Below the pieces are notes generated by a model, which worked only from the letters and a program-made list of their open reading frames with translations, was not told where the DNA came from and did no database searches. A program made the position numbers and the translations under genes. From the NCBI RefSeq assembly GCF_000373565.1, contig NZ_KB891831.1, positions 187,330 to 251,329 of the forward strand: a stretch of DNA of 64,000 nt. The letters run 5' to 3'. Every line of letters begins with the position of its first letter. Position 1 is the stretch's first letter. Of the stretch, positions 1 through 64,000 are shown piece after piece. Origin of the DNA: Streptomyces sp. HmicA12 (lineage in GTDB: Bacteria; Actinomycetota; Actinomycetes; Streptomycetales; Streptomycetaceae).

Positions 1-207
1 CTCGACGTCGCGGGCCCCGACGTGCTCCCGCTGGACGAGCTGGGCCGGATCACCCTGGCCGCGCGGCAGGACCCGCGGCCGGTCGTCACGGACCCGCGGG
101 CCGGGCTCTTCGCGGCCGTCGACGGCGACGTGCTGATCGCGGGCCCGGGAGCGCGGATCGCGCCGACGCACTACCGGGACTGGCTGGCCGCCGCCTCCGC
201 GCGCTGA
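1..207 (+). CDS. C-terminal end of an NAD(P)-binding SDR/NmrA-type oxidoreductase (partial)
   Basis: This is the last 68 codons of a gene that begins upstream of the window; the frame is open from base 1 to a TGA. The peptide (LDVAGPDVLPLDELGRITL near its start, APTHYRDWL near its end) resembles the C-terminal region of small NAD(P)H-binding epimerase/NmrA-like proteins. In those proteins this part caps the Rossmann domain and shapes the substrate site. The cofactor-binding glycine motif lies outside the window, so the family call rests on the tail alone. The UvrA-like gene follows on the same strand after about 64 nt. The two might be cotranscribed, but nothing proves it. Confidence 0.55.
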   Translation, partial: LDVAGPDVLPLDELGRITLAARQDPRPVVTDPRAGLFAAVDGDVLIAGPGARIAPTHYRDWLAAASAR

Positions 208-271
208 ACGGCCGCCGGGGTGGATCATGGAGGGCGGAACCGTACCGTCCGTCCGACCGGGAGCCCGCCCC

Positions 272-2638
272 ATGCACCACCCGACCTCGCCCGACCCCCG
301 TCGCGACGGCTTCGTGCGGGTGCGCGGCGCCCGTGAGCACAACCTCAAGGGCGTCGACGTGGACATCCCGCGCGACGTCCTCGCGGTCTTCACCGGGGTG
401 TCGGGGTCGGGCAAGTCGTCGCTCGCCTTCGGGACGGTCTACGCGGAGGCGCAGCGTCGCTACTTCGAGTCGGTCGCCCCGTACGCGCGCCGGCTGATCC
501 ACCAGGTCGGCGCGCCGAAGGTCGGCGAGATCACCGGGCTGCCGCCCGCGGTCTCGCTCCAGCAGAGCCGTTCGGCGCGGACGTCCCGGTCGTCGGTCGG
601 CACGGTCACCACGCTCTCCAATTCGCTGCGGATGCTGTTCTCGCGGGCGGGCTCCTACCCCCAGGGCGCCGAGCGCCTCGACTCGGACGCGTTCTCGCCG
701 AACACGGCGGCGGGCGCCTGCCCCGAGTGCCACGGCCTGGGCCGGGTGCACCGCACCACGGAGCAACTCCTCGTGCCCGAGCCGTCGTTGTCGATCCGGG
801 AGGGCGCGATCGCGGCGTGGCCCGGCGCCTGGCAGGGCAAGAACCTGCGGGACATCCTCGACACGCTCGGGTACTCCGTGGACCGGCCCTGGCGGGAGCT
901 GGCGCAGGAGGACCGCGACTGGATCCTGTTCACGGACGAGCAGCCGGTGGTCACCGTGCACCCGGTGCGGGACGCGGACCGCATCCAACGCCCCTACCAG
1001 GGAACGTACATGAGCGCGAACCGGTACGTGCTCAAGACGTTCTCCGACTCCAAGAGCCAGTCGCTGCGCGCGAAGGCGGAGAAGTTCCTCGAGAGCACCC
1101 CGTGCCCGGCGTGCGGCGGGGCGCGGCTGCGGGCCGAGGCGCTGGCGGTCACCTTCGCGGGCCGGACGATCGCCGAGCTGGCCCGGCTGCCGCTGGCGCG
1201 GCTGGCGCGTGCACTGGACACGAGCGACACCTCCGAGACCGCGCGCGTGCTCACCGAGGACCTGCGGGCCCGCATCGCCACGGTGACGGAGCTCGGCCTC
1301 GGCTACCTGAGCCTGGACCGCGCCACCCCCACGCTCTCCGCCGGCGAGCTGCAACGCCTGCGCCTGGCGACCCAGTTGAGGTCGGGCCTGTTCGGCGTGG
1401 TGTACGTGCTGGACGAGCCGTCGGCGGGCCTGCACCCGGCCGACACGGAGTCGCTGCTCACGGTCCTGGACCGGCTGAAGGCGGCCGGGAACTCGGTCTT
1501 CGTGGTCGAGCACCATCTGGACGTGGTGCGGCGCGCGGACTGGCTCGTCGACGTGGGTCCGCTCGCCGGTGAGCACGGCGGGCAGGTGCTGCACAGCGGC
1601 CCCGTGGACGGGCTGAAGGGGGTCGAGGAGTCGGAGACCGCGCGCTTCCTCTTCGACGAAGCTCCCGCGGGTGTACGTCACGTCCGTGAGCCCCGCGCCT
1701 GGTTGACGGTAGGACCGGTATCCCGGCACAACCTGCGGGACGTGACGGTCGACGTGCCGCTCGGCGCCTTCACGGCGGTCACCGGCGTCTCCGGCTCCGG
1801 CAAGTCGACCCTGATCGGCGAGATCACGGAGGACCTCGACGGGGTGGGCCGCCTGGTGGTCGTCGACCAGAAGCCGATCGGGCGCACGCCGCGCTCCAAC
1901 CTCGCCACGTACACCGGCCTGTTCGACGTCGTCCGCAAGGTCTTCGCGGCGACGGACGAGGCCAGGTCCCGCGGGTACGGCGTCGGGCGGTTCTCCTTCA
2001 ACGTCGCCGGCGGACGCTGCGAGACCTGCCAGGGCGAGGGGTTCGTCAGCGTGGAGCTGCTGTTCCTGCCGAGCACGTACGCGCCGTGCCCGGACTGCGC
2101 GGGTGCCCGCTACAACCCCGAGACGCTCGAAGTGACCTACCGGGGGCGGAACATCGCGGAGGTCCTCGACCTCACCGTGGAGTCGGCGGCCGAGTTCTTC
2201 GCGGGCGACGACGCGGCGGCGGCCGTGGGGCGCAGCCTGCGTACGCTGCTCGACGTCGGCCTCGGCTATCTGCGGCTCGGGCAGCCCGCCACCGAACTCT
2301 CCGGCGGCGAGGCCCAACGCATCAAGCTGGCCAGTGAGTTGCAGCGGGTGCGGCGCGGGCACACGCTGTACCTGCTGGACGAGCCGACCACCGGACTGCA
2401 CCCGGCCGACGTGGAGGTGCTCCTGCGGCAGCTGCACGGGCTCGTCGACGCGGGGCACTCCGTGGTGGTCGTGGAGCACGACATGGCGGTGGTCGCCGGG
2501 GCGGACTGGGTCGTGGACATGGGGCCGGGCGGGGGCGATTCGGGCGGGCGGGTTGTCGTCGCCGGGCCGCCGGGGGTCGTCGCGCGGCACGGCGGGAGCC
2601 GTACCGCGCCGTATCTGCGGCGTCTGCTGGGTGACTGA
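272..2638 (+). CDS. UvrA-like excinuclease ABC ATPase, short paralogue
   Basis: This is a tandem ABC ATPase of the UvrA family, the damage-sensing subunit of nucleotide excision repair. The first Walker A (GVSGSGKSS) is at about residues 42-50 and the second (GVSGSGKST) lies mid-protein. Zinc-binding Cys pairs (CPECHGLG, CPACGG, CETCQGEGF, CPDCAGARYN) and two signature motifs (LSAGELQR, LSGGEAQRIKL) are all present. At about 788 aa it is clearly shorter than housekeeping UvrA (roughly 950). Short paralogues are often linked to drug tolerance rather than core repair (family knowledge). The ATG at 272 is preferred over an in-frame ATG at 227 because a GGGAG lies about 10 nt upstream. It runs convergently into the acyl-CoA ligase gene, leaving an 8-nt gap. 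No uvrB or uvrC is nearby. Confidence 0.88.
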   Translation: MHHPTSPDPRRDGFVRVRGAREHNLKGVDVDIPRDVLAVFTGVSGSGKSSLAFGTVYAEAQRRYFESVAPYARRLIHQVGAPKVGEITGLPPAVSLQQSRSARTSRSSVGTVTTLSNSLRMLFSRAGSYPQGAERLDSDAFSPNTAAGACPECHGLGRVHRTTEQLLVPEPSLSIREGAIAAWPGAWQGKNLRDILDTLGYSVDRPWRELAQEDRDWILFTDEQPVVTVHPVRDADRIQRPYQGTYMSANRYVLKTFSDSKSQSLRAKAEKFLESTPCPACGGARLRAEALAVTFAGRTIAELARLPLARLARALDTSDTSETARVLTEDLRARIATVTELGLGYLSLDRATPTLSAGELQRLRLATQLRSGLFGVVYVLDEPSAGLHPADTESLLTVLDRLKAAGNSVFVVEHHLDVVRRADWLVDVGPLAGEHGGQVLHSGPVDGLKGVEESETARFLFDEAPAGVRHVREPRAWLTVGPVSRHNLRDVTVDVPLGAFTAVTGVSGSGKSTLIGEITEDLDGVGRLVVVDQKPIGRTPRSNLATYTGLFDVVRKVFAATDEARSRGYGVGRFSFNVAGGRCETCQGEGFVSVELLFLPSTYAPCPDCAGARYNPETLEVTYRGRNIAEVLDLTVESAAEFFAGDDAAAAVGRSLRTLLDVGLGYLRLGQPATELSGGEAQRIKLASELQRVRRGHTLYLLDEPTTGLHPADVEVLLRQLHGLVDAGHSVVVVEHDMAVVAGADWVVDMGPGGGDSGGRVVVAGPPGVVARHGGSRTAPYLRRLLGD

Positions 2639-2646
2639 TCGTCAGG

Positions 2647-4146
2647 TCACGGGCGCAGCCTCCCCTTGGCCAGTTTCCCTGTGGGGGTCCGTGGAAGCTC
2701 ACGCACGAACTCCACACCCCTCGGCACCTTGTAGTGGGCCATACGGTCGCGGACGTACGCGATCAGGTCGTCGGCCAACTCCGGGCCGGGAAGGGCCCCT
2801 TCGGAGGGCTGCACGTACGCCCGTACCGACTCCCCCATCTCCTCGTCCGGTACGCCGATGACGGCCACGTCGGCCACCGCCGGATGCAGGACCAGGCAGT
2901 CCTCGATCTCCTGCGGGTAGATGTTGACCCCGCCGGAGATGATCATGAAGGCCTTGCGGTCGGTGAGGAAGAGGTAACCGTCCTCGTCGACGTGGCCGAT
3001 GTCGCCCGTGGTCGTCCAGGTGGCGTGGTCGGGATGCTGGGCCTCGCGGGTGCGCCCCTCGTCACGGTGGTACCGGAAAGGGAGTTCCTCGCGCTCGAAG
3101 TAGACCGTGCCGGTCTCCCCGGGCGGCAGGACCTTCCCCTCCTCGTCACAGATCCGCAGCTCGCCCAGGAGTCCGGCACGGCCGACGGAGCCGGGCTTGC
3201 GCAGCCACTCGTCCGGGCCGATGAACGTGATCCCGTTGCCCTCGGTGGACGAGTAGTACTCGTACAGGACCGGACCCCACCACTCCATCATCCGTCGTTT
3301 CACCTCGACGGGGCAGGGGGCTGCCGCGTGCACGGCCACCTTCATCGACGACGTGTCGTAGCGCTCGCGCGCCTCCGCCGGGAGCTTCAGCATCCGGACG
3401 AACATCGTCGGCACCCACTGGCTGTGCGTGACCCGGTGCCGCTCGATCGCCGCCAACGCGCCCTGCGCGTCGAAGGAGTTCATCAGGACGACCGTGCCGC
3501 CGGTCGCCGTGATCGTGCCGCAGAAGCGCAGCGGTGCCGCGTGGTAGAGCGGCGCGGGACACAGGTAGACGGTCTCCTCGTCGAAGCCGTACATGGGCTG
3601 GAAGAGGAGCTGGACCGTCGAGGGTTCCGTGCGGACGTCACCGTCGGGCAGGGCCGGTTCGACGCCCTTGGGGCGGCCCGTGGTCCCGGACGAGTACAGC
3701 ATGTCGGTGCCGCGCGGCTGCACGTCCGGCGGCTCGGCGGACGCCGTCCGCAGCGCGGTGTCGTACGTCCCGTCGTCGAAGCCGAGCAGGTGGGTGACGT
3801 CCGGGGCCAACTCGGCCACCTTCGCGCCCAGTTCGCTCAGGCTCCCCGAGACGATCAGGGCACCGGCGCCGCAGTCGCGCACGATGTAGGCGGCTTCCTC
3901 GGCGGTCAGGTGGTGGTTGACGGCGGTGAGGTAGAGGCCCGAGCGCATCGCGGCCCAGTAGACCTCCATGACGCGCGGCTCGTTGCCGGAGAGGAGGGCG
4001 AGGTGATCGCCTCTGCCGAGACCCGCCGCGCGCAGGTGGTCGGCGAGGCGCAGCGAGTTCTCCTCCAACTCGCCATAGGTGAGGGTGGTGTTGCCGTCGG
4101 CCGTGACGACGGCCGGCCTGGCTGGCTCGTACGCTCCCGGATACAT
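2647..4146 (-). CDS. Acyl-CoA synthetase / AMP-dependent ligase (FadD-like)
   Basis: This is an ANL-superfamily adenylating enzyme of 499 aa that activates a carboxylic acid as acyl-AMP and transfers it to CoA. The phosphate-binding loop YSSGTTGRPKGV is at about residues 150-162, the YYSSTEG motif follows, and then TGDIGHVDEDGYLFLTDRKAFMI carries the hinge Asp and Arg. The C-terminal PRTPTGKLAKGRL holds the catalytic Lys. Its length is normal for the family. The substrate cannot be read from sequence; a fatty or aryl acid is likely. It lies downstream of sdhB on the same strand but is separated from it by a terminator-like hairpin, so it probably has its own promoter. Confidence 0.9.
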   Translation of the reverse strand: MYPGAYEPARPAVVTADGNTTLTYGELEENSLRLADHLRAAGLGRGDHLALLSGNEPRVMEVYWAAMRSGLYLTAVNHHLTAEEAAYIVRDCGAGALIVSGSLSELGAKVAELAPDVTHLLGFDDGTYDTALRTASAEPPDVQPRGTDMLYSSGTTGRPKGVEPALPDGDVRTEPSTVQLLFQPMYGFDEETVYLCPAPLYHAAPLRFCGTITATGGTVVLMNSFDAQGALAAIERHRVTHSQWVPTMFVRMLKLPAEARERYDTSSMKVAVHAAAPCPVEVKRRMMEWWGPVLYEYYSSTEGNGITFIGPDEWLRKPGSVGRAGLLGELRICDEEGKVLPPGETGTVYFEREELPFRYHRDEGRTREAQHPDHATWTTTGDIGHVDEDGYLFLTDRKAFMIISGGVNIYPQEIEDCLVLHPAVADVAVIGVPDEEMGESVRAYVQPSEGALPGPELADDLIAYVRDRMAHYKVPRGVEFVRELPRTPTGKLAKGRLRP

Positions 4147-4210
4147 GGACGCGACGGTACTGCGCCGACGTGACGAGTCGTCAGACGTGTGCGCCGACCA
4201 AGTCGATGAC

Positions 4211-4240
4211 GGGGCCGGGAGAGCACCTGCTCCCGGCCCC
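4211..4240 (-). terminator. Hairpin downstream of sdhB
   Basis: An 11-bp perfect GC stem (GGGGCCGGGAG with CTCCCGGCCCC) encloses an 8-nt loop. It sits about 42 nt past the sdhB stop, before the next gene on the same strand. There is no U-tract, as is common for Streptomyces terminators. It probably ends the sdhCAB transcript. Confidence 0.65.
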
Positions 4241-4282
4241 GCCCACCCCGCGCTGTTCGCGGGACGTTTCCGAGGGAGTGGC

Positions 4283-5025
4283 TCAGCGGCTGACCTTGCG
4301 GTTGGCGCGCAGCCATTCCTTGTTCATGCTCGTGATGGAGAACAGCGGGATGCCCTTGGGGCAGGCCGTCGCGCACTCGCCGGTGAGGGTGCAGCCGCCG
4401 AAGCCCTCCTCGTCCATCTGCGCCACCATGTCCAGGACCCGTGTCTCACGCTCGGGGGCGCCCTGCGGCAGCACGTTCAGGTGGTTGATCTTCGCCGAGG
4501 TGAAGAGCATGGCCGCACCGTTCGGGCAGGCCGCCACGCACGCTCCGCAGCCGATGCACTCGGCGTGCTCGAAGGCGAAGTCCGCGTCGGGCTTGGGGAC
4601 GGGCGTGGAGTGCGCTTCCGGGGCCGCGCCGGTCGGGGCCGTGATGTAGCCGCCGGACTGGATGATGCGGTCGAAGGCCGTGCGGTCGACGACCAGGTCC
4701 TTGATGACCGGGAAGGCCGAGGCGCGCCACGGCTCGATGTCGATCGTGTCGCCGTCCTGGAACGACCGCATGTGGAGCTGGCACGTCGTGGTGCGCTCGG
4801 GCCCGTGCGCGTCGCCGTTGATGACGAGCGAGCACGCGCCGCAGATGCCCTCACGGCAGTCGTGGTCGAAGGCGACGGGGTCGTCGCCCTTGACGATGAG
4901 TTCCTCGTTGAGGGTGTCGAGCATCTCCAGGAACGACATGTCCTGGCTGATCCCGTCCACCTCGTACGTGGACATGGCGCCTTCGGCGTCGGCGTTCTTC
5001 TGGCGCCAGACGCGCAGGGTGAGCT

Positions 5026-5029
<4 letters not shown>
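4283..5029 (-). CDS. sdhB: Succinate dehydrogenase iron-sulfur subunit
   Basis: This subunit (248 aa) relays electrons from the SdhA flavin to quinone. It shows the N-terminal ferredoxin [2Fe-2S] ligands CREGICGAC and a later Cys in RTTTCQL. The [4Fe-4S] motif [12 protein letters not shown] and the [3Fe-4S] motif [16 protein letters not shown] follow in the usual order. The ATG at 5029 overlaps the sdhA stop by 4 nt (ATGA), so the two are translationally coupled. It is the last gene of sdhC-sdhA-sdhB. The three-gene order without a separate sdhD matches the actinobacterial class whose single cytochrome b subunit anchors the complex (family knowledge). Confidence 0.96.
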
Positions 5030-6975
<1,946 letters not shown>

Positions 6976-6978
6976 GGT

Positions 6979-7686
6979 TCAGCTCACCAATCCGGTCATG
7001 ACGCCCACGGGCACGGCGATGAAGCCGAGCGTGAGCAGTGCGGCGAGGACGTTGCCGACGGTCTTCAGGACGCGGTCGCGGGTGCGGCTGCCGACGCCGA
7101 GGGTCTGCGCGGCGCTCCAGAACCCGTGCTGGATGTGCAGGCCGAGGGCGAGCATCGCGACGATGTAGATGACGTTGCCGTACCAGGTCGAGAACGTGTC
7201 GATGATGTTCTGGTACGGGTGCAGGTGCTCGTAGCCGCCCGGGTGCACCGTGCCGGTCGTCAGGTCGAGGATGTGCCAGACGATGAAGAGGCCGAGGATG
7301 ATGCCGCCCCAGCGCATGGTGCGCGTGGCGTAACTGGCGCTCGGCTTCTTGTGCACGTACTTGCTGGGGCGCGCCTTGATGTCGCGGCGGCTCAGCTGGT
7401 ACGCGGATGTCGCGTGGGCCACGACGGCGACGACGAGCACGACGCGCACGATCCACAGGCCCCACTCGTAGTGGAGGACCGGGCCGCCCATGGTGCGCAG
7501 CCAGCGGGCGTAGTGGTTGATCTCCTCGGGGCCGAAGAAGATCTTGAGGTTCCCGATCATGTGCGCGACCAGGTAGAGCAGCATCACGAGTCCGCTGACG
7601 GCCATCACGGTCTTCTTGCCGAGAGAGCTGTCCCAGATCGTGCGCGTCATGGACGGTCGTCGGTCCGTCCGCGTTGCCAGAGCCAT
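6979..7686 (-). CDS. sdhC: Succinate dehydrogenase cytochrome b membrane anchor
   Basis: This is an integral membrane protein of 235 aa with about five hydrophobic helices, for example [37 protein letters not shown], and [15 protein letters not shown]. His residues lie within or next to these helices and could ligate heme b. This single-polypeptide anchor with five helices is the type found in B. subtilis and actinobacteria. The start at 7686 (MALATRTD) has only a weak Shine-Dalgarno, and an in-frame ATG at 7650 (MTRTIWDS) is an alternative. It is the first gene of the sdh operon, and its promoter must lie in the 96-nt gap shared with the divergent LysR gene. Confidence 0.92.
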
Positions 7687-7728
7687 GTCACCAGACGCTA
7701 GGGCCCAAGGACCCGATCGGTCCAAGAC

Positions 7729-7748
7729 ATGGACCAGCTCATTTCCAT
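7729..7748. promoter_or_regulatory. Candidate LysR operator between sdhC and lysR
   Basis: The inverted repeat ATGGA-N10-TCCAT is centred in the divergent sdhC/lysR gap. LysR regulators typically bind interrupted dyads of this size in shared divergent promoters, controlling both themselves and the neighbour. Placement supports the call; the sequence is not a perfect T-N11-A box. Confidence 0.45.
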
Positions 7749-7782
7749 AGGCTGTGACTATCGTGCGGCTACAGTGGCCGTT

Positions 7783-8673
7783 ATGCAGTTCCAGCAGCTC
7801 CAGTACTTCGTCGCGGTCGCGGAGACCCGGCACTTCACGCGCGCCGCCGAGCTGGTGCATGTCGCCCAGCCGTCGCTGTCCCAGCAGATCCGGGCGCTCG
7901 AGCGGGAACTGGGGGTGGATCTGTTCCAGCGGGCGCGCGGCAACATCACGCTCACCGACGCCGGTGAGGCCCTGCTGCCGCTGGCCCGCCGGATCCTCGC
8001 CGACGCGGACACGGCACGCCACGAGGTGCAGGAGCTGGCGCAGCTGCGGCGCGGCCGGGTGCGGCTCGGCGCCACCCCGTCGCTGTGCACGGGCCTGCTG
8101 CCGGACGTCCTGCGCGCGTTCCACGACCGCTATCCGGGGATCCAGCTGCTGATCGAGGAGGGCGGCTCGCACGATCTCGTACGGGAACTCGCGCGCGGGG
8201 CGCTGGACCTCGCCCTGGTCGTCCTGCCGCTGCCTGCGCCCGCGCCCGCGCTGACCACCGTGGAACTGCTGCGCGAGGAGCTGGTCGTGGTGTCGTCGCC
8301 CGATGCGGCGCGGCCGGGGCGCGGGCGGCGGTCCGTACGGATCGCGGACCTGGAGGGTGAGCGGCTCGTGATGTTCCGGCACGGGTACGACCTGCGGGAA
8401 CTCACCGTCGCGGCGTGCCGGGCGGAGGGGTTCGAGCCGGACTTCGCGGTGGAGGGCGGCGAGATGGACGCGGTCCTTGGCTTTGTGCGGGCGGGGCTCG
8501 GGGTCGCGGTGGTGCCGTCGATGGTGGCGCTGCGGGCCGGCGCGGATCTTCGGGTGACGCCGCTGGCCCGTCCCGGGTTGCGGCGGACCATCGCGCTGGC
8601 GCACCGGTCGGACGTGGCGCCGCCGCGGGCTGCGCGGGAGCTTCAGCGGATGCTGGTGCAGCGGGGCGGGTGA
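7783..8673 (+). CDS. LysR-family transcriptional regulator
   Basis: The protein is 296 aa with an N-terminal winged helix-turn-helix at about residues 1-60 (HFTRAAELVHVAQPSLSQQIRALERELG). A linker helix follows, then a two-lobed periplasmic-binding-like effector domain from about residue 90. The ATG at 7783 gives the standard family length; upstream in-frame starts would add a non-conserved extension. It is divergent from sdhC and the candidate operator lies between them, so control of this succinate dehydrogenase operon is the simplest inference. The effector is unknown; a TCA intermediate would be logical. Confidence 0.9.
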   Translation: MQFQQLQYFVAVAETRHFTRAAELVHVAQPSLSQQIRALERELGVDLFQRARGNITLTDAGEALLPLARRILADADTARHEVQELAQLRRGRVRLGATPSLCTGLLPDVLRAFHDRYPGIQLLIEEGGSHDLVRELARGALDLALVVLPLPAPAPALTTVELLREELVVVSSPDAARPGRGRRSVRIADLEGERLVMFRHGYDLRELTVAACRAEGFEPDFAVEGGEMDAVLGFVRAGLGVAVVPSMVALRAGADLRVTPLARPGLRRTIALAHRSDVAPPRAARELQRMLVQRGG

Positions 8674-8781
8674 CGGTGCGGGGCGCCTTTCCTGTCGTTC
8701 GGCCGCGGCTCGGCGGGGCTGGTCGTGCTCGCCTTCGCGACTGCCGGGTGCTGTTCGTCTCGCGGCTGCGGCTCCGGTGGG

Positions 8782-8887
8782 GGCTGGTCGCGCAGTTCCC
8801 CGCGCCCCTGAAGCATGCGCTCCGCGCAGCTTCCCCTGGAGCGAGCGGAGCTCGCTGGCAGGGGCGCGGGGAACTGCGCGACCAGCC
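8782..8887. repeat. Perfect 28-bp inverted repeat with inner hairpin (dispersed Streptomyces palindrome)
   Basis: Two perfectly complementary 28-nt arms (8782-8809 and 8860-8887) contain the core GCGCAGTTCCCCGCGCCCCT. The 50-nt centre includes a second hairpin, AGCGAGC-GGA-GCTCGCT. It lies between the convergent lysR and VOC genes and could act as a bidirectional terminator. Related copies occur at 24659-24863 and 43168-43303. The same core is a common intergenic element in Streptomyces genomes (recollection, not a search). Confidence 0.85.
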
Positions 8888-8924
8888 ACGACGAACGGCG
8901 CGCCCGGCAACGGAACAGGAACCC

Positions 8925-9632
8925 CTACGGGGTCCTCCGCGTCAAGCAGTACACGCCCCCGGAGGGATCCCGCATCACCAGCCAGTCCGTGCCCTCGCGC
9001 ACGAACACCGCGCCCAGCGACTCGTGCCGCAGCCGTACCGCATCGGCATCCGCGCACGCGATGTCCAGGTGCGCCGACGCCGTGTCGTTCGAGTCGAGGC
9101 GCTGGAACAGCAACTGCACCGGAGAAGCCGCCAACCGACGGAACTCCGCTCCCCCGCACGGCACTTCGGGCCAACCGGTGAGCGCCGCCCAGAAGTCCAC
9201 CTCCGCCTCGTACGCGCCCGGAGCCGTGTCCAGGCAGATCTGGTCGAGCCGGTTGGACGGCTCGACCGGCCCCGGCACCACCGACTCCCCGTCCCACGCC
9301 ACCAGGCAGAACGGATGCCCCGCCGGAGAGCGCAGCACCTCCAACCCCGGCTCGGCGTAGACCGGTTGGGCGCCGAGCGCGGCGGCCCGCGCGGCCTCCC
9401 CGGGCACGTCGTCCACGCAGAGGTCGATGTGCGCGCCGCCGGCGCCGTCCGCCACGCCCTGCACCTTCAGGCAGGCGTCCGCCCCGTCCTCGTACGGCAG
9501 CAGAGTCGCGAACTCGCCGCGCTCGCCCCGGAGTTCGGACAGGCGGGAGCCCGTGACCCGCGCCCAGAAGTCGCAGGCCGCGCCGAACTTCCCGTACGGC
9601 CGGTCGATGAACGCGTAGGACCAGCGGATCAC
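8925..9632 (-). CDS. VOC-family protein with two glyoxalase/bleomycin-resistance domains
   Basis: The protein is 235 aa and contains two tandem vicinal-oxygen-chelate units. The first covers about residues 1-113 (CDFWARVTGSRLSEL to RSPAGHPFCLV) and the second about 120-233 (DFWAALTGWPEV to RDPSGGVYCLT). This matches the duplicated-fold architecture in which the paired betaalphabetabetabeta modules form one active site or ligand pocket. VOC proteins include glyoxalases, dioxygenases and drug-binding resistance proteins, and the exact role cannot be read here. It ends the group of − strand genes downstream of the c-di-GMP protein, from which it is separated by 7 nt, so cotranscription is likely. 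Confidence 0.85.
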   Translation of the reverse strand: MIRWSYAFIDRPYGKFGAACDFWARVTGSRLSELRGERGEFATLLPYEDGADACLKVQGVADGAGGAHIDLCVDDVPGEAARAAALGAQPVYAEPGLEVLRSPAGHPFCLVAWDGESVVPGPVEPSNRLDQICLDTAPGAYEAEVDFWAALTGWPEVPCGGAEFRRLAASPVQLLFQRLDSNDTASAHLDIACADADAVRLRHESLGAVFVREGTDWLVMRDPSGGVYCLTRRTP

Positions 9633-9639
9633 GTCGTGC

Positions 9640-11787
9640 TCACCCGGTGGCGTCGGCGAGCGCCAGCTCGTGGAGGCGGTCCGGCGGGCCAGGCCGCGCG
9701 TAGTACCAGCCCTGGGCCGTGTCGCAGCCCAGTTCCCGCAGCTGCTCGGCCTGCGCGCCCGTCTCGACGCCCTCGACCGTGACCGCGAGATCCAGGCTGT
9801 GGGCGAGCGAGACGATGCCCTCCACGATCTTCAAGTCGACCGGGTCAGCGGGGAATTGCTGCATGCCCTGGGTGAAGGAACGGTCCAGCTTGAGGACGTT
9901 CACCGGGAGGCGGCGGAGGTTCGCGAGGTTCGAGTAACCGGTGCCGAAGTCGTCGAGCGCTATGTCGACGCCCATCTCGGAGAGCCTGCGCAGGGGCTTG
10001 AGCAGGTCGTCGTCGGCGCCGATCAGCGCCGACTCCGTCACTTCGAGACAGAGGGCGCCCGGTTCGAGGCCCGAGCGCTCCAGGATGTCGACCGTGTCGG
10101 CGACGAGCCCGGGGTGCGTGAGCTGCATCGGGGACAGGTTGACGTTGATGCGCAGGGGGCCCGCCTCCGCATGGCGCTCCTGCCAGACACAGGCCTGGCG
10201 GACCGATTCCTCCAGGACCCAGCGCCCCAGCGGCACGATGAGGCCCGTGTGCTCGGCGAGCGGGATGAAGCGGTCCGGGCCGAGCACCCCGTGCTGCGGG
10301 TGCAGCCAGCGGACCAGGGCCTCGGCGCCGCGCACGCTGCCGTCGCCGAGGTGGACGAGCGGCTGGTACTCGATGAAGAACTCGCCGCGGTCCAGGGCGG
10401 CGGGCAGCGCCGTCGTCAGGCCGTGCCGGGTGATCGCGCGGGCGTCGGCCTCCGGGTCGGCGAGCTCGAAGCGGTTGCCGCCCGCGGACTTGGCCCGGTA
10501 CATGGTGATGTCGGCGCTGCGCAGCACCTCGGCGGCGCTGCGGTCGCCGACCGGGCCCTCGACGATGCCGATCGAGCCGCGCACCGTGAGCTCACGGCCG
10601 TCTATGCGGATGGGAGTGGCCAGCGCGTTCATGATGCGGCCCGCGAGCTCGTCGACCTCCGCCTCGGTGTCGCGGCCCGTGGTCAGGGGCACGAACTCGT
10701 CGCCGCCGAGCCGCGCCACCATTTCCCCGCGCGCGGTGGCGCAGGACTGGAGGCGGTCGGCGACCTCGACGAGGAGCCGGTCGCCGACGGCGTGACCGAG
10801 GCTGTCGTTGATGGTCTTGAAGCCGTCGAGGTCCAGGTAGCACAGGCCGAACCGCGCGCCTTCGCCCGCGCCGAGCACCTTCTCCAGGCGTTCGAAGAAC
10901 AGCGTGCGGTTGGGGAGGCCGGTCAGCGCGTCGTGCGTCGCCTCGTAGCGCAGGCGCAGGTTCAGCAGGCGGCGCTCGGTCGTGTCCTCCATCAGCGCGA
11001 GCTGGTACTGCGGGACGCCGTCCTTGTCGCGGAGCAGCGACACCGTCAGGTTGGTCCACAGCGCGGTGCCGTCGGGGCGGTAGAACGCCTTCTCCACCCG
11101 GTAGTGCTCGCGCTCGCCCCGCACCAGTTCCTGGTAGAGGTGCCACACCTGCGGGGCGTCGTCGGGGTGCGTCCAGTCGCGGACGTTGCGGCCGCGCAGC
11201 GTGCCCTCGTTGCCGCCGAACATCCGCACCAGGGCGTCGTTGACCTCCAGCACCGTGCCGTCGAGCGCGGCGATGCCGATACCGATCGCGGCGCCGTGGA
11301 ACACCGCGCGGAACCGGGCCTCGCTCGCGTGCAGCGCCTCGGCGACGGCACTGCGGGCGTTCAGCGCGGCCCGCGAGATGGCCTCCTGCTCGACGAGGGT
11401 GCGCTCGCGCAGCGCGGCGGCGAAGCCGGCGGCCACGGTGTGCTGGATGCGGGCGCAGCGGGCCCGCAGATCGTCCTCGCGCTCGGGGCTGTTCGCCTCC
11501 TCGCCGCAGTACAGGACGAGGTACGCGTCGACGACGTCGAGGGTGCGGCTGAGCGCCTCGGGGTCGGTGCAGTGCGCGTCGACGAGGGCGGCGCCGACCG
11601 CCTGCCCCTGCGCGGCGTCCAGGGTCCGCGCGGCCAGCGCTTCGCGCAGTCTGCGGGCGAGCGGCACGAGTTCCTGCTCGAACTCGGGCCTGGTCAGGGA
11701 CGTCGCCGTCACCGGGAAGATGGCCCGGCTCCAGATCGTGGCGAACCTGCGCAGTCTGTCTTCCGGTCCGCCCGGCTCTTCGCTCAC
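9640..11787 (-). CDS. rmdA: PAS-GGDEF-EAL bifunctional c-di-GMP enzyme, RmdA-like
   Basis: The protein is 715 aa. An uncharacterised N-terminal helical region (about 1-150) is followed by PAS/PAC (about 155-275), a GGDEF diguanylate cyclase domain with intact GGDEF at 361-365, and an EAL phosphodiesterase domain with EAL at 489-491. The EAL domain also has DDFGTGYSNL and a conserved KLDRSF. No RxxD inhibitory site sits five residues before GGDEF; the corresponding positions read ARGE. In Streptomyces, c-di-GMP holds BldD in its active form and delays development. RmdA (SCO0928) has this domain order and neighbourhood (recollection). The GTG at 11787 overlaps the methyltransferase stop as GTGA, implying coupling. 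Confidence 0.88.
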   Translation of the reverse strand: MSEEPGGPEDRLRRFATIWSRAIFPVTATSLTRPEFEQELVPLARRLREALAARTLDAAQGQAVGAALVDAHCTDPEALSRTLDVVDAYLVLYCGEEANSPEREDDLRARCARIQHTVAAGFAAALRERTLVEQEAISRAALNARSAVAEALHASEARFRAVFHGAAIGIGIAALDGTVLEVNDALVRMFGGNEGTLRGRNVRDWTHPDDAPQVWHLYQELVRGEREHYRVEKAFYRPDGTALWTNLTVSLLRDKDGVPQYQLALMEDTTERRLLNLRLRYEATHDALTGLPNRTLFFERLEKVLGAGEGARFGLCYLDLDGFKTINDSLGHAVGDRLLVEVADRLQSCATARGEMVARLGGDEFVPLTTGRDTEAEVDELAGRIMNALATPIRIDGRELTVRGSIGIVEGPVGDRSAAEVLRSADITMYRAKSAGGNRFELADPEADARAITRHGLTTALPAALDRGEFFIEYQPLVHLGDGSVRGAEALVRWLHPQHGVLGPDRFIPLAEHTGLIVPLGRWVLEESVRQACVWQERHAEAGPLRINVNLSPMQLTHPGLVADTVDILERSGLEPGALCLEVTESALIGADDDLLKPLRRLSEMGVDIALDDFGTGYSNLANLRRLPVNVLKLDRSFTQGMQQFPADPVDLKIVEGIVSLAHSLDLAVTVEGVETGAQAEQLRELGCDTAQGWYYARPGPPDRLHELALADATG

Positions 11788-12620
11788 GCCTTGCGCCCCA
11801 CTCCCACATAGCCCGCGAATGTGTACGGGTCCGCGTCCTCGACGTCCTGCGCCGCGTTCTCGGGCCGCCACACCGGCATCGGGACGATGCCGGGTTCGAC
11901 CACCTCGTACCCCTTGAAGAACCGTGCGATCTCTTCGCGGCTCCGCATGATCAGCGGATTGCGGACATCGTTCCGGTAGACGTCGACCGCGCCGTCGGCC
12001 TGCTCGGTCGCCAGCTGCACTCCCTCCCAGGAGGCATGCGTCACGATCAGCATGCTGCCCGGAGCGAGTGCCTCGCTGAGTTCGGCCACGGCCCCGTACG
12101 GGTCGTCGGCGTCCTCGATGAAGTGCAGCACGGCGACCAGGAGGAGCGCCACCGGCCGCTGGAGGTTCAGGAGTTCGCCGACCTCGGCGCTGTGCAGGAT
12201 CTCGCGCGGCCCGCGCAGATCGGCCGCGACGACGGCGGTGTCCGGGTTCCCCTCCAGGACCGCCCTGCTGTGCGCGATGGCGACCGGGTCGTGGTCGACG
12301 TAGACGACCCGGGAGCCCGGTCTCGCCCGCTGGGCCACCTCGTGGACGCTCCCGAAGGTGGGGATGCCGGAGCCGATGTCGAGGAACTGGTCCACGCCCT
12401 GGTCCGCGGCGTACCGCACGGCCCGCCGCATGAACGCCCGGTTCGCCTGCATGATCCTGGGCAGGCCCGGCATGAACTCCATGGCCTTGCGGGCGGCTTC
12501 CCGGTCGACCTCGAAGTTGTGCGAACCGCCCAGGTAGTAGTCGTAGATCCGGGACACGCTGGGCACCGTGATGTCGATGCCCTGCGGTGCCCAGGCGGGT
12601 CGCTCCATCAGTCTCTCCAA
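11784..12620 (-). CDS. SAM-dependent methyltransferase, DUF574 type
   Basis: The protein is 278 aa. An N-terminal PSVSRIYDYYLGGSHNFEVD signature is typical of the large actinomycete DUF574 family. It is followed by the SAM-binding glycine loop QFLDIGSGIPTF (about residues 78-89) and an acidic YVDHDPVA segment. Members are mostly uncharacterised; a few methylate small molecules. MERLMERPA gives two starts (12620 or 12608). It precedes and overlaps the GGDEF-EAL gene by 4 nt, so both come from the same messenger, but no functional link between them is known. Confidence 0.87.
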   Translation of the reverse strand: MERLMERPAWAPQGIDITVPSVSRIYDYYLGGSHNFEVDREAARKAMEFMPGLPRIMQANRAFMRRAVRYAADQGVDQFLDIGSGIPTFGSVHEVAQRARPGSRVVYVDHDPVAIAHSRAVLEGNPDTAVVAADLRGPREILHSAEVGELLNLQRPVALLLVAVLHFIEDADDPYGAVAELSEALAPGSMLIVTHASWEGVQLATEQADGAVDVYRNDVRNPLIMRSREEIARFFKGYEVVEPGIVPMPVWRPENAAQDVEDADPYTFAGYVGVGRKA

Positions 12621-12783
12621 GGCGTAGGCGAGCCGGTGTTCGAGGCGAGGCTACTGATCAACCGACAAAGGAGCGAGTCAAAACGGAAATTGACCGTCCG
12701 TTCTCGGTCACTGCCTCCGGCACGTGCCAATTGGCGACGATCCGAAACCACCCCGAAACCATCTCTTTCCCAACCGAAAAGAA

Positions 12784-12836
12784 CCGGTCCGTTCCCGCCG
12801 CATGACCATCACTTGGCCACGCGGGGAACGGACCGG
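12784..12836 (-). terminator. 13-bp perfect hairpin downstream of the repeat lipoprotein
   Basis: Arms CCGGTCCGTTCCC (12784-12796) and GGGAACGGACCGG (12824-12836) flank a 27-nt loop. It lies 80 nt past the lipoprotein stop on the − strand, in the 296-nt gap before the methyltransferase. Terminator is the favoured reading. The long loop and symmetric CCGGTCCG half-sites would also suit a protein-binding site. Confidence 0.55.
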
Positions 12837-12916
12837 CGATTCGCCAAATCCCTGACGACTCTACTGCGAGCCGCTCGCCGGACGCACCGGCCCCTCCTGG
12901 GTTGTTACGTGTTGTA

Positions 12917-13882
12917 TCACTTCGCCGCGCCCACCGGCTTTCCGTCCGGGGCGGCCGCATACCAAGTTCCTCCGACGCCCTGGCCGTTGGTGTCACCCGG
13001 CTTCTTGTCGCCGGAGAAGGTGTAGACGGGCCAGCAGTTCAGCGTCTGTTGCTTGGAGCCATCGGGCCTGGTGAACGTCATGTAACCCTTCAAGGGAATG
13101 TCCTTGGTGTCGTTCTTCGCGACCGGCGCGACGGCGGGCCACTTCTGCGCACACGCGCCCACGCAGTTGGACTTGATCGGCCATGCCGAGTCCTTGAGGA
13201 ACCGGTAGACGGTCATGCCGTTCTTGTCCACGACGATCTCGCCGAGCTTCGGGTCCTTGCGGGTCGAGAGCCCCGCGAGGTCCGCGGGTTCGGCCGCCGC
13301 GGCCGGGCTCGCCTTCTTGCCGTCGGGGGCGGCCGCGTACCAAGTCCCTCCGACCCCCTGACCCTTGGCGTCGCCAGGACTGGTGTCCATGGCGTACCGG
13401 TACATCGGCCAGCCCGCGACGGTGAGCTGCTTGGTGCCGTCCGCCGCGGTGACCTGGCCGAGCAGCGACGGGTCGACACCCGTGACGGCCTTGGCACCGC
13501 TCGCGGGGACCGCCGGCCAGGTCTTCAGGCACGCGGCGTCACAGTTCGACTTGGGCGGTTCTGCGGTGTCCTTGTCGAACCGGTAGAGGGTCATCCCCGC
13601 GCTGTCGGTGAGCACCTTGCCGAGCTTCTTGCTGTCCCACGCGGCGAGTTGGCCCGCCGATTTGCCCTTGGCCGCGGGGCTCGCGGAACTGTCGCCGGAC
13701 GAGCCGTAACCGTCCGAGCCGTACGCGCCGTCCGCCTGGGGCGCGTCGGCCGCGTTCGCCGCGTTGTCCACGTTCTGCCCGTTCGCGCTCTGGTCTCCCT
13801 TGTCCTGACCGCACGCCGTCGTGAGCGCCAGCAGGGCCGCAGCTGTCGCTACGAACGAGGCGCTCCGCCAGGAGGTCTTCAT
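12917..13882 (-). CDS. Secreted-repeat lipoprotein (Lipoprotein_15/COG4315 type)
   Basis: The protein is 321 aa. The ATG at 13882 has a GGGAG Shine-Dalgarno, and the signal peptide ends in a lipobox-like LTTACG. A Gly/Ser/Ala-rich linker leads into two homologous units at about 90-185 and 205-310. Each unit has LGKVLTDSAGMTLYRF- or LGEIVVDKNGMTVYRF-like starts, a paired-Cys CDAACLKTWPAV/CVGACAQKWPAV segment, and ends in GVGGTWYAAAPDGK. The paired Cys could form disulfides or bind metal. The family is widespread and of unknown function on the outer face of the membrane. Its location upstream of the methyltransferase/rmdA pair matches S. coelicolor SCO0930 as I recall it. Confidence 0.88.
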   Translation of the reverse strand: MKTSWRSASFVATAAALLALTTACGQDKGDQSANGQNVDNAANAADAPQADGAYGSDGYGSSGDSSASPAAKGKSAGQLAAWDSKKLGKVLTDSAGMTLYRFDKDTAEPPKSNCDAACLKTWPAVPASGAKAVTGVDPSLLGQVTAADGTKQLTVAGWPMYRYAMDTSPGDAKGQGVGGTWYAAAPDGKKASPAAAAEPADLAGLSTRKDPKLGEIVVDKNGMTVYRFLKDSAWPIKSNCVGACAQKWPAVAPVAKNDTKDIPLKGYMTFTRPDGSKQQTLNCWPVYTFSGDKKPGDTNGQGVGGTWYAAAPDGKPVGAAK

Positions 13883-14100
13883 CGTCAACTCCCGCATGTT
13901 GCTTGGGTGTTGCGAGACCCGGTCGGGTCCGCACATGGCTCTAGGTACGAGCGGGGGCGGCAGGTGCGTTCAACGCTGTTCAAGATTTCTGGCGCGGCCC
14001 GGCGAGCGCGGGGCGAGGGGGCTCAAACGCCGAGTGCTCCCACTACCCACCTTCGGGGCATTTCGCGGCAACCACCGAGTGCCGGCCCGCGACGCCGCTC

Positions 14101-14679
<579 letters not shown>

Positions 14680-14697
14680 ACCTTTGTGGAGTAATCG

Positions 14698-15459
14698 ATG
14701 TCGGAATGGCTTGTTCTCGCCCTCGCCATGGTCGCCGTGTGCGCCATCGTGCTGGTCGTCCAAGTGCTGCAGCAGCGCAGAATCGGCGACGACGACGATC
14801 CGTCGGAGACCCCGGACGTGATCGAGTACATGACGATGATGATCGGGGTGGTCTACGCGATCGTGCTGGGTCTGGCCATCGCGGGCGTGTGGGAGGCCCG
14901 CAGCGCGGCCCAGGACCACGTCCGCAACGAGGCGCAGGCGCTGCACGAGATCCACGAACGCGTCCGGGTCTACCCGCCCGACGTCCGGGAACGGATCCGC
15001 GGGGATGTCGACGCCTATGTCAGCCATGTCGTCACCACCGAGTGGAAGGCGATGCGTTCCAAGGGCGAGCTGACGGACAAGGGCACGCAGCTGCTCGACA
15101 CGGTGCGCCACGACGTCACCGACTACGAGCCGAAGAACGACTTCCAGGCCCAGGCCTACCAGCCGCTCGTCGACCAGGTCACCGCCGCCGACGACGCGCG
15201 CAACGCCCGCGCGGACTCCACCGGCGCCACCATGCCGGGGGTCGTCTGGTTCGGCCTGATCGTCGGCGGGCTGGTCACGATCGGCATGATCTTCGCCCTG
15301 CAGATCCGCCGCACCCCGCGCGAGCTGATCCTCGCCGGACTCTTCTCCGCGCTGATCGCCTTCCTGCTCTTCCTCATCTGGGACTTCGACGCGCCCTACA
15401 GCCGCGGCGTCGCGGCGACGGCCGAGCCGTTCCTGATGCTCTTTCCGGGCGCCGGCTGA
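14698..15459 (+). CDS. DUF4239 (bestrophin-like) membrane protein
   Basis: The protein is 253 aa. An N-terminal TM helix (WLVLALAMVAVCAIVLVV) is followed by a second (MTMMIGVVYAIVLGLAIAGVW), then a long soluble, charged helical region. Two C-terminal helices (VVWFGLIVGGLVTIGMIFAL and ELILAGLFSALIAFLLFLIW) complete a four-helix layout that fits DUF4239. The family is distantly compared with bestrophin channels, but no activity is established. A GTGGAG Shine-Dalgarno precedes the ATG. It is close behind the proline-rich gene. Confidence 0.85.
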   Translation: MSEWLVLALAMVAVCAIVLVVQVLQQRRIGDDDDPSETPDVIEYMTMMIGVVYAIVLGLAIAGVWEARSAAQDHVRNEAQALHEIHERVRVYPPDVRERIRGDVDAYVSHVVTTEWKAMRSKGELTDKGTQLLDTVRHDVTDYEPKNDFQAQAYQPLVDQVTAADDARNARADSTGATMPGVVWFGLIVGGLVTIGMIFALQIRRTPRELILAGLFSALIAFLLFLIWDFDAPYSRGVAATAEPFLMLFPGAG

Positions 15460-15628
15460 CGCCGACGGGCCGACGGGTCCCCTGTACGGCCCATACAGAT
15501 GCCCCGTTCGTACGACACCGATCGCGCCCATAAGGGGGTGTCCCTAGCGTTTCCGGCAGCGAGGTGCTTGTCCCAAGCCAGCGGAACCGGTCCGCAGCTG
15601 CTCCTCGTGGACCCGGAGGAACTCCACC

Positions 15629-16135
15629 ATGATCGCGATACGCACCGCTTCCGCAGCTGCGCTCGGTCTCACCGTCCTGTCGCTCACCGCACCGTCCGCG
15701 GCGGCGAAGGAGTCCGATCCGTTCCAGGTCAGCGTCTCCCCCACGACGATCGCCGCGGGCGGTCAGGTCGCGCTCTACGCGAGCGGCTGCAACGGCGACA
15801 CGACCGTCTCGGCCGGGATCTTCGACAGCGTCACGATCGGCAACGGCAGCGGTCAGCGCAACGCCACCGTCGACTGGGACGCCAAGCAGGGCGCCATGTA
15901 CACGGTGAAGTTCTCCTGCTCCGGCGGAGGCAGCCGCACCGTCGACCTCACCATCGCGTCCGGCAGAACCGATCCGACACCGCCACCCGTCCATCACGGA
16001 GTGAAGGCCGGCATCGGCGGCAGCCTCGGCGGGTTCGACCTGCACGAGATCGGCCTCGGCGCGGCGCTGATCGCGGGTGCGCTGGGGTCCGCGTACTACT
16101 TCTCGCGACGCCGCACCGGAGACGGCGACGCCTGA
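15629..16135 (+). CDS. Exported protein with C-terminal anchor, possible sortase-linked substrate
   Basis: The protein is 168 aa. A signal peptide (ASAAALGLTVLSLTAPSAAAK) is followed by a beta-rich domain of about 80 residues (VSVSPTTIAAGGQVALYASGC) with a second Cys further on. A HHGVKAGIGGSLGGFDL linker, a TM helix (GLGAALIAGALGSAYYF) and an RRR tail end it. It is paralogous to the convergent protein at 16258-16749 and shares the SVSPxxxxxGGQV opening and Gly-rich pre-anchor segment. No LPxTG or LAxTG is present. A class F sortase gene lies about 1 kb away. A GGAGG precedes the ATG. Confidence 0.8.
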   Translation: MIAIRTASAAALGLTVLSLTAPSAAAKESDPFQVSVSPTTIAAGGQVALYASGCNGDTTVSAGIFDSVTIGNGSGQRNATVDWDAKQGAMYTVKFSCSGGGSRTVDLTIASGRTDPTPPPVHHGVKAGIGGSLGGFDLHEIGLGAALIAGALGSAYYFSRRRTGDGDA

Positions 16136-16146
16136 CGGACACCCGC

Positions 16147-16194
16147 ACGGGCCGGTGCCCCGAAGACCGCAGGGTCTTCGGGGCACCGGCCCGT
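16147..16194. terminator. 22-bp perfect hairpin between convergent genes
   Basis: Arms 16147-16168 and 16173-16194 are fully complementary around a GCAG tetraloop. It is centred between the convergent genes at 15629 and 16258 and is almost certainly a bidirectional factor-independent-type terminator, although it has no U-tract. Confidence 0.85.
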
Positions 16195-16257
16195 TCACGT
16201 GCGGCGCGGGCCCCGTGAAGGGGGTCGGGGCCCGCCCTGCCCGTCTTCTCGGAGGCG

Positions 16258-16749
16258 TTACGCCTTGCCCTCCGCACGGCGGCGCATCCAGAACACGCCG
16301 CCGCCGATCAGCGCCGAGGCCACCAGCGCCCCGCCGATCGCCATGTCGGTGGTGGTCGCCCCGGTCTCGGTGGCACCGCCGAGACCACCGCGCACCCCAC
16401 CGTGGATGACGGTGAACGCGGCCGGTCTGGTCAGGGGCGCGCCCTGGCAGCTGACGCTGACGTCGTGCGCGCCGACGTTGGCGCTGTCGTGCACGGTGGC
16501 CGTCCCGCTGGCCTGGCTGCCGCCCGGGACCGCGCTCAGGTTGATCGTGCCGAAGGCGTCGGACGACGCCGTGCTGTTCGACTGGCACTTCGTCCCGTCG
16601 ACCGACACGGTCACCTGGCCGCCGCGCGGGACGACGCTGGGCGAGACGGAGAGGTTGGTCGGGTCCTCCCAGGCCGACGCGGCGGGGGCGGCGAGTCCGA
16701 CGACGGCGACCGCGGCGGCGGACACCGCCAAGGCACGGGTGGTACGCAT
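16258..16749 (-). CDS. Exported protein with C-terminal anchor, paralogue of the 15629 gene
   Basis: The protein is 163 aa. A signal peptide (ALAVSAAAVAVVGLAAPAASA) precedes an Ig-like or beta-sandwich region (LSVSPSVVPRGGQVTVSVDGTKC) with a second Cys (VSCQG) that could pair with it. A Gly-rich HGGVRGGLGGATETGATTTD spacer, a TM helix (AIGGALVASALIGGGVFWM) and an RRR tail follow. The layout matches the gene on the other side of the 22-bp hairpin, so the two are probably an old duplication now convergent. ATETG could be a variant sorting motif, but it is not LPxTG. A GGAGG precedes the ATG at 16749. Confidence 0.8.
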   Translation of the reverse strand: MRTTRALAVSAAAVAVVGLAAPAASAWEDPTNLSVSPSVVPRGGQVTVSVDGTKCQSNSTASSDAFGTINLSAVPGGSQASGTATVHDSANVGAHDVSVSCQGAPLTRPAAFTVIHGGVRGGLGGATETGATTTDMAIGGALVASALIGGGVFWMRRRAEGKA

Positions 16750-17098
16750 GGAAATCCTCCGCGGAAGGCGTCCCCGGGGAACGGTCCCCGGGACTTTCGG
16801 CGAGAACGCCTCCCAGACGAACCCTCAGATGCCGTGCGCACAGCCGCATTTCGGGAATCGGCCGTCCTGGTGAGCCGACACACCGGAGGAATTCCCCGAG
16901 AAGGGATATCACCGCAGGTCACGGACCGTCAGAAAATTCCTCGGAGTGGCACCTCGGATGGCTCACCGGCATTCCGAAACGCCCTTCCGGCGGCCACCCG
17001 TTCGCTCTTGCCCCGTCGCTGGGTGTGCGCGGCCGACTTAGCGTGCTGGTACGCGCAACGGATCCGGTCTCGCCGCCGTTTCCAGAGGGGATGAGCGA
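16750..17098. other. 349-nt divergent intergenic region
   Basis: This region separates the − strand anchored protein from the + strand sortase, so it must hold promoters for both. A GC dyad (CCCCGGGGAACGGTCCCCGGG) lies near 16773-16793. AGAGGGG at about 17084-17090 serves the sortase ATG. I see no convincing ORF or repeat otherwise. Confidence 0.5.
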
Positions 17099-17758
17099 AT
17101 GTCCGACGCAATGCTGGAAGAGGAGGAGCAGCCGAGAAAGCGCGCCCCCTGGGGCGTGATGGCGCTGGTGCTGCTCACCGGTCTCGCCCTGATCCGCAAT
17201 GGATCGGGGGAATTCGACATCGGGCCGCCACAGCCCGCCTCGGCCGCTGCCGCGGACACGAGCGCGCCGGCCTGGGCCACGTCGAAGGCACCGGAACCGC
17301 TGCCGTTCTCCCAGGTGGACCGGGTGCGCATCCCGGCGATCCGGGTGGACGCGCCGGTGATGCCGGTCGGCCTCGACGCGGAGGGCTGGGTGGACGCGCC
17401 ACCGCCGCAGGACCCGAACCTGGCAGGCCTGTTCTCGGGTGCCGTGTCACCGGGCGAGAAAGGGACGGCCGTCATCGTCGGGCACGTCGACAACATGCAG
17501 GGCCCGGCGGTGTTCTACGGCCTCGGCTCCCTCAAGAAGGGAAACCACGTCGAGGTGAAACGGAAGGACGGAAAGACGGCCGTGTTCCGGATCTACGGTC
17601 TGGAGGTCTTCGAGAAGTCGAAATTCCCCGGCAAGAAGGTCTACGGATCCACCGGCGCACCGGAGTTGCGGGTCATCACCTGTGGCGGCGGCTTCTCGAA
17701 GCAGCACGGCTACGACGGGAATGTCGTGGCCTTCGCCCGCCTGGTGTCCGTGCGCTGA
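17099..17758 (+). CDS. Class F sortase
   Basis: The protein is 219 aa. A cytoplasmic acidic N-terminus, one TM helix (about residues 17-33, PWGVMALVLLTGLALI), a 40-residue linker and then the sortase beta-barrel follow. The catalytic triad is visible as His129 in IVGHVDN, Cys195 in VITCGGGF and Arg214 in AFARLV. This matches the class F group common in actinobacteria, membrane-bound transpeptidases that cleave a C-terminal sorting motif and attach the protein outside the cell. Streptomyces developmental sortases are class E, so this is a separate system. Nearby exported proteins with C-terminal anchors are candidate substrates by location only. Confidence 0.9.
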   Translation: MSDAMLEEEEQPRKRAPWGVMALVLLTGLALIRNGSGEFDIGPPQPASAAAADTSAPAWATSKAPEPLPFSQVDRVRIPAIRVDAPVMPVGLDAEGWVDAPPPQDPNLAGLFSGAVSPGEKGTAVIVGHVDNMQGPAVFYGLGSLKKGNHVEVKRKDGKTAVFRIYGLEVFEKSKFPGKKVYGSTGAPELRVITCGGGFSKQHGYDGNVVAFARLVSVR

Positions 17759-17795
17759 GCGCGCGGTCCCGGCGGGCGCCCGTACGGGGTGCGGG

Positions 17796-18647
17796 TCAGG
17801 CGAGTCGGCGGCGCGGAACCGTGACGCGGTATCCGTCGTCGAGCAGCGCGGGCAGATACTCGCGCAGCGCGGCGACGCTCTGCGACCGGTTGCCGCCGGC
17901 GTCGTGGTTGAGGACGATCACACCGGGTGCCGCCCCGCCGAGCACCCGGGAGACGATGGTGCCGGTGCCCGGGGTGTTCCAGTCGAGGGTGTCGACGGTC
18001 CAGGCGAGGGGTTCCATGCCGAGCTCGGCGCCGAGGCGGAACGCGGCGCGGTTCCACGCCCCGTAGGGAGCGCGGAACCAGGCGGGCGCCTCGCCGACCG
18101 CGTCCTCGACGACCTCGCAGGTCCGCTCGATCTCGGGCCGCATCCCGGACCGGGTCATCCGGGTCAGCAGCGGGTGCGTCCAGGTGTGGTTGCCGATGAC
18201 GTGGCCGTCGTCGGCCATCTCGCGCAGCAGGTCCTTGTTCTCGACCGCCATCTCGCCGCACACGAAGAACATCGCGCGGACGTCGTGCTTGCGCAGGGTG
18301 CGCAGGATGTCGGGGGTGTACCGGGGGTCGGGGCCGTCGTCGAAGGTGAGCACCATGGCGCGGTCCCCGCGCTCGAAGTCCCAGTTGAGGATCGGCTCGT
18401 GACGGACCTTCAGCGGGGCGCGGGCGGCACGCTGCGGACCGTATCCGGCGATCGGGCTGAGCCGGTACGCGGACGGCTTGAGCGGGCGGGCCGCGGGGGC
18501 TCCGGCGGCGGGCGCGGCGCCCGGGCCCGGGCCGGTCGGTGCGGCGGCCCGGTCGGTCGCCGTGCAGCCGGTGAGGGCGGCCAGACCGACGGCGGTGAAG
18601 CCGCGCAGCAACGTACGGCGTCCTGGCGGCATCTGAGGGGTTGTCAT
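17796..18647 (-). CDS. Polysaccharide deacetylase (NodB domain) lipoprotein
   Basis: The protein is 283 aa. The N-terminus has a twin-arginine-like RRTLLRG and a lipobox LTGC (Cys about 28), so it is an exported lipoprotein. The CE4 NodB domain begins near residue 95. Motif 1 is TFDDGPD, motif 2 is HTWTH with the two metal-binding His, motif 3 is RAPYGAWN, and later motifs are DTLDW and VLNHD. Such enzymes remove N-acetyl groups from cell-wall glycan or chitin-like polymers. It converges with the sortase gene across 37 nt, extending the local envelope theme. It is divergent from the universal stress gene. Confidence 0.92.
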   Translation of the reverse strand: MTTPQMPPGRRTLLRGFTAVGLAALTGCTATDRAAAPTGPGPGAAPAAGAPAARPLKPSAYRLSPIAGYGPQRAARAPLKVRHEPILNWDFERGDRAMVLTFDDGPDPRYTPDILRTLRKHDVRAMFFVCGEMAVENKDLLREMADDGHVIGNHTWTHPLLTRMTRSGMRPEIERTCEVVEDAVGEAPAWFRAPYGAWNRAAFRLGAELGMEPLAWTVDTLDWNTPGTGTIVSRVLGGAAPGVIVLNHDAGGNRSQSVAALREYLPALLDDGYRVTVPRRRLA

Positions 18648-18791
18648 GCTTCATCCGTCACACGGTGTCGGCGCGGTGGCGCACACCACCACCGGTTGGG
18701 ACGCGCGAAAGCACCCGTTCAGCGGCGGCGCCCGGTGGCGGCCGGGCGCCCCGCCGCTCCCCCTACCTGGGCTTTCCGTTAGCCTCTGGCC

Positions 18792-19253
18792 GTGACCGAA
18801 CAGCAGCCCCATCAGTTCGAGCGCGGCACGGACGGCCCGAAGGTGATCGTCGTCGGTGTCGACGGCTCCGACTCCTCGTTCCGGGCGGCGGCCTACGCAG
18901 GCGGCCTGGCCCGCCGGCAGCACGCGCTGCTCGCCGTCGTGTACGTGCAGCCCGTCATGGCGGCCGGGGCCGCCCTCGGGGTGCCGATCGCCGAGACCAC
19001 CGACGAGATCGCGGAGGGCCTGGTCGCCTACATCCGCGAGGCGACGGAGCGGGTCAAGGGCATATACGACGTGCGCTGGGAGTTCCACACCTTCCGCGGC
19101 GACCCGTTCAGCGGCCTGGTCACCGCCGCCGACGAGCTCAAGGCGGACGCGGTGGTCGTCGGCGCCTCGGAGCAGGCCGGGCACCGCATCGTCGGCTCGG
19201 TCGCCGTGCGCCTGGTGAAGGCGGGGCGCTGGCCGGTCACCGTCGTGCCGTAG
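18792..19253 (+). CDS. Universal stress protein (UspA family)
   Basis: A single-domain Usp of 153 aa. The N-terminal VIVVGVDGSDSSFRAAAYA holds the first nucleotide-contacting loop. The C-terminal VVGASEQAGHRIVGSVAVRLVK corresponds to the GxxGxxxxxxxxGS ATP-binding motif, partly degenerate at its first Gly spacing. It may bind ATP or another nucleotide. It starts with GTG. The permease starts 95 nt downstream on the same strand; a shared transcript is possible. Confidence 0.88.
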   Translation: MTEQQPHQFERGTDGPKVIVVGVDGSDSSFRAAAYAGGLARRQHALLAVVYVQPVMAAGAALGVPIAETTDEIAEGLVAYIREATERVKGIYDVRWEFHTFRGDPFSGLVTAADELKADAVVVGASEQAGHRIVGSVAVRLVKAGRWPVTVVP

Positions 19254-19348
19254 GCCCCGTCCGGCAGCGCGCCTTCTTCCGTCCCTCTCGTCACGGGTGC
19301 ATCCTGATCGGCCGTCAGCCGACGTCGCGTAGGCGAAGAGGTGAGCTC

Positions 19349-20785
19349 ATGGCCGTTCCACCGGGATCGCGGATGAGGCAGGGCGTGCTGCGCCGCAAAC
19401 CCATCGAACAGATCGAGGACGCGGGGGCCGCCGCGGGGGGTGAAGGGCAGCAGCTGGCCCGTTCGCTCGGCCTGTGGCAGCTGACCGCGATCGGGGTCGG
19501 CGGGATCATCGGGGCCGGCATCTTCACGCTGGCGGGCACGGTGGCCAACGGCACGGCCGGGCCCGCGGTGCTGATCTCGTTCCTCATCGCGGGTGTGGCG
19601 AGCGCGGCGGCCGCCCTGTCGTACGCGGAGTTCGCCGGGCTCATCCCGAAGGCCGGCTCCGCCTACACGTACGGGTACGCGGTGCTCGGCGAGCTCGCGG
19701 GCTGGTTCATCGGGTGGGACCTGCTCCTGGAGTACACGGCGATCGTCGCGGTCGTGGCGATCGGCATCTCCGGGTACTTCAGCTTCCTGCTCGGCGAGAT
19801 GGGGGTGGACCTCCCGAAGTGGATGCTGGGGGCGCCCGGCACGGGGAGCGGGCACAAGGTCGACCTGTTCGCGGCGGCGCTGTGCCTGCTGGTCGCTTAC
19901 CTGCTCAACACGGGCATCAAGAACGCGGCCCGCTTCGAGACGGTCGTCGTCGTGCTCAAGGTCCTCGTGGTGCTGCTGGTGATCGGTGTGGGCTTCTTCC
20001 ACATCGACACGGGCAACTACACGCCGTTCTTCCCGTTCGGCGTCAGCGGCGCGTTCACGGGCGCCGCGACCGTCTTCTTCGCGGTCTTCGGCTACGACGC
20101 GATGTCGACGGCGGCGGAGGAGTCCAAGGACGCGCAGCGCCACATGCCGAAGGCGATCCTGTACTCGCTCGCCATCTCGATGGTGCTGTACGTGCTGGCG
20201 TGCCTGGTCCTCACCGGCATGCAGAACTACAAGGACATCGATCCGGAGAGCGGGTTCTCCACCGCGTTCAAGTCGGTGGGGCTGAGCGGTCTCGCGGACG
20301 TGATCGCGGTCGGCGCCATCATCGGCATCTTGACTGTCATGTTTACGTTCATGCTGGGAGTCACTCGCGTCTGGTTCAGCATGTCCCGTGACGGGCTGCT
20401 GCCGAAGTGGTTCGCGAAGACGCACCCCACGCGGCACGTGCCGACACGTGTGACGTGGATCGTCGGGTTCGCGTCGGCCGCCATCGCCGGATTCCTGCCG
20501 ATCGGCGAGGCGGCCGAACTGACCAACATCGGGATCCTGTTGGCGTTCGTGGTGGTGTGCGTGGCGGTGATCGTGCTGCGCTACCGGCAGCCGGATCTGC
20601 CCCGCACCTTCCGTACGCCGGGGATGCCGGTCGTGCCCGCGCTCGGGGTCGTGTTCTCCATCTGGCTGATCACGTTCCTGCAGTGGCAGACGTGGGTGCG
20701 GTTCGCCGTGTGGTTCCTGATCGGGCTCGTCGTCTACTTCGGGTACTCGTACAAACGGTCCGAACTGGCTCGCCCCCAGGAGTAG
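19349..20785 (+). CDS. APC-family amino acid permease (cationic amino acid transporter type)
   Basis: The protein is 478 aa with about twelve TM helices. The family motif GVGGIIGAGIFTLAG is in TM1 (about residues 47-61), and SYAEFAGLIPKAGSAYTYGYAVLGEL spans TM2-3. The inner loop reads FFAVFGYDAMSTAAEESKDAQR, as is characteristic of the CAT/YfnA group. These are proton-coupled or exchange importers of amino acids. The ATG at 19349 follows an AAGAGGTGAG Shine-Dalgarno. A universal stress protein precedes it. The stop is 1 nt from the convergent CapA gene, with no room for a terminator between them. Confidence 0.92.
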   Translation: MAVPPGSRMRQGVLRRKPIEQIEDAGAAAGGEGQQLARSLGLWQLTAIGVGGIIGAGIFTLAGTVANGTAGPAVLISFLIAGVASAAAALSYAEFAGLIPKAGSAYTYGYAVLGELAGWFIGWDLLLEYTAIVAVVAIGISGYFSFLLGEMGVDLPKWMLGAPGTGSGHKVDLFAAALCLLVAYLLNTGIKNAARFETVVVVLKVLVVLLVIGVGFFHIDTGNYTPFFPFGVSGAFTGAATVFFAVFGYDAMSTAAEESKDAQRHMPKAILYSLAISMVLYVLACLVLTGMQNYKDIDPESGFSTAFKSVGLSGLADVIAVGAIIGILTVMFTFMLGVTRVWFSMSRDGLLPKWFAKTHPTRHVPTRVTWIVGFASAAIAGFLPIGEAAELTNIGILLAFVVVCVAVIVLRYRQPDLPRTFRTPGMPVVPALGVVFSIWLITFLQWQTWVRFAVWFLIGLVVYFGYSYKRSELARPQE

Positions 20786-20786
20786 T

Positions 20787-21986
20787 TCAGGACCGTTCGG
20801 CCATCACGAGGCCGTCCTGCGCGGCGCCGCGGCTCAGGACGACCCGGCGGATCCGGTCGCGGACGGTCTCGAGGTCCGCGCCGTCGGCGACGGCGCGGAC
20901 CACGTCGACGACGCGGCCGGAGTCGAGGTCGAACCACTGCGGGAGGAACTCCGCCTTCGTCACCCGCCAGCGCTCCCCCGCGCGGGCGGGCGGGGCGAAG
21001 GTGAAGCGGCCGAGGGTGCCCATGTTGCCCCGGTCGTCCTGGGCGCCTTCGGGGTTGAACATCTCGCCCGCGATCTGGTCCCCCATGCCGTAGACGATCC
21101 AGGTCCCGTTGACCTTCTCGTAGGCCTGCGGGACGTGGGCGTGGGTGCCGAGGATCAGGTCGACGTCGGGGCGGCCGTGGGCGCGGGACGCGGTCAACTG
21201 CCTTCCGAGGCGTACTTGTCGGGCATCCGGGGCGTCCTGCCACTCCGTGCCCCAGTGGAGCGAGACGACGACCACGTCGGCCCCCGCCCGGCGGGCGGCG
21301 CGGGCGTCCTCGACGATGCGCCGGCGGTCGATCAGGTTCACCGCCCAGGGTCTGCCCTCGGGCAGTCGGTAGCCGTTCGTGCCGTAGGTGTAGGCGAGTT
21401 GGGCCACCTTGGCGCCGCCCGCGCGCAGCAGGGCGGGACCGCGGCCCTCCTGCGCGGTGCGGCCCGAGCCCGCGTGCTCGACGCCCGCGCGGTCCAGGGC
21501 GCCGAGCGTGCGCGCGATGCCGTCCGCGCCGTCGTCCAGGGTGTGGTTCGAGGCGGTCGAGCAGGAGTCGTAGCCGGTGGCCGTGAGCGCCGCGGCCACC
21601 TGGGGCGGGGACTTGAAGTCCGGGTAGCCGCTGTACTCGCCGGGCGCGCCGTACACCGTCTCCATGTGGCAGATCGCCAGATCCGCCTCGGACACGACTG
21701 GCCGGACGCCCGCCAGCATCGGGCGGAAGTCGTAGCCGTCGCCGTCCGCGTCCTCGTGGGCCCGGGCGATGATCGAGGTGTGCGGGAGCACGTCGCCGGA
21801 CGCGACGAGCGTGAACCCGCGGGGTACCGCGTGGGCTCCCGCGGCCGCGGAGGGCGGCGCGGGCGTGCGCTGCGGTGCGCGTCCCGGCGCGGCGCAGGAG
21901 GCCGCGCAGAGTGCCGCGAGGACGGCCGCGAGGGCCGTCCCTCCCCGTCGGGTCCGACGGCGCGGGCTCGGTGTCTTCGGCGGCAT
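20787..21986 (-). CDS. CapA-family metallophosphatase-fold lipoprotein
   Basis: The protein is 399 aa. The signal peptide ends in a lipobox (LCAASC). The CapA/PgsA-like calcineurin fold has VASGDVLPH (about residue 61), ICHMETVYG, TASNHTLDDG, VVVSLHWGTEW and ILGTHAHVPQ. These supply the usual Asp, Asn, Glu and His metal ligands. CapA proteins act in poly-gamma-glutamate or capsule export, but in Streptomyces they are usually orphan lipoproteins without a capBC operon, as here. It ends against the permease stop. Confidence 0.9.
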   Translation of the reverse strand: MPPKTPSPRRRTRRGGTALAAVLAALCAASCAAPGRAPQRTPAPPSAAAGAHAVPRGFTLVASGDVLPHTSIIARAHEDADGDGYDFRPMLAGVRPVVSEADLAICHMETVYGAPGEYSGYPDFKSPPQVAAALTATGYDSCSTASNHTLDDGADGIARTLGALDRAGVEHAGSGRTAQEGRGPALLRAGGAKVAQLAYTYGTNGYRLPEGRPWAVNLIDRRRIVEDARAARRAGADVVVVSLHWGTEWQDAPDARQVRLGRQLTASRAHGRPDVDLILGTHAHVPQAYEKVNGTWIVYGMGDQIAGEMFNPEGAQDDRGNMGTLGRFTFAPPARAGERWRVTKAEFLPQWFDLDSGRVVDVVRAVADGADLETVRDRIRRVVLSRGAAQDGLVMAERS

Positions 21987-22203
21987 CAGCCAGTCTCCTT
22001 TTAGCGGTGATTTTCGCGATACGTATCCACGTGCGAGGACAAAGGCGAGTCAAGGCCCCATACCGGTGCCGTCCCTGAGATGGCGTCACCTCACGCCGCC
22101 ACTCCGCCCGTTCACCGCACCGTTCGTCGACGGCTTCGACCGCCTGGCGCAGAGCCGCGCGCGGGCCCTGGGCGGGCGGTGGGCCTTGCGTTGCCATACG
22201 CGC

Positions 22204-22740
22204 ATGACGACGGCGCTCACCACACCCACGACCACCGAGGACGACCTCGCCCAGGTCCAGCGGGAGCACGGCGGGCCGCTGTTCTCGTTCCTGCTGCGGC
22301 TGTGCGACGGGGACCGGCAGCGCGCCGAGGACCTGGTCCAGGAGACGTACGTGCGGGCCTGGCAGCACCCGGAGGCGCTGGGCGCGGAGTACGAGTCGGT
22401 GCGGCCCTGGCTCTTCACGGTCGGCCGCAGGCTCGCCATCGACGCGCGGCGGGCCCGGCTCGCCCGTCCGGCGGAGGTCGGCGACGCGATCCTGGAGAGC
22501 GCACGGGTGTGCGCCGATCACGCGGAGCGGTCCGCCGCGGCGCTCGACGTGCGGTCGGCGGTGGCGACGCTCAGCCCCGACCACCGGGCCGTACTCCTTG
22601 AGGTGTACTTCAAGGGGGCGAGCGTGGCGGAGGCCGCACGAGCACTCGGCATTCCCGCGGGTACCGTTAAGTCCCGTGCGTATTACGCGTTGCGGGCGTT
22701 GCGGAGGGTTTTGCCCGGGTACGCGGCTGACCTGCGATGA
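22204..22740 (+). CDS. ECF-type RNA polymerase sigma factor
   Basis: The protein is 178 aa. Region 2 (about residues 20-90) has GPLFSFLLRLCDGDRQRAEDLVQETYVRAWQHP and the VRPWLFTVGRRLAIDARR end typical of sigma-70 r2. Region 4 (about 120-170) has TLSPDHRAVLLEVYFKGASVAEAARALGIPAGTVKSRAYYALRALR. The ATG at 22204 gives the usual group length, though the frame is open upstream. No anti-sigma gene is adjacent. The nearest ZAS anti-sigma-like protein is at 27631, with five genes between. Its regulon cannot be predicted here. Confidence 0.92.
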   Translation: MTTALTTPTTTEDDLAQVQREHGGPLFSFLLRLCDGDRQRAEDLVQETYVRAWQHPEALGAEYESVRPWLFTVGRRLAIDARRARLARPAEVGDAILESARVCADHAERSAAALDVRSAVATLSPDHRAVLLEVYFKGASVAEAARALGIPAGTVKSRAYYALRALRRVLPGYAADLR

Positions 22741-22886
22741 AACCGGACACTAGGTCAAGCATCAGTAAAGCGCCTTGCTCAGGGTGCCATTTCCTCGGTT
22801 GAGTAATCCGCTGTCCTCCCCGGTGAGTTGGACGGGTGGGACCCGGGGGCCGGCGAAGCGCACGGACCGGAGGAAGGCAGGAAGGG

Positions 22887-23390
22887 ATGTTGCACGGACA
22901 CGAGGGCGGTACGTCAGGTGCCCCTGGCGGCGAACTCATTGTTCCCATGGCGTGGTTGTACGCCGAGTACATCGCGGACGAGCTGTTGCGGACCGGCGAT
23001 CTGATGCCGCCGACGTCCTTCGAGTTCCGGGCGGGTCGTGACGCGCTCGCCCTCACGATCTTCCTGTCCGACGTGGGAGACGAGCTGTCCGGGATCCGGG
23101 TGGTCTCGCAGCTGGAGATGTGGTCGTCGCTGACCGCCTACGACCAGCCGTGGCAGTCGTGGGTCCGGGCCCGGTTCGCGGAGCGCGAGGCGCGGGCGCG
23201 CGGGGCGGAGCGGCGTTCGCCCGACCTGGAGCTCGCGACGGTGGCCTGGAGATGGCTGGAGGAGACCGAGCTGCTGGCTCCGGACCTCGACGCGGTGCCG
23301 GTGCCCGACGAGGAGGACGGGCCGCAGGTGTGGACGCCTGCGTGGCAACTCGGGCTGCCGCTCGGCCATTTGGCCATCCATCTGTTCTGA
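22887..23390 (+). CDS. Conserved-looking cytoplasmic protein of unknown function
   Basis: The protein is 167 aa with a strong AGGAAGG Shine-Dalgarno ahead of the ATG at 22887. No signal peptide or TM helix is seen. The central part (YAEYIADELLRTGDLMPPTSFEF, then DVGDELSGIRVVSQLEMWSS) looks like a mixed alpha/beta domain, and the C-terminus is Trp-rich (WRWLEETELL, WTPAWQLGLPLGHLAIHLF). I do not recognise the family. It follows the sigma factor by 146 nt, so it may be its neighbour or a target gene. Converges with the histidine kinase gene 23 nt away. Confidence 0.6.
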   Translation: MLHGHEGGTSGAPGGELIVPMAWLYAEYIADELLRTGDLMPPTSFEFRAGRDALALTIFLSDVGDELSGIRVVSQLEMWSSLTAYDQPWQSWVRARFAEREARARGAERRSPDLELATVAWRWLEETELLAPDLDAVPVPDEEDGPQVWTPAWQLGLPLGHLAIHLF

Positions 23391-23413
23391 ACCGGCGGTG
23401 GGGTGCGGGCCGC

Positions 23414-24613
23414 TCAGGGTGCGTAGACGCCCGCCCGGTACTTCGGGATGCGGATCGTGATCTTCGTGCCCGCGCCCACTCCGGTCTCGATCACCAGGCC
23501 GTACGCGTCGCCGAACACCTGACGCAGGCGCTCGTCGACGTTGGACAGGCCGATGCCGGTCGTCCGGTCGCCCTCGCCGCGCAGGACCGCCCGCAGCTTC
23601 TCCGGGTCCATGCCCACGCCGTCGTCCTCGATGACGACCTCGGCCTCCGCGCCCGCGTCCGTGGCGCCGATGGAGATGCGGCTACGGGTGACGGCGCCCT
23701 CCAGGCCGTGCTTCACCGCGTTCTCCACGAGGGGCTGCAGGCACAGGAACGGGAGCGTCACCGGGAGGACCTCCGGGGCGATCTGCAGGGTGACGGTGAG
23801 GCGGTCGCCGAAGCGGGCGCGGACCAGGGCCAGGTACTGGTCGATGGAATGGAGTTCGTCGGCCAGGGTGGTGAACTCGCCGTGGCGGCGGAACGAGTAC
23901 CGGGTGAAGTCGGCGAACTCCAGGAGGAGTTCGCGGGCCCGCTCCGGGTCCGTGCGTACGAACGACGCGATCGCCGCTAGGGAGTTGAAGATGAAGTGGG
24001 GCGAGATCTGGGCGCGCAGGGCGCGGATCTCGGCCTCGATGAGACGGGTGCGCGAGCGGTCCAGTTCGGCGAGTTCGAGCTGGACCGAGACCCAGCGGGC
24101 GACCTCGTCGGTGGCGCGGGCCAGGACGGCGGACTCGCGGGGCGCGCAGGCGACGACGGCGCCGCGGACCCGGCCGTCGGCCACGATGGGCGCCGCCACC
24201 GCCCAGCGCAGGGGGCAGTCGACGGTGTCGCAGCCGCAGTCGAACGCGACGGTGCGGCCGCCGGCGAGCAGGGGTTCGAGTTGCGGCATGACGTTCTTGG
24301 CGTGCGGGTGTTCGGCCGTGCCGTCCCAGGCCAGGACCGTGGAGCGGTTGGTCAGGGCGAGGGCCTCCGTGCCGAGGAGGCTGCGCAGGCGGCGGGCCGA
24401 TTTGCGGGCCGTGTCCTCGGTGAGGCCCGCGCGCAGGGCCGGGGCGGCGAGGGATGCGGTGTGGAGGGTCTCGAAGGTGGCTCGCTCCACGGGGGTTCCC
24501 ACGTCGCTGCGGCCCGTGGGGTGGGCCGTGCGGCGGCCCAGCAGGAAGCCCGCGCCGAGGAGGACCGGGCAGAGGGCGAGGAGGGTCGCGGTGACCGTGC
24601 CGGTGGCTGTCAC
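23414..24613 (-). CDS. LytS-type sensor histidine kinase
   Basis: The protein is 399 aa. One N-terminal TM helix (VTATLLALCPVLLGAGFLLG) leads to a GAF-like sensor region (about 50-200) with a CGCDTVDCPLRW Cys cluster. The His_kinase dimerisation region is RALRAQISPHFIFNSLAAIASF (phospho-acceptor His in SPHFIFN), and the HATPase ends with EDDGVGMD and TGIGLSNVDERL. The LytS/YpdA family controls membrane transporters in response to metabolites such as pyruvate. The GTG at 24613 overlaps the symporter stop (GTGA). The order LytR, DUF485, symporter, LytS on one strand suggests a kinase reporting on the symporter substrate. Confidence 0.9.
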   Translation of the reverse strand: MTATGTVTATLLALCPVLLGAGFLLGRRTAHPTGRSDVGTPVERATFETLHTASLAAPALRAGLTEDTARKSARRLRSLLGTEALALTNRSTVLAWDGTAEHPHAKNVMPQLEPLLAGGRTVAFDCGCDTVDCPLRWAVAAPIVADGRVRGAVVACAPRESAVLARATDEVARWVSVQLELAELDRSRTRLIEAEIRALRAQISPHFIFNSLAAIASFVRTDPERARELLLEFADFTRYSFRRHGEFTTLADELHSIDQYLALVRARFGDRLTVTLQIAPEVLPVTLPFLCLQPLVENAVKHGLEGAVTRSRISIGATDAGAEAEVVIEDDGVGMDPEKLRAVLRGEGDRTTGIGLSNVDERLRQVFGDAYGLVIETGVGAGTKITIRIPKYRAGVYAP

Positions 24614-26382
24614 TGGTCTTCGCCTCTCGCCGTGGTCGGCCCGGTCGCGTCGCGGATGCCGGTCGTGGGTGGCTGGTCGCGCGGTTCCCCGCGCCCCTGA
24701 TGCCCACCCGCCGCTGTCCATTGCGGCGTCTCGCGGATGCCGGTCGTCGGTGGTTGCTCGCGCAGTTCCCCGCGCCCCTCAGAGGCGCCACCCGCCGTCC
24801 TCCCGCCGGTCCCCTCGGCGGTGACCGTCGTCGGTGGTTGCTCGCGCAGTTCCCCGCGCCCCTTTGGGGCGATGGACCTCTGGGACTTCAAGGTTTCCGG
24901 CAGGTGGAGGCGGGTCATGGTGGCTGTGGTGTGTGGGGGGATCGCCTCGGGTGTGGCCAGGGAGACCAGGATCATCGCCAGGAAACCGACCGGGACCGAC
25001 CAGACCGCCGGCCAGGCCAGGAGGGTGTGGAGCCAGCCCGAGGTCGCCGCTCCGGAGACCGTCAGGGTGACGGCCAGGAGCGCCGAGCCGCCGCCCAGGA
25101 AGAGGCCTGCCAGGGCGCCGGGCGGGGTGAGGCGGCGCCACCAGATGCCGAGGACCAGCAGGGGGCAGAACGAGGACGCCGAGACCGCGAAGGCCATGCC
25201 GACCGCGTCCGCCACCGGCACCCCGTCGACGAGCAGGGCGCCGCCCAGGGCCACCGCCATCGCCAGGACCACGCCGAGCCGGAAGTGGCGCACGCCTCGG
25301 GTGGGGAGCACGTCCTGGCTCACCACTCCGGCCACCGCCATCGTCAGGCCCGACGCCGTGGAGAGGAACGCCGCGAACGCGCCGCCCGCCACCAGCGCGC
25401 CCAGGAGGTCGCCCGCGACACCGTCCACGACGCGCCCCGGCAGCAGCAGGACGGTGGCGTCCGCGTCCTGGGCTGCGGTGAGTTCGGGGACGTAGAGGCG
25501 GCCGAGCCAGCCGTACAGGGGCGGCAGCAGGTAGAAGACGCCGATGAGGGCCAGGACCACCACCGTCGTGCGGCGGGCCGCGCCGCCGTTGGGGCTCGTG
25601 TAGAAACGGACCACCACGTGCGGGAGGCCCATCGTGCCGAGGAAGGTCGCGACGATCAGGCCGTACGTGGCGTAGAGCGGATGGTCGGCGCGGCTGGTGG
25701 CGAGCGGCTGGCCCGCGCCGGCGCCGGCCGGGGGGAGGTCGCCCGAGGAGAGGGCCGGGGGCTGGCCGCCCTGGCCGCGCCAGGCGAGGAGCAGGAAGAA
25801 GGCGGGGACCAGGAGCGCCGTCAGCTTCAGCCAGTACTGGAAGGCCTGGACGAAGGTGATGGAGCGCATGCCGCCCGCGGCGACGGCCAGGACCACCACC
25901 ATGGCCACCAGCGCGGCGCCGAACCAGCGGGGCGCCCCGGTGAGGATCTGCAACGTCAGCCCCGCGCCCTGGAGTTGGGGCACGAGGTACAGCCAGCCCG
26001 CCCCCACGACGAACATGCTGACCACGCGGCGGACCCGGCGGGACTCGAGGCGGCCCTCGGCGAAGTCGGGCAGGGTGTACGCGCCCGAGCGGCGCAGCGG
26101 TGCCGCGACGAAGACCAGCAGGACGAGATAGCCCGCCGTGTAGCCGACCGGGTACCAGAGCATGTCGGGGCCATGGACGAGCAGCAGGCCCGCGACCCCG
26201 AGGAACGAGGCCGCCGAGAGGTACTCGCCGCTGATCGCCGCCGCGTTGAGGCGCGGGCCGACGGTGCGCGACGCGACGTAGAAGTCGGATGTCGTGCGGG
26301 AGATACGCAGGCCGAAGCCGCCGATGAGGACGGTGGCGAGGACGACGACGGCCACCGCGGGTATCGCGTACGCCTCGTTCAC
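24610..26382 (-). CDS. Sodium:solute symporter (SSS, ActP/MctP-like) with repeat-derived C-terminal tail
   Basis: The protein is 590 aa. About 13 TM helices of an SSS transporter cover residues 1-510, with SGEYLSAASFLGVAGLLLV, GMRSITFVQAFQYWLKL, GGAFAAFLSTASGLTMAVAGVVSQDV and AFAVSASSFCPLLVLGIWW visible. The preceding DUF485 partner points to an acetate/pyruvate/short-acid transporter of the ActP/MctP type. The last 75 residues are unlike the family: GRGELREQPPTTGIR recurs three times, encoded by intergenic-type palindrome halves at 24659-24863. The GTG at 26382 overlaps the DUF485 stop (GTGA), and its own stop overlaps the LytS start. Probable tail extension by repeat insertion. Confidence 0.88.
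   Translation of the reverse strand: MNEAYAIPAVAVVVLATVLIGGFGLRISRTTSDFYVASRTVGPRLNAAAISGEYLSAASFLGVAGLLLVHGPDMLWYPVGYTAGYLVLLVFVAAPLRRSGAYTLPDFAEGRLESRRVRRVVSMFVVGAGWLYLVPQLQGAGLTLQILTGAPRWFGAALVAMVVVLAVAAGGMRSITFVQAFQYWLKLTALLVPAFFLLLAWRGQGGQPPALSSGDLPPAGAGAGQPLATSRADHPLYATYGLIVATFLGTMGLPHVVVRFYTSPNGGAARRTTVVVLALIGVFYLLPPLYGWLGRLYVPELTAAQDADATVLLLPGRVVDGVAGDLLGALVAGGAFAAFLSTASGLTMAVAGVVSQDVLPTRGVRHFRLGVVLAMAVALGGALLVDGVPVADAVGMAFAVSASSFCPLLVLGIWWRRLTPPGALAGLFLGGGSALLAVTLTVSGAATSGWLHTLLAWPAVWSVPVGFLAMILVSLATPEAIPPHTTATMTRLHLPETLKSQRSIAPKGRGELREQPPTTVTAEGTGGRTAGGASEGRGELREQPPTTGIRETPQWTAAGGHQGRGEPRDQPPTTGIRDATGPTTARGEDQ
24659..24863. repeat. Three in-frame copies of a GCGCAGTTCCCCGCGCCCCT repeat inside a coding region
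   Basis: About 40-nt units begin at 24659, 24740 and 24824, so the periods are 81 and 84 nt, both multiples of three. Each reads roughly CCGGTCGTCGGTGGTTGCTC then GCGCAGTTCCCCGCGCCCCT. The 24659 copy has two substitutions near its middle. They are the half-element of the palindrome at 8782 and 43168, here as direct repeats and translated within the symporter tail. Confidence 0.9.
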
Positions 26383-26756
26383 GGCGCCCCGGGGTCCTTG
26401 GTGTCGCGGCCGCGGACCAGGGCCGCGAAGTCGCGTTCGTTGCGCTCGGCCCTGCGCACGTACCACCAGGCGATGAGGACCAGGAAGGGGTAGCAGCCGA
26501 AGCCGAGGACGAGCCATTCGACGGCCGCGTTGCGCAGGGCGCCGAAGAAGAGGGGAAGCACCGCGACGGGAGCGGCGAGGACCACGAACGCACTGATGCC
26601 CGCGCGGAGTTGGCTGCGCATGAGGGAGCGTACGTAGGCGGCGCCGAGCGTGGTCTGCTCGTCGATCTCCCACTGGGTGCGCAGACCGGGCGGACCGGCC
26701 GCGCCGTGCGCGGTACGCGGCTCGCCGGTCACCACCTGTCGTCGGGGTTCGGACAC
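26379..26756 (-). CDS. DUF485 small membrane protein, partner of the symporter
   Basis: The protein is 125 aa. Two TM helices (ISAFVVLAAPVAVLPLFFGAL and WLVLGFGCYPFLVLIAWWYV) fit the YjcH/DUF485 family. These genes almost always sit directly upstream of acetate or monocarboxylate SSS symporters and are thought to assist them. The GTG start at 26756 is 45 nt after the response regulator stop. Its stop overlaps the symporter GTG. Confidence 0.88.
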   Translation of the reverse strand: MSEPRRQVVTGEPRTAHGAAGPPGLRTQWEIDEQTTLGAAYVRSLMRSQLRAGISAFVVLAAPVAVLPLFFGALRNAAVEWLVLGFGCYPFLVLIAWWYVRRAERNERDFAALVRGRDTKDPGAP

Positions 26757-26801
26757 GGGCGGAGTGTAGGCATCAGCCGTGCGCGTAAGGAAGGGGGCTG
26801 G

Positions 26802-27551
26802 TCAGCCGGTGGCCCGGCGCATCAGCAGTTCGCGCACCCGGCCCGTGTGGCGGCGGCTGACCGCGATCTCGGCGGTGCCGACGCGCACCGTCATCCCTGC
26901 GCCGTCCAGCCGGAGTTCGTCGATGCGGTGCAGGGCGACGAGGTGGCTGCGGTGGACGCGGACGAAGCCGAGGGGCTGCCAGCGTTCCTCGAGGGTGGTG
27001 AGCGGGATGCGGACGAGGTGGCTGGTGCCGTCAGTGGTGTGGAGCCGGGCGTAGTCGCCCTGCGCTTCGGCGTAGATGATGTCGGAGACGGCCAACATCC
27101 TTGTCACACCGCCGAGTTCGACGGGGATGCGGTCGGAGACGGTGGCCGGGGGCGGGGCGAGGGAAACCCGTTCGGCGACTCTTCGGACGGCCTCGCCGAG
27201 GCGTTCGCGGCGCACCGGCTTGAGGAGGTAGTCGACGGCCTTGAGCTCGAAGGCCTGGACGGCGAAGTCCTCGTGGGCGGTGACGAAGACGACGAGCGGC
27301 GGGCGGGCGAAACCGGCCAGGAGCCTGGCCACGTCGAGGCCCGTCAGGCCCGCCATCTGGATGTCGAGGAAGAGCACGTCGACGGCACCGTCGCCGCCGG
27401 GGCCCTCCTCCAGGGCACGGCCGATGCGGCGCAGCGCCTCGGTGGCGTCCGTGGCGCCCTCGGCGCTGCGTATTCGAGGGTCCGAGCGCAGGAGGTAGAG
27501 GAGTTCGGCGAGGGCGGGTTCCTCGTCGTCGACGGCCAGTACGCGCAGCAT
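26802..27551 (-). CDS. LytTR-family response regulator
   Basis: The protein is 249 aa. The receiver domain (about 1-125) has the acidic pair VDDEEPA, phospho-acceptor Asp in VLFLDIQMAGLTG, the Thr/Ser site FVTAHEDF and Lys in DYLLKPVRR. The LytTR DNA-binding domain (about 150-245) has IIYAEAQGDYARLHT and FVRVHRSHLVALHRI. LytTR regulators bind paired direct repeats near −70 to −80 of their target promoters. It lies upstream of DUF485 and the symporter on the same strand, with LytS last, so it is the cognate regulator. The divergent anti-sigma gene is 79 nt away. Confidence 0.93.
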   Translation of the reverse strand: MLRVLAVDDEEPALAELLYLLRSDPRIRSAEGATDATEALRRIGRALEEGPGGDGAVDVLFLDIQMAGLTGLDVARLLAGFARPPLVVFVTAHEDFAVQAFELKAVDYLLKPVRRERLGEAVRRVAERVSLAPPPATVSDRIPVELGGVTRMLAVSDIIYAEAQGDYARLHTTDGTSHLVRIPLTTLEERWQPLGFVRVHRSHLVALHRIDELRLDGAGMTVRVGTAEIAVSRRHTGRVRELLMRRATG

Positions 27552-27630
27552 GCGCCGGAGTGTAATCGGACGGTCGCTTGAATGAATCGGCTGCCTCGTG
27601 CGTACCGGTGGGCGAGAGCAGGAGGAACGC

Positions 27631-28299
27631 ATGAGGTCCCTGGAACGGCATCGCGACGCCGGCGCCTACGCGCTGGGGGTCCTCGACCCGGCGGACCGGT
27701 TCCGCTTCGAGGATCACCTGGTGGAGTGCGGGGTGTGCACGGCGTACGTGGGTGAACTGCGTCCCACGACCGGCCTGTTGGCGATGTACGCGCGGGCGAC
27801 GCCGCCCCGCGTGGAGTGGTTCGCGCGGCCCGCGCCGACGCTCGTCGAGCGGACCGTGGACCGCCTCGGCGCGCTGCACCGCTCGGCGCGCAGACGACTG
27901 TGGGCGGCGACCGTCGCGCTCGCGCTGCTGGTGACGGCGGCCGGGGCGGGCGCGTCACTGCTGCGCGGCCCCACGGACCGGGACGGAATCGCACTGCACG
28001 GCCGCGACACGGGCTCCGGCGTCGCGGCCACGCTCACGGCGGACGAGCGCTCCTGGGGCAGCCAAGTCGCCCTGGACGTCAGCGATTCGGGCGGTCCGCG
28101 CACCTGCGAGCTGGTCGCGGTGGGCCGGGACGGGAGCCGGCAGACCGTGGCGAGCTGGGCGGTGGGCGGCGGCCGGGCGGGCGGAGGCGCCCGCGTGGAG
28201 ATCACGGGCGGCTCGGCCGAGCGGCCCGCAGACATCGCGCGTTTCGAGGTGCGGGCGATCGGGGGTGGGCGGTTGCTGTCGCTGCCGGTGCGCGGGTGA
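27631..28299 (+). CDS. Zinc-binding anti-sigma-like (ZAS) membrane protein
   Basis: The protein is 222 aa. An N-terminal anti-sigma domain has the ZAS ligands His29-x3-Cys33-x2-Cys36 (HLVECGVC). One TM helix follows at about 88-112 (LWAATVALALLVTAAGAGA), then an extracytoplasmic beta-rich domain of about 105 residues. Such proteins sequester an ECF sigma factor and release it on redox or envelope stress. No sigma factor is adjacent. The ECF factor at 22204 is the closest candidate in the window but is separated by five genes. A GGAGG precedes the ATG at 27631. Confidence 0.87.
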   Translation: MRSLERHRDAGAYALGVLDPADRFRFEDHLVECGVCTAYVGELRPTTGLLAMYARATPPRVEWFARPAPTLVERTVDRLGALHRSARRRLWAATVALALLVTAAGAGASLLRGPTDRDGIALHGRDTGSGVAATLTADERSWGSQVALDVSDSGGPRTCELVAVGRDGSRQTVASWAVGGGRAGGGARVEITGGSAERPADIARFEVRAIGGGRLLSLPVRG

Positions 28300-28345
28300 G
28301 GGGCTGGGGGGCGGCGGTCCGGACAACTGGCCACGTCGACGGCAG

Positions 28346-29206
28346 TCACTTCAGCAGGCGTGACATCCTGCGGTCGGCCAAAGGTTTTCCGCCCGTCTGG
28401 CAGGTCGGGCAGTACTGCAACGAGCTGTCGCTGAAGCTGACTTCGCGGATCGTGTCGCCGCACACGGGGCACGGTTCGCCGGTTCGGCCGTGTACGCGCA
28501 GGCCGCTCTTCTTCTCGGACTTGAGGCGTCCGGCGGCGACTCCGTGCGAGCGTGCGACGGCGTCGGTGAGGGTGGCGCGCAGGGCCTCGTAGAGGGTGTG
28601 GATGTCGTCGGGTGTGAGGGTGGCGGCGCGTTTGAACGGGGACATGCGGGCGGCGTGGAGGATCTCGTCGCTGTAGGCGTTGCCGATGCCCGCGATCAGT
28701 TTCTGGTCTCTCAACGCCCCTTTGATCTGGCGTCGTTCGCTGTCGAGGAGGGCCGCGAAGGCGGCTTCGTCGAAGGTGTCGGCGAGCGGGTCGGGGCCGA
28801 GGCGGGCGACGCCCGGTACGTCGCCGGGGTGCTGGGCGACGTACACCGCGAGCTTCTTGGTGGTGCCGGCCTCGGTGAGGTCGAAGCCCTCCCCCGTTTC
28901 GAGGGCGACGCGCAGCGCCAGGGGGCCCTTGCCGGGTTTCGGCGGGCCGTCGGGGAGCCGATCGCGCCATTGCAGCCAGCCCGCGCGGGCGAGATGGGTG
29001 ATCAGGTGGAGGCCGTCCGCGTCGATGTCGAGGAACTTGCCGTGCCGGGTCACGGCCGTGACGGGGCGCCCTTCGAGGGCGGTGACCTGAGGGTCGTACG
29101 TCTTCAGGACGCTGATCGCGACGGGCAGGACGCGCACGATCTCGTGTCCCACCAGGTGCTCGGCGAGGAAGCCCCGGAGCGCTTCCACCTCGGGCAGTTC
29201 GGGCAT
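28346..29206 (-). CDS. Fpg/Nei-family DNA glycosylase/AP lyase
   Basis: The protein is 286 aa. Mature Pro2 is the nucleophile in MPELPEVEAL, and Glu3 is present. The conserved beta-hairpin Lys is in HGKFLDID, then the helix-two-turn-helix (QKLIAGIGNAYSDEIL). A C-terminal zinc finger of the form Cx2C-x16-Cx2C (CPVCGDT to CPTCQ) is exactly the Fpg spacing. It excises oxidised bases and nicks at abasic sites. The PELPEV motif is Fpg-like, but actinomycetes carry several paralogues with Nei-type specificity. Its start lies 16 nt from the SpoIIE gene stop, on the same strand. Confidence 0.93.
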   Translation of the reverse strand: MPELPEVEALRGFLAEHLVGHEIVRVLPVAISVLKTYDPQVTALEGRPVTAVTRHGKFLDIDADGLHLITHLARAGWLQWRDRLPDGPPKPGKGPLALRVALETGEGFDLTEAGTTKKLAVYVAQHPGDVPGVARLGPDPLADTFDEAAFAALLDSERRQIKGALRDQKLIAGIGNAYSDEILHAARMSPFKRAATLTPDDIHTLYEALRATLTDAVARSHGVAAGRLKSEKKSGLRVHGRTGEPCPVCGDTIREVSFSDSSLQYCPTCQTGGKPLADRRMSRLLK

Positions 29207-29222
29207 ACCGGCCGGCCTCCTG

Positions 29223-31328
29223 TCACGTTCGGGCGGGCACGACGAACTCGCACCACACGCACTTGCCCCCGCCTCGCGCTTCCACGCCCCACACGTCGGC
29301 GAGCCGGTCGACGAGAAGCAGCCCGCGCCCGGAGACGCCGTCCTCGCCGGCTTCGCGGCGGCGCGGCAGGGCGCTGGAGGTGTCCTCCACGTCGACCCTG
29401 AGTCTTCGGTCGGGGCCGGTGAGGACGCGCAGGGTGACGATGGCCGGTCCTTCGGTGTGCATGAGGGCGTTGACGATGAGTTCGTCGGCGACGAGTTCGA
29501 TCTCGTCGGCGCGCTCCCCCGCGCCCCAGGCGCGGACGGCCGCGCGGATCATGTGCCGGGCGGCGGTGAGGGCGTCGGGATCGCCGGGCGGCACGTGTTC
29601 GGTGAGCCGGCCGCCGCTCTGGGGTGCGCCCGCGCCGCGGCGCCGCAGCAGCAGGAGCGCGACGTCGTCGTCCCCGCCGCGGGCGTCGACGGAGGAGCAG
29701 AGCCGGTCGGCGAGTCGGTCGAGGTCGAAGGGGCCGTTCCCGACGAGCGTGGTGAGGTGCTGCAGGCCGTCGTCGAGGTCGGTGCCGGGCTGTTCGACGA
29801 GGCCGTCGGTGCACAGCAACAGGGTTTCCCCCGGGTCGAGTTCGACGGTCGTGACCGGGTATTCGAGCCGCCCGAACTCGGCGGACAGGCCGAGCGGGAG
29901 ACCGCCTTCGGCGGGCACCTTGCGGCAGGTGCCGTCGGTCCGCCGCAGGAGCGGGTCGAGGTGGCCCGCCCGCACGATCTGGACGACGCCGGTCGTCAGG
30001 TCGGCCTCGGCGTACAGGCAGGTCGCGAACCGTTCGGTGTCGAGCTCGTGGAGGAAGACGGAGGCGCGGGCCATGACGGTCGCCGGGGTGTGGCCCTCGG
30101 CCGCGTACGCGCGCAGCACGATGCGGAGTTGACCCATGACGGCGGCGGCGTGCGTGTCGTGGCCCTGTACGTCCCCGATGACGGCGCCGACCCGGCCGCC
30201 CGGCAGCGGTATGACGTCGTACCAGTCACCGCCGATGTCCCGGCCGAGGGACGCCGAGCGGTAGCGGACCGCGATGTCGGCACCGGCCACGTTCGGGATG
30301 GACCGCGGCAGCATGGCCTGCTGCAGTCCTTGCGCCAGGTCCTTCTCCTGCTCGTAGAACATGGCGCGCTGCAGGCTCTGCGCGATGCTGCTGCCGAGGG
30401 CGACGAGCACGTTGCGCTCGGACTGGGAGAAGCCCCTGCGGTCGTGGTAGAGCAGGCCGACCGCGCCGATGGGCCGGGCCTGCGCGATGAGCGGCAGGTA
30501 CGCGGCCGAGTGGATCCCGAGATGGGTGATGTGCGGCCACAGCACCGGGTACGACTCGGCGAAGTCCTCGGGCGACTCGATGAACCGGGGCTTGAGGGTG
30601 CGCACGACCTCGCCCATCGGGTACGGGTCGTCGACGCGGGTCACGTGCGTGCCGGGTACGAAGCTGCCGGTGGGCCCCTCGGCGACGAGGTGGATGCGCC
30701 CGGCCCGCACCAGACCCATCACGAAGCTGGTCGCGCCCAGATGTTCCACACCGTGCGTCTCGCGCAGCACGTCGATGACGTCGCGGACGGTGCGGGCGTG
30801 CGCGAGGGCCGCGGTGGTGTTCTGCACGACGCTGGTCTCGCGCCGCCGCACGGCCTCGCGGGCGGCCCGCTCGTGCTGCACGGTGGCGTCGTTGAGCTCG
30901 TCGGTGGCGTCGCGGATGATGCCGACGATGCGGCGCGGCCGGCCGGTCTCGTCGCGTCGGACGTAGCCGCGGGTGTGGGTCCAGCGCAGCTCGCCCTCGC
31001 GCGTGCGGATCCGGAAGTACGCGCCGTAGTTCTCGTCGCCGTTCTTCAGCGCCTGGGACACCATCGCGTCGAGCCGTCCCGCGTCGCTCGGCGGTACGCG
31101 GAGCCCCAGGTTCTCGGGATGTCCGTCGTACTCCTCCGGCCGGAGGTCGAACACGTCGTGGGCGTTGCGGTCCATGTGCATGAGCCCGCTGTCGAGGTCC
31201 CAGTCGAAGCTGCCCATGCGCAGGCCGCGCCCGTACGCCTCCAGGAATCCACGCGGCGAGTCGTCCTCCGGGCGCTCCCCGCCCGGGGAACTCCCGGGCT
31301 CCTCGCCACCCCCGCTGCCCGCGTCCAT
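29223..31328 (-). CDS. PAS-GAF-SpoIIE phosphatase with C-terminal HATPase
   Basis: The protein is 701 aa. Domain order: PAS (about 30-130), GAF (about 165-335), PP2C/SpoIIE (about 350-560), and a HATPase_c (about 580-700) of the anti-sigma RsbW type. The phosphatase has DIGGDWYDVIPLPGGRVGAVIGDVQGHD and GGDDDVALLLLRR, giving the acidic metal ligands. The HATPase has ELVADELIVNALMHTEG. Streptomyces carry dozens of such proteins, which balance anti-sigma-factor antagonists in stress and osmotic control. It has the phosphatase and kinase-like halves in one chain. Its partner antagonists are not in the window. Confidence 0.9.
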   Translation of the reverse strand: MDAGSGGGEEPGSSPGGERPEDDSPRGFLEAYGRGLRMGSFDWDLDSGLMHMDRNAHDVFDLRPEEYDGHPENLGLRVPPSDAGRLDAMVSQALKNGDENYGAYFRIRTREGELRWTHTRGYVRRDETGRPRRIVGIIRDATDELNDATVQHERAAREAVRRRETSVVQNTTAALAHARTVRDVIDVLRETHGVEHLGATSFVMGLVRAGRIHLVAEGPTGSFVPGTHVTRVDDPYPMGEVVRTLKPRFIESPEDFAESYPVLWPHITHLGIHSAAYLPLIAQARPIGAVGLLYHDRRGFSQSERNVLVALGSSIAQSLQRAMFYEQEKDLAQGLQQAMLPRSIPNVAGADIAVRYRSASLGRDIGGDWYDVIPLPGGRVGAVIGDVQGHDTHAAAVMGQLRIVLRAYAAEGHTPATVMARASVFLHELDTERFATCLYAEADLTTGVVQIVRAGHLDPLLRRTDGTCRKVPAEGGLPLGLSAEFGRLEYPVTTVELDPGETLLLCTDGLVEQPGTDLDDGLQHLTTLVGNGPFDLDRLADRLCSSVDARGGDDDVALLLLRRRGAGAPQSGGRLTEHVPPGDPDALTAARHMIRAAVRAWGAGERADEIELVADELIVNALMHTEGPAIVTLRVLTGPDRRLRVDVEDTSSALPRRREAGEDGVSGRGLLLVDRLADVWGVEARGGGKCVWCEFVVPART

Positions 31329-31432
31329 ACGGCCAACGCTATGCGGAGGGTGGGGGTGCCGCACGTGGGACGCGTGCCGTACGGAGGCGGTCCGGGACGG
31401 CCGGGGCCGTGGGGCCCGGCGGGCCTGTGCGC

Positions 31433-32662
31433 TCAGCCCTCGTCGGGGGCGTCCGGGATCAGGCCGCCGCCGTCGCGCTGGTCGGGGGTGTCGGGGACCG
31501 CGTCGGGGCCCGGGGTCTCGGACGTGGTCCCCGTCGCGGTCCCGCTCGCGCTCTCCTCGGCGCTCTCCTCGGCGCTCTCCTCGGCGCTCTCGTCCGCGCT
31601 CTCCTCCGTGCTCGCGTCGGGGTCCGTCGCGCTCTCGCCGGGATCCGTCTCGGGCGGCTCCTCCGTGGTCGGCCCGGTCGACTCGTCGGTGGGGGTCTCC
31701 TCCGACGGCTCGTCGGTGGGGTCGTCCGGTGTCTCCGGGGTCGTCGCGCCCTCGGGGGGTTCGGTCGAGGTCGGGGCGGTGGAGGTGGACGTGGAAGGAG
31801 TCGTGGGGCTGGTGGGAGTCGTGGGGGCCGTCGTCGAGGGGGTCGAGGGGGCCGTGGAGGTGGGCTGCGGCGTGACGGGGGGCGGGACACGGCGGTCCTG
31901 GTCGCCCTCGTCGCCCGTCCTGCGTTCGATCCAGGTGTTGTCGGTGATGTTGACGATGGTGATGTTCTGGATGATCTGGGGCGCCGGAGTCACCACGACC
32001 ACGTCGGCCGGGCGGTAGCCGGTCCACTCCTGGCCCTGGTGGCGCGGTGTGCCGTTCAGCGCGGTGGGGGACGTCAGCGGGTTGCCGCAGGCGCAGCGGA
32101 CGCGCGGCATGCCGTGGCTGTCGACGAGGACGGCGGTGCCGGACTGCAGGACCGACTGGAAGGCGGTGGCGCTGCCCCCGCGGTAGCCGTGGTTGGTGAC
32201 GCGGGTGTCCGCGCGGAGCACGACGGGGGTCAGGTCGCGGAGGAAGTCCGGGACGTCGGTGCGGGATATACCGGCGGCCTGGGCGAACGCGGTCGCCTTG
32301 GTGCGCTCCGCGGTGAGGAAACCGACCTGTCGCTCGACGTCGCAGCTCCCCACGGACTGGGTGCCGCCGTAGAGGCCGGGGGTTTCGCCGGAGAAGGTAC
32401 GGCCCTGCGGGGTGGCGCTTCCCGGTGCCGTGGATTGCGGCATTCGGGTGACCTGCGGGGTGCTCGTGCCCGTGGCGGCGGTGGACTGCGTGAAGGGGTC
32501 GGGGCCCGCGGCGGCGGCGGCCTGGAGATGAAGGTCCCTGGCGGGGTCCGCGGCGTTCTCGGTTCCTCCGCCGGAGCATCCGGTGGCCAGGATTCCCGCG
32601 GTTGCCGTGAGGGCCAGGACCTGTGTCCAGGGCGTCCGGTTCTTCGCGTTCTTCGCGCGCAC
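31433..32662 (-). CDS. DUF6777-like lipoprotein with Ser/Thr/Pro/Glu-rich tail
   Basis: The protein is 409 aa. The signal peptide ends in a lipobox (ILATGCSGG). A globular region of about 60-230 contains three Cys (SCDVERQ, RCACGNP) and ends in ADVVVVTPAPQIIQNITIVNI. The last 170 residues are low-complexity Thr/Pro/Ser then Glu/Ser/Asp, including ESAEESAEESAEESA. This resembles a large Streptomyces lipoprotein group annotated DUF6777, of unknown function. The tail would be a disordered, acidic stalk outside the cell. The start is GTG at 32662. It diverges from the lipase maturation factor gene by 105 nt. Confidence 0.75.
   Translation of the reverse strand: MRAKNAKNRTPWTQVLALTATAGILATGCSGGGTENAADPARDLHLQAAAAAGPDPFTQSTAATGTSTPQVTRMPQSTAPGSATPQGRTFSGETPGLYGGTQSVGSCDVERQVGFLTAERTKATAFAQAAGISRTDVPDFLRDLTPVVLRADTRVTNHGYRGGSATAFQSVLQSGTAVLVDSHGMPRVRCACGNPLTSPTALNGTPRHQGQEWTGYRPADVVVVTPAPQIIQNITIVNITDNTWIERRTGDEGDQDRRVPPPVTPQPTSTAPSTPSTTAPTTPTSPTTPSTSTSTAPTSTEPPEGATTPETPDDPTDEPSEETPTDESTGPTTEEPPETDPGESATDPDASTEESADESAEESAEESAEESASGTATGTTSETPGPDAVPDTPDQRDGGGLIPDAPDEG
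31549..31608. repeat. Five 12-nt tandem repeats in the DUF6777 tail
   Basis: CGCTCTCCTCGG is repeated five times (last two copies with changes). It encodes the EESA tetrapeptide repeat on the − strand. In-frame, so copy-number change would alter only stalk length. Confidence 0.85.
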
Positions 32663-32767
32663 GCGCTCTCCTGTCGTCGCACCGGCGTTCTGTCCTCCCA
32701 GTCACCGCCGTGGGCCACGGCGCCGCAAGTTGTGACCGGGGCGCCCGGCGGGGCACACACTGAGGAC

Positions 32768-34180
32768 GTGGACGACTGGTTCGGCGGGTCCGGGTACTGG
32801 CTGAGCCGCCTGGTGTTCCAGCGCGGCCTGGCGGTGGTGTATCTCGTCGCGTTCGTCGGGGCGGCGCTCCAGTTCAGGCCGCTGATCGGGGAGCGCGGGA
32901 TGCTGCCGGTGCCGCGGTTCCTGGAGCGGGTGCCATGGCGGCGGGCGCCGACGCTGTTCCGGCTGCGCTACTCGGACCGGGTCTTCGCCGGGTGCGCCTG
33001 GGGCGGCGCGGTCGTCGCGGCGGGGCTGCTGGCCGGCGTCGACGGGTGGGTGCCTCTGTGGGGCGCGATGCTGCTGTGGCTGGTGCCGTGGGTGCTGTAC
33101 CTGTCGATCGTGAACGTGGGGCAGGCCTGGTACGGCTTCGGCTGGGAGTCCCTGCTCCTGGAGGTCGGGTTCCTGGCCGTCTTCCTCGGCAACGACGAGG
33201 TGGCGCCGCCGGTGCTGGTCCTGTTCCTGCTGCGCTGGGTGCTCTTCCGTCTCGAGTTCGGGGCGGGGCTGATCAAGATGCGGGGGGACGCCTGCTGGCG
33301 GCGGCTGACCTGTCTGTACTTCCATCACGAGACGCAGCCGATGCCGGGTCCGCTGAGCTGGTTCTTCCATCGGTTGCCGGGCCCGCTGCACCGGGTGGAG
33401 GCGGCGGCGAACCATGTGACCCAACTCGTCGTCCCGTTCCTCCTGTTCGCGCCGCAGCCGGTCGCGTCGGCGGCGGCCGCCCTGATGATCGTCACTCAGT
33501 CGTGGCTGATCCTGTCCGGGAACTTCGCCTGGCTGAACTGGCTGACGGTCGTGCTGGCCGCCTCGGTCCTGGACCTGTCCTCGGTACGCACACCGCCCGG
33601 ACTGCCCGCCGCCCCACTCTGGTACGGCCTGCTCGTCCTCGCCCTGACCTGCGGGGTCGCGGTGCTGAGCTACCGGCCCGTGCGGAATCTGCTGTCCCGG
33701 CGCCAGTCCATGAACCGTTCGTACGACGTGCTGCACCTGGTGAACACGTACGGGGCGTTCGGCACCGTCGGCCGGGTGCGGCAGGAGATCGTGGTGGAGG
33801 GGACGGCCGACGCGGCACCCGGGCCCGCATCCGTCTGGCTGGCCTACGAGTTCAGGGGCAAGCCGGGCGATCCGGGCCGTCTGCCCCGGCAGTTCGCCCC
33901 GTACCATCTGCGGCTCGACTGGATGATGTGGTTCGCCGCGCTGTCGCCCGCGTACGCCCGTTCCTGGTTCGAGCCGTTCGTGGAGCGGCTGCTGGCGGGC
34001 GACCGGGACACACTGCGCCTGCTGCGCGGCTCCCCCTTCCCCGCCGACGCGCCGCCCGCGTACGTCCGGGCCCGCGTGTTCCGGTACCGGTACACGACGT
34101 GGCGTGAGCTGCGCGCATCGGGGGCGTGGTGGGAGCGGACCTACGTGCGGGAGTTCCTGCCGCCGACGCGGCTGAGGTAG
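32768..34180 (+). CDS. Lipase maturation factor family membrane protein
   Basis: The protein is 470 aa. Seven or so TM helices are followed by a C-terminal soluble domain. Motifs include WESLLLEVGFLAVFLG, LRWVLFRLEFGAGLIKMRGD and HHETQPMPGPLSWFFHRLPG, and a C-terminal region ends with TWRELRASGAWWERTYV. These match the LMF1 family (DUF1222). In animals LMF1 is needed for lipoprotein lipase folding in the ER; the bacterial function is unknown. The GTG at 32768 is chosen because the conserved W-[x]-W-S-RLVFQRGLA start follows directly. Its 3' end overlaps the convergent amidohydrolase by 40 nt. Confidence 0.9.
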   Translation: MDDWFGGSGYWLSRLVFQRGLAVVYLVAFVGAALQFRPLIGERGMLPVPRFLERVPWRRAPTLFRLRYSDRVFAGCAWGGAVVAAGLLAGVDGWVPLWGAMLLWLVPWVLYLSIVNVGQAWYGFGWESLLLEVGFLAVFLGNDEVAPPVLVLFLLRWVLFRLEFGAGLIKMRGDACWRRLTCLYFHHETQPMPGPLSWFFHRLPGPLHRVEAAANHVTQLVVPFLLFAPQPVASAAAALMIVTQSWLILSGNFAWLNWLTVVLAASVLDLSSVRTPPGLPAAPLWYGLLVLALTCGVAVLSYRPVRNLLSRRQSMNRSYDVLHLVNTYGAFGTVGRVRQEIVVEGTADAAPGPASVWLAYEFRGKPGDPGRLPRQFAPYHLRLDWMMWFAALSPAYARSWFEPFVERLLAGDRDTLRLLRGSPFPADAPPAYVRARVFRYRYTTWRELRASGAWWERTYVREFLPPTRLR

Positions 34181-35007
34181 ACCCGGCGGGCCGTCTCCGT
34201 GAACACGTCGCTGTCGTGCCCTCCCACCAACTCACGTGCCGTGTCGACCACTTGGGCGTACGTCGCCGCGAGCGTGCACACCGGCCAGTCCGAGCCGAAC
34301 ATGACGCGCTCGGGCCCGAAGGCGTCCAGGACCGTGTCGGCGTAGGGGCGGAGGGTGTCGACGGACCAGTGGGCCGGGTCGGCCTCGGTGACCATGCCGG
34401 AGAGTTTGCACACGGTGTTCGGCAGCGCGGCGAGCGCGCGCACCTCGTCGCGCCACGGGTCGAGCCGGCCTGCGGCGATCTCCGGCTTGCCCAAGTGGTC
34501 CAGGACGAAGGTGAGTTCAGGGTGGTCGGCGGCGGCCTTCACGCAGGCGGACATCTGGTGCGCCTGGACGAGGAGGTCGTAGACGAGCCCCGCGTCGGCG
34601 ACCGCGGCGAGGCCGCGCCGCACGTCGGGGCGGAGCAGCCATCCGGGGTCGGACTCGCCCTGCACCGGGTGGCGGATGCCGACGAGGTGCCGGCCGCCCG
34701 GTAGTCCCCGCAGCCGGGCCAGTTCCTCGGTGACGTCGGGGCGGGTGAGGTCGGTCCAGCCGACGACGGCGGCGACGAGGTCGGCGCGCTCGGCGAGGTC
34801 GAGGAGCTCGGGGGTCTCCTCGGCGACCGGTACGGTCTGGACGAGGACGGTGGCCGTCACGCCGGCCGCCCGCGCGTCCGGGGCCAGGTCGTCGAGCGCG
34901 AAGTCCCTTCGGATCGGGGCGAGTTCGGGCCCGGTGATCCAGTCCTGGTCGCGCACGGAGAGGTCCCAGACGTGGTGGTGCGCGTCGATGACGGCGGGCT
35001 CCCTCAC
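34141..35007 (-). CDS. Amidohydrolase-2 family lactonase (L-fuconolactone hydrolase-like)
   Basis: The protein is 288 aa of the amidohydrolase superfamily. The N-terminal metal motif is AVIDAHHHVWDLS, with FVLDHLGKPEI, CKLSGMV and MFGSDWPVC carrying the remaining His and Asp. This pattern is typical of sugar lactonases such as L-fuconolactonase and rhamnonolactonase. The GTG at 35007 overlaps the mutarotase stop (GTGA). It is the last gene of the fucose-type operon and hydrolyses the lactone made by the dehydrogenase. Its 3' end overlaps the lipase maturation factor gene by 40 nt on the other strand. Confidence 0.87.
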   Translation of the reverse strand: MREPAVIDAHHHVWDLSVRDQDWITGPELAPIRRDFALDDLAPDARAAGVTATVLVQTVPVAEETPELLDLAERADLVAAVVGWTDLTRPDVTEELARLRGLPGGRHLVGIRHPVQGESDPGWLLRPDVRRGLAAVADAGLVYDLLVQAHQMSACVKAAADHPELTFVLDHLGKPEIAAGRLDPWRDEVRALAALPNTVCKLSGMVTEADPAHWSVDTLRPYADTVLDAFGPERVMFGSDWPVCTLAATYAQVVDTARELVGGHDSDVFTETARRVYLSRVGGRNSRT

Positions 35008-35318
35008 GGCAGCTCCCAGACGACCGGCAGGCCGGCGTCGGCACCCTCGGACGAGTAGTCGTGGACGACGTCGAGGAGTTCGGCCATGCGGGCCTGCCAG
35101 GCGACGTTCACCGGCAGCTTGTCGAGTTCGGCGAGCAGCCGGGCGTAGTCCTCGCACTCCAGGACGTGGAAGAGATCGGTGCCGCTGCGCCAGATCGTCC
35201 ACCGTTCGGCGCCCGCCGCGCGGATCGCGGCGACGAGTTCGTCGGGCACCTCTTGGTGGGCGGCCTCGTACTCCTCGACGCGGTCGGCGCGGACCGTGGT
35301 GTGCAGGGCGACTCTCAC
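35004..35318 (-). CDS. L-rhamnose/L-fucose mutarotase (RhaM-type)
   Basis: The protein is 104 aa, the standard size for the family. The start VRVALHTTVRADRVEEYEAAH holds the active-site His region. The RWTIWRSGTDLFHVLECEDY segment carries the conserved Trp, Arg and His of the RhaM fold. It interconverts alpha and beta anomers so the dehydrogenase sees its preferred form. In a fucose cluster an L-rhamnose-mutarotase family member usually serves L-fucose (inference). The GTG at 35318 and its stop both overlap neighbours by 4 nt. Confidence 0.9.
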   Translation of the reverse strand: MRVALHTTVRADRVEEYEAAHQEVPDELVAAIRAAGAERWTIWRSGTDLFHVLECEDYARLLAELDKLPVNVAWQARMAELLDVVHDYSSEGADAGLPVVWELP

Positions 35319-36319
35319 CTGGGCTTCTCCTCTTCGAAGGCTTCGGGGGTCGGGACGTCGGCGGCCAGGAGGTTCTTCTCGCGGGCCTCCTGCCAGAACG
35401 CGGCGGGCACCTCGGCCGCGAACTGCCGCACGGTGTCGGCGACTTCGGCCGTGGACCGGGTGCCGACGAGGACGCTCGTGACGGCGGGGTGACCGTACGG
35501 GAAGGCGAGGGCGGCGGCCCGCAGGTTGATGCCGTGCCGCTCCGCCAGGGCCTTCCACTTCAGGGCGCTCCGGAGGACGGCGGGCGAGGCGAGGCTGTAG
35601 TCGAAGGTGGCGCCCTGCTTCGGGTCGGCGAGCAGGCCCGAGTTGAAGACGCCGCCGACGACGACGGACACGCCGCGTTCGGCGGCCGCGGGCAGCAGTC
35701 GGTGCAGGGCCCGCTGGTCGAGCAGGGTGTAGCGGCCGGCGCAGAGCACGACGTCGACGTCGGTGTCCCGGACGAAGCGGTGCAGCATCCCGGTCTGGTT
35801 CATGCCCGCGCCGATGGCGTCGATCAGGCCCTCGCCGCGCAGCCGCTCCAGCTCCGGGTACGCCTCGCCGAAGGCCTGCTCGGCGTGGTCGTCGGGGTCG
35901 TGGAGGTAGACCACGTCGATCCGGTCGAGGCCGAGGCGCCCGAGGCTGTCCTCGATGGAGCGGCGCACCCCGGCCGCGCTGAAGTCCCAGACGCGGCGGT
36001 GGGTGGCGGGTGTGGCGAAGCCGTTGCGGAGGTCGTCTCCGCCGCCCTCGTACGGTTCCAGGATCCGGCCCACTTTCGTGGACAGGGTGTACGAGGTGGT
36101 GGTCCGGGTCCGGAGGAACTCGCCGACGCGGCGCTCGGACACGCCGATGCCGTAGTGCGGGGCGGTGTCGAAGTAGCGCAGGCCGGCGTCCCAGGCCGCG
36201 TCGAGGGCGGCGTACGCCTCGTCGTCGCGGACCGGGGTGAACAGGTTGCCGATGACGGCGGCGCCGAAGCCGAGCTCGGTGACCGGGACGCGGGTGCCGC
36301 CGAGGGTGTGGGTGCGCAT
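35315..36319 (-). CDS. Aldo/keto reductase, L-fucose (D-threo-aldose) 1-dehydrogenase-like
   Basis: The protein is 334 aa with an AKR (beta/alpha)8 barrel. LGFGAAVIGNLF starts the fold. The catalytic residues are in DAGLRYFDTAPHYGIGVSERRVG (Asp, Tyr), STKVGRIL (Lys) and DVVYLHDPDD (His). The C-terminal SVLVGTRSTAEVADTVRQF binds the cofactor. Members closest to this oxidise L-fucose or D-arabinose at C1 to a lactone. It sits between the SDR and the mutarotase in the operon, exactly where a first-step dehydrogenase is needed. The gap to the SDR stop is 4 nt. Confidence 0.88.
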   Translation of the reverse strand: MRTHTLGGTRVPVTELGFGAAVIGNLFTPVRDDEAYAALDAAWDAGLRYFDTAPHYGIGVSERRVGEFLRTRTTTSYTLSTKVGRILEPYEGGGDDLRNGFATPATHRRVWDFSAAGVRRSIEDSLGRLGLDRIDVVYLHDPDDHAEQAFGEAYPELERLRGEGLIDAIGAGMNQTGMLHRFVRDTDVDVVLCAGRYTLLDQRALHRLLPAAAERGVSVVVGGVFNSGLLADPKQGATFDYSLASPAVLRSALKWKALAERHGINLRAAALAFPYGHPAVTSVLVGTRSTAEVADTVRQFAAEVPAAFWQEAREKNLLAADVPTPEAFEEEKPR

Positions 36320-36323
36320 GCCG

Positions 36324-37091
36324 TCACTGTCCCGCGGGACGCAGGCGCAGGCCCTGCATTCCGCCGTCGACGGCGAGGGCGGTGCCGGTCGTGGCGCCGG
36401 ACAGCGGGCTCGCCAAGTAGGCGACGGCTCCCGCGACTTCGTCGGCGGAGACGAGACGGCCGCCCGGCTGGCGTGCCGCGAGGGCGGCGCGTTCGGCGGC
36501 CGGGTCGTCGGCCTGGTCGAGGAGCCGGCCGATCCACGGGGTGTCCGCGGTGCCGGGGTTGACGCAGTTGACACGGATGCCCTCGCGGACGTGGTCGGCG
36601 GCCATGGCGAGGGTGAGGGAGTACACGGCGCCCTTGGACGCGGAGTACAGGGCGCGCTGCGGCAGCCCGGCGGTGGCGGCGATGGAGCAGGTGTTGACGA
36701 TCGCCGCGTGGTCGGATTCCCGGAGCGCGGGCAGGGCCGCGCGGGCGACGCGGACCATGCCGATGACGTTGACGTCCAGGACGCGATGCCATTCGGCGTC
36801 GTCGTTGTCGGCGACGGTGCCCTGGGCGCCGATCCCCGCGTTGTTGACGAGGATGTCGAGTCCGCCGAGGTCGGTGACGGCGGCGGCCACGGCGGCCCGT
36901 ACCGTCTCGTCGTCGGTGACGTCGGCGGCGTATCCGCGCAGCGGCTTGTCCACGGCGGTGATGTCGCGGTCGAGGACGGCGACGTCGGCGCCGCGGGCGG
37001 CGAGGAGGTCGGCGGTGGCGCGGCCGAGTCCGCAGGCGCCGCCGGTGACGAGGGCCTTGAGGCCGGCGAAGTCGTTGCCGTGATCGGTCAT
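36324..37091 (-). CDS. SDR dehydrogenase, probably 2-keto-3-deoxy-L-fuconate dehydrogenase
   Basis: The protein is 255 aa, a classical SDR. The Rossmann motif is [22 protein letters not shown] with DVAVLDRD giving an acidic residue that favours NAD+. NNAG is present, and the catalytic Ser (CSIAAT), Tyr (ALYSASKGA) and Lys are intact. The C-terminus [14 protein letters not shown] is typical. In oxidative fucose pathways this SDR oxidises the 4-hydroxyl of 2-keto-3-deoxy-L-fuconate. Its ATG at 37091 overlaps the dehydratase stop (ATGA). Confidence 0.88.
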
Positions 37092-38452
37092 GCTGCGGCT
37101 CCGTTCGTGTGCGGCGCGTTCTGCGCGGCGCGGTCGTTGACCCAGAACTCCCCGTCGGGGAAGGTGAATTCGGCGATGGACTTTGGCTTCATGGTGGCGG
37201 AGAAGCCGGGGGCGGTGGGGGCGGTGTAGTGGCCGGCCCGCATGACGACCGGGTCGATGAAGTGGTCGTGGAGATGGTCGACGTACTCGATGACCCGGTC
37301 CTCGGTGGTGCCGGTGAGGGCGACGTAGTCGAACATCGAGAGGTGCTGGACGAGTTCGCACAGGCCGACGCCGCCGGCGTGCGGGCAGACGGGGACGCCG
37401 AACTCGGCGGCGAGCAGCAGGATCGCCAGGTTCTCGTTGACGCCGCCGACGCGGGCGGCGTCGATCTGGACGATGTCGATGGCGCCGGCCTGGAGGAGCT
37501 GCTTGAAGACGACGCGGTTCTGGACGTGTTCGCCGGTGGCGACCTTCACCGGGGCGACGGCCTTACGGATCGCGGCGTGGCCGAGGACGTCGTCGGGGCT
37601 GGTGGGTTCCTCCACCCAGTACGGGTCGAACTCGGCGAGAGCGCGCGTCCACGTGATGGCCTCGTCGACGTTCCACCGCTGGTTGGCGTCGATGGCCATG
37701 CGGATGCCGGGACCGATGGCGGCGCGGGCGGCGCGGCAGCGGCGGATGTCGTCGTCGAGGTCAGCGCCGACCTTCAGCTTGATCTGGGTGAAGCCGTCGG
37801 CGACGGCCTCCCGGGCGAGCCGGCCGAGCTTCTCGTCGGAGTAGCCGAGCCAGCCGGGGGACGTCGTGTAGCCCGGGTAGCCGCGGTCGAGGAGGGTCTC
37901 GGTGCGCCCGGCCGCCCCCTGCCGCCCCGACCGCAGGAGTTCCAGGGCCCGTTCGGGGCTGAGGGCGTCGGCGATGTAGCGGAAGTCGACCTGGGAGACC
38001 AGCCACTCGGGTTCGGCGTCGGCGAGCAGCCGCCACAGCGGCTTCTCGGCGCGCTTGGCCGCGAGGTCCCACACCGCGTTGACGACGGCGCCGGTCGCCA
38101 TGTGCATCACGCCCTTCTCGGGCCCCAGCCAGCGGAGTTGGCTGTCGCCGATCAGGTCGCGGTTGAGGCTGCCCGGGTCGGCGCACAGCTCGTCGACGGA
38201 CCGCCCGATCACGTGGTGGCGCAGGGAGCGGATCGCGGCGACCTGGACGTCGTTGCCGCGCCCGATGGTGAACGTGAAGCCGTGTCCCTCGTGCCCGTCG
38301 GGGTCGTCGGTGCGCAGCACGACGTACGCGGCGGAGTAGTCGGGGTCGGGGTTCATGGCGTCGGAGCCGTCCAGTTCCCGGGACGTCGGGAACCGGATGT
38401 CGAAGGTGTCGACCGCCGTGACGCGGGTGGCGCTGTGGGTGGTTGGGGGCAC
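37088..38452 (-). CDS. fucD: L-fuconate dehydratase (enolase superfamily)
   Basis: The protein is 454 aa. The capping domain covers about residues 10-150 and the (beta/alpha)7beta barrel about 150-420. Metal and catalytic residues are visible: Lys225 and Lys227 of QIKLKVG, Asp255 and Asn257 of AIDANQRW, Glu281 in WVEEPTS, Glu308 in ATGEHV and His358 in PHAGG. They are offset by a constant +7 from the Xanthomonas FucD residues (K220, D248, E274, E301, H351) as I remember them. That supports L-fuconate dehydratase over related sugar-acid dehydratases. Product is 2-keto-3-deoxy-L-fuconate. Central enzyme of the operon. Confidence 0.92.
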
Positions 38453-38488
38453 GGGATGCCTTTCGGGCAGGGTGGCAGGGGGCCGCGG

Positions 38489-39523
38489 TCAGTCCTGGGC
38501 GCGGCCTGTCGTGACGCGGGCGACCATGAGGGCGAGCAGGATGATGCCGCCGTAGATGGCCTGGATCCAGAAGGACGGCACCTGGGCGAGGGTCAGCAGG
38601 TTCTGTACGACGCCGAGGAGCAGGACGCCGGTGAGGGCGCCGAACATGGTGCCCTTGCCGCCGTCCAGGCTGATGCCGCCGATGACGGCCGCGGCGAACA
38701 CCGTGAAGATCATGTTGTTGCCCTGGTTGGCGCTGATGGCGCCGACGTAGCCGGTCTGCATGATGCCGCCGACGGAGGCGAGCACGCCCGCCACGACGAA
38801 GACTCCGAGCATGACGCGCTCGACGCGGATACCGGCGGCGCGGGCGGCGTCGGCGTTGCCGCCGATCGCGTACAGGGCGCGGCCCACGCGGTGGTACTTG
38901 AGCACGGCGCCCGCGACGGCGAAGCAGGCCGCGGCGAGCCACACCGACATCGGGATGCGCAGGAAGGTGGTCGTGGCGAGCGAGAAGAAGGAGTCCGGCA
39001 TGCCGAAGAGGGTCTTGCCCTTGGTCGCGCCGACCAGCAGCCCGCGCAGCACGATCAGCATCGCCAGGGTGACGATGAAGGCGTTGAGCTTGAACTTCAC
39101 CACCAGGATGCCGTTGAACGCGCCGATGACGCCGCCGACGACGAGGATCGCGAGCATCGCGAGCACGGCCGGGAACTCCGTGCCCCAGCCGGACTGGGCC
39201 ACGGGCAGGACGAGCAGAGCGCCCACGGCGGGCGCGATGCCGACGACGGACTCCAGGGACAGATCGAACTTGCCGGTGATCAGCACCAGGGACTCGGCGA
39301 GCACCACCATGGCGAGCGCCGCCGACGCGCCTAGAATGGAGATGAGGTTGCGCTCGGTGAGGAAGGAGTCGTTGACGATCGTTCCGAGGACCATGAGGAG
39401 CAACAGCGCGGGCACGAGCGCGAGTTCACGGGCCCTGCGCAGCAGGACGTTCTTGGCGGTGCCGGCTCCTGGGCGGGCCGGGGCGTTCGTCGCCGGGGCC
39501 GACGGGGCCTTGAGGTCGGCCAT
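38489..39523 (-). CDS. Sugar ABC transporter permease (RbsC family)
   Basis: The protein is 344 aa with about eight to ten TM helices. The family signature FDLSLESVVGIAPAVGALL is present, followed by LNAFIVTLAMLIVLRGLLVGATKGKTLFG. The coupling region is AGIRVERVMLGVFVVAGVLASVGGIM, and GGISLDGGKGTMFGAL near the C-terminus is characteristic. ATG 39523 is chosen because a perfect AAGGAG lies 7 nt upstream; a GTG at 39562 is possible but lacks such a site. It is a single permease that would homodimerise. Probably imports L-fucose or a similar sugar. Confidence 0.93.
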   Translation of the reverse strand: MADLKAPSAPATNAPARPGAGTAKNVLLRRARELALVPALLLLMVLGTIVNDSFLTERNLISILGASAALAMVVLAESLVLITGKFDLSLESVVGIAPAVGALLVLPVAQSGWGTEFPAVLAMLAILVVGGVIGAFNGILVVKFKLNAFIVTLAMLIVLRGLLVGATKGKTLFGMPDSFFSLATTTFLRIPMSVWLAAACFAVAGAVLKYHRVGRALYAIGGNADAARAAGIRVERVMLGVFVVAGVLASVGGIMQTGYVGAISANQGNNMIFTVFAAAVIGGISLDGGKGTMFGALTGVLLLGVVQNLLTLAQVPSFWIQAIYGGIILLALMVARVTTGRAQD

Positions 39524-39554
39524 GGGTACTCCTTGTGTGAGGCGCGGGGCCGGG

Positions 39555-41072
39555 TCAGTCACGGTCCACCCCCTCGATGGACGCGATGAGTTCGTGGTCC
39601 GACCAGCCCGCCGTGTGCTCGGCGACGACCCGCCCGTGGAACAGCACGAGCACCCGGTCGCAGCGGCGCAGGTCGTCCAGTTCGTCGGAGACGACGAGCA
39701 CGGCGGTGCCGTCGTCGCGGGCGCTGTCGACGCGGCGCAGCAGGGACTCCTTGGACTTCACGTCCACGCCGGCGGTGGGGTTGATGAGGACCAGGAGGTG
39801 CGGGTCGGAGGCGAGGGCGCGGGCCATGACGACCTTCTGGGCATTGCCGCCGGACAGGTCGGAGACCGGCTGGTCGGGGCCTTCGGCGTGGATGTCCAGG
39901 CGGTCGATGAGGTCGCGGGCGACGGCACGCCTGCGGTCGGTGCCGACGAAGCCGTACCGGCCGAGCCGCCCGAGGACGGACATCGTGGCGTTGTCGCCGA
40001 TGGTCATGCCGGTGACGAGACCCTGGTCGTGCCGGTCGCGCGGGACGCAGCCCACGCCCGCCTTCAGGGCTGCCGACACGTCGCCGAAGGGCAGCTCGGC
40101 GCCGTCGAGGCGGGCGGTGCCGGACGTCGGCGTGTGCAGTCCGGCCAATGACTCGGCGAGCGCGATCTTGCCGCTGCCGCTGGATCCGGCGAGGCCGACG
40201 ACCTCGCCGCGGCGCACGGTCAGGTCGACGTCGGCGTACGTGTCCGAGGTGAGGCCCGTCACGGAGAGGACCACCGGCGCGTCGACTCCTTCCTGCTCCA
40301 CAACGGCTTCCGCGGCGGCGGCCGCCTGTTCGGCGATCGCCTCGCCCGCCATCGCCTCCACCAGTGCGGGGCGCGGTAGTTCGGCGACCGGCGCGGTGGT
40401 GATCCAGCGGGCGTCGCGCAGCACGGTGACCGTCTGGCAGACCTCGTAGACCTCCTGGAGGTGGTGCGAGATGAACAGGAAGGTGACGCCTGAGTCCTGC
40501 AGCGCGCGCATGCGGGCGAAGAGCCGCTCGATCTCCTTGTTGTCGAGCTGCGCGGTCGGCTCGTCGAGGACGATGAAGCGGGCTCCGCCGCTCAACGCCC
40601 GTGCGATCTCGACCATTTGGCGGTCCTCGACCTTGAGGTCGGCCGTGCGGGCGTCGGGGTCGACGCGGATGTCCCAGGTGCGCAGCAGCCGGTCGGCCTC
40701 GGCGCGCAGCTTCTTCCAGCTGAAGAAGCCGCGGCGGGACTCGGGCTGCCGGTTGATGAAGAGGTTCTCGGCGACGGTCAACTCGGGTACGACGGTGGGC
40801 TTCTGGTAGACGCAGGCCACCTTCGCGCGCCAGGCCTCGCGGTCGTTGAGCGGGGGTGCGGGCTCGCCGTCGAACAACAGCGTTCCCGCGTCGGGGGCCT
40901 GAAGGCCCGTCAGGACGGTGACGAGGGTGGACTTGCCGGCGCCGTTGCGGCCGACCAGCGCGTGGGACTCGCCCGCGCGCACGGTGAGTCGGCCGTCGGC
41001 GAGGGCGACCGTGGGCCCGTACCGTTTGGCGATGCCGTCGGCCTCGACCAACGGCGCTGTGGTGGACGTCAT
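39555..41072 (-). CDS. Sugar ABC transporter ATP-binding protein (RbsA family, double NBD)
   Basis: The protein is 505 aa with two nucleotide-binding domains. NBD1 (about 1-235) has Walker A GRNGAGKST, signature ALSGGARF in the expected position and Walker B FIVLDEPTAQLD. NBD2 (about 260-500) has GSSGSGKIAL, with Ile in place of Ser/Thr after the Lys, and signature LSGGNAQKV. Its Walker B region reads LLVLINPTAGVD, losing the catalytic Asp-Glu pair. Degenerate second sites are common in RbsA-type proteins, so NBD1 probably does most hydrolysis. The ATG at 41072 overlaps the binding-protein stop (ATGA). Confidence 0.93.
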   Translation of the reverse strand: MTSTTAPLVEADGIAKRYGPTVALADGRLTVRAGESHALVGRNGAGKSTLVTVLTGLQAPDAGTLLFDGEPAPPLNDREAWRAKVACVYQKPTVVPELTVAENLFINRQPESRRGFFSWKKLRAEADRLLRTWDIRVDPDARTADLKVEDRQMVEIARALSGGARFIVLDEPTAQLDNKEIERLFARMRALQDSGVTFLFISHHLQEVYEVCQTVTVLRDARWITTAPVAELPRPALVEAMAGEAIAEQAAAAAEAVVEQEGVDAPVVLSVTGLTSDTYADVDLTVRRGEVVGLAGSSGSGKIALAESLAGLHTPTSGTARLDGAELPFGDVSAALKAGVGCVPRDRHDQGLVTGMTIGDNATMSVLGRLGRYGFVGTDRRRAVARDLIDRLDIHAEGPDQPVSDLSGGNAQKVVMARALASDPHLLVLINPTAGVDVKSKESLLRRVDSARDDGTAVLVVSDELDDLRRCDRVLVLFHGRVVAEHTAGWSDHELIASIEGVDRD

Positions 41073-42172
41073 TTGACCGTGTTTCCCCACAGCTTGGGGT
41101 CGTCGACGTTGTCCTTGGTGACCAGCGGCGCGGGCAGCTGGTCCTCGAGGATGCCGCTGGGCAGCTTGACGATCTCCGAGTCGTGGTCGGTGGGACCCGG
41201 CTTGAACGTCTTCCCCCGCATCGCCGCCTTGATGTAGTACATGCCGTACTTGGCGTACGCGTCGGCGGGCTGCGAGACGGTCGCGTCGATCTGGCCCTTG
41301 CGGATGGCGTCGAACTCCTGCGGGATGCCGTCGTTCGACACGATCGTGATGTGCCCGGCGGTGCCCGCCTTCTTCAGCAGGCCCTTGGACTTGAGGGTCT
41401 GGAGGGTGGGCGCGAGGTAGACGCCGCCCGCCTGCAGGTAGATGCCCTTGATGTCGGGGTTGGCGTTCAGGAGGGTGTCCAGCTTGGAGGCGGCGGTGTC
41501 CGACTCCCACTTGGCCGGGATCTCCAGGACCTTCAGCTTGGGGTACTTCTGCTTCACGCAGTCCCGGAACGCCTTGGACCGCTCCCGCCCGTTGACCGAC
41601 GCCAGGTCGCCCATGATCTGCACGACCTTGCCGGACGTGACCTGCTTCCCGAGGTACGCGCAGGCCTTCTCCCCGTACGCGACGTTGTTGGCGCGCACCA
41701 CCATCGCGACCTTGCCCTTCTCGGGGGCCACGTCCACGGCGACGACGGGGACGCCCTTGCGTTCGGCCTGGTCGAGTCCCGCGGCGATGGCGGCGCTGTC
41801 CAGCGGGGCGACGACGAGGCCCTTGACGCCCTGGTTGAGCTGGTTGTTGATGTCGGTGATCTGCTGCGAGGGGTCGCTGTTGGAGTTGACGGTCTTCAGC
41901 GCGTCCACGCCCTCGGACTTCGCCATCTTCGGCACGTAGTCGTTGTACGACTGCCAGAACGGGGAGGTCAGCAGGGGCAGGATGACGCCGACCTTGCCCT
42001 TCCCGTCACCGCCCCCGCCCCCGCCACCGGCTCCGGCGGCGGTGTCCTTGGTGCTGCCGCACGCGCTGAGGGCGAGGGCGGCGCACCCCACGAGTGCCGC
42101 CGCGCGCAGGGCTCCCGCTCTCGACCTCTTGGTGCGCTTCGTACCCTTCGTGCCCTTCGTGGTGCCAGTCAT
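41069..42172 (-). CDS. Sugar ABC transporter substrate-binding lipoprotein
   Basis: The protein is 367 aa. The Arg/Lys/Thr-rich N-terminus is followed by a signal helix and lipobox (ALSACGS), then a Gly-rich linker. The periplasmic-binding fold (type I, RbsB-like) runs from VGVILPLLTSPFWQSYNDYV to the end. The VVAVDVAPEKGKVAMVVRANN and TIVSNDGIPQEFDAI segments line the hinge and pocket. It is the first gene of the operon, so its promoter is next to the GntR operators. Ligand is inferred to be L-fucose from the enzymes downstream, not from the binding site itself. Confidence 0.93.
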   Translation of the reverse strand: MTGTTKGTKGTKRTKRSRAGALRAAALVGCAALALSACGSTKDTAAGAGGGGGGGDGKGKVGVILPLLTSPFWQSYNDYVPKMAKSEGVDALKTVNSNSDPSQQITDINNQLNQGVKGLVVAPLDSAAIAAGLDQAERKGVPVVAVDVAPEKGKVAMVVRANNVAYGEKACAYLGKQVTSGKVVQIMGDLASVNGRERSKAFRDCVKQKYPKLKVLEIPAKWESDTAASKLDTLLNANPDIKGIYLQAGGVYLAPTLQTLKSKGLLKKAGTAGHITIVSNDGIPQEFDAIRKGQIDATVSQPADAYAKYGMYYIKAAMRGKTFKPGPTDHDSEIVKLPSGILEDQLPAPLVTKDNVDDPKLWGNTVK

Positions 42173-42325
42173 CGGACCGCTCCTCGGCTCCGGGAGTCAT
42201 GGGGGAAAGCCGGCTCCTGCCCGTCCAGGCACCGGCCGCGCCCAGAGATTTATCAGACCACTTCGGTTCCTCAACACCCTTCGTCGCCAAGTTTTCTCGG
42301 TATTTACGCCTCCGGGGCCCCGGAA

Positions 42326-42357
42326 AGGTCGGACCATCTCGGTAGTGGTCGGACCAC
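42326..42357. promoter_or_regulatory. Two GntR/FadR-type operators in the divergent fucose promoter region
   Basis: AGGTCGGACCAT (42326-42337) and GTGGTCGGACCAC (42345-42357, a perfect 13-bp dyad around a central G) lie between the divergent regulator and transporter genes. FadR-type regulators bind TGGTnnnACCA-like sites. A weaker third half-site CAGACCAC is near 42254. They fit autoregulation plus repression of the operon. Confidence 0.75.
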
Positions 42358-42414
42358 CCGGATGGTTAGACTGCGCCGCATCCGGCAGCGGACCCTGCGT
42401 GGGAGGACGTCATC

Positions 42415-43113
42415 GTGGAGCGGACCGCACCCCAACGGGGCACCGTCACGGAGCGGGCGATCGAGCAGATCAAGGCGATGATCGGCGGCGGCAGCCTGGA
42501 ACCGGGCCAGCGCCTGCCCACCGAACGGGATCTGGCGGCCCAGCTGGGCATCTCGCGCTCGTCGATCCGGGAGGCGATCCGGGCACTGACGGTGCTCGGT
42601 GTCCTGGAGGCGCGGCACGGCTCCGGCATCTACGTCACACAGTTGGAGGCCGGCGACCTGCTGGAGACCTTCGGGGTCGTCGCGGATCTGTCACGGGGAC
42701 CGCAGCTCGTCGAGCTCCTCGAGGTGCGGCGCATCCTGGAGTCGACGGCGACGGCCCTCGCCGCGGCCCGGATCACCCGGGCCGGGCTCGCCGAGGTCGA
42801 GGAGCACTTGGCGGCGATGGAGGCCACGGACGACCCGGAGGAGATCCTCTCCCACGACCTGGCGTTCCACCGGGCGATCGTGGCCGCCGCCGGGAACGAG
42901 ACGATGGCGGCGATCCTGGAGGGGCTGTCGTCGCGGACGTTCCGGGCGCGGGTGTGGCGGGGCTACCAGGAGGAGGGCGCCTTCGAGCGCACCCGCCGCG
43001 AGCACCTCCGGATCCACCGGGCGCTCGTGGCTCATGACCCCGAGGCGGCGCGAGCCGCTGCCGCGGCGCACGTGGGCGAGGTGGAGGCGTGGTTGCGGGG
43101 TCAGCTGGGGTGA
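42415..43113 (+). CDS. FadR-subfamily GntR transcriptional regulator
   Basis: The protein is 232 aa. The N-terminal winged HTH (about 10-75) reads LEPGQRLPTERDLAAQLGISRSSIREAIRALTVLGVLEARHGSG. The C-terminal FCD all-helical domain follows, with metal/ligand His residues in SHDLAFHRAI, RREHLRIHRALV and AAAHVGEVE. FCD-domain regulators sense acidic or sugar-acid ligands, such as the fuconate or ketodeoxy acids made in this pathway. It starts with GTG at 42415. It diverges from the ABC transporter operon and two operators lie in between. Confidence 0.92.
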   Translation: MERTAPQRGTVTERAIEQIKAMIGGGSLEPGQRLPTERDLAAQLGISRSSIREAIRALTVLGVLEARHGSGIYVTQLEAGDLLETFGVVADLSRGPQLVELLEVRRILESTATALAAARITRAGLAEVEEHLAAMEATDDPEEILSHDLAFHRAIVAAAGNETMAAILEGLSSRTFRARVWRGYQEEGAFERTRREHLRIHRALVAHDPEAARAAAAAHVGEVEAWLRGQLG

Positions 43114-43167
43114 CCTTCGGCTACGCGCCGCGGGTGTTCTCGTTCATCGCCGAGTACAACTCTCGTC

Positions 43168-43303
43168 GTGGCTTCTCGCGCAGTTCCCCGCGCCCCTGAA
43201 GGCATGCGCTGCGCGCAGCCTTCCCCTGAGCGAGCGAAGCTCGCTTAGGGGGCGCGGGGCCGTGCCGATCAGCGGCTCCGCCGCGGGGCGCGAGAAGCCC
43301 CAC
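43168..43303. repeat. Second copy of the dispersed palindrome, right arm interrupted
   Basis: The left arm (43168-43196) contains GCGCAGTTCCCCGCGCCCCT. The inner hairpin AGCGAGC-GAA-GCTCGCT is present. The right arm starts as AGGGGGCGCGGGG and then diverges before ending with CGCGAGAAGCCCCAC. It lies between the convergent GntR and TetR genes. The complete version is at 8782-8887. Confidence 0.8.
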
Positions 43304-43328
43304 CGGGCCCGCACCCGGCGACGCACCC

Positions 43329-44033
43329 CTAACCCCCCTCCCCGGGCGCCGCCGCGACCAACGCCGCCAGCAACAGATCCAGCGCGGCCTCGAAGGAACT
43401 CCCCGCCATCAACGGCAAGTGCCCCCGCACAGCCGCGAGATGCGGGTGCTCCTCCTCGGACAGCCCCGAGTACACCCCGGTCCAGGCCCGATCGTCCGCC
43501 TCCCGGCGCTCCACCGGCAACGCCAAGTGCGCCGCATCGAGCGCGGCGTGCCCGAGCACGGTGTCCACGAACGCCGCGTAGTGCCGGACGGCGTCCGCGT
43601 CCGGGAACCCGGCCCGCCGCAACAGCCCGATCCCCGCGTCCACGGCCCAGAACTCGTGCTCGCGGCGCGTCACCCGGTACGCCGCGAGCGCGGCGACCCG
43701 CGGGTGCTCGCGGTACCCGCGGTGGATGCGCAGCGCCATCTCGCGCAGCCCGTCCCGCCACGCGTACCGGTCGGGGTCGAAGCCGGCCATGTTGTCGCCG
43801 ATGATCCGGTCCCCGAGGGCGAGCAGCAGGTCGTCGGTGTTGTGGAAGTACCGGTACAGGGCGCTGGGGTCGCAGCCGAGGGCCGCGCCGAGCCGCCGCA
43901 CGCTCAGCGCGTCGGGCCCGTGCTGCCCGACGAGGCGCAGCGCGCAGTCGACGATCACGTCCTCGGACAGCAGCACTCCCGACCTGGTCGGTTTGCGTCG
44001 TCGCCGCTCGGCCGGAATCCGCCCCTCAGCCAT
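43329..44033 (-). CDS. TetR-family transcriptional regulator
   Basis: The protein is 234 aa. The HTH (about residues 22-68) is VIVDCALRLVGQHGPDALSVRRLGAALGCDPSALYRYFHNTDDLL. The C-terminal domain is all-helical and matches TetR_C. Its target is probably the divergent APC permease and amidohydrolase; a dyad with TGTCAAC/GTTGACA arms lies between them. It converges with the GntR gene, with the dispersed palindrome in the gap. Confidence 0.9.
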   Translation of the reverse strand: MAEGRIPAERRRRKPTRSGVLLSEDVIVDCALRLVGQHGPDALSVRRLGAALGCDPSALYRYFHNTDDLLLALGDRIIGDNMAGFDPDRYAWRDGLREMALRIHRGYREHPRVAALAAYRVTRREHEFWAVDAGIGLLRRAGFPDADAVRHYAAFVDTVLGHAALDAAHLALPVERREADDRAWTGVYSGLSEEEHPHLAAVRGHLPLMAGSSFEAALDLLLAALVAAAPGEGG

Positions 44034-44069
44034 GGCTTTCCCCCTTCGTCCGCGCCTGCCATCTCCTTA

Positions 44070-44097
44070 TGTCAACACCATTGACGCAACGTTGACA
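44070..44097. promoter_or_regulatory. Candidate TetR operator
   Basis: TGTCAAC-N14-GTTGACA in the divergent gap between the TetR gene and the permease. Inside it is a second dyad, GTCAA-CACCA-TTGAC. TTGACA is also a −35-like hexamer, so binding would block the promoter for the permease. Confidence 0.6.
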
Positions 44098-44163
44098 AGG
44101 CCGGTTTGATCGCAGCCTCCCGCACGCCCCCTCCTCCCTCGTTCCGGTCCCAGGAGTCTGCCC

Positions 44164-45654
44164 ATGAGAAGCACACCCCCGCCGAGAGCCGGCCTGCGCC
44201 GTTCCCTCGGCGTCGTCGACGGCATCGCCGTCGCGGCCTCCAGCACCGCCGCCACCACGAGCATCGGCATCGGGATGGGGTCCCTCGCCGCGACCGTGGG
44301 CCTGCAGGCACCGGCCGTCCTGTTGATCGCCTTCGTCCCGATCCTGGGCATCGCGACGGCGTACGCCCGGCTGAACCGGCACGAGCAGAACATGGGCAGC
44401 GGCTACGTCTGGGTGGGCCGCTCGCTCGGCCCGTGGCTGGGCTTCCTGACCGGCTGGGTCACGCTCGTCGGCACGCTGATCTTCATGGCGTACACGAGCG
44501 CGGTGACCGGCTCGGTCTTCCTCCAGTTCGCCAACAAGGCCCATCTGCACACGCTGCTCGGCATCGGCCTCGACCCGAACTCGACGGCCCTGTCGACCGT
44601 CGTCGGGCTCGTCGTGCTCACCGCGGTCACGGTCACGGCCGTCACCGGCATCCGCAAGGCGACGCGTCTGCAGACCTGGCTGCTCGTCTTCGAGTACGTG
44701 GTCCTGATCGGGTTCTGCGGCTGGTCGATGATCACCGGTGACCACGCCTTCCAGTGGTCGTGGCTGAACCCGTTCTCGATCCACGACGGCACCGGCTTCG
44801 CGCAGGGGCTGGTCCTCGCGGTGTTCTTCTTCTGGGGCTGGGACGCCGCGTTCAGCGTCACCGAGGAGACGAAGGACGTGCGGGACGCGGGCCGCGGCGG
44901 CTTCATCGCCCTGTTCACGATGCTCGCGCTGTTCCTCTACGGGTCCGTGGCCTTCCAGCGCGAGATGTCGCTGCCCGAGCTGGTCGAGCAGGGCCCGCAG
45001 GCGCTCACGTATCTCGGCGCGAAGCTCGCTGACGAGCCGCTGGCCAGCCTGCCGCTGCTCGCCCTGCTCTTCTCCGCGGTCGCCTCCGTGCAGGCGAGCG
45101 TGATCCCGACGGCGCGCGGACTGCTCGCCATGGGCCGGGACCGCACGATGGGCCAGGTGTGGACGAAGGTCAGCCCGCGCTACGGCTCCCCCGCGATCGG
45201 CACCGTCCTCGTCATGGCGATCGCGGCGGTGCTGGCCCTGCTCGCCCTCGCCATCCCGAAACTGAACGAGATGATCCTCGCGGCCGTGAACTCCATCGGC
45301 CTGATCGTCGCCCTCTACTACGGGCTGACCGCGCTCGCCTGCGCGGTCCGCTTCCGGGCCCTGCTGCGCACGGACTTCCGCGAGGCGGTGCGCGCGGTGA
45401 TCGCGCCGGGGCTCAGCGCGCTCGCGCTGCTCGGCATCGGCGCGTATCTCGCCCGGGACTACGCGACGATGTCCGATCACTTCGAACTCAGCCCGGGCAA
45501 CGGATGGTTCATGCTCTCGGTGCCCGTCGTGATCGTCCTGTCCGGACTGGTGATGGCGGCCGTCGCGAAGTACGGCCGCCGCTCCCCCTACTTCACGACC
45601 GGGCGCGGCACGGACGCGGACGCCGTCCCGCCGGCCACCGCCGACGCCTCGTAA
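44164..45654 (+). CDS. APC-superfamily amino acid/amine permease
   Basis: The protein is 496 aa with about twelve TM helices. LGVVDGIAVAASSTAATTSIGIGMGSLAAT corresponds to TM1, MGSGYVWVGRSLGPWLGFLTGWV to the TM2-3 region, and FFFWGWDAAFSVTEETKDVRDAGRGG is the APC loop. It is in a two-gene unit with the amidohydrolase 30 nt downstream. A likely substrate is the amide or amine compound that enzyme hydrolyses. Under the control of the divergent TetR by inference. Confidence 0.9.
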   Translation: MRSTPPPRAGLRRSLGVVDGIAVAASSTAATTSIGIGMGSLAATVGLQAPAVLLIAFVPILGIATAYARLNRHEQNMGSGYVWVGRSLGPWLGFLTGWVTLVGTLIFMAYTSAVTGSVFLQFANKAHLHTLLGIGLDPNSTALSTVVGLVVLTAVTVTAVTGIRKATRLQTWLLVFEYVVLIGFCGWSMITGDHAFQWSWLNPFSIHDGTGFAQGLVLAVFFFWGWDAAFSVTEETKDVRDAGRGGFIALFTMLALFLYGSVAFQREMSLPELVEQGPQALTYLGAKLADEPLASLPLLALLFSAVASVQASVIPTARGLLAMGRDRTMGQVWTKVSPRYGSPAIGTVLVMAIAAVLALLALAIPKLNEMILAAVNSIGLIVALYYGLTALACAVRFRALLRTDFREAVRAVIAPGLSALALLGIGAYLARDYATMSDHFELSPGNGWFMLSVPVVIVLSGLVMAAVAKYGRRSPYFTTGRGTDADAVPPATADAS

Positions 45655-45684
45655 CACTCGTACTGACGCCAGGAGTTGCCTCAC

Positions 45685-47331
45685 ATGACCGACACCGCAC
45701 CCGCCGATCTCGTCTTCACCGGCGGCCCGGTCCACACCGGCTCGCCCGCCCGTTCCCGCGCCACGACGGTGGCGGTGCGCGGGGAGCGCGTCGTCGCCGT
45801 CGGCCACGACGAGGTGCGCGAGCTGATCGGTCCGCGCACCGAAGTCGTCGACCTCGCGGGGAAGTTGCTGATCCCAGGTTTCCAGGACGCGCACGCGCAC
45901 CCCGTCGGCGGCGGGATGGAGATGGGCCAGTGCGACCTGAGCGGGGCGACGACGCTCGCCGAGTACCGGCAGACGATCACCGCGTACGCCCGTGAGCACG
46001 CCGACAGCGAGTGGGTCACCGGCGGCGGCTGGGCGATGGAGGCGTTCCCCGGCGGCCTGCCGACGGCCGCCGAGCTGGACGCGCTCGTCCCCGACCGCCC
46101 CGTCTACCTGGTCAACCGCGACCACCACGGCGCCTGGGTCAACTCCCTCGCCCTGGAGCGCGCCGGCATCGACGCCCGTACCCCCGACCCGTCCGACGGC
46201 CGCATCGAGCGCGCCGCCGACGGGACACCGACCGGCATGCTCCAGGAGGGCGCCGCGAACCTGGTCGGCCGGCTGCTGCCGCGGATCACCCGCGAGGAGC
46301 GGATCGCGGGCCTGCTGCGCGCCCAGGGACTGCTCCACTCCCTCGGCATCACCGCCTGGCAGGACGCCCTGCTCGGCGAGCACGCCAACCTCACCGACGC
46401 GACCGACGCGTATCTCGCGTGCGCGGACGACGGCACCCTGACCGCGCGCGTCGTGGGCGCGCTGTGGTGGGACCGGGCGCGCGGCACCGAGCAGATCGAG
46501 GAGCTCCTCGCCCGCCGGGCCGCGGGCACGCGCGGCCGGTTCCGCTCGACGACCGTGAAGATCATGCAGGACGGGGTCGCCGAGAACGGCACGGCCGCGC
46601 TGCTCGGCCCGTACCTGGACGGCTGCGGGTGCGTGTCCGACAACAGCGGGATCAGCTTCGTACCGCCCGAGGACCTCAAGAAGTACGTCACCGAGCTCGA
46701 CGCGCACGGCTTCCAGGTGCACTTCCACGCCCTCGGCGACCGGGCCGTGCGGGAGGCGCTCGACGCGGTGGAGGCGGCGCGGCGCGCCAACGGATGGTCG
46801 GACACCCGCCCGCACCTGGCCCATCTCCAGGTCGTGCACCCGGACGACATAGGCCGGTTCCGGGCGCTCGGCGCGACGGCGAACACGCAGCCGCTGTGGG
46901 CCGCGCACGAACCGCAGATGGACGAGCTGACCATTCCGTTCCTGGGCGCGGAGCGGGCGTCGTGGCAGTATCCGTTCGGGGCGCTGCTGCGCTCCGGCGC
47001 GACGCTCGCGGCGGGCAGCGACTGGCCGGTGAGCAGCCCCGACCCGTTGCAGGGCATCCACGTGGCGGTGAACCGGATCGACGCCGGCGCCGCCGACGGC
47101 ACCCCGGTGTTCCTGCCCGAGCAGCGGATCGGTCTGCTGGACGCGCTCACCGCGTACACGGCGGGCAGCGCGTACGTGAACCATCTCGACGAGGAGACCG
47201 GGACGATCGCGCCCGGGTATCTGGCGGACGTGGTGGTCCTGGACCGGGATCCGTTCGCGGGCCCGGCCGAGGAGATCGGCACGACGAAGGTGGCGCAGAC
47301 GTACGTCGGGGGGCGGCGCGTCTACGGCTGA
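45685..47331 (+). CDS. YtcJ/NfdA-type amidohydrolase
   Basis: The protein is 548 aa, an amidohydrolase-3 family metal-dependent hydrolase. The HxH motif is in GFQDAHAHPVGGG, the carboxylated-Lys region in KIMQDGVAENGTAALL, and HFHALGDRAV, HLAHLQVVHP and AAGSDWPVSSPDP provide the other His and the catalytic Asp. The family includes N-substituted formamide deformylase. The ATG at 45685 has AGGAG 9 nt upstream; a TTG at 45676 is the alternative. It follows the permease and ends inside the stop of the convergent gene at 47322 (10-nt overlap). Confidence 0.9.
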   Translation: MTDTAPADLVFTGGPVHTGSPARSRATTVAVRGERVVAVGHDEVRELIGPRTEVVDLAGKLLIPGFQDAHAHPVGGGMEMGQCDLSGATTLAEYRQTITAYAREHADSEWVTGGGWAMEAFPGGLPTAAELDALVPDRPVYLVNRDHHGAWVNSLALERAGIDARTPDPSDGRIERAADGTPTGMLQEGAANLVGRLLPRITREERIAGLLRAQGLLHSLGITAWQDALLGEHANLTDATDAYLACADDGTLTARVVGALWWDRARGTEQIEELLARRAAGTRGRFRSTTVKIMQDGVAENGTAALLGPYLDGCGCVSDNSGISFVPPEDLKKYVTELDAHGFQVHFHALGDRAVREALDAVEAARRANGWSDTRPHLAHLQVVHPDDIGRFRALGATANTQPLWAAHEPQMDELTIPFLGAERASWQYPFGALLRSGATLAAGSDWPVSSPDPLQGIHVAVNRIDAGAADGTPVFLPEQRIGLLDALTAYTAGSAYVNHLDEETGTIAPGYLADVVVLDRDPFAGPAEEIGTTKVAQTYVGGRRVYG

Positions 47332-47831
47332 CGCCTGGCCGGCGGCTCGGGCTCGTCGGGGCTGTCGAAGCGGAACGGCACCGCGAGCCGGGCGGCCAGC
47401 TCGCTGCCGATCCGCTCGGCGACGACAGCGGCCGGGTGGCGCGGCCCGGTCTCCTCGTCGCCGAGGTGCCGGCGGGCCGCGCCCCACGTCACGGTGGTCA
47501 GCGCCCGCGAGCCCGCGGGCCGCGCGGTGACGGCGACCAGCTCCACGAACCAGTCGTGGACCGTGTCCCCGTCCCACTCGGCGGCGATCTCCACCACCCG
47601 CGCGGGCGCGAGGGCAGCCAACTCCGTTATATCGAGCGGTGGTTCGGGCCGCCGCGCGACTCGCTCCCCGTGGTGGGCGTACCGCCGCTCCACGACGATC
47701 TGCGCGTCCCGCAGACTCACACCGCACGTGACCAGGACGTGGACGGCCGTCATCCGCGCGTCCCGCAGCACCTGCCCGTCGGCCTCCTCGCGGAGTTCGG
47801 CGGGCAGCGCGTCCCAGATGTCGTCAGGCAT
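47322..47831 (-). CDS. Hypothetical cytoplasmic protein, coupled to the formylglycine-generating enzyme
   Basis: The protein is 169 aa with no TM helix or signal. It is rich in Ala and Arg with a mainly helical pattern (ADGQVLRDARMTAVHVLVTC, VSLRDAQIVVERRYAHHGERV). I do not recognise a family. Its ATG at 47831 overlaps the formylglycine-generating enzyme stop by 8 nt, so it is translated from the same messenger. The C-terminus overlaps the convergent amidohydrolase stop by 10 nt. A role in that enzyme's function is possible but only positional. Confidence 0.6.
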   Translation of the reverse strand: MPDDIWDALPAELREEADGQVLRDARMTAVHVLVTCGVSLRDAQIVVERRYAHHGERVARRPEPPLDITELAALAPARVVEIAAEWDGDTVHDWFVELVAVTARPAGSRALTTVTWGAARRHLGDEETGPRHPAAVVAERIGSELAARLAVPFRFDSPDEPEPPARRQP

Positions 47832-48804
47832 CGGCGGCGCACCGGAAGCCGCAGTTGCCGCTGCTGGAGTCCGGGGTGTTCCGGGTCCGGGCGGCCACCC
47901 GGTAGCGGTTGCAGTACGAGTCGTGGCACATGTACGAGCCGCCGCGCATGACCCGGCCCTCGCCCTCCTCGGGGCCGCGCGGGTCGGTCGCCGGGGTCGC
48001 CGGGTGCGTCGCCGTGAAGCGGTCGGCGACCCACTCCCACACGTTGCCCACGACGTTGTAGAGGCCGTAGGCGTTGGGCCGGTAGGTGTCCACGGGGGCG
48101 GTGCCGACGTGCCCGTCCTCGCCGGTGTTCACGCGCGGGAAGTCGCCCTGCCAGATGTTGCAGCGCCAGCGGCCGCGCGGGGTCAGTTCGTCGCCCCACG
48201 GGTAGCGGGCCTGGTCGAGGCCGCCGCGGGCGGCGTACTCCCACTCGGCCTCGGTGGGCAGCCGCTTGCCCGCCCACCGCGCGTAGGCGTGGGCGTCGTC
48301 CCAGCTGACGTGGACGACGGGGTGCCGGGCCCGGTCCCCGATGCCGGTGCCGGGTCCTTCGGGGGCGCGCCAGGTCGCGCCCTCGACGCCGCGCCACCAC
48401 GGGGTCGCGGCGGGGGCCCGGGTGGCGCGGACCTGCTGAGGTGCGAGGAAGCCCGCGAAGACGTACGACCAGCCGAACCGCTCGGCGGCCGTGACGTACC
48501 CGGTCTCCTTCACGAAGGTGGCGAACTGGGCGTTGGTGACGGCGTGTTCGTCGATGCGGAACGCGGGGACGGTGACCTCGCGCACGGGTCCCTCGCCGTC
48601 GCCGGGGTTGGCGTACGCGTCCTCGTTGCCCATCCGGAACGTGCCGCCGGGGAGTGTGGCCATGCCCTTGCCGGACGCCTTGCGACGCGGCGTGACGGTG
48701 AGCGCCGCCGGTGCGGGCGCGCTGCCACCGCGGGGTGCGGCGCAGCACGCGGGAGTGGTCGCCCCGTCGCCGGTGTCGGTCGCAGAAGGGTCGTGCGCGG
48801 TCAA
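47824..48804 (-). CDS. Formylglycine-generating enzyme (sulfatase-modifying factor)
   Basis: About 326 aa. This is the FGE-sulfatase fold from LPGGTFRMGNEDAYANPGDGE through GNVWEWVADRFTATH to the active-site segment RGGSYMCHDSYCNRYRVAART. The two Cys of MCHDSYC correspond to the redox/copper pair of S. coelicolor FGE. RLPTEAEWEYAARGGLDQARYPWGDELTPRGRWRCNIWQGDFPRVNT is nearly the same as that protein as I recall it. It converts a sulfatase active-site Cys to formylglycine. Start uncertain: a TTG at 48804 with a GGGAGAG, or GTG at 48861. No sulfatase is in the window. Confidence 0.9.
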   Translation of the reverse strand: MTAHDPSATDTGDGATTPACCAAPRGGSAPAPAALTVTPRRKASGKGMATLPGGTFRMGNEDAYANPGDGEGPVREVTVPAFRIDEHAVTNAQFATFVKETGYVTAAERFGWSYVFAGFLAPQQVRATRAPAATPWWRGVEGATWRAPEGPGTGIGDRARHPVVHVSWDDAHAYARWAGKRLPTEAEWEYAARGGLDQARYPWGDELTPRGRWRCNIWQGDFPRVNTGEDGHVGTAPVDTYRPNAYGLYNVVGNVWEWVADRFTATHPATPATDPRGPEEGEGRVMRGGSYMCHDSYCNRYRVAARTRNTPDSSSGNCGFRCAADA

Positions 48805-48883
48805 AGCTCTCTCCCGGTGCAGCACAAGTGTTCGCGGTCGCTTGTTCGCCGATCCTCGCACGCCTGATCGCGGCCGGAACAGT

Positions 48884-48924
48884 GAGGCCGGGGCGGGGCC
48901 GTCCGGTGGCCCCGCCCCGGCCTC
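48884..48924 (-). terminator. 17-bp hairpin downstream of the hexosaminidase
   Basis: Arms GAGGCCGGGGCGGGGCC (48884-48900) and GGCCCCGCCCCGGCCTC (48908-48924) are perfectly paired around a GTCCGGT loop. It is 13 nt past the GH20 stop on the − strand and upstream of the formylglycine enzyme. A strong terminator. Confidence 0.8.
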
Positions 48925-48936
48925 GCACCGGTCGGG

Positions 48937-50826
48937 TCAGGCGTGCGTCAGGCGCCAGACGGCGGCTTGCCGCTGGTCGGCCGGGTACTGCACCAGCGCG
49001 CCGTCATCGGTGACGTGGACGGGCATCTGCGTGATGGCGTTGGTGAGCCGGTGACCGCCGGGCACCTCGGAGAGCACCCATCGCTGCAGGGTCCTCTCGG
49101 CGTCGCAGGCCTCCTGGGTGACGGCCGAGCCCGGCTCCAGCGGCAGGTCGTGGGTGAGCTTGCCGCTGCGGGTCTCCAGGCACTTCCCGGTCGCGGGGTC
49201 GGTGAGGGTCACATAGCCGTCGGAGGTGCGCGTGACCGTCAACTGTCGCTTTCCGGCGTGACGTTGTGTGTCGGTGAAGGTGTAGGTGCCGTCCGCTACC
49301 GGGACCCGGGTGAGGTCACGCCAACCGGGCGCGTGGGTGACGGCCGCGGCCCGCGCGGCGAACGCGTCGTAGGTGGCGTCCGGGTGCGCGGCGCCCCACG
49401 TGACCTGGGCGATGTGCGCGAGCGGCAGTTCGGTGGACTCGGCGACCTGGTTCTCGGTCTCGGCGGCGCCGTAGTCCGGCCACAGGCTGATCTTGGCGCC
49501 GGTGATGCCCTTGGCCGAGGTGAGCTTCTCGCCCTCGAAGCTGCGCGGGTCCCACTGCTCGTCGTACAGCTTGCGGGTGTCGGTGTGGAAGCCGCCGCGT
49601 ACGAGGTAGAGGGAGTAGGCGGCGTTCATCACGGGGTGGCCCTGCGCGATGAGTTGACTGGGCTTCACCTTCACGCCGAGCCAGTGCTCGACGGTGGTGC
49701 CGGGGGTGACGGGGACGGTGTTGGCGCCGGTCAGCCCGTCGTTCCAGATGCGCAGCCGCTTGCCCTTGCTCGCGGCGTAGGCCTCGACTCGGTTGACGAA
49801 GTCGATGAAGGCGTCCTGGGGCGTCGCGTTCTCGCCGTACTTCGCCTTCGCGTATTCCAGGACGTGCGGGTACTTGGCGAAGTCGGAGCCGAGCATGTAC
49901 TCGTCGGCGCCCATGTGCCACCACTTGGCCGGGAACACCTCGCCGTACTCGTCGATGAGGCTCTTGTAGTAGCCGAACGCCTCGGGCTCGGTGATGTCGA
50001 GGCGCGACGGCTGGGCCTTGCCGTCGGTGTCGACGAGCTGGAGGTCGGGCCGGTTCTCGATCCAGGGGTCGATGTGCCCGGGTGAGTTGATCTCCGGGAC
50101 GATCGTGACGTGGTACTTCTCGCCGAGCGCGACGAGCCGCCGGATCTCGCTCCTGGTGTAGTACCCCCAGGAGTTGGCCTCGGGGTGGGCGTCGCTCTTC
50201 ACCTTCAGTTCGAGGAGGAGCTGGTTGAGCTTGTGGTACGCCATGTCGCGCACGAGGTTCTCCAGCCAGTCGGTGGAGATGTGCACGTAGCAGGCGCAGA
50301 CGCCGACTCCGCGCTCCTTGTACCGCGGCACGTCGACGGTGTGCCCGGCGGCGATCTCGTCGTCCTGCGCGAGGAGTTGGAGGAGGGTGCGGGTGCCGTA
50401 GAAGGCGCCGGTCTCGGCGGCGCCGGTGATCTCGAGGCGTTTCCCGGAGGTCAACTCGTAGCCCTCGGCGCCCAGTTGCCTGCTCTCGTCCGGGTCGACG
50501 TCGACGACGATGTCCCCGGCGCGGGACGGCCCTCCGACGACCGGCACGTCACCCTTGCCCGCGGCGCGCAGGTCGCCGGCGAGGGTGCGGGCCACGCGCC
50601 GGGACGCGGCGTCGGCGGCGACGAGGCGGCTGTCGTCACCGAAGGAGTATCGTCCGCCCTCCGCCGTCCAGTTGGTGAGGGCCGGGACGGTCCTGGGGCC
50701 GGAGTCCTGCGCGGCGTCGGCACGAGCCAGGGGCGCCGGAACCGTCAGCAGCAGGAGTGCCGCGGCCGCGCCGAGCCATCTGTGCCTGCGTCGTCGAGGT
50801 GCACGGATCACACGAGAATCGGTCAT
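48937..50826 (-). CDS. Secreted beta-N-acetylhexosaminidase (GH20) with C-terminal ricin-like region
   Basis: The protein is 629 aa. The signal peptide RRRRHRWLGAAAALLLLTVPAPLARA has a Tat-like basic start. An N-terminal GH20b domain (about 50-160) precedes the catalytic barrel (about 170-480). The neighbouring acid pair Asp308-Glu309 is in KWWHMGADEYML, the substrate-assisted site. WNDGLTGANT and SLWPDYGAAE also line the pocket. The last 130 residues (TYTFTDTQRHAGKRQLTV to RQAAVWRLTHA) look like a beta-trefoil carbohydrate-binding domain. It releases terminal GlcNAc/GalNAc from chitin or glycans. Confidence 0.92.
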   Translation of the reverse strand: MTDSRVIRAPRRRRHRWLGAAAALLLLTVPAPLARADAAQDSGPRTVPALTNWTAEGGRYSFGDDSRLVAADAASRRVARTLAGDLRAAGKGDVPVVGGPSRAGDIVVDVDPDESRQLGAEGYELTSGKRLEITGAAETGAFYGTRTLLQLLAQDDEIAAGHTVDVPRYKERGVGVCACYVHISTDWLENLVRDMAYHKLNQLLLELKVKSDAHPEANSWGYYTRSEIRRLVALGEKYHVTIVPEINSPGHIDPWIENRPDLQLVDTDGKAQPSRLDITEPEAFGYYKSLIDEYGEVFPAKWWHMGADEYMLGSDFAKYPHVLEYAKAKYGENATPQDAFIDFVNRVEAYAASKGKRLRIWNDGLTGANTVPVTPGTTVEHWLGVKVKPSQLIAQGHPVMNAAYSLYLVRGGFHTDTRKLYDEQWDPRSFEGEKLTSAKGITGAKISLWPDYGAAETENQVAESTELPLAHIAQVTWGAAHPDATYDAFAARAAAVTHAPGWRDLTRVPVADGTYTFTDTQRHAGKRQLTVTRTSDGYVTLTDPATGKCLETRSGKLTHDLPLEPGSAVTQEACDAERTLQRWVLSEVPGGHRLTNAITQMPVHVTDDGALVQYPADQRQAAVWRLTHA

Positions 50827-50975
50827 GACATCGGATGCTTCAAGCGAGGCATGAGCCTGTCAAGGGACAACATTGCGCAACCACTTGGACATCCGCGACC
50901 GCCACACCGAAATCCATCCGATGACTCAACGCGCCACGGAATGCGTACCGCGGACCGCGGCAGGCGGGCCGCGCG

Positions 50976-51479
50976 TCAGTCCACGTCCACGTCCACGTCC
51001 ATGTCCACGTCCACGTCGTCGAGCAGCCGCAGCATCTCCGTCAACACCCGCACGCACGCGTCGACATCACCGCCGCTGACCCGCCCGTGGATACCGGCCA
51101 GCTCCGCGCGCTCCCGGTCGACGACGGCCGCGATGGCGGCGCGCCCCGCGCCGGTCAGGCGAATCAGGGAGGACCGCTTGTGCGCGGGGTTGGGCACGGC
51201 TTCGACATAACGGAGAGCGGCCGCCTCGTTCGTCATGCGCTGCACGAACTGCCGGCTCAGCGACTGCGCCCGCCCCATCTGAGGCACCGTCAAAGGCCCG
51301 CGCTTGGCGAGCAGATCGAGCACCGCCCGTACTCCGACGGACACCCCGGCGTCGGCTCCGTCCAGCTCGACCTTGCGCAGCACGCGCCGGTACAGCGGGC
51401 CCACGAGGTCGTACACCTCGGCCAGCCGCGCGGCCATCACGTCCGGCGTCTCTTCCGCGGCCTCGTCCATGTCTCCCAC
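50976..51479 (-). CDS. MarR-family regulator with acidic repeat tail
   Basis: The protein is 167 aa. A MarR winged HTH is at about 45-115 (KRGPLTVPQMGRAQSLSRQFVQRMTNEAAALRYVEAVPNPAHKRSSLIRLT). The last 14 residues are DDVDVDMDVDVDVD, encoded by a hexanucleotide tract GTCCAC repeated at 50979-51010, unusual for the family. It diverges from the alpha/beta hydrolase gene, with two 17-nt operators in the gap. It probably represses both in the absence of a small ligand. Alternative start MDEAAEE at 51470. Confidence 0.87.
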   Translation of the reverse strand: MGDMDEAAEETPDVMAARLAEVYDLVGPLYRRVLRKVELDGADAGVSVGVRAVLDLLAKRGPLTVPQMGRAQSLSRQFVQRMTNEAAALRYVEAVPNPAHKRSSLIRLTGAGRAAIAAVVDRERAELAGIHGRVSGGDVDACVRVLTEMLRLLDDVDVDMDVDVDVD

Positions 51480-51498
51480 TCCCCCATGATGCCCTTCA

Positions 51499-51546
51499 TG
51501 GCAACCAGGTTGTCATCACCCGGCGGGAATGACACCTTGGTTGTCA
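51499..51546. promoter_or_regulatory. Two 17-nt MarR operators
   Basis: TGGCAACCAGGTTGTCA (51499-51515) and TGACACCTTGGTTGTCA (51530-51546) are near-palindromes. After inverting one, they share TGRCAACCwGGTTGTCA-like sequence. They are centred 31 nt apart (about three helical turns) between the divergent marR and hydrolase starts. The second overlaps the hydrolase start codon. Confidence 0.8.
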
Positions 51547-52329
51547 TGATGGATCTGCACTGGCTCGACACGGACAGCTCCGACTCCGGCCGCCCTCTCG
51601 TGCTGCTGCACGGCGGCTTCCTCGACCACGGCATGTGGGACGCCCAGATCCCCGCGTTCGCCGAGCACCATCGGGTGATCGCGCCGGACGCGCGGCCACG
51701 GGGAGTCCGCCAACGCCAGGGGACCGTTCCGGCACACCGACGACCTCGCCGCGCTGCTGCGCCATCTCGACACCGGGCCCGCGATCCTGGTCGGTGTCTC
51801 CATGGGCGGCTCCCTCGCGATCGACACCGCCCTGGAACACCCGGACCTGGTCGCCGCGGTCGCGGTCGTCGGCGCGGGCACCAGCGAGCCGTACTTCGAC
51901 GACCCCTGGACGCTGGCGACGTGGCGCGCCTGGCACGCGGCCATGGCGGCCGGTGACCTCGACACGGCGGTGGACACCTTCACACGCTTCGCGGCGGGCC
52001 CGCACCGCGAACTCGGCGCACTCGGCCCCGGCGTCGTCGACCGGCTGCGCCGGATGACCCGCCACACCCTGTCCCAGCACACCCGCGACGAGCCGGACCA
52101 CCAGATCCCGCTGACCGGCACCTGGGAGCGGGCCGCGGGTATCGAGGTGCCGGTGCTCGCGGTGACCGGAACGCTCGACTCCCCCGACCACATTGGCATG
52201 GCCGAACGCCTCGCCCGTACGGTCGCGAACGGCCGGGTGGCGCCGGTCGAGGGGACCGCCCACTACCCGAACATGGAACGCCCGGACGTCTTCGACGCGC
52301 TCGTCGAGGACTTCGTCGGCACCCTGTGA
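51546..52329 (+). pseudogene. Alpha/beta hydrolase interrupted by a 2-nt frameshift
   Basis: Frame 1 encodes the start of an alpha/beta hydrolase: MMDLHWLDTD, LVLLHGGFLDHGMWD (oxyanion HGG), HHRVIAPDAR. The frame is then lost at about 51693 and the rest of the protein reads in the +1 frame, from GHGESANARGPFRHTDDLAALL. That second part includes VGVSMGGSLAIDTA with nucleophile Ser and GTAHYPNMERPDVF with catalytic His. The family motif DARGHG would be restored by adding two bases (CG) in the run GACGCGCGGCC. Loss of one CG unit by slippage, or a sequencing error, would explain this. Both halves show normal GC3 bias, so the event is recent. Confidence 0.85.
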
Positions 52330-52363
52330 GGGGTGCGCGCAAACGCGTTCGCCCGCACCCCTC
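52328..52363. terminator. 10-bp hairpin at the hydrolase stop
   Basis: GAGGGGTGCG (52328-52337) pairs with CGCACCCCTC (52354-52363) around a 16-nt loop. It overlaps the hydrolase TGA and lies 48 nt past the stop of the convergent small peptide gene, so it may end both transcripts. Confidence 0.65.
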
Positions 52364-52410
52364 ACCGAGGAGGGATGCGGGCGCATTGATCGGACGGCGC
52401 GGCCCCGCGG

Positions 52411-52584
52411 TCAGTCGACGCTGGGCAGGATGTGCGGCTCGGCCAGGTCGTCCTCGTAGCCGGCGAGGCGGATCGGGGCCGAGCGGGCCCAGACGTCGAG
52501 ACTGCCGAGCTTCTCCGGCCGGCGGCCGGCCCGCTCCGCACGTTCCTTCGGGCGCTGTTCGAGATTCGTCTTCTCTGGTGTCAC
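52411..52584 (-). CDS. 57-aa orphan peptide with strong ribosome binding site
   Basis: A short ORF with GTG at 52584 and a perfect AAGGAG about 8 nt upstream. Codon use is normal GC3-rich. The first 25 residues are very charged (TNLEQRPKERAERAGRRPEK). The second half changes in character to LGSLDVWARSAPIRLAGYED followed by a short acidic end ending PSVD. This leader/core-like split resembles RiPP precursors, but no modifying enzyme is adjacent, and I cannot name a family. It lies alone between the hydrolase and a 356-nt non-coding stretch. Confidence 0.6.
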   Translation of the reverse strand: MTPEKTNLEQRPKERAERAGRRPEKLGSLDVWARSAPIRLAGYEDDLAEPHILPSVD

Positions 52585-52940
52585 CGCGCACTCCTTGTGT
52601 GTCGGGTAACCCGCTCCGGCGTGACCGGTCCAGCGTCGTACAGGACACCGGACGCCCGATCGGGTGTGGGTAGAGAGCCAGTTCGGGCGCGGTGGCGCCG
52701 GTTGTCGCTGGTGGGATCGGCCGTGGTGACCGGCCTCTCCCCGGACGGAACCATGGGTACGGGTGGGACCCACGTGCGGTAACCGTCCGGCTACAGAGTA
52801 ACCAAATGAGCGGGGGTCCGCTCTATGGCGCTGAAACCTGCCGGCCCTTCAGGGGCCGCCAGGTATTCATTCAGCCATGCCGGTCCGTCCCGGCGCGAGC
52901 GGTTTTGCGTCGGGTCGGCGTTCGGGCCGTGGCCGCCGGG
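52585..52940. other. 356-nt intergenic stretch with one hairpin
   Basis: No convincing gene. A stem-loop at 52836-52864 (ACCTG-C-CGGCCC, loop, GGGCCG-C-CAGGT) lies about 77 nt past the DUF4142 stop on the − strand and is probably its terminator. The part nearest 52585 must carry the promoter for the 57-aa peptide. Confidence 0.55.
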
Positions 52941-53720
52941 TCAGGAGGTGGGGGCGGGACGGTCGGTGTTGATCGTGCGGCCCGGCTCGTCGGTCGGCTC
53001 GGCCGAAGGCCGCGACGTCGCGTCGGGACTTCCGGTGGGCTGAGCGGGGTTTGGGGTGGTTGGGACCTGTCCGTCCGGCGGCGGCGGCCCGGTCGGGCTT
53101 GCGGTCGCGGTGCCGGCCGCTTCGTCGGCGATGGCGTCGAAGTCCACGTCACCGGTGTTCTCCAGCATGGTGATGTGGTCGAGCACCGTCTGGTTGGCGT
53201 CGGTGGCGAGTTCTCGTACAAGTGAATTACGGGTGGTGTTGCGGATCTGGCCGATGAGCGCGAACACCTTGCCGTGCGCGTTGCGCAGCAGATTGGCGAA
53301 CTTCTGCTCATAGTCCTTGCCGCTCGCCGCCGTCAGTTCGTCCAGCCAGCCCTGCTGCTGCGCGTTGGGCTGGTTGGGGAGTTCCACGCCGAGCTTGGCG
53401 GCCACCGTGCGTACCCGTTGGTCGAGGTCCATGTGTCCGACGACGAGGTGGTCGCCCGTGTCCCTGACCGCTTGGGTGGGGGCGCGCTCCATGGCCTGCT
53501 GGCCGGCCGGTATCTCCCACAGTCCGGCGAGTCTGACCCGCACGACGAAGTCCCGGTCCGTCGCCGACAGCGGACCCCACTGGGTGGCCACGGTGCCGGC
53601 GTTCAGATTCGCCTGGCCGGTTCCCGAGCGGCTGGCGTACGACCAGATGGGGAACGCCAGGGCGCCGACCGTGGCGACCAGGGCGGCGAGGATGAGGGCG
53701 GTGCCGTTGACGCGACGCAA
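52941..53720 (-). CDS. DUF4142 exported protein with disordered tail
   Basis: The protein is 259 aa. An N-terminal signal-anchor (TALILAALVATVGALAFPIW) precedes a DUF4142 helical bundle (about 50-190). In it, SATDRDFVVRVRLAGLWEIPAGQQAMERA, VRDTGDHLVVGHMDLDQRV and KFANLLRNAHGKVFALIGQIRNTTRN are visible. The bundle is ferritin-like in shape, and its His/Glu pattern is suggestive of metal binding but unproven. The last 55 residues are Pro/Thr/Ser rich. The start is an unusual TTG at 53720 with a GGGAGG upstream. It follows the ccdA gene on the same strand, 43 nt away. Confidence 0.85.
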   Translation of the reverse strand: MRRVNGTALILAALVATVGALAFPIWSYASRSGTGQANLNAGTVATQWGPLSATDRDFVVRVRLAGLWEIPAGQQAMERAPTQAVRDTGDHLVVGHMDLDQRVRTVAAKLGVELPNQPNAQQQGWLDELTAASGKDYEQKFANLLRNAHGKVFALIGQIRNTTRNSLVRELATDANQTVLDHITMLENTGDVDFDAIADEAAGTATASPTGPPPPDGQVPTTPNPAQPTGSPDATSRPSAEPTDEPGRTINTDRPAPTS

Positions 53721-53763
53721 GCAGGCCTCCCGGTGCCCGAGCTCAACTCGCCATCTCGGCGAG

Positions 53764-54675
53764 CTAGTTGGTGGTACGGGAAGATACGTGCGGGGCGAGC
53801 CTCGTGTTCAGTTCCTCGCGGGGATCGTGCTCCTCGGTCACCGTCCGTGGCCGGCCGCGCCCCCAGGCCCGTACGACCAGGACGACACCCACGAGCCCGA
53901 CGGCCGCCACGAGCAGCACGGCGTCGGGCACATGGTCGCCGACACCGCGCGCCCACTGCTCGGCGGCGAACGAGTCGTCGACGTCGAGCAGTCCGGGCAG
54001 TGCGGTCGTCCCGTCGAAGACGAGGAACAGCGTGCCGAGGGCAACGAAGAACAGGCCGGAGGCAAGGCTCGTGCTGTGGGTCGCGAACCGGCCGACGCGC
54101 ACCGGGCGCCCGCGCAACCAGCGCCTGCGCCCCAGGTCGAACCGCTCCCAGAGCAGCGCGAGCAGGAACAGCGGCACGGCCATGCCGAGCGCGTACACGG
54201 CGAGCAGCAGGCCGCCGTAGACGGGGTGGCCGCCGAGCGCGGCGACGGTCAGGACGCTGCCGAGGATCGGGCCCGCGCAGAATCCGGCGAGGCCGTACAC
54301 GGCGCCGAGCGCGTACACGGACAGGGCGCCGGTCGGGCGGATGCGGCCGGAGAGTTCGGTCAGGCGGCGGGAGGCGAAGCCGCGGCCCGCGATCTGCAGC
54401 ACGCCGAGCGCGATGATCAGCCAGCCGCCGACGGTGATGAGCAGGTCCCGGTGGCCGTAGAAGAAGCGTCCCGCGTAGGAGCCCGCCGCGCCCAGGGGTA
54501 CGAGTGTGGTGGCGAGGCCGAGATAGAAGATGCCGGTGCGGGCGACGAGGCGGGTGGGGCTGTCGAGGGAGTACGCGAAGAAGGCGGGCAGCAGGAGCGC
54601 GCTGCACGGGCTGAGCAGCGCGAGCAGTCCGCCGAGGAACGCCGCGAGGTAGCCGATGTCGCCGACGGTGCTCAC
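53764..54675 (-). CDS. CcdA-type thiol-disulfide membrane transporter
   Basis: The protein is 303 aa. Eight or so helices, with the paired redox Cys in ALLSPCSALLLPAFFAY (TM1) and YGLAGFCAGPILGSVL (TM4). These proteins pass electrons from cytoplasmic thioredoxin across the membrane for cytochrome c maturation or disulfide repair. The GTG at 54675 overlaps the thioredoxin stop (GTGA), so it is paired with the exported DsbA-like protein. The longer C-terminal region than typical CcdA (about 60 aa extra) contains a predicted extra helix. No haem-ligation genes are present, so a general thiol role is likely. Confidence 0.87.
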   Translation of the reverse strand: MSTVGDIGYLAAFLGGLLALLSPCSALLLPAFFAYSLDSPTRLVARTGIFYLGLATTLVPLGAAGSYAGRFFYGHRDLLITVGGWLIIALGVLQIAGRGFASRRLTELSGRIRPTGALSVYALGAVYGLAGFCAGPILGSVLTVAALGGHPVYGGLLLAVYALGMAVPLFLLALLWERFDLGRRRWLRGRPVRVGRFATHSTSLASGLFFVALGTLFLVFDGTTALPGLLDVDDSFAAEQWARGVGDHVPDAVLLVAAVGLVGVVLVVRAWGRGRPRTVTEEHDPREELNTRLAPHVSSRTTN

Positions 54676-55400
54676 TTGGCCGCCTGCGCCTTCGCCGCCT
54701 CGACGGCCTGCTCGAAAGTGGCCGCGGGCTGGGCGCCCGCGAGGGGCTGCCCGTTGATCAGGAAGGAGGGCGTCGAGGTGGCGCCCAGGCGGTACGCCTC
54801 GTCCTGGTCCTTCTTGACGGCGGCTCGGGCCTCCTGGCTGTCGCGGTCGGTGCGGAACCGGTCGAGGTCCTTCACGCCTGCCTCGCGGGCGAGAGCGTCG
54901 AGCCGGCCCGCGCCGAAGCCCTGCTCCTTGGCGCCGTCGGTGTAGGCCGCCCGGTGGAACTGCCAGAAGCGGCCCTGCTGTCCGGCGGCCCAGGAGGCGC
55001 GGGCGGCGGCCTCGGACTCGGCGCCGAAGATCGGGAAGTTGCGCCACTCGATGCGCAGGGTGCCCTCGTCGACGTACTTCTTCACGAGGCCGGGTTCGGT
55101 GTCGCGGGCGAACTGGCCGCAGTAGCCGCATCGGAAGTCGGCGTACTCGATGAGGACCACGGGGGCGTCGGCGCGGCCCTGGGCGAGGGGGTCCCGACCG
55201 TCGCGGCGGGCGAGCTCGACGAGCTGGGCGGTGGCGTCGTCGAGCTGTTGGCCGGAGGCGGCCTCCTGCCGGGAGGCGTCGGTGCGGGGTTCGGGCTTGG
55301 TCGCGGTGTACGAGACCGTGCCGAGCACGGCGGCCGCCACGGCGACGGCGGCGACGATGGCGAGGGGGCGGGCTTTCGACGGGGTGGTGTTTTCCGGCAT
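54672..55400 (-). CDS. Exported DsbA-like thioredoxin-fold protein
   Basis: The protein is 242 aa. An N-terminal membrane anchor (LAIVAAVAVAAAVLGTVSYTA) is followed by a DsbA-like fold from about residue 80. The active site is the CGYC in IEYADFRCGYCGQFARD, and the cis-Pro segment is in GATSTPSFLINGQPLAG. It oxidises or isomerises disulfides outside the cell. The next gene, CcdA, presumably supplies or removes electrons. The ATG at 55400 fits the family and gives a normal signal; the overlap with ccdA indicates coupling. Confidence 0.9.
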   Translation of the reverse strand: MPENTTPSKARPLAIVAAVAVAAAVLGTVSYTATKPEPRTDASRQEAASGQQLDDATAQLVELARRDGRDPLAQGRADAPVVLIEYADFRCGYCGQFARDTEPGLVKKYVDEGTLRIEWRNFPIFGAESEAAARASWAAGQQGRFWQFHRAAYTDGAKEQGFGAGRLDALAREAGVKDLDRFRTDRDSQEARAAVKKDQDEAYRLGATSTPSFLINGQPLAGAQPAATFEQAVEAAKAQAAK

Positions 55401-55456
55401 GCCGAAATAGTCCTTGCGTAAAGGGAGTTGAGTGAGGACACGGGGAACCGTGTCGT

Positions 55457-55810
55457 CTACACGCGCAGGACGGAGAGTTCGACCGGGGAGGGCGGGTCGT
55501 GCGGGGGCGGGCCGCGGCCCGCGGGTGTCGTGGGCGCGATGCCTTCGAGGACCGCGGTCGCGCCGGACCCGTGCGCGTAAGCGAGCGGGGCGAGGAGTTC
55601 GTGCGCGGACGTGCCGCGCGACGGCACGCCCTGCCGGCCGTCCGGTGCGTGCCGTTGTTCGGGGTCGCAGCCCGGGGTGACGGGCGAGGCCTGCTCGGCC
55701 GCCGCCGCCGCCGGCGCGTACACGTCCGCCGTGGTGTCGGTGCCCTGCGCGCAGCCCAGCACGGCGACCAGCAGGGTCACCAAAAGGGCGTGGACGGCAA
55801 GGCGGGACAT
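55457..55810 (-). CDS. Small exported (lipo)protein upstream of the thioredoxin
   Basis: The protein is 117 aa. It has a signal peptide and a possible lipobox (VLGCAQG), then a Pro/Ala-rich region with one more Cys (VTPGCDPEQ) and the distinct end PVELSVLRV. Its function is unknown. It lies 56 nt upstream of the DsbA-like gene on the same strand, so it may belong to the same transcript and be a client or accessory of the thiol pair. The start is 55810 (MSRLAVH), chosen because upstream residues lack a hydrophobic signal. Confidence 0.65.
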   Translation of the reverse strand: MSRLAVHALLVTLLVAVLGCAQGTDTTADVYAPAAAAAEQASPVTPGCDPEQRHAPDGRQGVPSRGTSAHELLAPLAYAHGSGATAVLEGIAPTTPAGRGPPPHDPPSPVELSVLRV

Positions 55811-55961
55811 GCGGCAATTCTGCACCACACGCCCCTCCTTGCCCGCATCGCCCCTCAACCCCCAGGGATCTGTACGAGCGTTAACGTCCTGTTGACCGGT
55901 CCGTCAGCTCGCCATGGTCTGCTTCCGGACAAGCCTCGGAAGATCTTCGGGAGGAGTCGCG

Positions 55962-56519
55962 ATGGACACGGTCGACGAGTTGATGGCCGCACTGCACGCC
56001 TGCCGGGGTGCCTGGGACGCCCCCGACCGCAGCGGGGATCCGGTCGATCTGCACGACCACGCGCTGCAGACGGCGGCGCTGCTGCGGCGGGCCCGCCCCA
56101 GCGACAAGGAGTTGCAGCTCGCGGGCCTCGTGCACGACATCGGGCACCTGCTGCGCCCCGGCGACGACGCACACCACGCCGAGGTCGCGGCGGACGCGGT
56201 GCGCGGCCTGCTGGGCGCCCGGGTCGCCGCCCTGGTCCGCCTGCACGTCCCGGCCAAGCGCTACCTCGCCGCGGTGGAGCCGGCCCGCGGTCTCTCCCCG
56301 CAGAGCGCGCTGACACTCGGCGTGCAGGGTGGCCCGATGACGCGGGAGGAGGTGGCGGACTTCGAGGCGGATCCGCACGCCGAGGACGCGATCGAGCTGC
56401 GGCAGGCGGACGACGCGGGCAAGGTGGTCGGCCTGGACGCCGGGGTGATGGAGGACTGGCGCGAGGTTTTGGACCTGGTGGCGGCGACGACCGCCGGGGA
56501 GCGGCAAGCCCGCGTGTAG
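55962..56519 (+). CDS. HD-domain oxygenase, PhnZ-like
   Basis: The protein is 185 aa. All six diiron ligands of the PhnZ group can be mapped: His33 in HDHALQTA, His58-Asp59 in LVHDIGHLL, His71/72 in DDAHHAEV, His95 in VRLHVPAKRYL and Asp150/151 in RQADDAGKV. Substrate-binding Lys99 and the LSPQSALTLGVQGGPM and KV end are also typical. PhnZ cleaves the C-P bond of 2-amino-1-hydroxyethylphosphonate. The Tyr that caps the PhnZ site is replaced here (Arg at the corresponding place), so a different substrate is possible. No phn genes are adjacent. A GGAGGAG precedes the ATG. Confidence 0.78.
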   Translation: MDTVDELMAALHACRGAWDAPDRSGDPVDLHDHALQTAALLRRARPSDKELQLAGLVHDIGHLLRPGDDAHHAEVAADAVRGLLGARVAALVRLHVPAKRYLAAVEPARGLSPQSALTLGVQGGPMTREEVADFEADPHAEDAIELRQADDAGKVVGLDAGVMEDWREVLDLVAATTAGERQARV

Positions 56520-56636
56520 GGTCCCGGCCACGAACGGCGCGTACCGCCCTCCTCCACACTCGCGCCACCAACCGTCCACGACCACCGCACGCCTGACGCA
56601 TCGTCACGCCGCCATCCGTCATGAGACCGTACGCGC

Positions 56637-57458
56637 ATGACGGCGCAACGACCCCTGGACGGCAGGGCGGCCATCGTGACCGGCGCCTCCCGCGGCATCG
56701 GCCGGTCGATCGCGGACGAACTGGCCGGAGCGGGCGCGCACGTGTGCGTGACGGCGCGCGACGCGCACGACGTGGGGGAAGCGGTCGCGGCGCTGCGCGC
56801 GCGGGGCGCCGACGCGATCGGGGTGCCGGGCGACGTCGCGGACCCGGCACACCTGTGGGAGGTCACGGACCGGGCGATGACCGCGTACGGGCGGGTCGAC
56901 ATCGTCGTGAACAACGCGGCGACGAACCAGCCCTATGGTCCCCTCATGGACGCCGACCCGGACGCCTGGCGCACGGCCTTCGCCGTCAACGTGGAGGCGC
57001 CGCTGCGCCTGGTGCAGTGCGCGTGGCGGGCCTGGATGAGCGAGCACGGCGGCGCCGTGGTCAATGTGTGCACGGAAGGCGCCACGCATGTCGGCCCGAA
57101 CATCGGCGCGTACAACACGAGCAAGGCCGCGCTGCTCCACCTGACCGCTCAACTCGCGGGTGAACTGGGCCCGTTGGTGCGCGTCAACTCCGTCTCCCCC
57201 GGTCTCGTGCGCACGGAGATGGCCCGCTTCGTGTGGGAGCGGGCCGAGGAGACCGTCGCCGCGGGGCTGCCCACCGGACGCATCGGCGAACCGGTGGACG
57301 TCGCCCGCGCCGTGCGCTGGCTGGTCTCCGACGACGCGGAGTGGATCACCGGCACCGATCTGCTGGTGGACGGCGGCACGCGGGTGCGTGCCGCCTCACC
57401 GACGGGTGACGCGCAGGCCGTCCAGCGGCAGCTGCGCTACCACTTCCCGGGCGCGTAG
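56637..57458 (+). CDS. SDR-family oxidoreductase with a substituted catalytic Ser
   Basis: The protein is 273 aa, a classical SDR: AAIVTGASRGIGRSIADELAGAG, NNAATNQPYG, YNTSKAALLHLTAQLA and SPGLVRTEMA. The Tyr/Lys pair is intact, but the Ser position (13 residues before Tyr) is Thr in VVNVCTEGATHVGPNIGAY. Thr can replace Ser in some SDRs. The C-terminal extension of about 20 residues (AQAVQRQLRYHFPG) is not general. The last 22 nt overlap the convergent SDR gene. It reads as a 3-oxoacyl-ACP-reductase-like member but its substrate is unknown. Confidence 0.85.
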   Translation: MTAQRPLDGRAAIVTGASRGIGRSIADELAGAGAHVCVTARDAHDVGEAVAALRARGADAIGVPGDVADPAHLWEVTDRAMTAYGRVDIVVNNAATNQPYGPLMDADPDAWRTAFAVNVEAPLRLVQCAWRAWMSEHGGAVVNVCTEGATHVGPNIGAYNTSKAALLHLTAQLAGELGPLVRVNSVSPGLVRTEMARFVWERAEETVAAGLPTGRIGEPVDVARAVRWLVSDDAEWITGTDLLVDGGTRVRAASPTGDAQAVQRQLRYHFPGA

Positions 57459-58942
57459 TCCTTCAGGAAGACGCCGTACACGTCGTCGCCCGTCTCGCCG
57501 CGCACCACCGGGTCGTAGACGCGGGCGGCGCCGTCGACCAGGTCGAGCGGGGCGTGGAAGCCCTCCTCGGCGAGGCGCAGCTTGTCGTAGTGCGGGCGCT
57601 CGTCGGTGATCCAGCCGGTGTCGACGGACGTCATGAGGATGCCGTCGGTCTGGAACATCTCCTGGGCGCTGGTGCGGGTCACCATGTTCATCGCGGCCTT
57701 GGCGGCGTTGGTGTTCGGGTGGCCCGCTCCCTTGTAGCCGCGGCCGAAGACGCCCTCCATCGCCGAGACGTTGACGACGTAGGAACGGCCGCTGCGCGCC
57801 TTCTTCGCGGCGTCGGCCATGGCCGGGCGCAGCTTGCTGATGAGGATGAACGGCGCGGTGTAGTTGCAGAGTTGGGTCTCGAGGAGCTCCACGGGGGAGA
57901 TCTGCTCGATGCTCTGCACCCAGGTGTTGGAGTCGACGACGTCGGGCACGAGGCCGCCCGCGTCGATGGCGGTGCCGTCGAGGTGCCGCTCCACGCTGGC
58001 GTTGCCCGCGACGAGCGCGAGGTCGGCGACCTTCTGCGCGTCGATGCCACTGGTGCCGAGCGGCAGCGCGGCGATGCCGTCGACGGCGCCCGAGTTGAAG
58101 GCGCCGATCACGGAGTACGGGGGCAGCTCACCGGCGGGCAGCGGCGCGCTCTCGCCGTCGACCAGCGCGGCGTACGCGGACGGGAGGCGGCGCACGGTCT
58201 GCGTGGCGTTGTTGATCAGGATGTCGAGCGGGCCGGCCTCGGTGACCTGGTCGGCGAGGGACACGGCCTGCGCCGGGTCGCGCAGGTCGATGCCGACGAC
58301 CTCCAGGCGGTGGATCCAGTCCGCGGAGTCCTCCATCGCCTTGAAGCGGCGGATGGCGTCCTTCGGGAAGCGGGTGGTGATCGTGGTGTGCGCGCCGTCG
58401 CGCAGCAGCCGCAGCGCGATGTACATGCCGATCTTGGCGCGGCCGCCGGTGAGCAGGGCGCGCTTGCCGGTCAGGTCGGCGCGGGCGTCGCGCTTGTCCC
58501 GGTTCAGGCGGGCGCAGTCCGGACAGAGCTGGTGGTAGAAGTAGTCGACCTCCACGTACCGGGTCTTGCAGGTGTAGCAGGAGCGCGGGCGCTGGAGTAT
58601 CCCCGCGATCCGGCCCGCCTCGGTGACCGACGACGGCAGGATGCCCTCGGTCTCGTCGTCGATACGCTGCGCGGACCCGGTCGCGGTCGCCTCGGTGACG
58701 GCCTTGTCGTGCGCCGTCTTGGACGCGCGGCGCTCCTGGCGGCGGCGCTGCTTCACGGTCCGGTAGATACCGGCGGTGGCGCGCCGGACGGTGATCGCGT
58801 CGGGGTGGTCGACGTCGATCGTGTCGAGCTCCTCCAGGACCGAGAGGCAGACGGCGAGGCGCTCGGGGTCGATGCCGGGCCCGTGCGCGACCTCCGGGTC
58901 CGCGGAGGCCTGAGGGGCCTGGTTGTCGTCTGTCACCGTCAT
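57437..58942 (-). CDS. SDR protein with zinc ribbon and no catalytic Tyr
   Basis: The protein is 501 aa. The helical N-terminus (about 1-115) is followed by a four-Cys zinc ribbon, CYTCKTRYVEVDYFYHQL then CPDC (about 125-150). An SDR core starts at KRALLTGGRAKIGMYIALRLL with DILINNATQT. Ser is kept in NVSAMEG, but the Y-x3-K reads T-N-A-A-K in HPNTNAAKAAMNMV, so Tyr is lost. The family is widespread in actinobacteria and some eukaryotes and is poorly characterised. It may have lost oxidoreductase activity or use another acid/base. It converges with the SDR at 56637, overlapping by 22 nt. Confidence 0.82.
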   Translation of the reverse strand: MTVTDDNQAPQASADPEVAHGPGIDPERLAVCLSVLEELDTIDVDHPDAITVRRATAGIYRTVKQRRRQERRASKTAHDKAVTEATATGSAQRIDDETEGILPSSVTEAGRIAGILQRPRSCYTCKTRYVEVDYFYHQLCPDCARLNRDKRDARADLTGKRALLTGGRAKIGMYIALRLLRDGAHTTITTRFPKDAIRRFKAMEDSADWIHRLEVVGIDLRDPAQAVSLADQVTEAGPLDILINNATQTVRRLPSAYAALVDGESAPLPAGELPPYSVIGAFNSGAVDGIAALPLGTSGIDAQKVADLALVAGNASVERHLDGTAIDAGGLVPDVVDSNTWVQSIEQISPVELLETQLCNYTAPFILISKLRPAMADAAKKARSGRSYVVNVSAMEGVFGRGYKGAGHPNTNAAKAAMNMVTRTSAQEMFQTDGILMTSVDTGWITDERPHYDKLRLAEEGFHAPLDLVDGAARVYDPVVRGETGDDVYGVFLKDYAPGKW

Positions 58943-59114
58943 CGCCGCTGCCGTTCCTAGGGTCTCGCGCGTCGCGCCCGAACCGCGCCCGCTCACAAAA
59001 GCCGAATTTTACGGAGCGGCGGGCCCTGCCTCCAAACTCGTTCCGGTCGCCGCCCCGGTTCCGTGGCCGTGATCACGCCTGACGTGGCCGGCATCACGCC
59101 GCGCGTGCGGATTC

Positions 59115-60092
59115 TCACTCCGCCAGGGACTCGCGCAGGAACGCGAGGATCTCGGCCCGCGCGGCCTCGGCCTGCGCCACCGCGCCCGGCATGGACAGGA
59201 ACGCGTGCGGCGCCCCCGGGTACTCGGTGAGCCGCGCGGGCGTCCCCGCCGCCCGCAGGCGCTCGGCGTAGCGGCGGCCGTGATCGGCGACGGGGTCGTC
59301 CGTCGGCAGCACCACCAGGGCCTGCGGGAGCCCGCCCAGGTCGTCGGCGTACAGCGGGGACAGGGCCCGGGCGTCGGTTCCCGGCGGCACGGCGAGCCGG
59401 CGGAAGAGCCGCAGCTGCGCCAGGCTCGCGGTCGGACTGTCGCCGTACCGCGCGAACGAGTCGTACGCGAACATCGAGCCGGTGACGTCGGCCGCGGGGT
59501 TGACCAGCACCTGGGCCCGCAGACGCAGGCCCGCCTCCCGGGCGCGGACCGTCACGAGGGCGGAGATCAGCGCGCCGCAGCTCTCGCCGAAGACCGCGGT
59601 CCGCTCCGGGTCGACGCCCCACTCACCGGCGTGCGCCAGCACGTGCCGCAGTGCGTCCCAGCCGTCGTCGGCGGCGGCCGACAGCGGGCTGTCCGGTGCG
59701 AGCAGGCGGTGCTCGACCGAGACGACGACCGCGGGCAGCCGCGCGGCGACATGGCTGGTGCCCCAGTCGCACTGGACGGCGGTACCGACGAACCCGCCGC
59801 CGTGCACATGCACCACGAGCGGCAGCTCACCCGTCTCCCGTGCGGGCCGGAGCACGCGGACCGGCAGGTCGCGGCCGGGCAGCGGCAGCTCCGTCCAGTC
59901 GATCGTGGCTCCGGGATCCGGCTCCCCGGTGATCGCCCGCATCTCGGGCGACGCCCGCCTGCGGTTCTCGGTGTCGCGATAGACGCGCAGTTCCTCGTCC
60001 GACATCGAGGCCCAGTCGGGTTCTCCGCCGAGGGCCTGTCTGCGCAGCCGACGGCCCGCCGCCACCCTTTCCGTTCCTGCCGCTTCGGTCAT
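59115..60092 (-). CDS. HSL-type alpha/beta hydrolase (carboxylesterase)
   Basis: The protein is 325 aa. The oxyanion motif is VHVHGGGFVGTA (about residue 95), the nucleophile Ser in FGESCGALISALV (GxSxG), the acid in LPTDDPVAD and His in GAPHAFLSMPG. These place it in the hormone-sensitive lipase family, which hydrolyses short acyl esters. The ATG at 60092 overlaps the DUF4267 stop (ATGA). Both lie divergent from a TetR gene whose operators are upstream of the DUF4267 gene, so they form a regulated unit. Confidence 0.9.
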   Translation of the reverse strand: MTEAAGTERVAAGRRLRRQALGGEPDWASMSDEELRVYRDTENRRRASPEMRAITGEPDPGATIDWTELPLPGRDLPVRVLRPARETGELPLVVHVHGGGFVGTAVQCDWGTSHVAARLPAVVVSVEHRLLAPDSPLSAAADDGWDALRHVLAHAGEWGVDPERTAVFGESCGALISALVTVRAREAGLRLRAQVLVNPAADVTGSMFAYDSFARYGDSPTASLAQLRLFRRLAVPPGTDARALSPLYADDLGGLPQALVVLPTDDPVADHGRRYAERLRAAGTPARLTEYPGAPHAFLSMPGAVAQAEAARAEILAFLRESLAE

Positions 60093-60574
60093 GCGTCCTC
60101 CTTGATCGAGTGGGTGAGGTCGTTCTTCGGCACCGGCCGACGGCGCCAGACGGAGACCACGACGACGGCTCCCGCGACGCAGGGCAGGAACGTTGCCGTG
60201 CCGTAGGCGTAGGGCACGACGACGTCGTACTTCTCGCCGCGCAGGCCGAGGTTGAGCAGTGCCACCGAGAGGCCCGCGGTGAAGCCGAGGGTGGTGGCGG
60301 TGCGGGCCCAGCGCCTGCCCGTGGTGATCCCCCGGACGGCCAGCAGCCACAGGAGCGTGCCGAGGGCCCCGGTGCCGACGAGGTAGCCGGCGATCGCGTT
60401 CCGGTCGGCGGCCACGTCGTGCGGGCCCCAGCCGGGATACGCGTCGCGGACGTGGGCGGAGAGCGTGTCGACGGTGGCGATGTCGAGCAGTGGCGCGAGC
60501 GCGGTCAGGGCCGTGAGGAGCAGCCCGGCGTGCATCGCGATGGAGCGCCTCTCCGACCTCGGTGACAGGCTCAT
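60089..60574 (-). CDS. DUF4267 small membrane protein
   Basis: The protein is 161 aa. Four TM helices (MHAGLLLTALTALAPLLDI, NAIAGYLVGTGALGTLLWLLAV, TLGFTAGLSVALLNLG, FLPCVAGAVVVVSVW) fit a DUF4267-type protein of unknown function. It is first in a two-gene unit with the esterase. The start at 60574 lies 15 nt from the TetR operator at 60589, so a bound regulator would shut the pair. Confidence 0.75.
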   Translation of the reverse strand: MSLSPRSERRSIAMHAGLLLTALTALAPLLDIATVDTLSAHVRDAYPGWGPHDVAADRNAIAGYLVGTGALGTLLWLLAVRGITTGRRWARTATTLGFTAGLSVALLNLGLRGEKYDVVVPYAYGTATFLPCVAGAVVVVSVWRRRPVPKNDLTHSIKEDA

Positions 60575-60588
60575 GAAAAACTCCCATT

Positions 60589-60638
60589 CCTACGGCGTAG
60601 GTTTCCTGTCCGGACGTTAGGATCTACGGCGTAGGTTT
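60589..60638. promoter_or_regulatory. Paired TetR operators as direct repeats
   Basis: CTACGGCGTAGGTTT occurs twice in the same orientation, at 60590-60604 and 60624-60638 (34-nt spacing). Each has the palindromic core CCTACGGCGTAGG/TCTACGGCGTAGG. They lie between the divergent DUF4267 and TetR genes. The right copy is 24 nt before the TetR ATG, so autoregulation is likely. Confidence 0.85.
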
Positions 60639-60661
60639 GGCAAGGGCGGCAGGGAGCGGAC

Positions 60662-61333
60662 ATGGCGACGAGACGGGCGCAGGGCACCGCGGCGGGACTC
60701 AGCCGTGAGCGGATCGCCGCCGCCGGTGTCGCCCTCGTGGACCGGCACGGCCTGGACAAGTTCGGGGTGCGCCGGCTCGCGGAGGAGCTCGGGGTCGACC
60801 CGATGTCGATCTACCACCACATCAAGGGCAAGGCGGCGCTCCTGGACGCGGTGTCCGAGGCCGTCCTCGCCGAGGTGGTCGTCCCGACGGACAGCGAGGG
60901 GGCGGACGGCCGGGACTGGGAGGAGATCGCCCGCCGCACGGCCCACGGCTACCGGGACATGGCCTACCGGCACCGCCGGGTGTTCCCGCTGCTGACCACC
61001 CGCGCCCAGACGTCACCGGTGGCCCTCGCCGCCCTGGAGCGGCTGGTCGCCGCCATGCGCGCGGCCGGGCTGCCCGAACAGGTCGTCGCGGACACGCAGT
61101 TGACCCTGTTCGGGTTCCTCAACGGCTATCTGCTGGCGGTGCTCAGCGGCGGCGGTGACGACGGAGGCTCCGAGAACGCGCAGGTGCCCGTGATCGACGC
61201 CGACGCCTACCCGACCATGGCCGCCCTGCTGCCCCTCCAGGCGGGGTTCGGGTCCGTGGCCGAGTTCGACCGGATCCTCGACACCGTTCTCGCGGGCATC
61301 AAGGATCAGGCCGCCCGCACGACGACTGCGTGA
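60662..61333 (+). CDS. TetR-family regulator (TetR_C1-like)
   Basis: The protein is 223 aa. HTH: GLSRERIAAAGVALVDRHGLDKFGVRRLAEELGVDPMSIYHHIKGKAALLDAV (about 12-65). SIYHHI and the helical C-terminus with AHGYRDMAYRHRRVFPLL resemble the tetracycline-repressor C1 type. It is divergent from the DUF4267/esterase pair with two direct-repeat operators between them. The reductase-like gene starts 38 nt downstream on the same strand and may be cotranscribed. Confidence 0.92.
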   Translation: MATRRAQGTAAGLSRERIAAAGVALVDRHGLDKFGVRRLAEELGVDPMSIYHHIKGKAALLDAVSEAVLAEVVVPTDSEGADGRDWEEIARRTAHGYRDMAYRHRRVFPLLTTRAQTSPVALAALERLVAAMRAAGLPEQVVADTQLTLFGFLNGYLLAVLSGGGDDGGSENAQVPVIDADAYPTMAALLPLQAGFGSVAEFDRILDTVLAGIKDQAARTTTA

Positions 61334-61370
61334 CGACCATCTACGGGACGACTACGGGAAGGGACACTCA

Positions 61371-62156
61371 GTGGACCGCATAGGGATCATGGGCGTGGGC
61401 GAGCTCGGCCGGGCCCTCGTGACCGGCTGGAGCGACGGCGTCGAGAACCCGCCGGACGTCTTCCTCTCACCGCGTGGCGCCCGGGCGGCCGCCGAGTTGG
61501 CGCGGCGGTTTCCGAACGTGCGGGTCTGCGCCGACAACCAGGAGGTGGCGGACCGCTCCTCGACGGTGATCGTCGCGGTCCGCCCCCAGGACCGCGCCGA
61601 GGCCCTCGACGGACTGCGGGTCGACGGCGACAAGGTCGTGGTCAGCGTCATGGCGGGCGTCGGCATCGACGAGGTGCGCGCGACGCTCGGCACCGCGGCG
61701 CCCGTGGTGCGCGCGATCCCGCTGCCCGCCGTGCGTGAGCGTCGCGCCGTCACCGTGACCTGCCCCGGGCACCCCGACGTCGACGCCCTCTTCGACCGCT
61801 TGGGCGGGGCGCTCCCCGTTCCGGACGAGCCGACGCTCGACGTCTTCCAGACGCTGACGTCCACGCTGACCACGCATTACCGGTACCTGGCGACGCTCAC
61901 CGACTGGGCCGCCGGAAAGGGCGTCGATGCCGGGGACGCCGACCGGTACGTCCGGGGCCTCTTCCAGGCCGTCGGGCGTTCGCTGGGCGACGACACGCGC
62001 TCCGTCCAGCAGCTCGCGGACGACCACGAGACCCCGAAGGGCACCAACGAACGCATCCGCACCACCTGGTTCACCGCGGACAACGCCGAGGCCCTCACCC
62101 AGGCGCTCGACGGCCTCCTGAAGGACCTCGGCCGGCCGGGAGTCGACCCGGGCTAG
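61371..62156 (+). CDS. Pyrroline-5-carboxylate reductase-like protein
   Basis: The protein is 261 aa. The dinucleotide motif is DRIGIMGVGELGRALVTGW, with a ProC-like VIVAVRPQD and VVSVMAGVGIDEVRATLG. The C-terminal dimerisation domain carries QLADDHETPKGTNERIRTTWF, corresponding to the ProC signature but with T/N for the usual SPGGTT. It may be an atypical P5C reductase (last step of proline synthesis) or a related imine reductase. The GTG at 61371 has a GGGAAGGGA upstream. Its stop shares CTAG with the convergent acyltransferase gene (4-nt overlap). Confidence 0.82.
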   Translation: MDRIGIMGVGELGRALVTGWSDGVENPPDVFLSPRGARAAAELARRFPNVRVCADNQEVADRSSTVIVAVRPQDRAEALDGLRVDGDKVVVSVMAGVGIDEVRATLGTAAPVVRAIPLPAVRERRAVTVTCPGHPDVDALFDRLGGALPVPDEPTLDVFQTLTSTLTTHYRYLATLTDWAAGKGVDAGDADRYVRGLFQAVGRSLGDDTRSVQQLADDHETPKGTNERIRTTWFTADNAEALTQALDGLLKDLGRPGVDPG

Positions 62157-63520
62157 GGAGCGCAGGCGGCGAGGAGTTCCGTCAGTTCGTCGGTCACCGC
62201 GCGGGCCAGCGCGTCGAGGTCCGGTACGGCTGCCGCGTCCGCGACGAGCCCGTAGTGCACGGTCCCCCGGTACGTCGACACGGCGACGGCGAGCGACTGG
62301 CCCTGGGCGAGCGGCGCCAGCGGGAAGACCTCGGTCAGCGGGCAGCCGCCGAGCCGCAGTCCCAGGCTGGGCAACGGAACGCTGGTGACCAGGAGGTCGA
62401 AGAGCAGACCCGCGCTGCGGCCGACGAGTCCGCCGCCGAGCCGGTGGCCGAGCGGCGGCACGTGGTCGGCGAGCAGGGCGACGGCGCCCGCGCCCCGGTT
62501 CGGGCCCCGGTCCTTGCGCCGGTTCATCGCGGACCGCACGACGCGCAGTCGCTCGGCCGGGTCGGCCTCGGCGACGGGCAGGCGGACCAGGTAGCCGGAG
62601 AGCCGGTTGCCCTGTGGGTGGGCGGTGCGCGGGCGGCGCCGGGAGACGGGGATCAGGGCGCGCGGCTCGACCCCCGCGCTGCCGTCGCCGCGCTCGTCGA
62701 GCCAGCGCCTGACGGCTCCGGCGACGATGGCGATGAGGACGTCGTTGACCGTGCCGCCCTCGGTCTTGCGGATCCGGTGGACGTCGTCGAGGTCGAGCGC
62801 GACACCGGCGACGCGCCGTGTCCCGCTGGCATCGGACGTGAGCGCCGGTGACGTGCGCACGCCCCAGGTGGCCTTGGCCACGGACGCGCCGATGGCGACG
62901 GCCTGGGTGGCGGCGCCCGCGACCGCGCGGACATGGCCCGGGTAGCGGCGCGGGTCGAGGTCGCCGAGGGTGATGTCGCGCAGGCCGGGGAACGGCAGGC
63001 GCAGGCCGCGCCGCCGCTCGGGCTCCGGCTTGGGCGCCCGCGCGGCGGGCAGTTCCATCGGGTCCATGACGGCGGCGGCGAGGGTGAGGGCCCGCAGCCC
63101 GTCGGCGAGGGCGTGGTGGAACTTGAAGAGCACGGCGAAGGAGCCACCGTCCACGGCGGGCAGGACGTGCGCCTCCCACGGCGGCCTGCGGCGGTCCAGC
63201 GGTCGCTCCATGAGCGCGCCCGCCGCGGCGTGGAAGTCGGCCACGGGCTCTTCCATGCGTACGTGGTCCAGCGGGTCGAAGTCGGCGACGGGCACCCGGG
63301 CCGCGCCGCCCACGGGGACGAGCACCCCGGCTATCCGCATGCGCAGGCCCGGCACCGCGGCCGCGCGGGCGGCGAGCAGTTCGTGGGCGTGGCGGGCGGC
63401 GCCCGGCTCGGTGGCCTCGAAGACGCCCAACGCGCCCAGGTGCATGGGGTGTTCGGCGGTCTCGATGTTCCAGAACGCAAGGTCGAGTGGGGCGAGCAGG
63501 TCCGAGCCATTCGCAGTCAT
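62153..63520 (-). CDS. Wax ester synthase / diacylglycerol acyltransferase (WS/DGAT)
   Basis: The protein is 455 aa, normal for the family. The catalytic HHxxxDG is at His135-His136 (FHHALADG). The N-terminal PLDLAFWNIETAEHPMHLGAL and the PPWEAHVL region are typical. The C-terminal DUF1298 has GNRLSGYLVRLP and LLVTSVPLPS. It uses acyl-CoA to esterify diacylglycerol or fatty alcohol, building the storage lipid common in actinobacteria. The ATG at 63520 is chosen by alignment to the family start. The FadD-like ligase elsewhere in the window could supply acyl-CoA, but no linkage is seen. Confidence 0.92.
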   Translation of the reverse strand: MTANGSDLLAPLDLAFWNIETAEHPMHLGALGVFEATEPGAARHAHELLAARAAAVPGLRMRIAGVLVPVGGAARVPVADFDPLDHVRMEEPVADFHAAAGALMERPLDRRRPPWEAHVLPAVDGGSFAVLFKFHHALADGLRALTLAAAVMDPMELPAARAPKPEPERRRGLRLPFPGLRDITLGDLDPRRYPGHVRAVAGAATQAVAIGASVAKATWGVRTSPALTSDASGTRRVAGVALDLDDVHRIRKTEGGTVNDVLIAIVAGAVRRWLDERGDGSAGVEPRALIPVSRRRPRTAHPQGNRLSGYLVRLPVAEADPAERLRVVRSAMNRRKDRGPNRGAGAVALLADHVPPLGHRLGGGLVGRSAGLLFDLLVTSVPLPSLGLRLGGCPLTEVFPLAPLAQGQSLAVAVSTYRGTVHYGLVADAAAVPDLDALARAVTDELTELLAACAP

Positions 63521-63617
63521 GGAGTGCTCTCGCGTCGACGACGGGAAGTCGCAGTCAACAGCCGACACTCGATTACGGTCAAGTACGATCTAGGCACGCT
63601 CAGTTAACAACAGATTA

Positions 63618-63657
63618 AGACCCGCCACTCTCGGACATCCCCGGGAGTGGCGGGTCT
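63618..63657 (-). terminator. 13-bp hairpin downstream of the GH92 gene
   Basis: AGACCCGCCACTC (63618-63630) pairs with GAGTGGCGGGTCT (63645-63657). On the − strand it is followed by TAATCTGTTGTTAAC, a partial T-rich tail, 57 nt past the GH92 stop. A good intrinsic terminator for that gene. Confidence 0.8.
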
Positions 63658-63713
63658 CGTGTGGCTCAAGTGCCGTGTCGATTACGTCACTTCAGCTGCG
63701 TCACCGCACCGCG

Positions 63714-64000
63714 TCACTTCAGCGCGGGCGGCGCCGCGTCGGCACCGGTCCCCCACTGCGACGGCGAGCCGCCGACGGTGAACGACAGGTCGCTCATGCC
63801 GCGCAGGTCCTTCGTCGTCAGATACGTCTTGCCGTACGCGGCGCCGTCCACCCGCGCCGACTGGATGTACCGGTCCGTGTCCGAGCTGCCCTTCGCCCGT
63901 ACGGTCAGCTTCCCGTTCGGGTAGTAGCGCCGGTCGAGCGTGAGGTCGACGCGCTCGAAGACGGGCGTCGACAGACCCCAGGTGTCCGTGCCCGGCTGCA
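63714..64000 (-). CDS. C-terminal part of a GH92 alpha-mannosidase (partial)
   Basis: The last 94 codons of a − strand gene that continues past the right edge. The peptide starts QPGTDTWGLSTPVFERVDLT and contains DRYIQSARVDGAAYGKTYL, then DLSFTVGGSPSQWG near the end. These match the C-terminal beta-sandwich of GH92 enzymes (Ca-dependent exo-alpha-1,2-mannosidases). In this segment the substrate pocket is not present, so the exact linkage specificity cannot be judged. It is followed by a clear terminator. It adds to the glycan-scavenging theme with the GH20 and fucose genes. Confidence 0.85.
   Translation of the reverse strand, partial: QPGTDTWGLSTPVFERVDLTLDRRYYPNGKLTVRAKGSSDTDRYIQSARVDGAAYGKTYLTTKDLRGMSDLSFTVGGSPSQWGTGADAAPPALK

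Follow-up and report, generated by a model that had tools for sequence, protein, structure and literature searches.

How does a palindromic repeat that lies mostly between genes come to encode the tail of a transporter? The question is raised by a 64,000-nt stretch of the genome of Streptomyces sp. HmicA12 (hereafter the window), in which a repeat array occupies the 3' end of an SSS symporter gene (Table 1). The original prediction held that three copies of a half-repeat from an intergenic palindrome family, spaced by multiples of three, had become the coding tail of this protein without breaking its frame or its coupling to lytS. The coupling is as described, since the symporter stop TGA (24612..24610) overlaps the lytS start GTG (24613..24611), and the symporter gene also overlaps the DUF485-like upstream gene by GTGA. 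The lytS frame is likewise open through the repeats, and a longer lytS call from 24721 (23414-24721, minus strand) is possible in automatic annotation; conservation favours the GTG at 24613 as the probable start.

Table 1. Symporter operon, its repeat array, and other copies of the repeat family in the window
Feature	Position	Strand	Basis
LytS-type sensor histidine kinase, lytS	23414..24613	-	PF06580 1.6e-23, PF02518
SSS (sodium:solute) symporter gene, GTG start, 590 aa	24610..26382	-	PF00474 1.6e-40; ORF and frame
DUF485-like small membrane protein, 5' of symporter in operon	26379..26756	-	PF04341 E 9e-4, under curated cut-off
LytTR response regulator, first gene of operon	26802..27551	-	PF04397, PF00072
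GTGA overlap, symporter stop / lytS start	24610..24613	-	XTGA kept in 58/59 orthologues
Native symporter end TARGEDQ-stop (TARGEEQ-stop in L082), just upstream of lytS start	24610..24633	-	DNA alignment
Repeat-bearing stretch of C-terminal tail, codons 497-583	24634..24894	-	comparison with orthologues; alignment to L082 at the DNA level
Repeat copy 1 (GGGGCGCGGGGAACTGCGCG), read GRGELRE	24844..24863	-	half-repeat match
Repeat copy 2, read GRGELRE	24760..24779	-	half-repeat match
Repeat copy 3, one mismatch, read GRGEPRD	24679..24698	-	half-repeat match; 3' side colinear with L082 tail
Typical inverted pair of the family, very stable hairpin	8790..8879		outside predicted genes; folding z = -10
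Single intergenic copy of the family	43178..43197	+	half-repeat match

The three half-repeats were found at the predicted spacings of 81 and 84 nt, in frame and in the same orientation, within the last ~85 codons of the symporter gene. The in-frame addition of three peptides likewise stands, with the qualification that the peptides (GRGELREQPPTTVTAEG, GRGELREQPPTTGIRET and GRGEPRDQPPTTGIRDA) are similar rather than identical. As this is a 55-contig draft genome, in which misassembly can affect tandem repeats and the copy number of the array rests on a draft contig, one could envision an assembly artefact or a chance resemblance; however, the window holds six half-repeat matches compared to 0.03 expected from shuffling, and the frame is intact up to the conserved end and stop, so we regard this explanation as very improbable. 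No match to the Rfam 15 covariance models was obtained between 24500 and 25000 at E values up to 1. In the AlphaFold model (whose mean pLDDT over the whole protein is only 62), residues 496-590 have pLDDT values of 30-43 and are almost all coil; the ~69 residues gained by the symporter are thus predicted to be disordered.

We compared the symporter with orthologues from ~100 loci in Streptomyces and other actinobacteria that retain the full C-terminus. None of these, the window's own locus aside, has the repeat core near the stop codon, and their tails extend 8-43 residues past residue 491, with a single distant match (51% identical) having 3. The finding that would have made the tail an ancestral domain, namely orthologues lacking the palindrome and yet carrying the same peptide repeats, was looked for among these ~100 loci and did not appear. 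In the closest orthologue, L082 (97% identical in the symporter), the tail is 30 aa as compared to 99 aa in the window, a net difference of 69 codons (207 nt); a second sampling of the genus yielded no closer relative. The L082 tail ends LHLPESLREPPRPAGTRPQPAPPTARGEEQ and that of the window TARGEDQ, and in the DNA the last codons (TARGE[E/D]Q), the stop, the sequence preceding the lytS start, and the GTGA itself are near-identical. Because L082 shares these end codons and the GTGA, and because the XTGA overlap in the lytS frame is present in 58 of 59 orthologues with an adjacent lytS (own locus included), the repeat lies within the tail and has left the coupling undisturbed. Sequence comparison thus indicates that the tail was extended in frame from within, by insertion or expansion, and that its native end was not replaced: the protein is longer, as the original prediction held, but the repeat sits inside the tail, which retains its native last codons and stop, rather than having become it.

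The short tail of L082 may itself bear on how the array arose. Colinear with unit three of the array, it fits the 3' half of the family unit, from the CTGCGCG arm onward, with a score of 12.9 bits; within the last 120 nt this score was reached by 0 of 1316 other genes and 0 of 3000 codon shuffles, or by 1 of 3000 shuffles when the possibly native LRE codons were held fixed. Since the match starts at these possibly native codons, masking its first 5 nt lowers the score to 4.3 bits. A repeat remnant in L082 is therefore probable, and it is suggestive of one unit having been present before the L082 and HmicA12 lineages split, such that the three-copy state may have been preceded by repeat material at this site. 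The three-copy array itself was seen in one species only, and expansion here and contraction in the relative are both compatible with it. The proposal of a repeat family expanding this protein is partly supported: it agrees with the orthologues that have no repeat, but is modified by the possible remnant in L082 and by the presence of several such cases in the genome. The remnant could also be taken as a sign that all three copies were already in an ancestral tail and disappeared from the relatives, which seems quite unlikely given that the ~100 more distant orthologues are without the repeat and end 8-43 residues past the conserved core. Deep ancestry is thus disfavoured by the sequences compared, whereas presence of the tail in the common ancestor of HmicA12 and L082 alone is still compatible with them.

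The description of the family as intergenic was confirmed. Copies with at most two mismatches number 454 in the 9.16-Mb genome (23 for a reversed control pattern), and in 2.06 Mb surveyed with a simple, purpose-written codon-usage gene finder, which placed the genes of the symporter operon as expected, 186 of 200 copies lay outside ORFs and only 14 within, even though 88% of bases are coding. Clusters outside ORFs show a preference for convergent gene pairs (48/105, versus 172/1107 gaps; Fisher p 6e-12). Between genes, at 43178-43300, the window also contains a composite of the family half-repeat and a related GGGGCGCGGGGCC...ATCAGCGGCTCCGCC element. Ten relatives that were searched had between 0 and 944 copies each; plasmid records gave two matches, both unannotated. 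The closest relative, G059 (L279-L298), has 894 copies, and a census of 400 kb of its genome found 49 copies, 1 of them in an ORF. As judged from these sequences, repeat arrays are rapidly remodelled from one sister species to the next, since the tandem period in G059 is 57 nt compared to ~82 nt here. A description of the family was not found in titles or abstracts of the open-access literature searched, nor by searching that literature for the repeat sequence, so an earlier description is possible.

Enrichment in convergent gaps, a location in which one expects terminator-like elements, together with the extremely stable folding of inverted pairs, could mean that the repeats are RNA or DNA elements (acting in transcript ending, mRNA stability or tuning of lytS) whose translation is incidental. 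For the symporter array this is unlikely: its copies are co-oriented, it folds no better than its shuffles (z -0.09, versus -10 for the intergenic pair in Table 1), and it lies within translated sequence. Its single orientation sets it apart from the wholly intergenic multi-copy clusters, 43 of 48 of which are of mixed orientation (the other 5 being single). This may be more telling than the spacing of the copies, although one array is an indication and not a test.

We considered the 81- and 84-nt spacings as proof of selection on the reading frame and rejected this idea. Both are indeed multiples of three and leave the frame unbroken, but they mostly reflect the family's own period of ~82 nt, with intergenic tandem copies mostly 81-83 nt apart. 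In any given sense frame, 88-92% of 81-nt family units contain no stop, and 6 of 26 intergenic tandem pair spacings in the 79-86 nt range are multiples of three as well, which makes the spacings weak evidence; three consecutive units would be open by chance about three times in four. With units open in every sense frame, the frame is therefore kept if the total length is right.

We thus conclude that, very probably, a REP-like intergenic family entered and expanded within the 3' end of the symporter gene, which kept its native stop and GTGA and gained ~69 residues. A high-copy repeat would have entered downstream of the conserved LHLPE motif but ahead of the last seven codons, with local tandem expansion following insertion. 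The GC-rich units are nearly stop-free in any sense frame, and the net length difference from the closest relative, 207 nt, is divisible by three; hence the native stop, the region preceding lytS and the GTGA were all kept. An array at this position would survive only if its copies were co-oriented, so that the translated RNA forms no long hairpin, and if its total length kept the coupling. The tail itself is most likely a tolerated, disordered by-product, comparable to those of Rickettsia palindromic elements, and not a selected feature. One could propose instead that its charged, proline/threonine-rich peptides have been recruited for a cytoplasmic function, such as connecting the transporter with the neighbouring kinase LytS; the array does keep one reading frame, so that the peptide is repeated, and the symporter is encoded together with the kinase, with coupling in nearly all orthologues that have an adjacent lytS. 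However, no orthologue has these peptides in common with the window, the tail is predicted to be disordered, and other proteins read the repeats in other frames and in antisense, so that no particular peptide is favoured. Recruitment of this kind is hence distinctly improbable.

Further genes of HmicA12 have ORFs containing copies of the family, mostly near the 3' end, and the family is read as GRGELRE, GARGTAR and GAGNCA as well as in the antisense readings AVPRAP / QFPAPL. A HisKA_3 sensor kinase (L185:5794-7107, minus strand) ends in the repeat tail GARGTARATTTHLNPPTNQPTNGATALERGSAG yet keeps an ATGA overlap with its response regulator gene; two orthologues without the repeat end LPTGVAR and LPTGGHP and have a GTGA overlap. 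A membrane protein (L201:12352-13365) has a tail of ~150 residues of repeat-like units with one core copy, while its orthologue L267 has none. The tail consists of tandem variant units (GGGGCGCGGGGCTGCATCCATCAGCGGCTCC), which apparently represent a second, related repeat family.

In three species, HmicA12, G059 and G142, iolC (PfkB) is joined with a Cgl0159-like gene in a single ORF (the three loci being L202:3301-5337, minus strand, L255 and L256), and in each of them repeat copies lie in the linker. The two genes are separate in 9 of 9 other relatives examined, most with an overlapping XTGA stop/start, and near these nine unfused junctions no match to the core better than five mismatches was found. 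The fusion is explained most simply by repeat insertion at the junction, though it might predate the repeats. Junctions that overlap by XTGA have no spacer to absorb a repeat insertion. Such an insertion could lengthen the upstream protein with the overlap kept, as would be the case for symporter-lytS and sensor kinase-regulator, or could abolish the stop and fuse the genes, as for iolC-Cgl0159. We tentatively propose, as a possibility that we rate slightly below even, that at XTGA junctions of repeat-rich Streptomyces insertion recurrently lengthens upstream proteins or fuses genes, and that turnover then diversifies the tails and linkers. Of the tail cases described here, two are at coupled junctions.

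The locus offers a directly testable case of an intergenic repeat turned protein in a bacterium that is free-living and rich in GC, with a close comparison at hand in the 97%-identical symporter that lacks the three-copy array. Coupled gene junctions are suggested as sites where repeats create tails and gene fusions, and caution is warranted in annotation, as some Streptomyces C-termini and linkers derive from repeats.

Among known systems, REP/REPIN-RAYT elements resemble the family in having hundreds of short palindromic copies, mostly extragenic and often in inverted pairs. REPs are extragenic by definition. The likeness is one of description, and the Y1_Tnp transposase domain (PF01797), whose profile has matches in 5 of 14 control genomes, has no match in the HmicA12 genome. 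MITEs, which can generate in-frame fusions (PMC10969869), are similar, by description, as non-autonomous repeats able to extend ORFs. In PARCEL, the palindromic amphipathic repeat coding sequence (PMC2996958), one element likewise serves as palindromic DNA and as a tandem unit of coding sequence. It is described as a coding repeat, unlike the Streptomyces family, which is mainly intergenic with peptides predicted to be disordered. Rickettsia palindromic elements (RPEs) are short, palindromic and non-autonomous, and lie in frame within unrelated protein genes, to which they add peptide (Ogata et al. 2000, 2002, as reviewed in PMC10969869). The family described here is likewise an interspersed palindromic repeat of many copies (454, with inverted pairs folding at z -10) and is inserted in frame in unrelated genes (symporter, sensor kinase, membrane protein, iolC-Cgl0159) whose orthologues are without it. 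In contrast to R. conorii, where nearly half of the RPEs are within genes and each encodes a conserved peptide (PMC10969869), only 14 of 200 copies here are in ORFs, mostly at 3' ends, and they yield no conserved peptide from one preferred frame, all sense frames and antisense being used. The Streptomyces family further differs in its tandem same-orientation arrays and its high-GC actinobacterial host, and given its variable frame and largely intergenic copies we do not class it as an RPE. Likened by description, with no homology claimed, RPEs are the nearest known system, alike in their mode of action.
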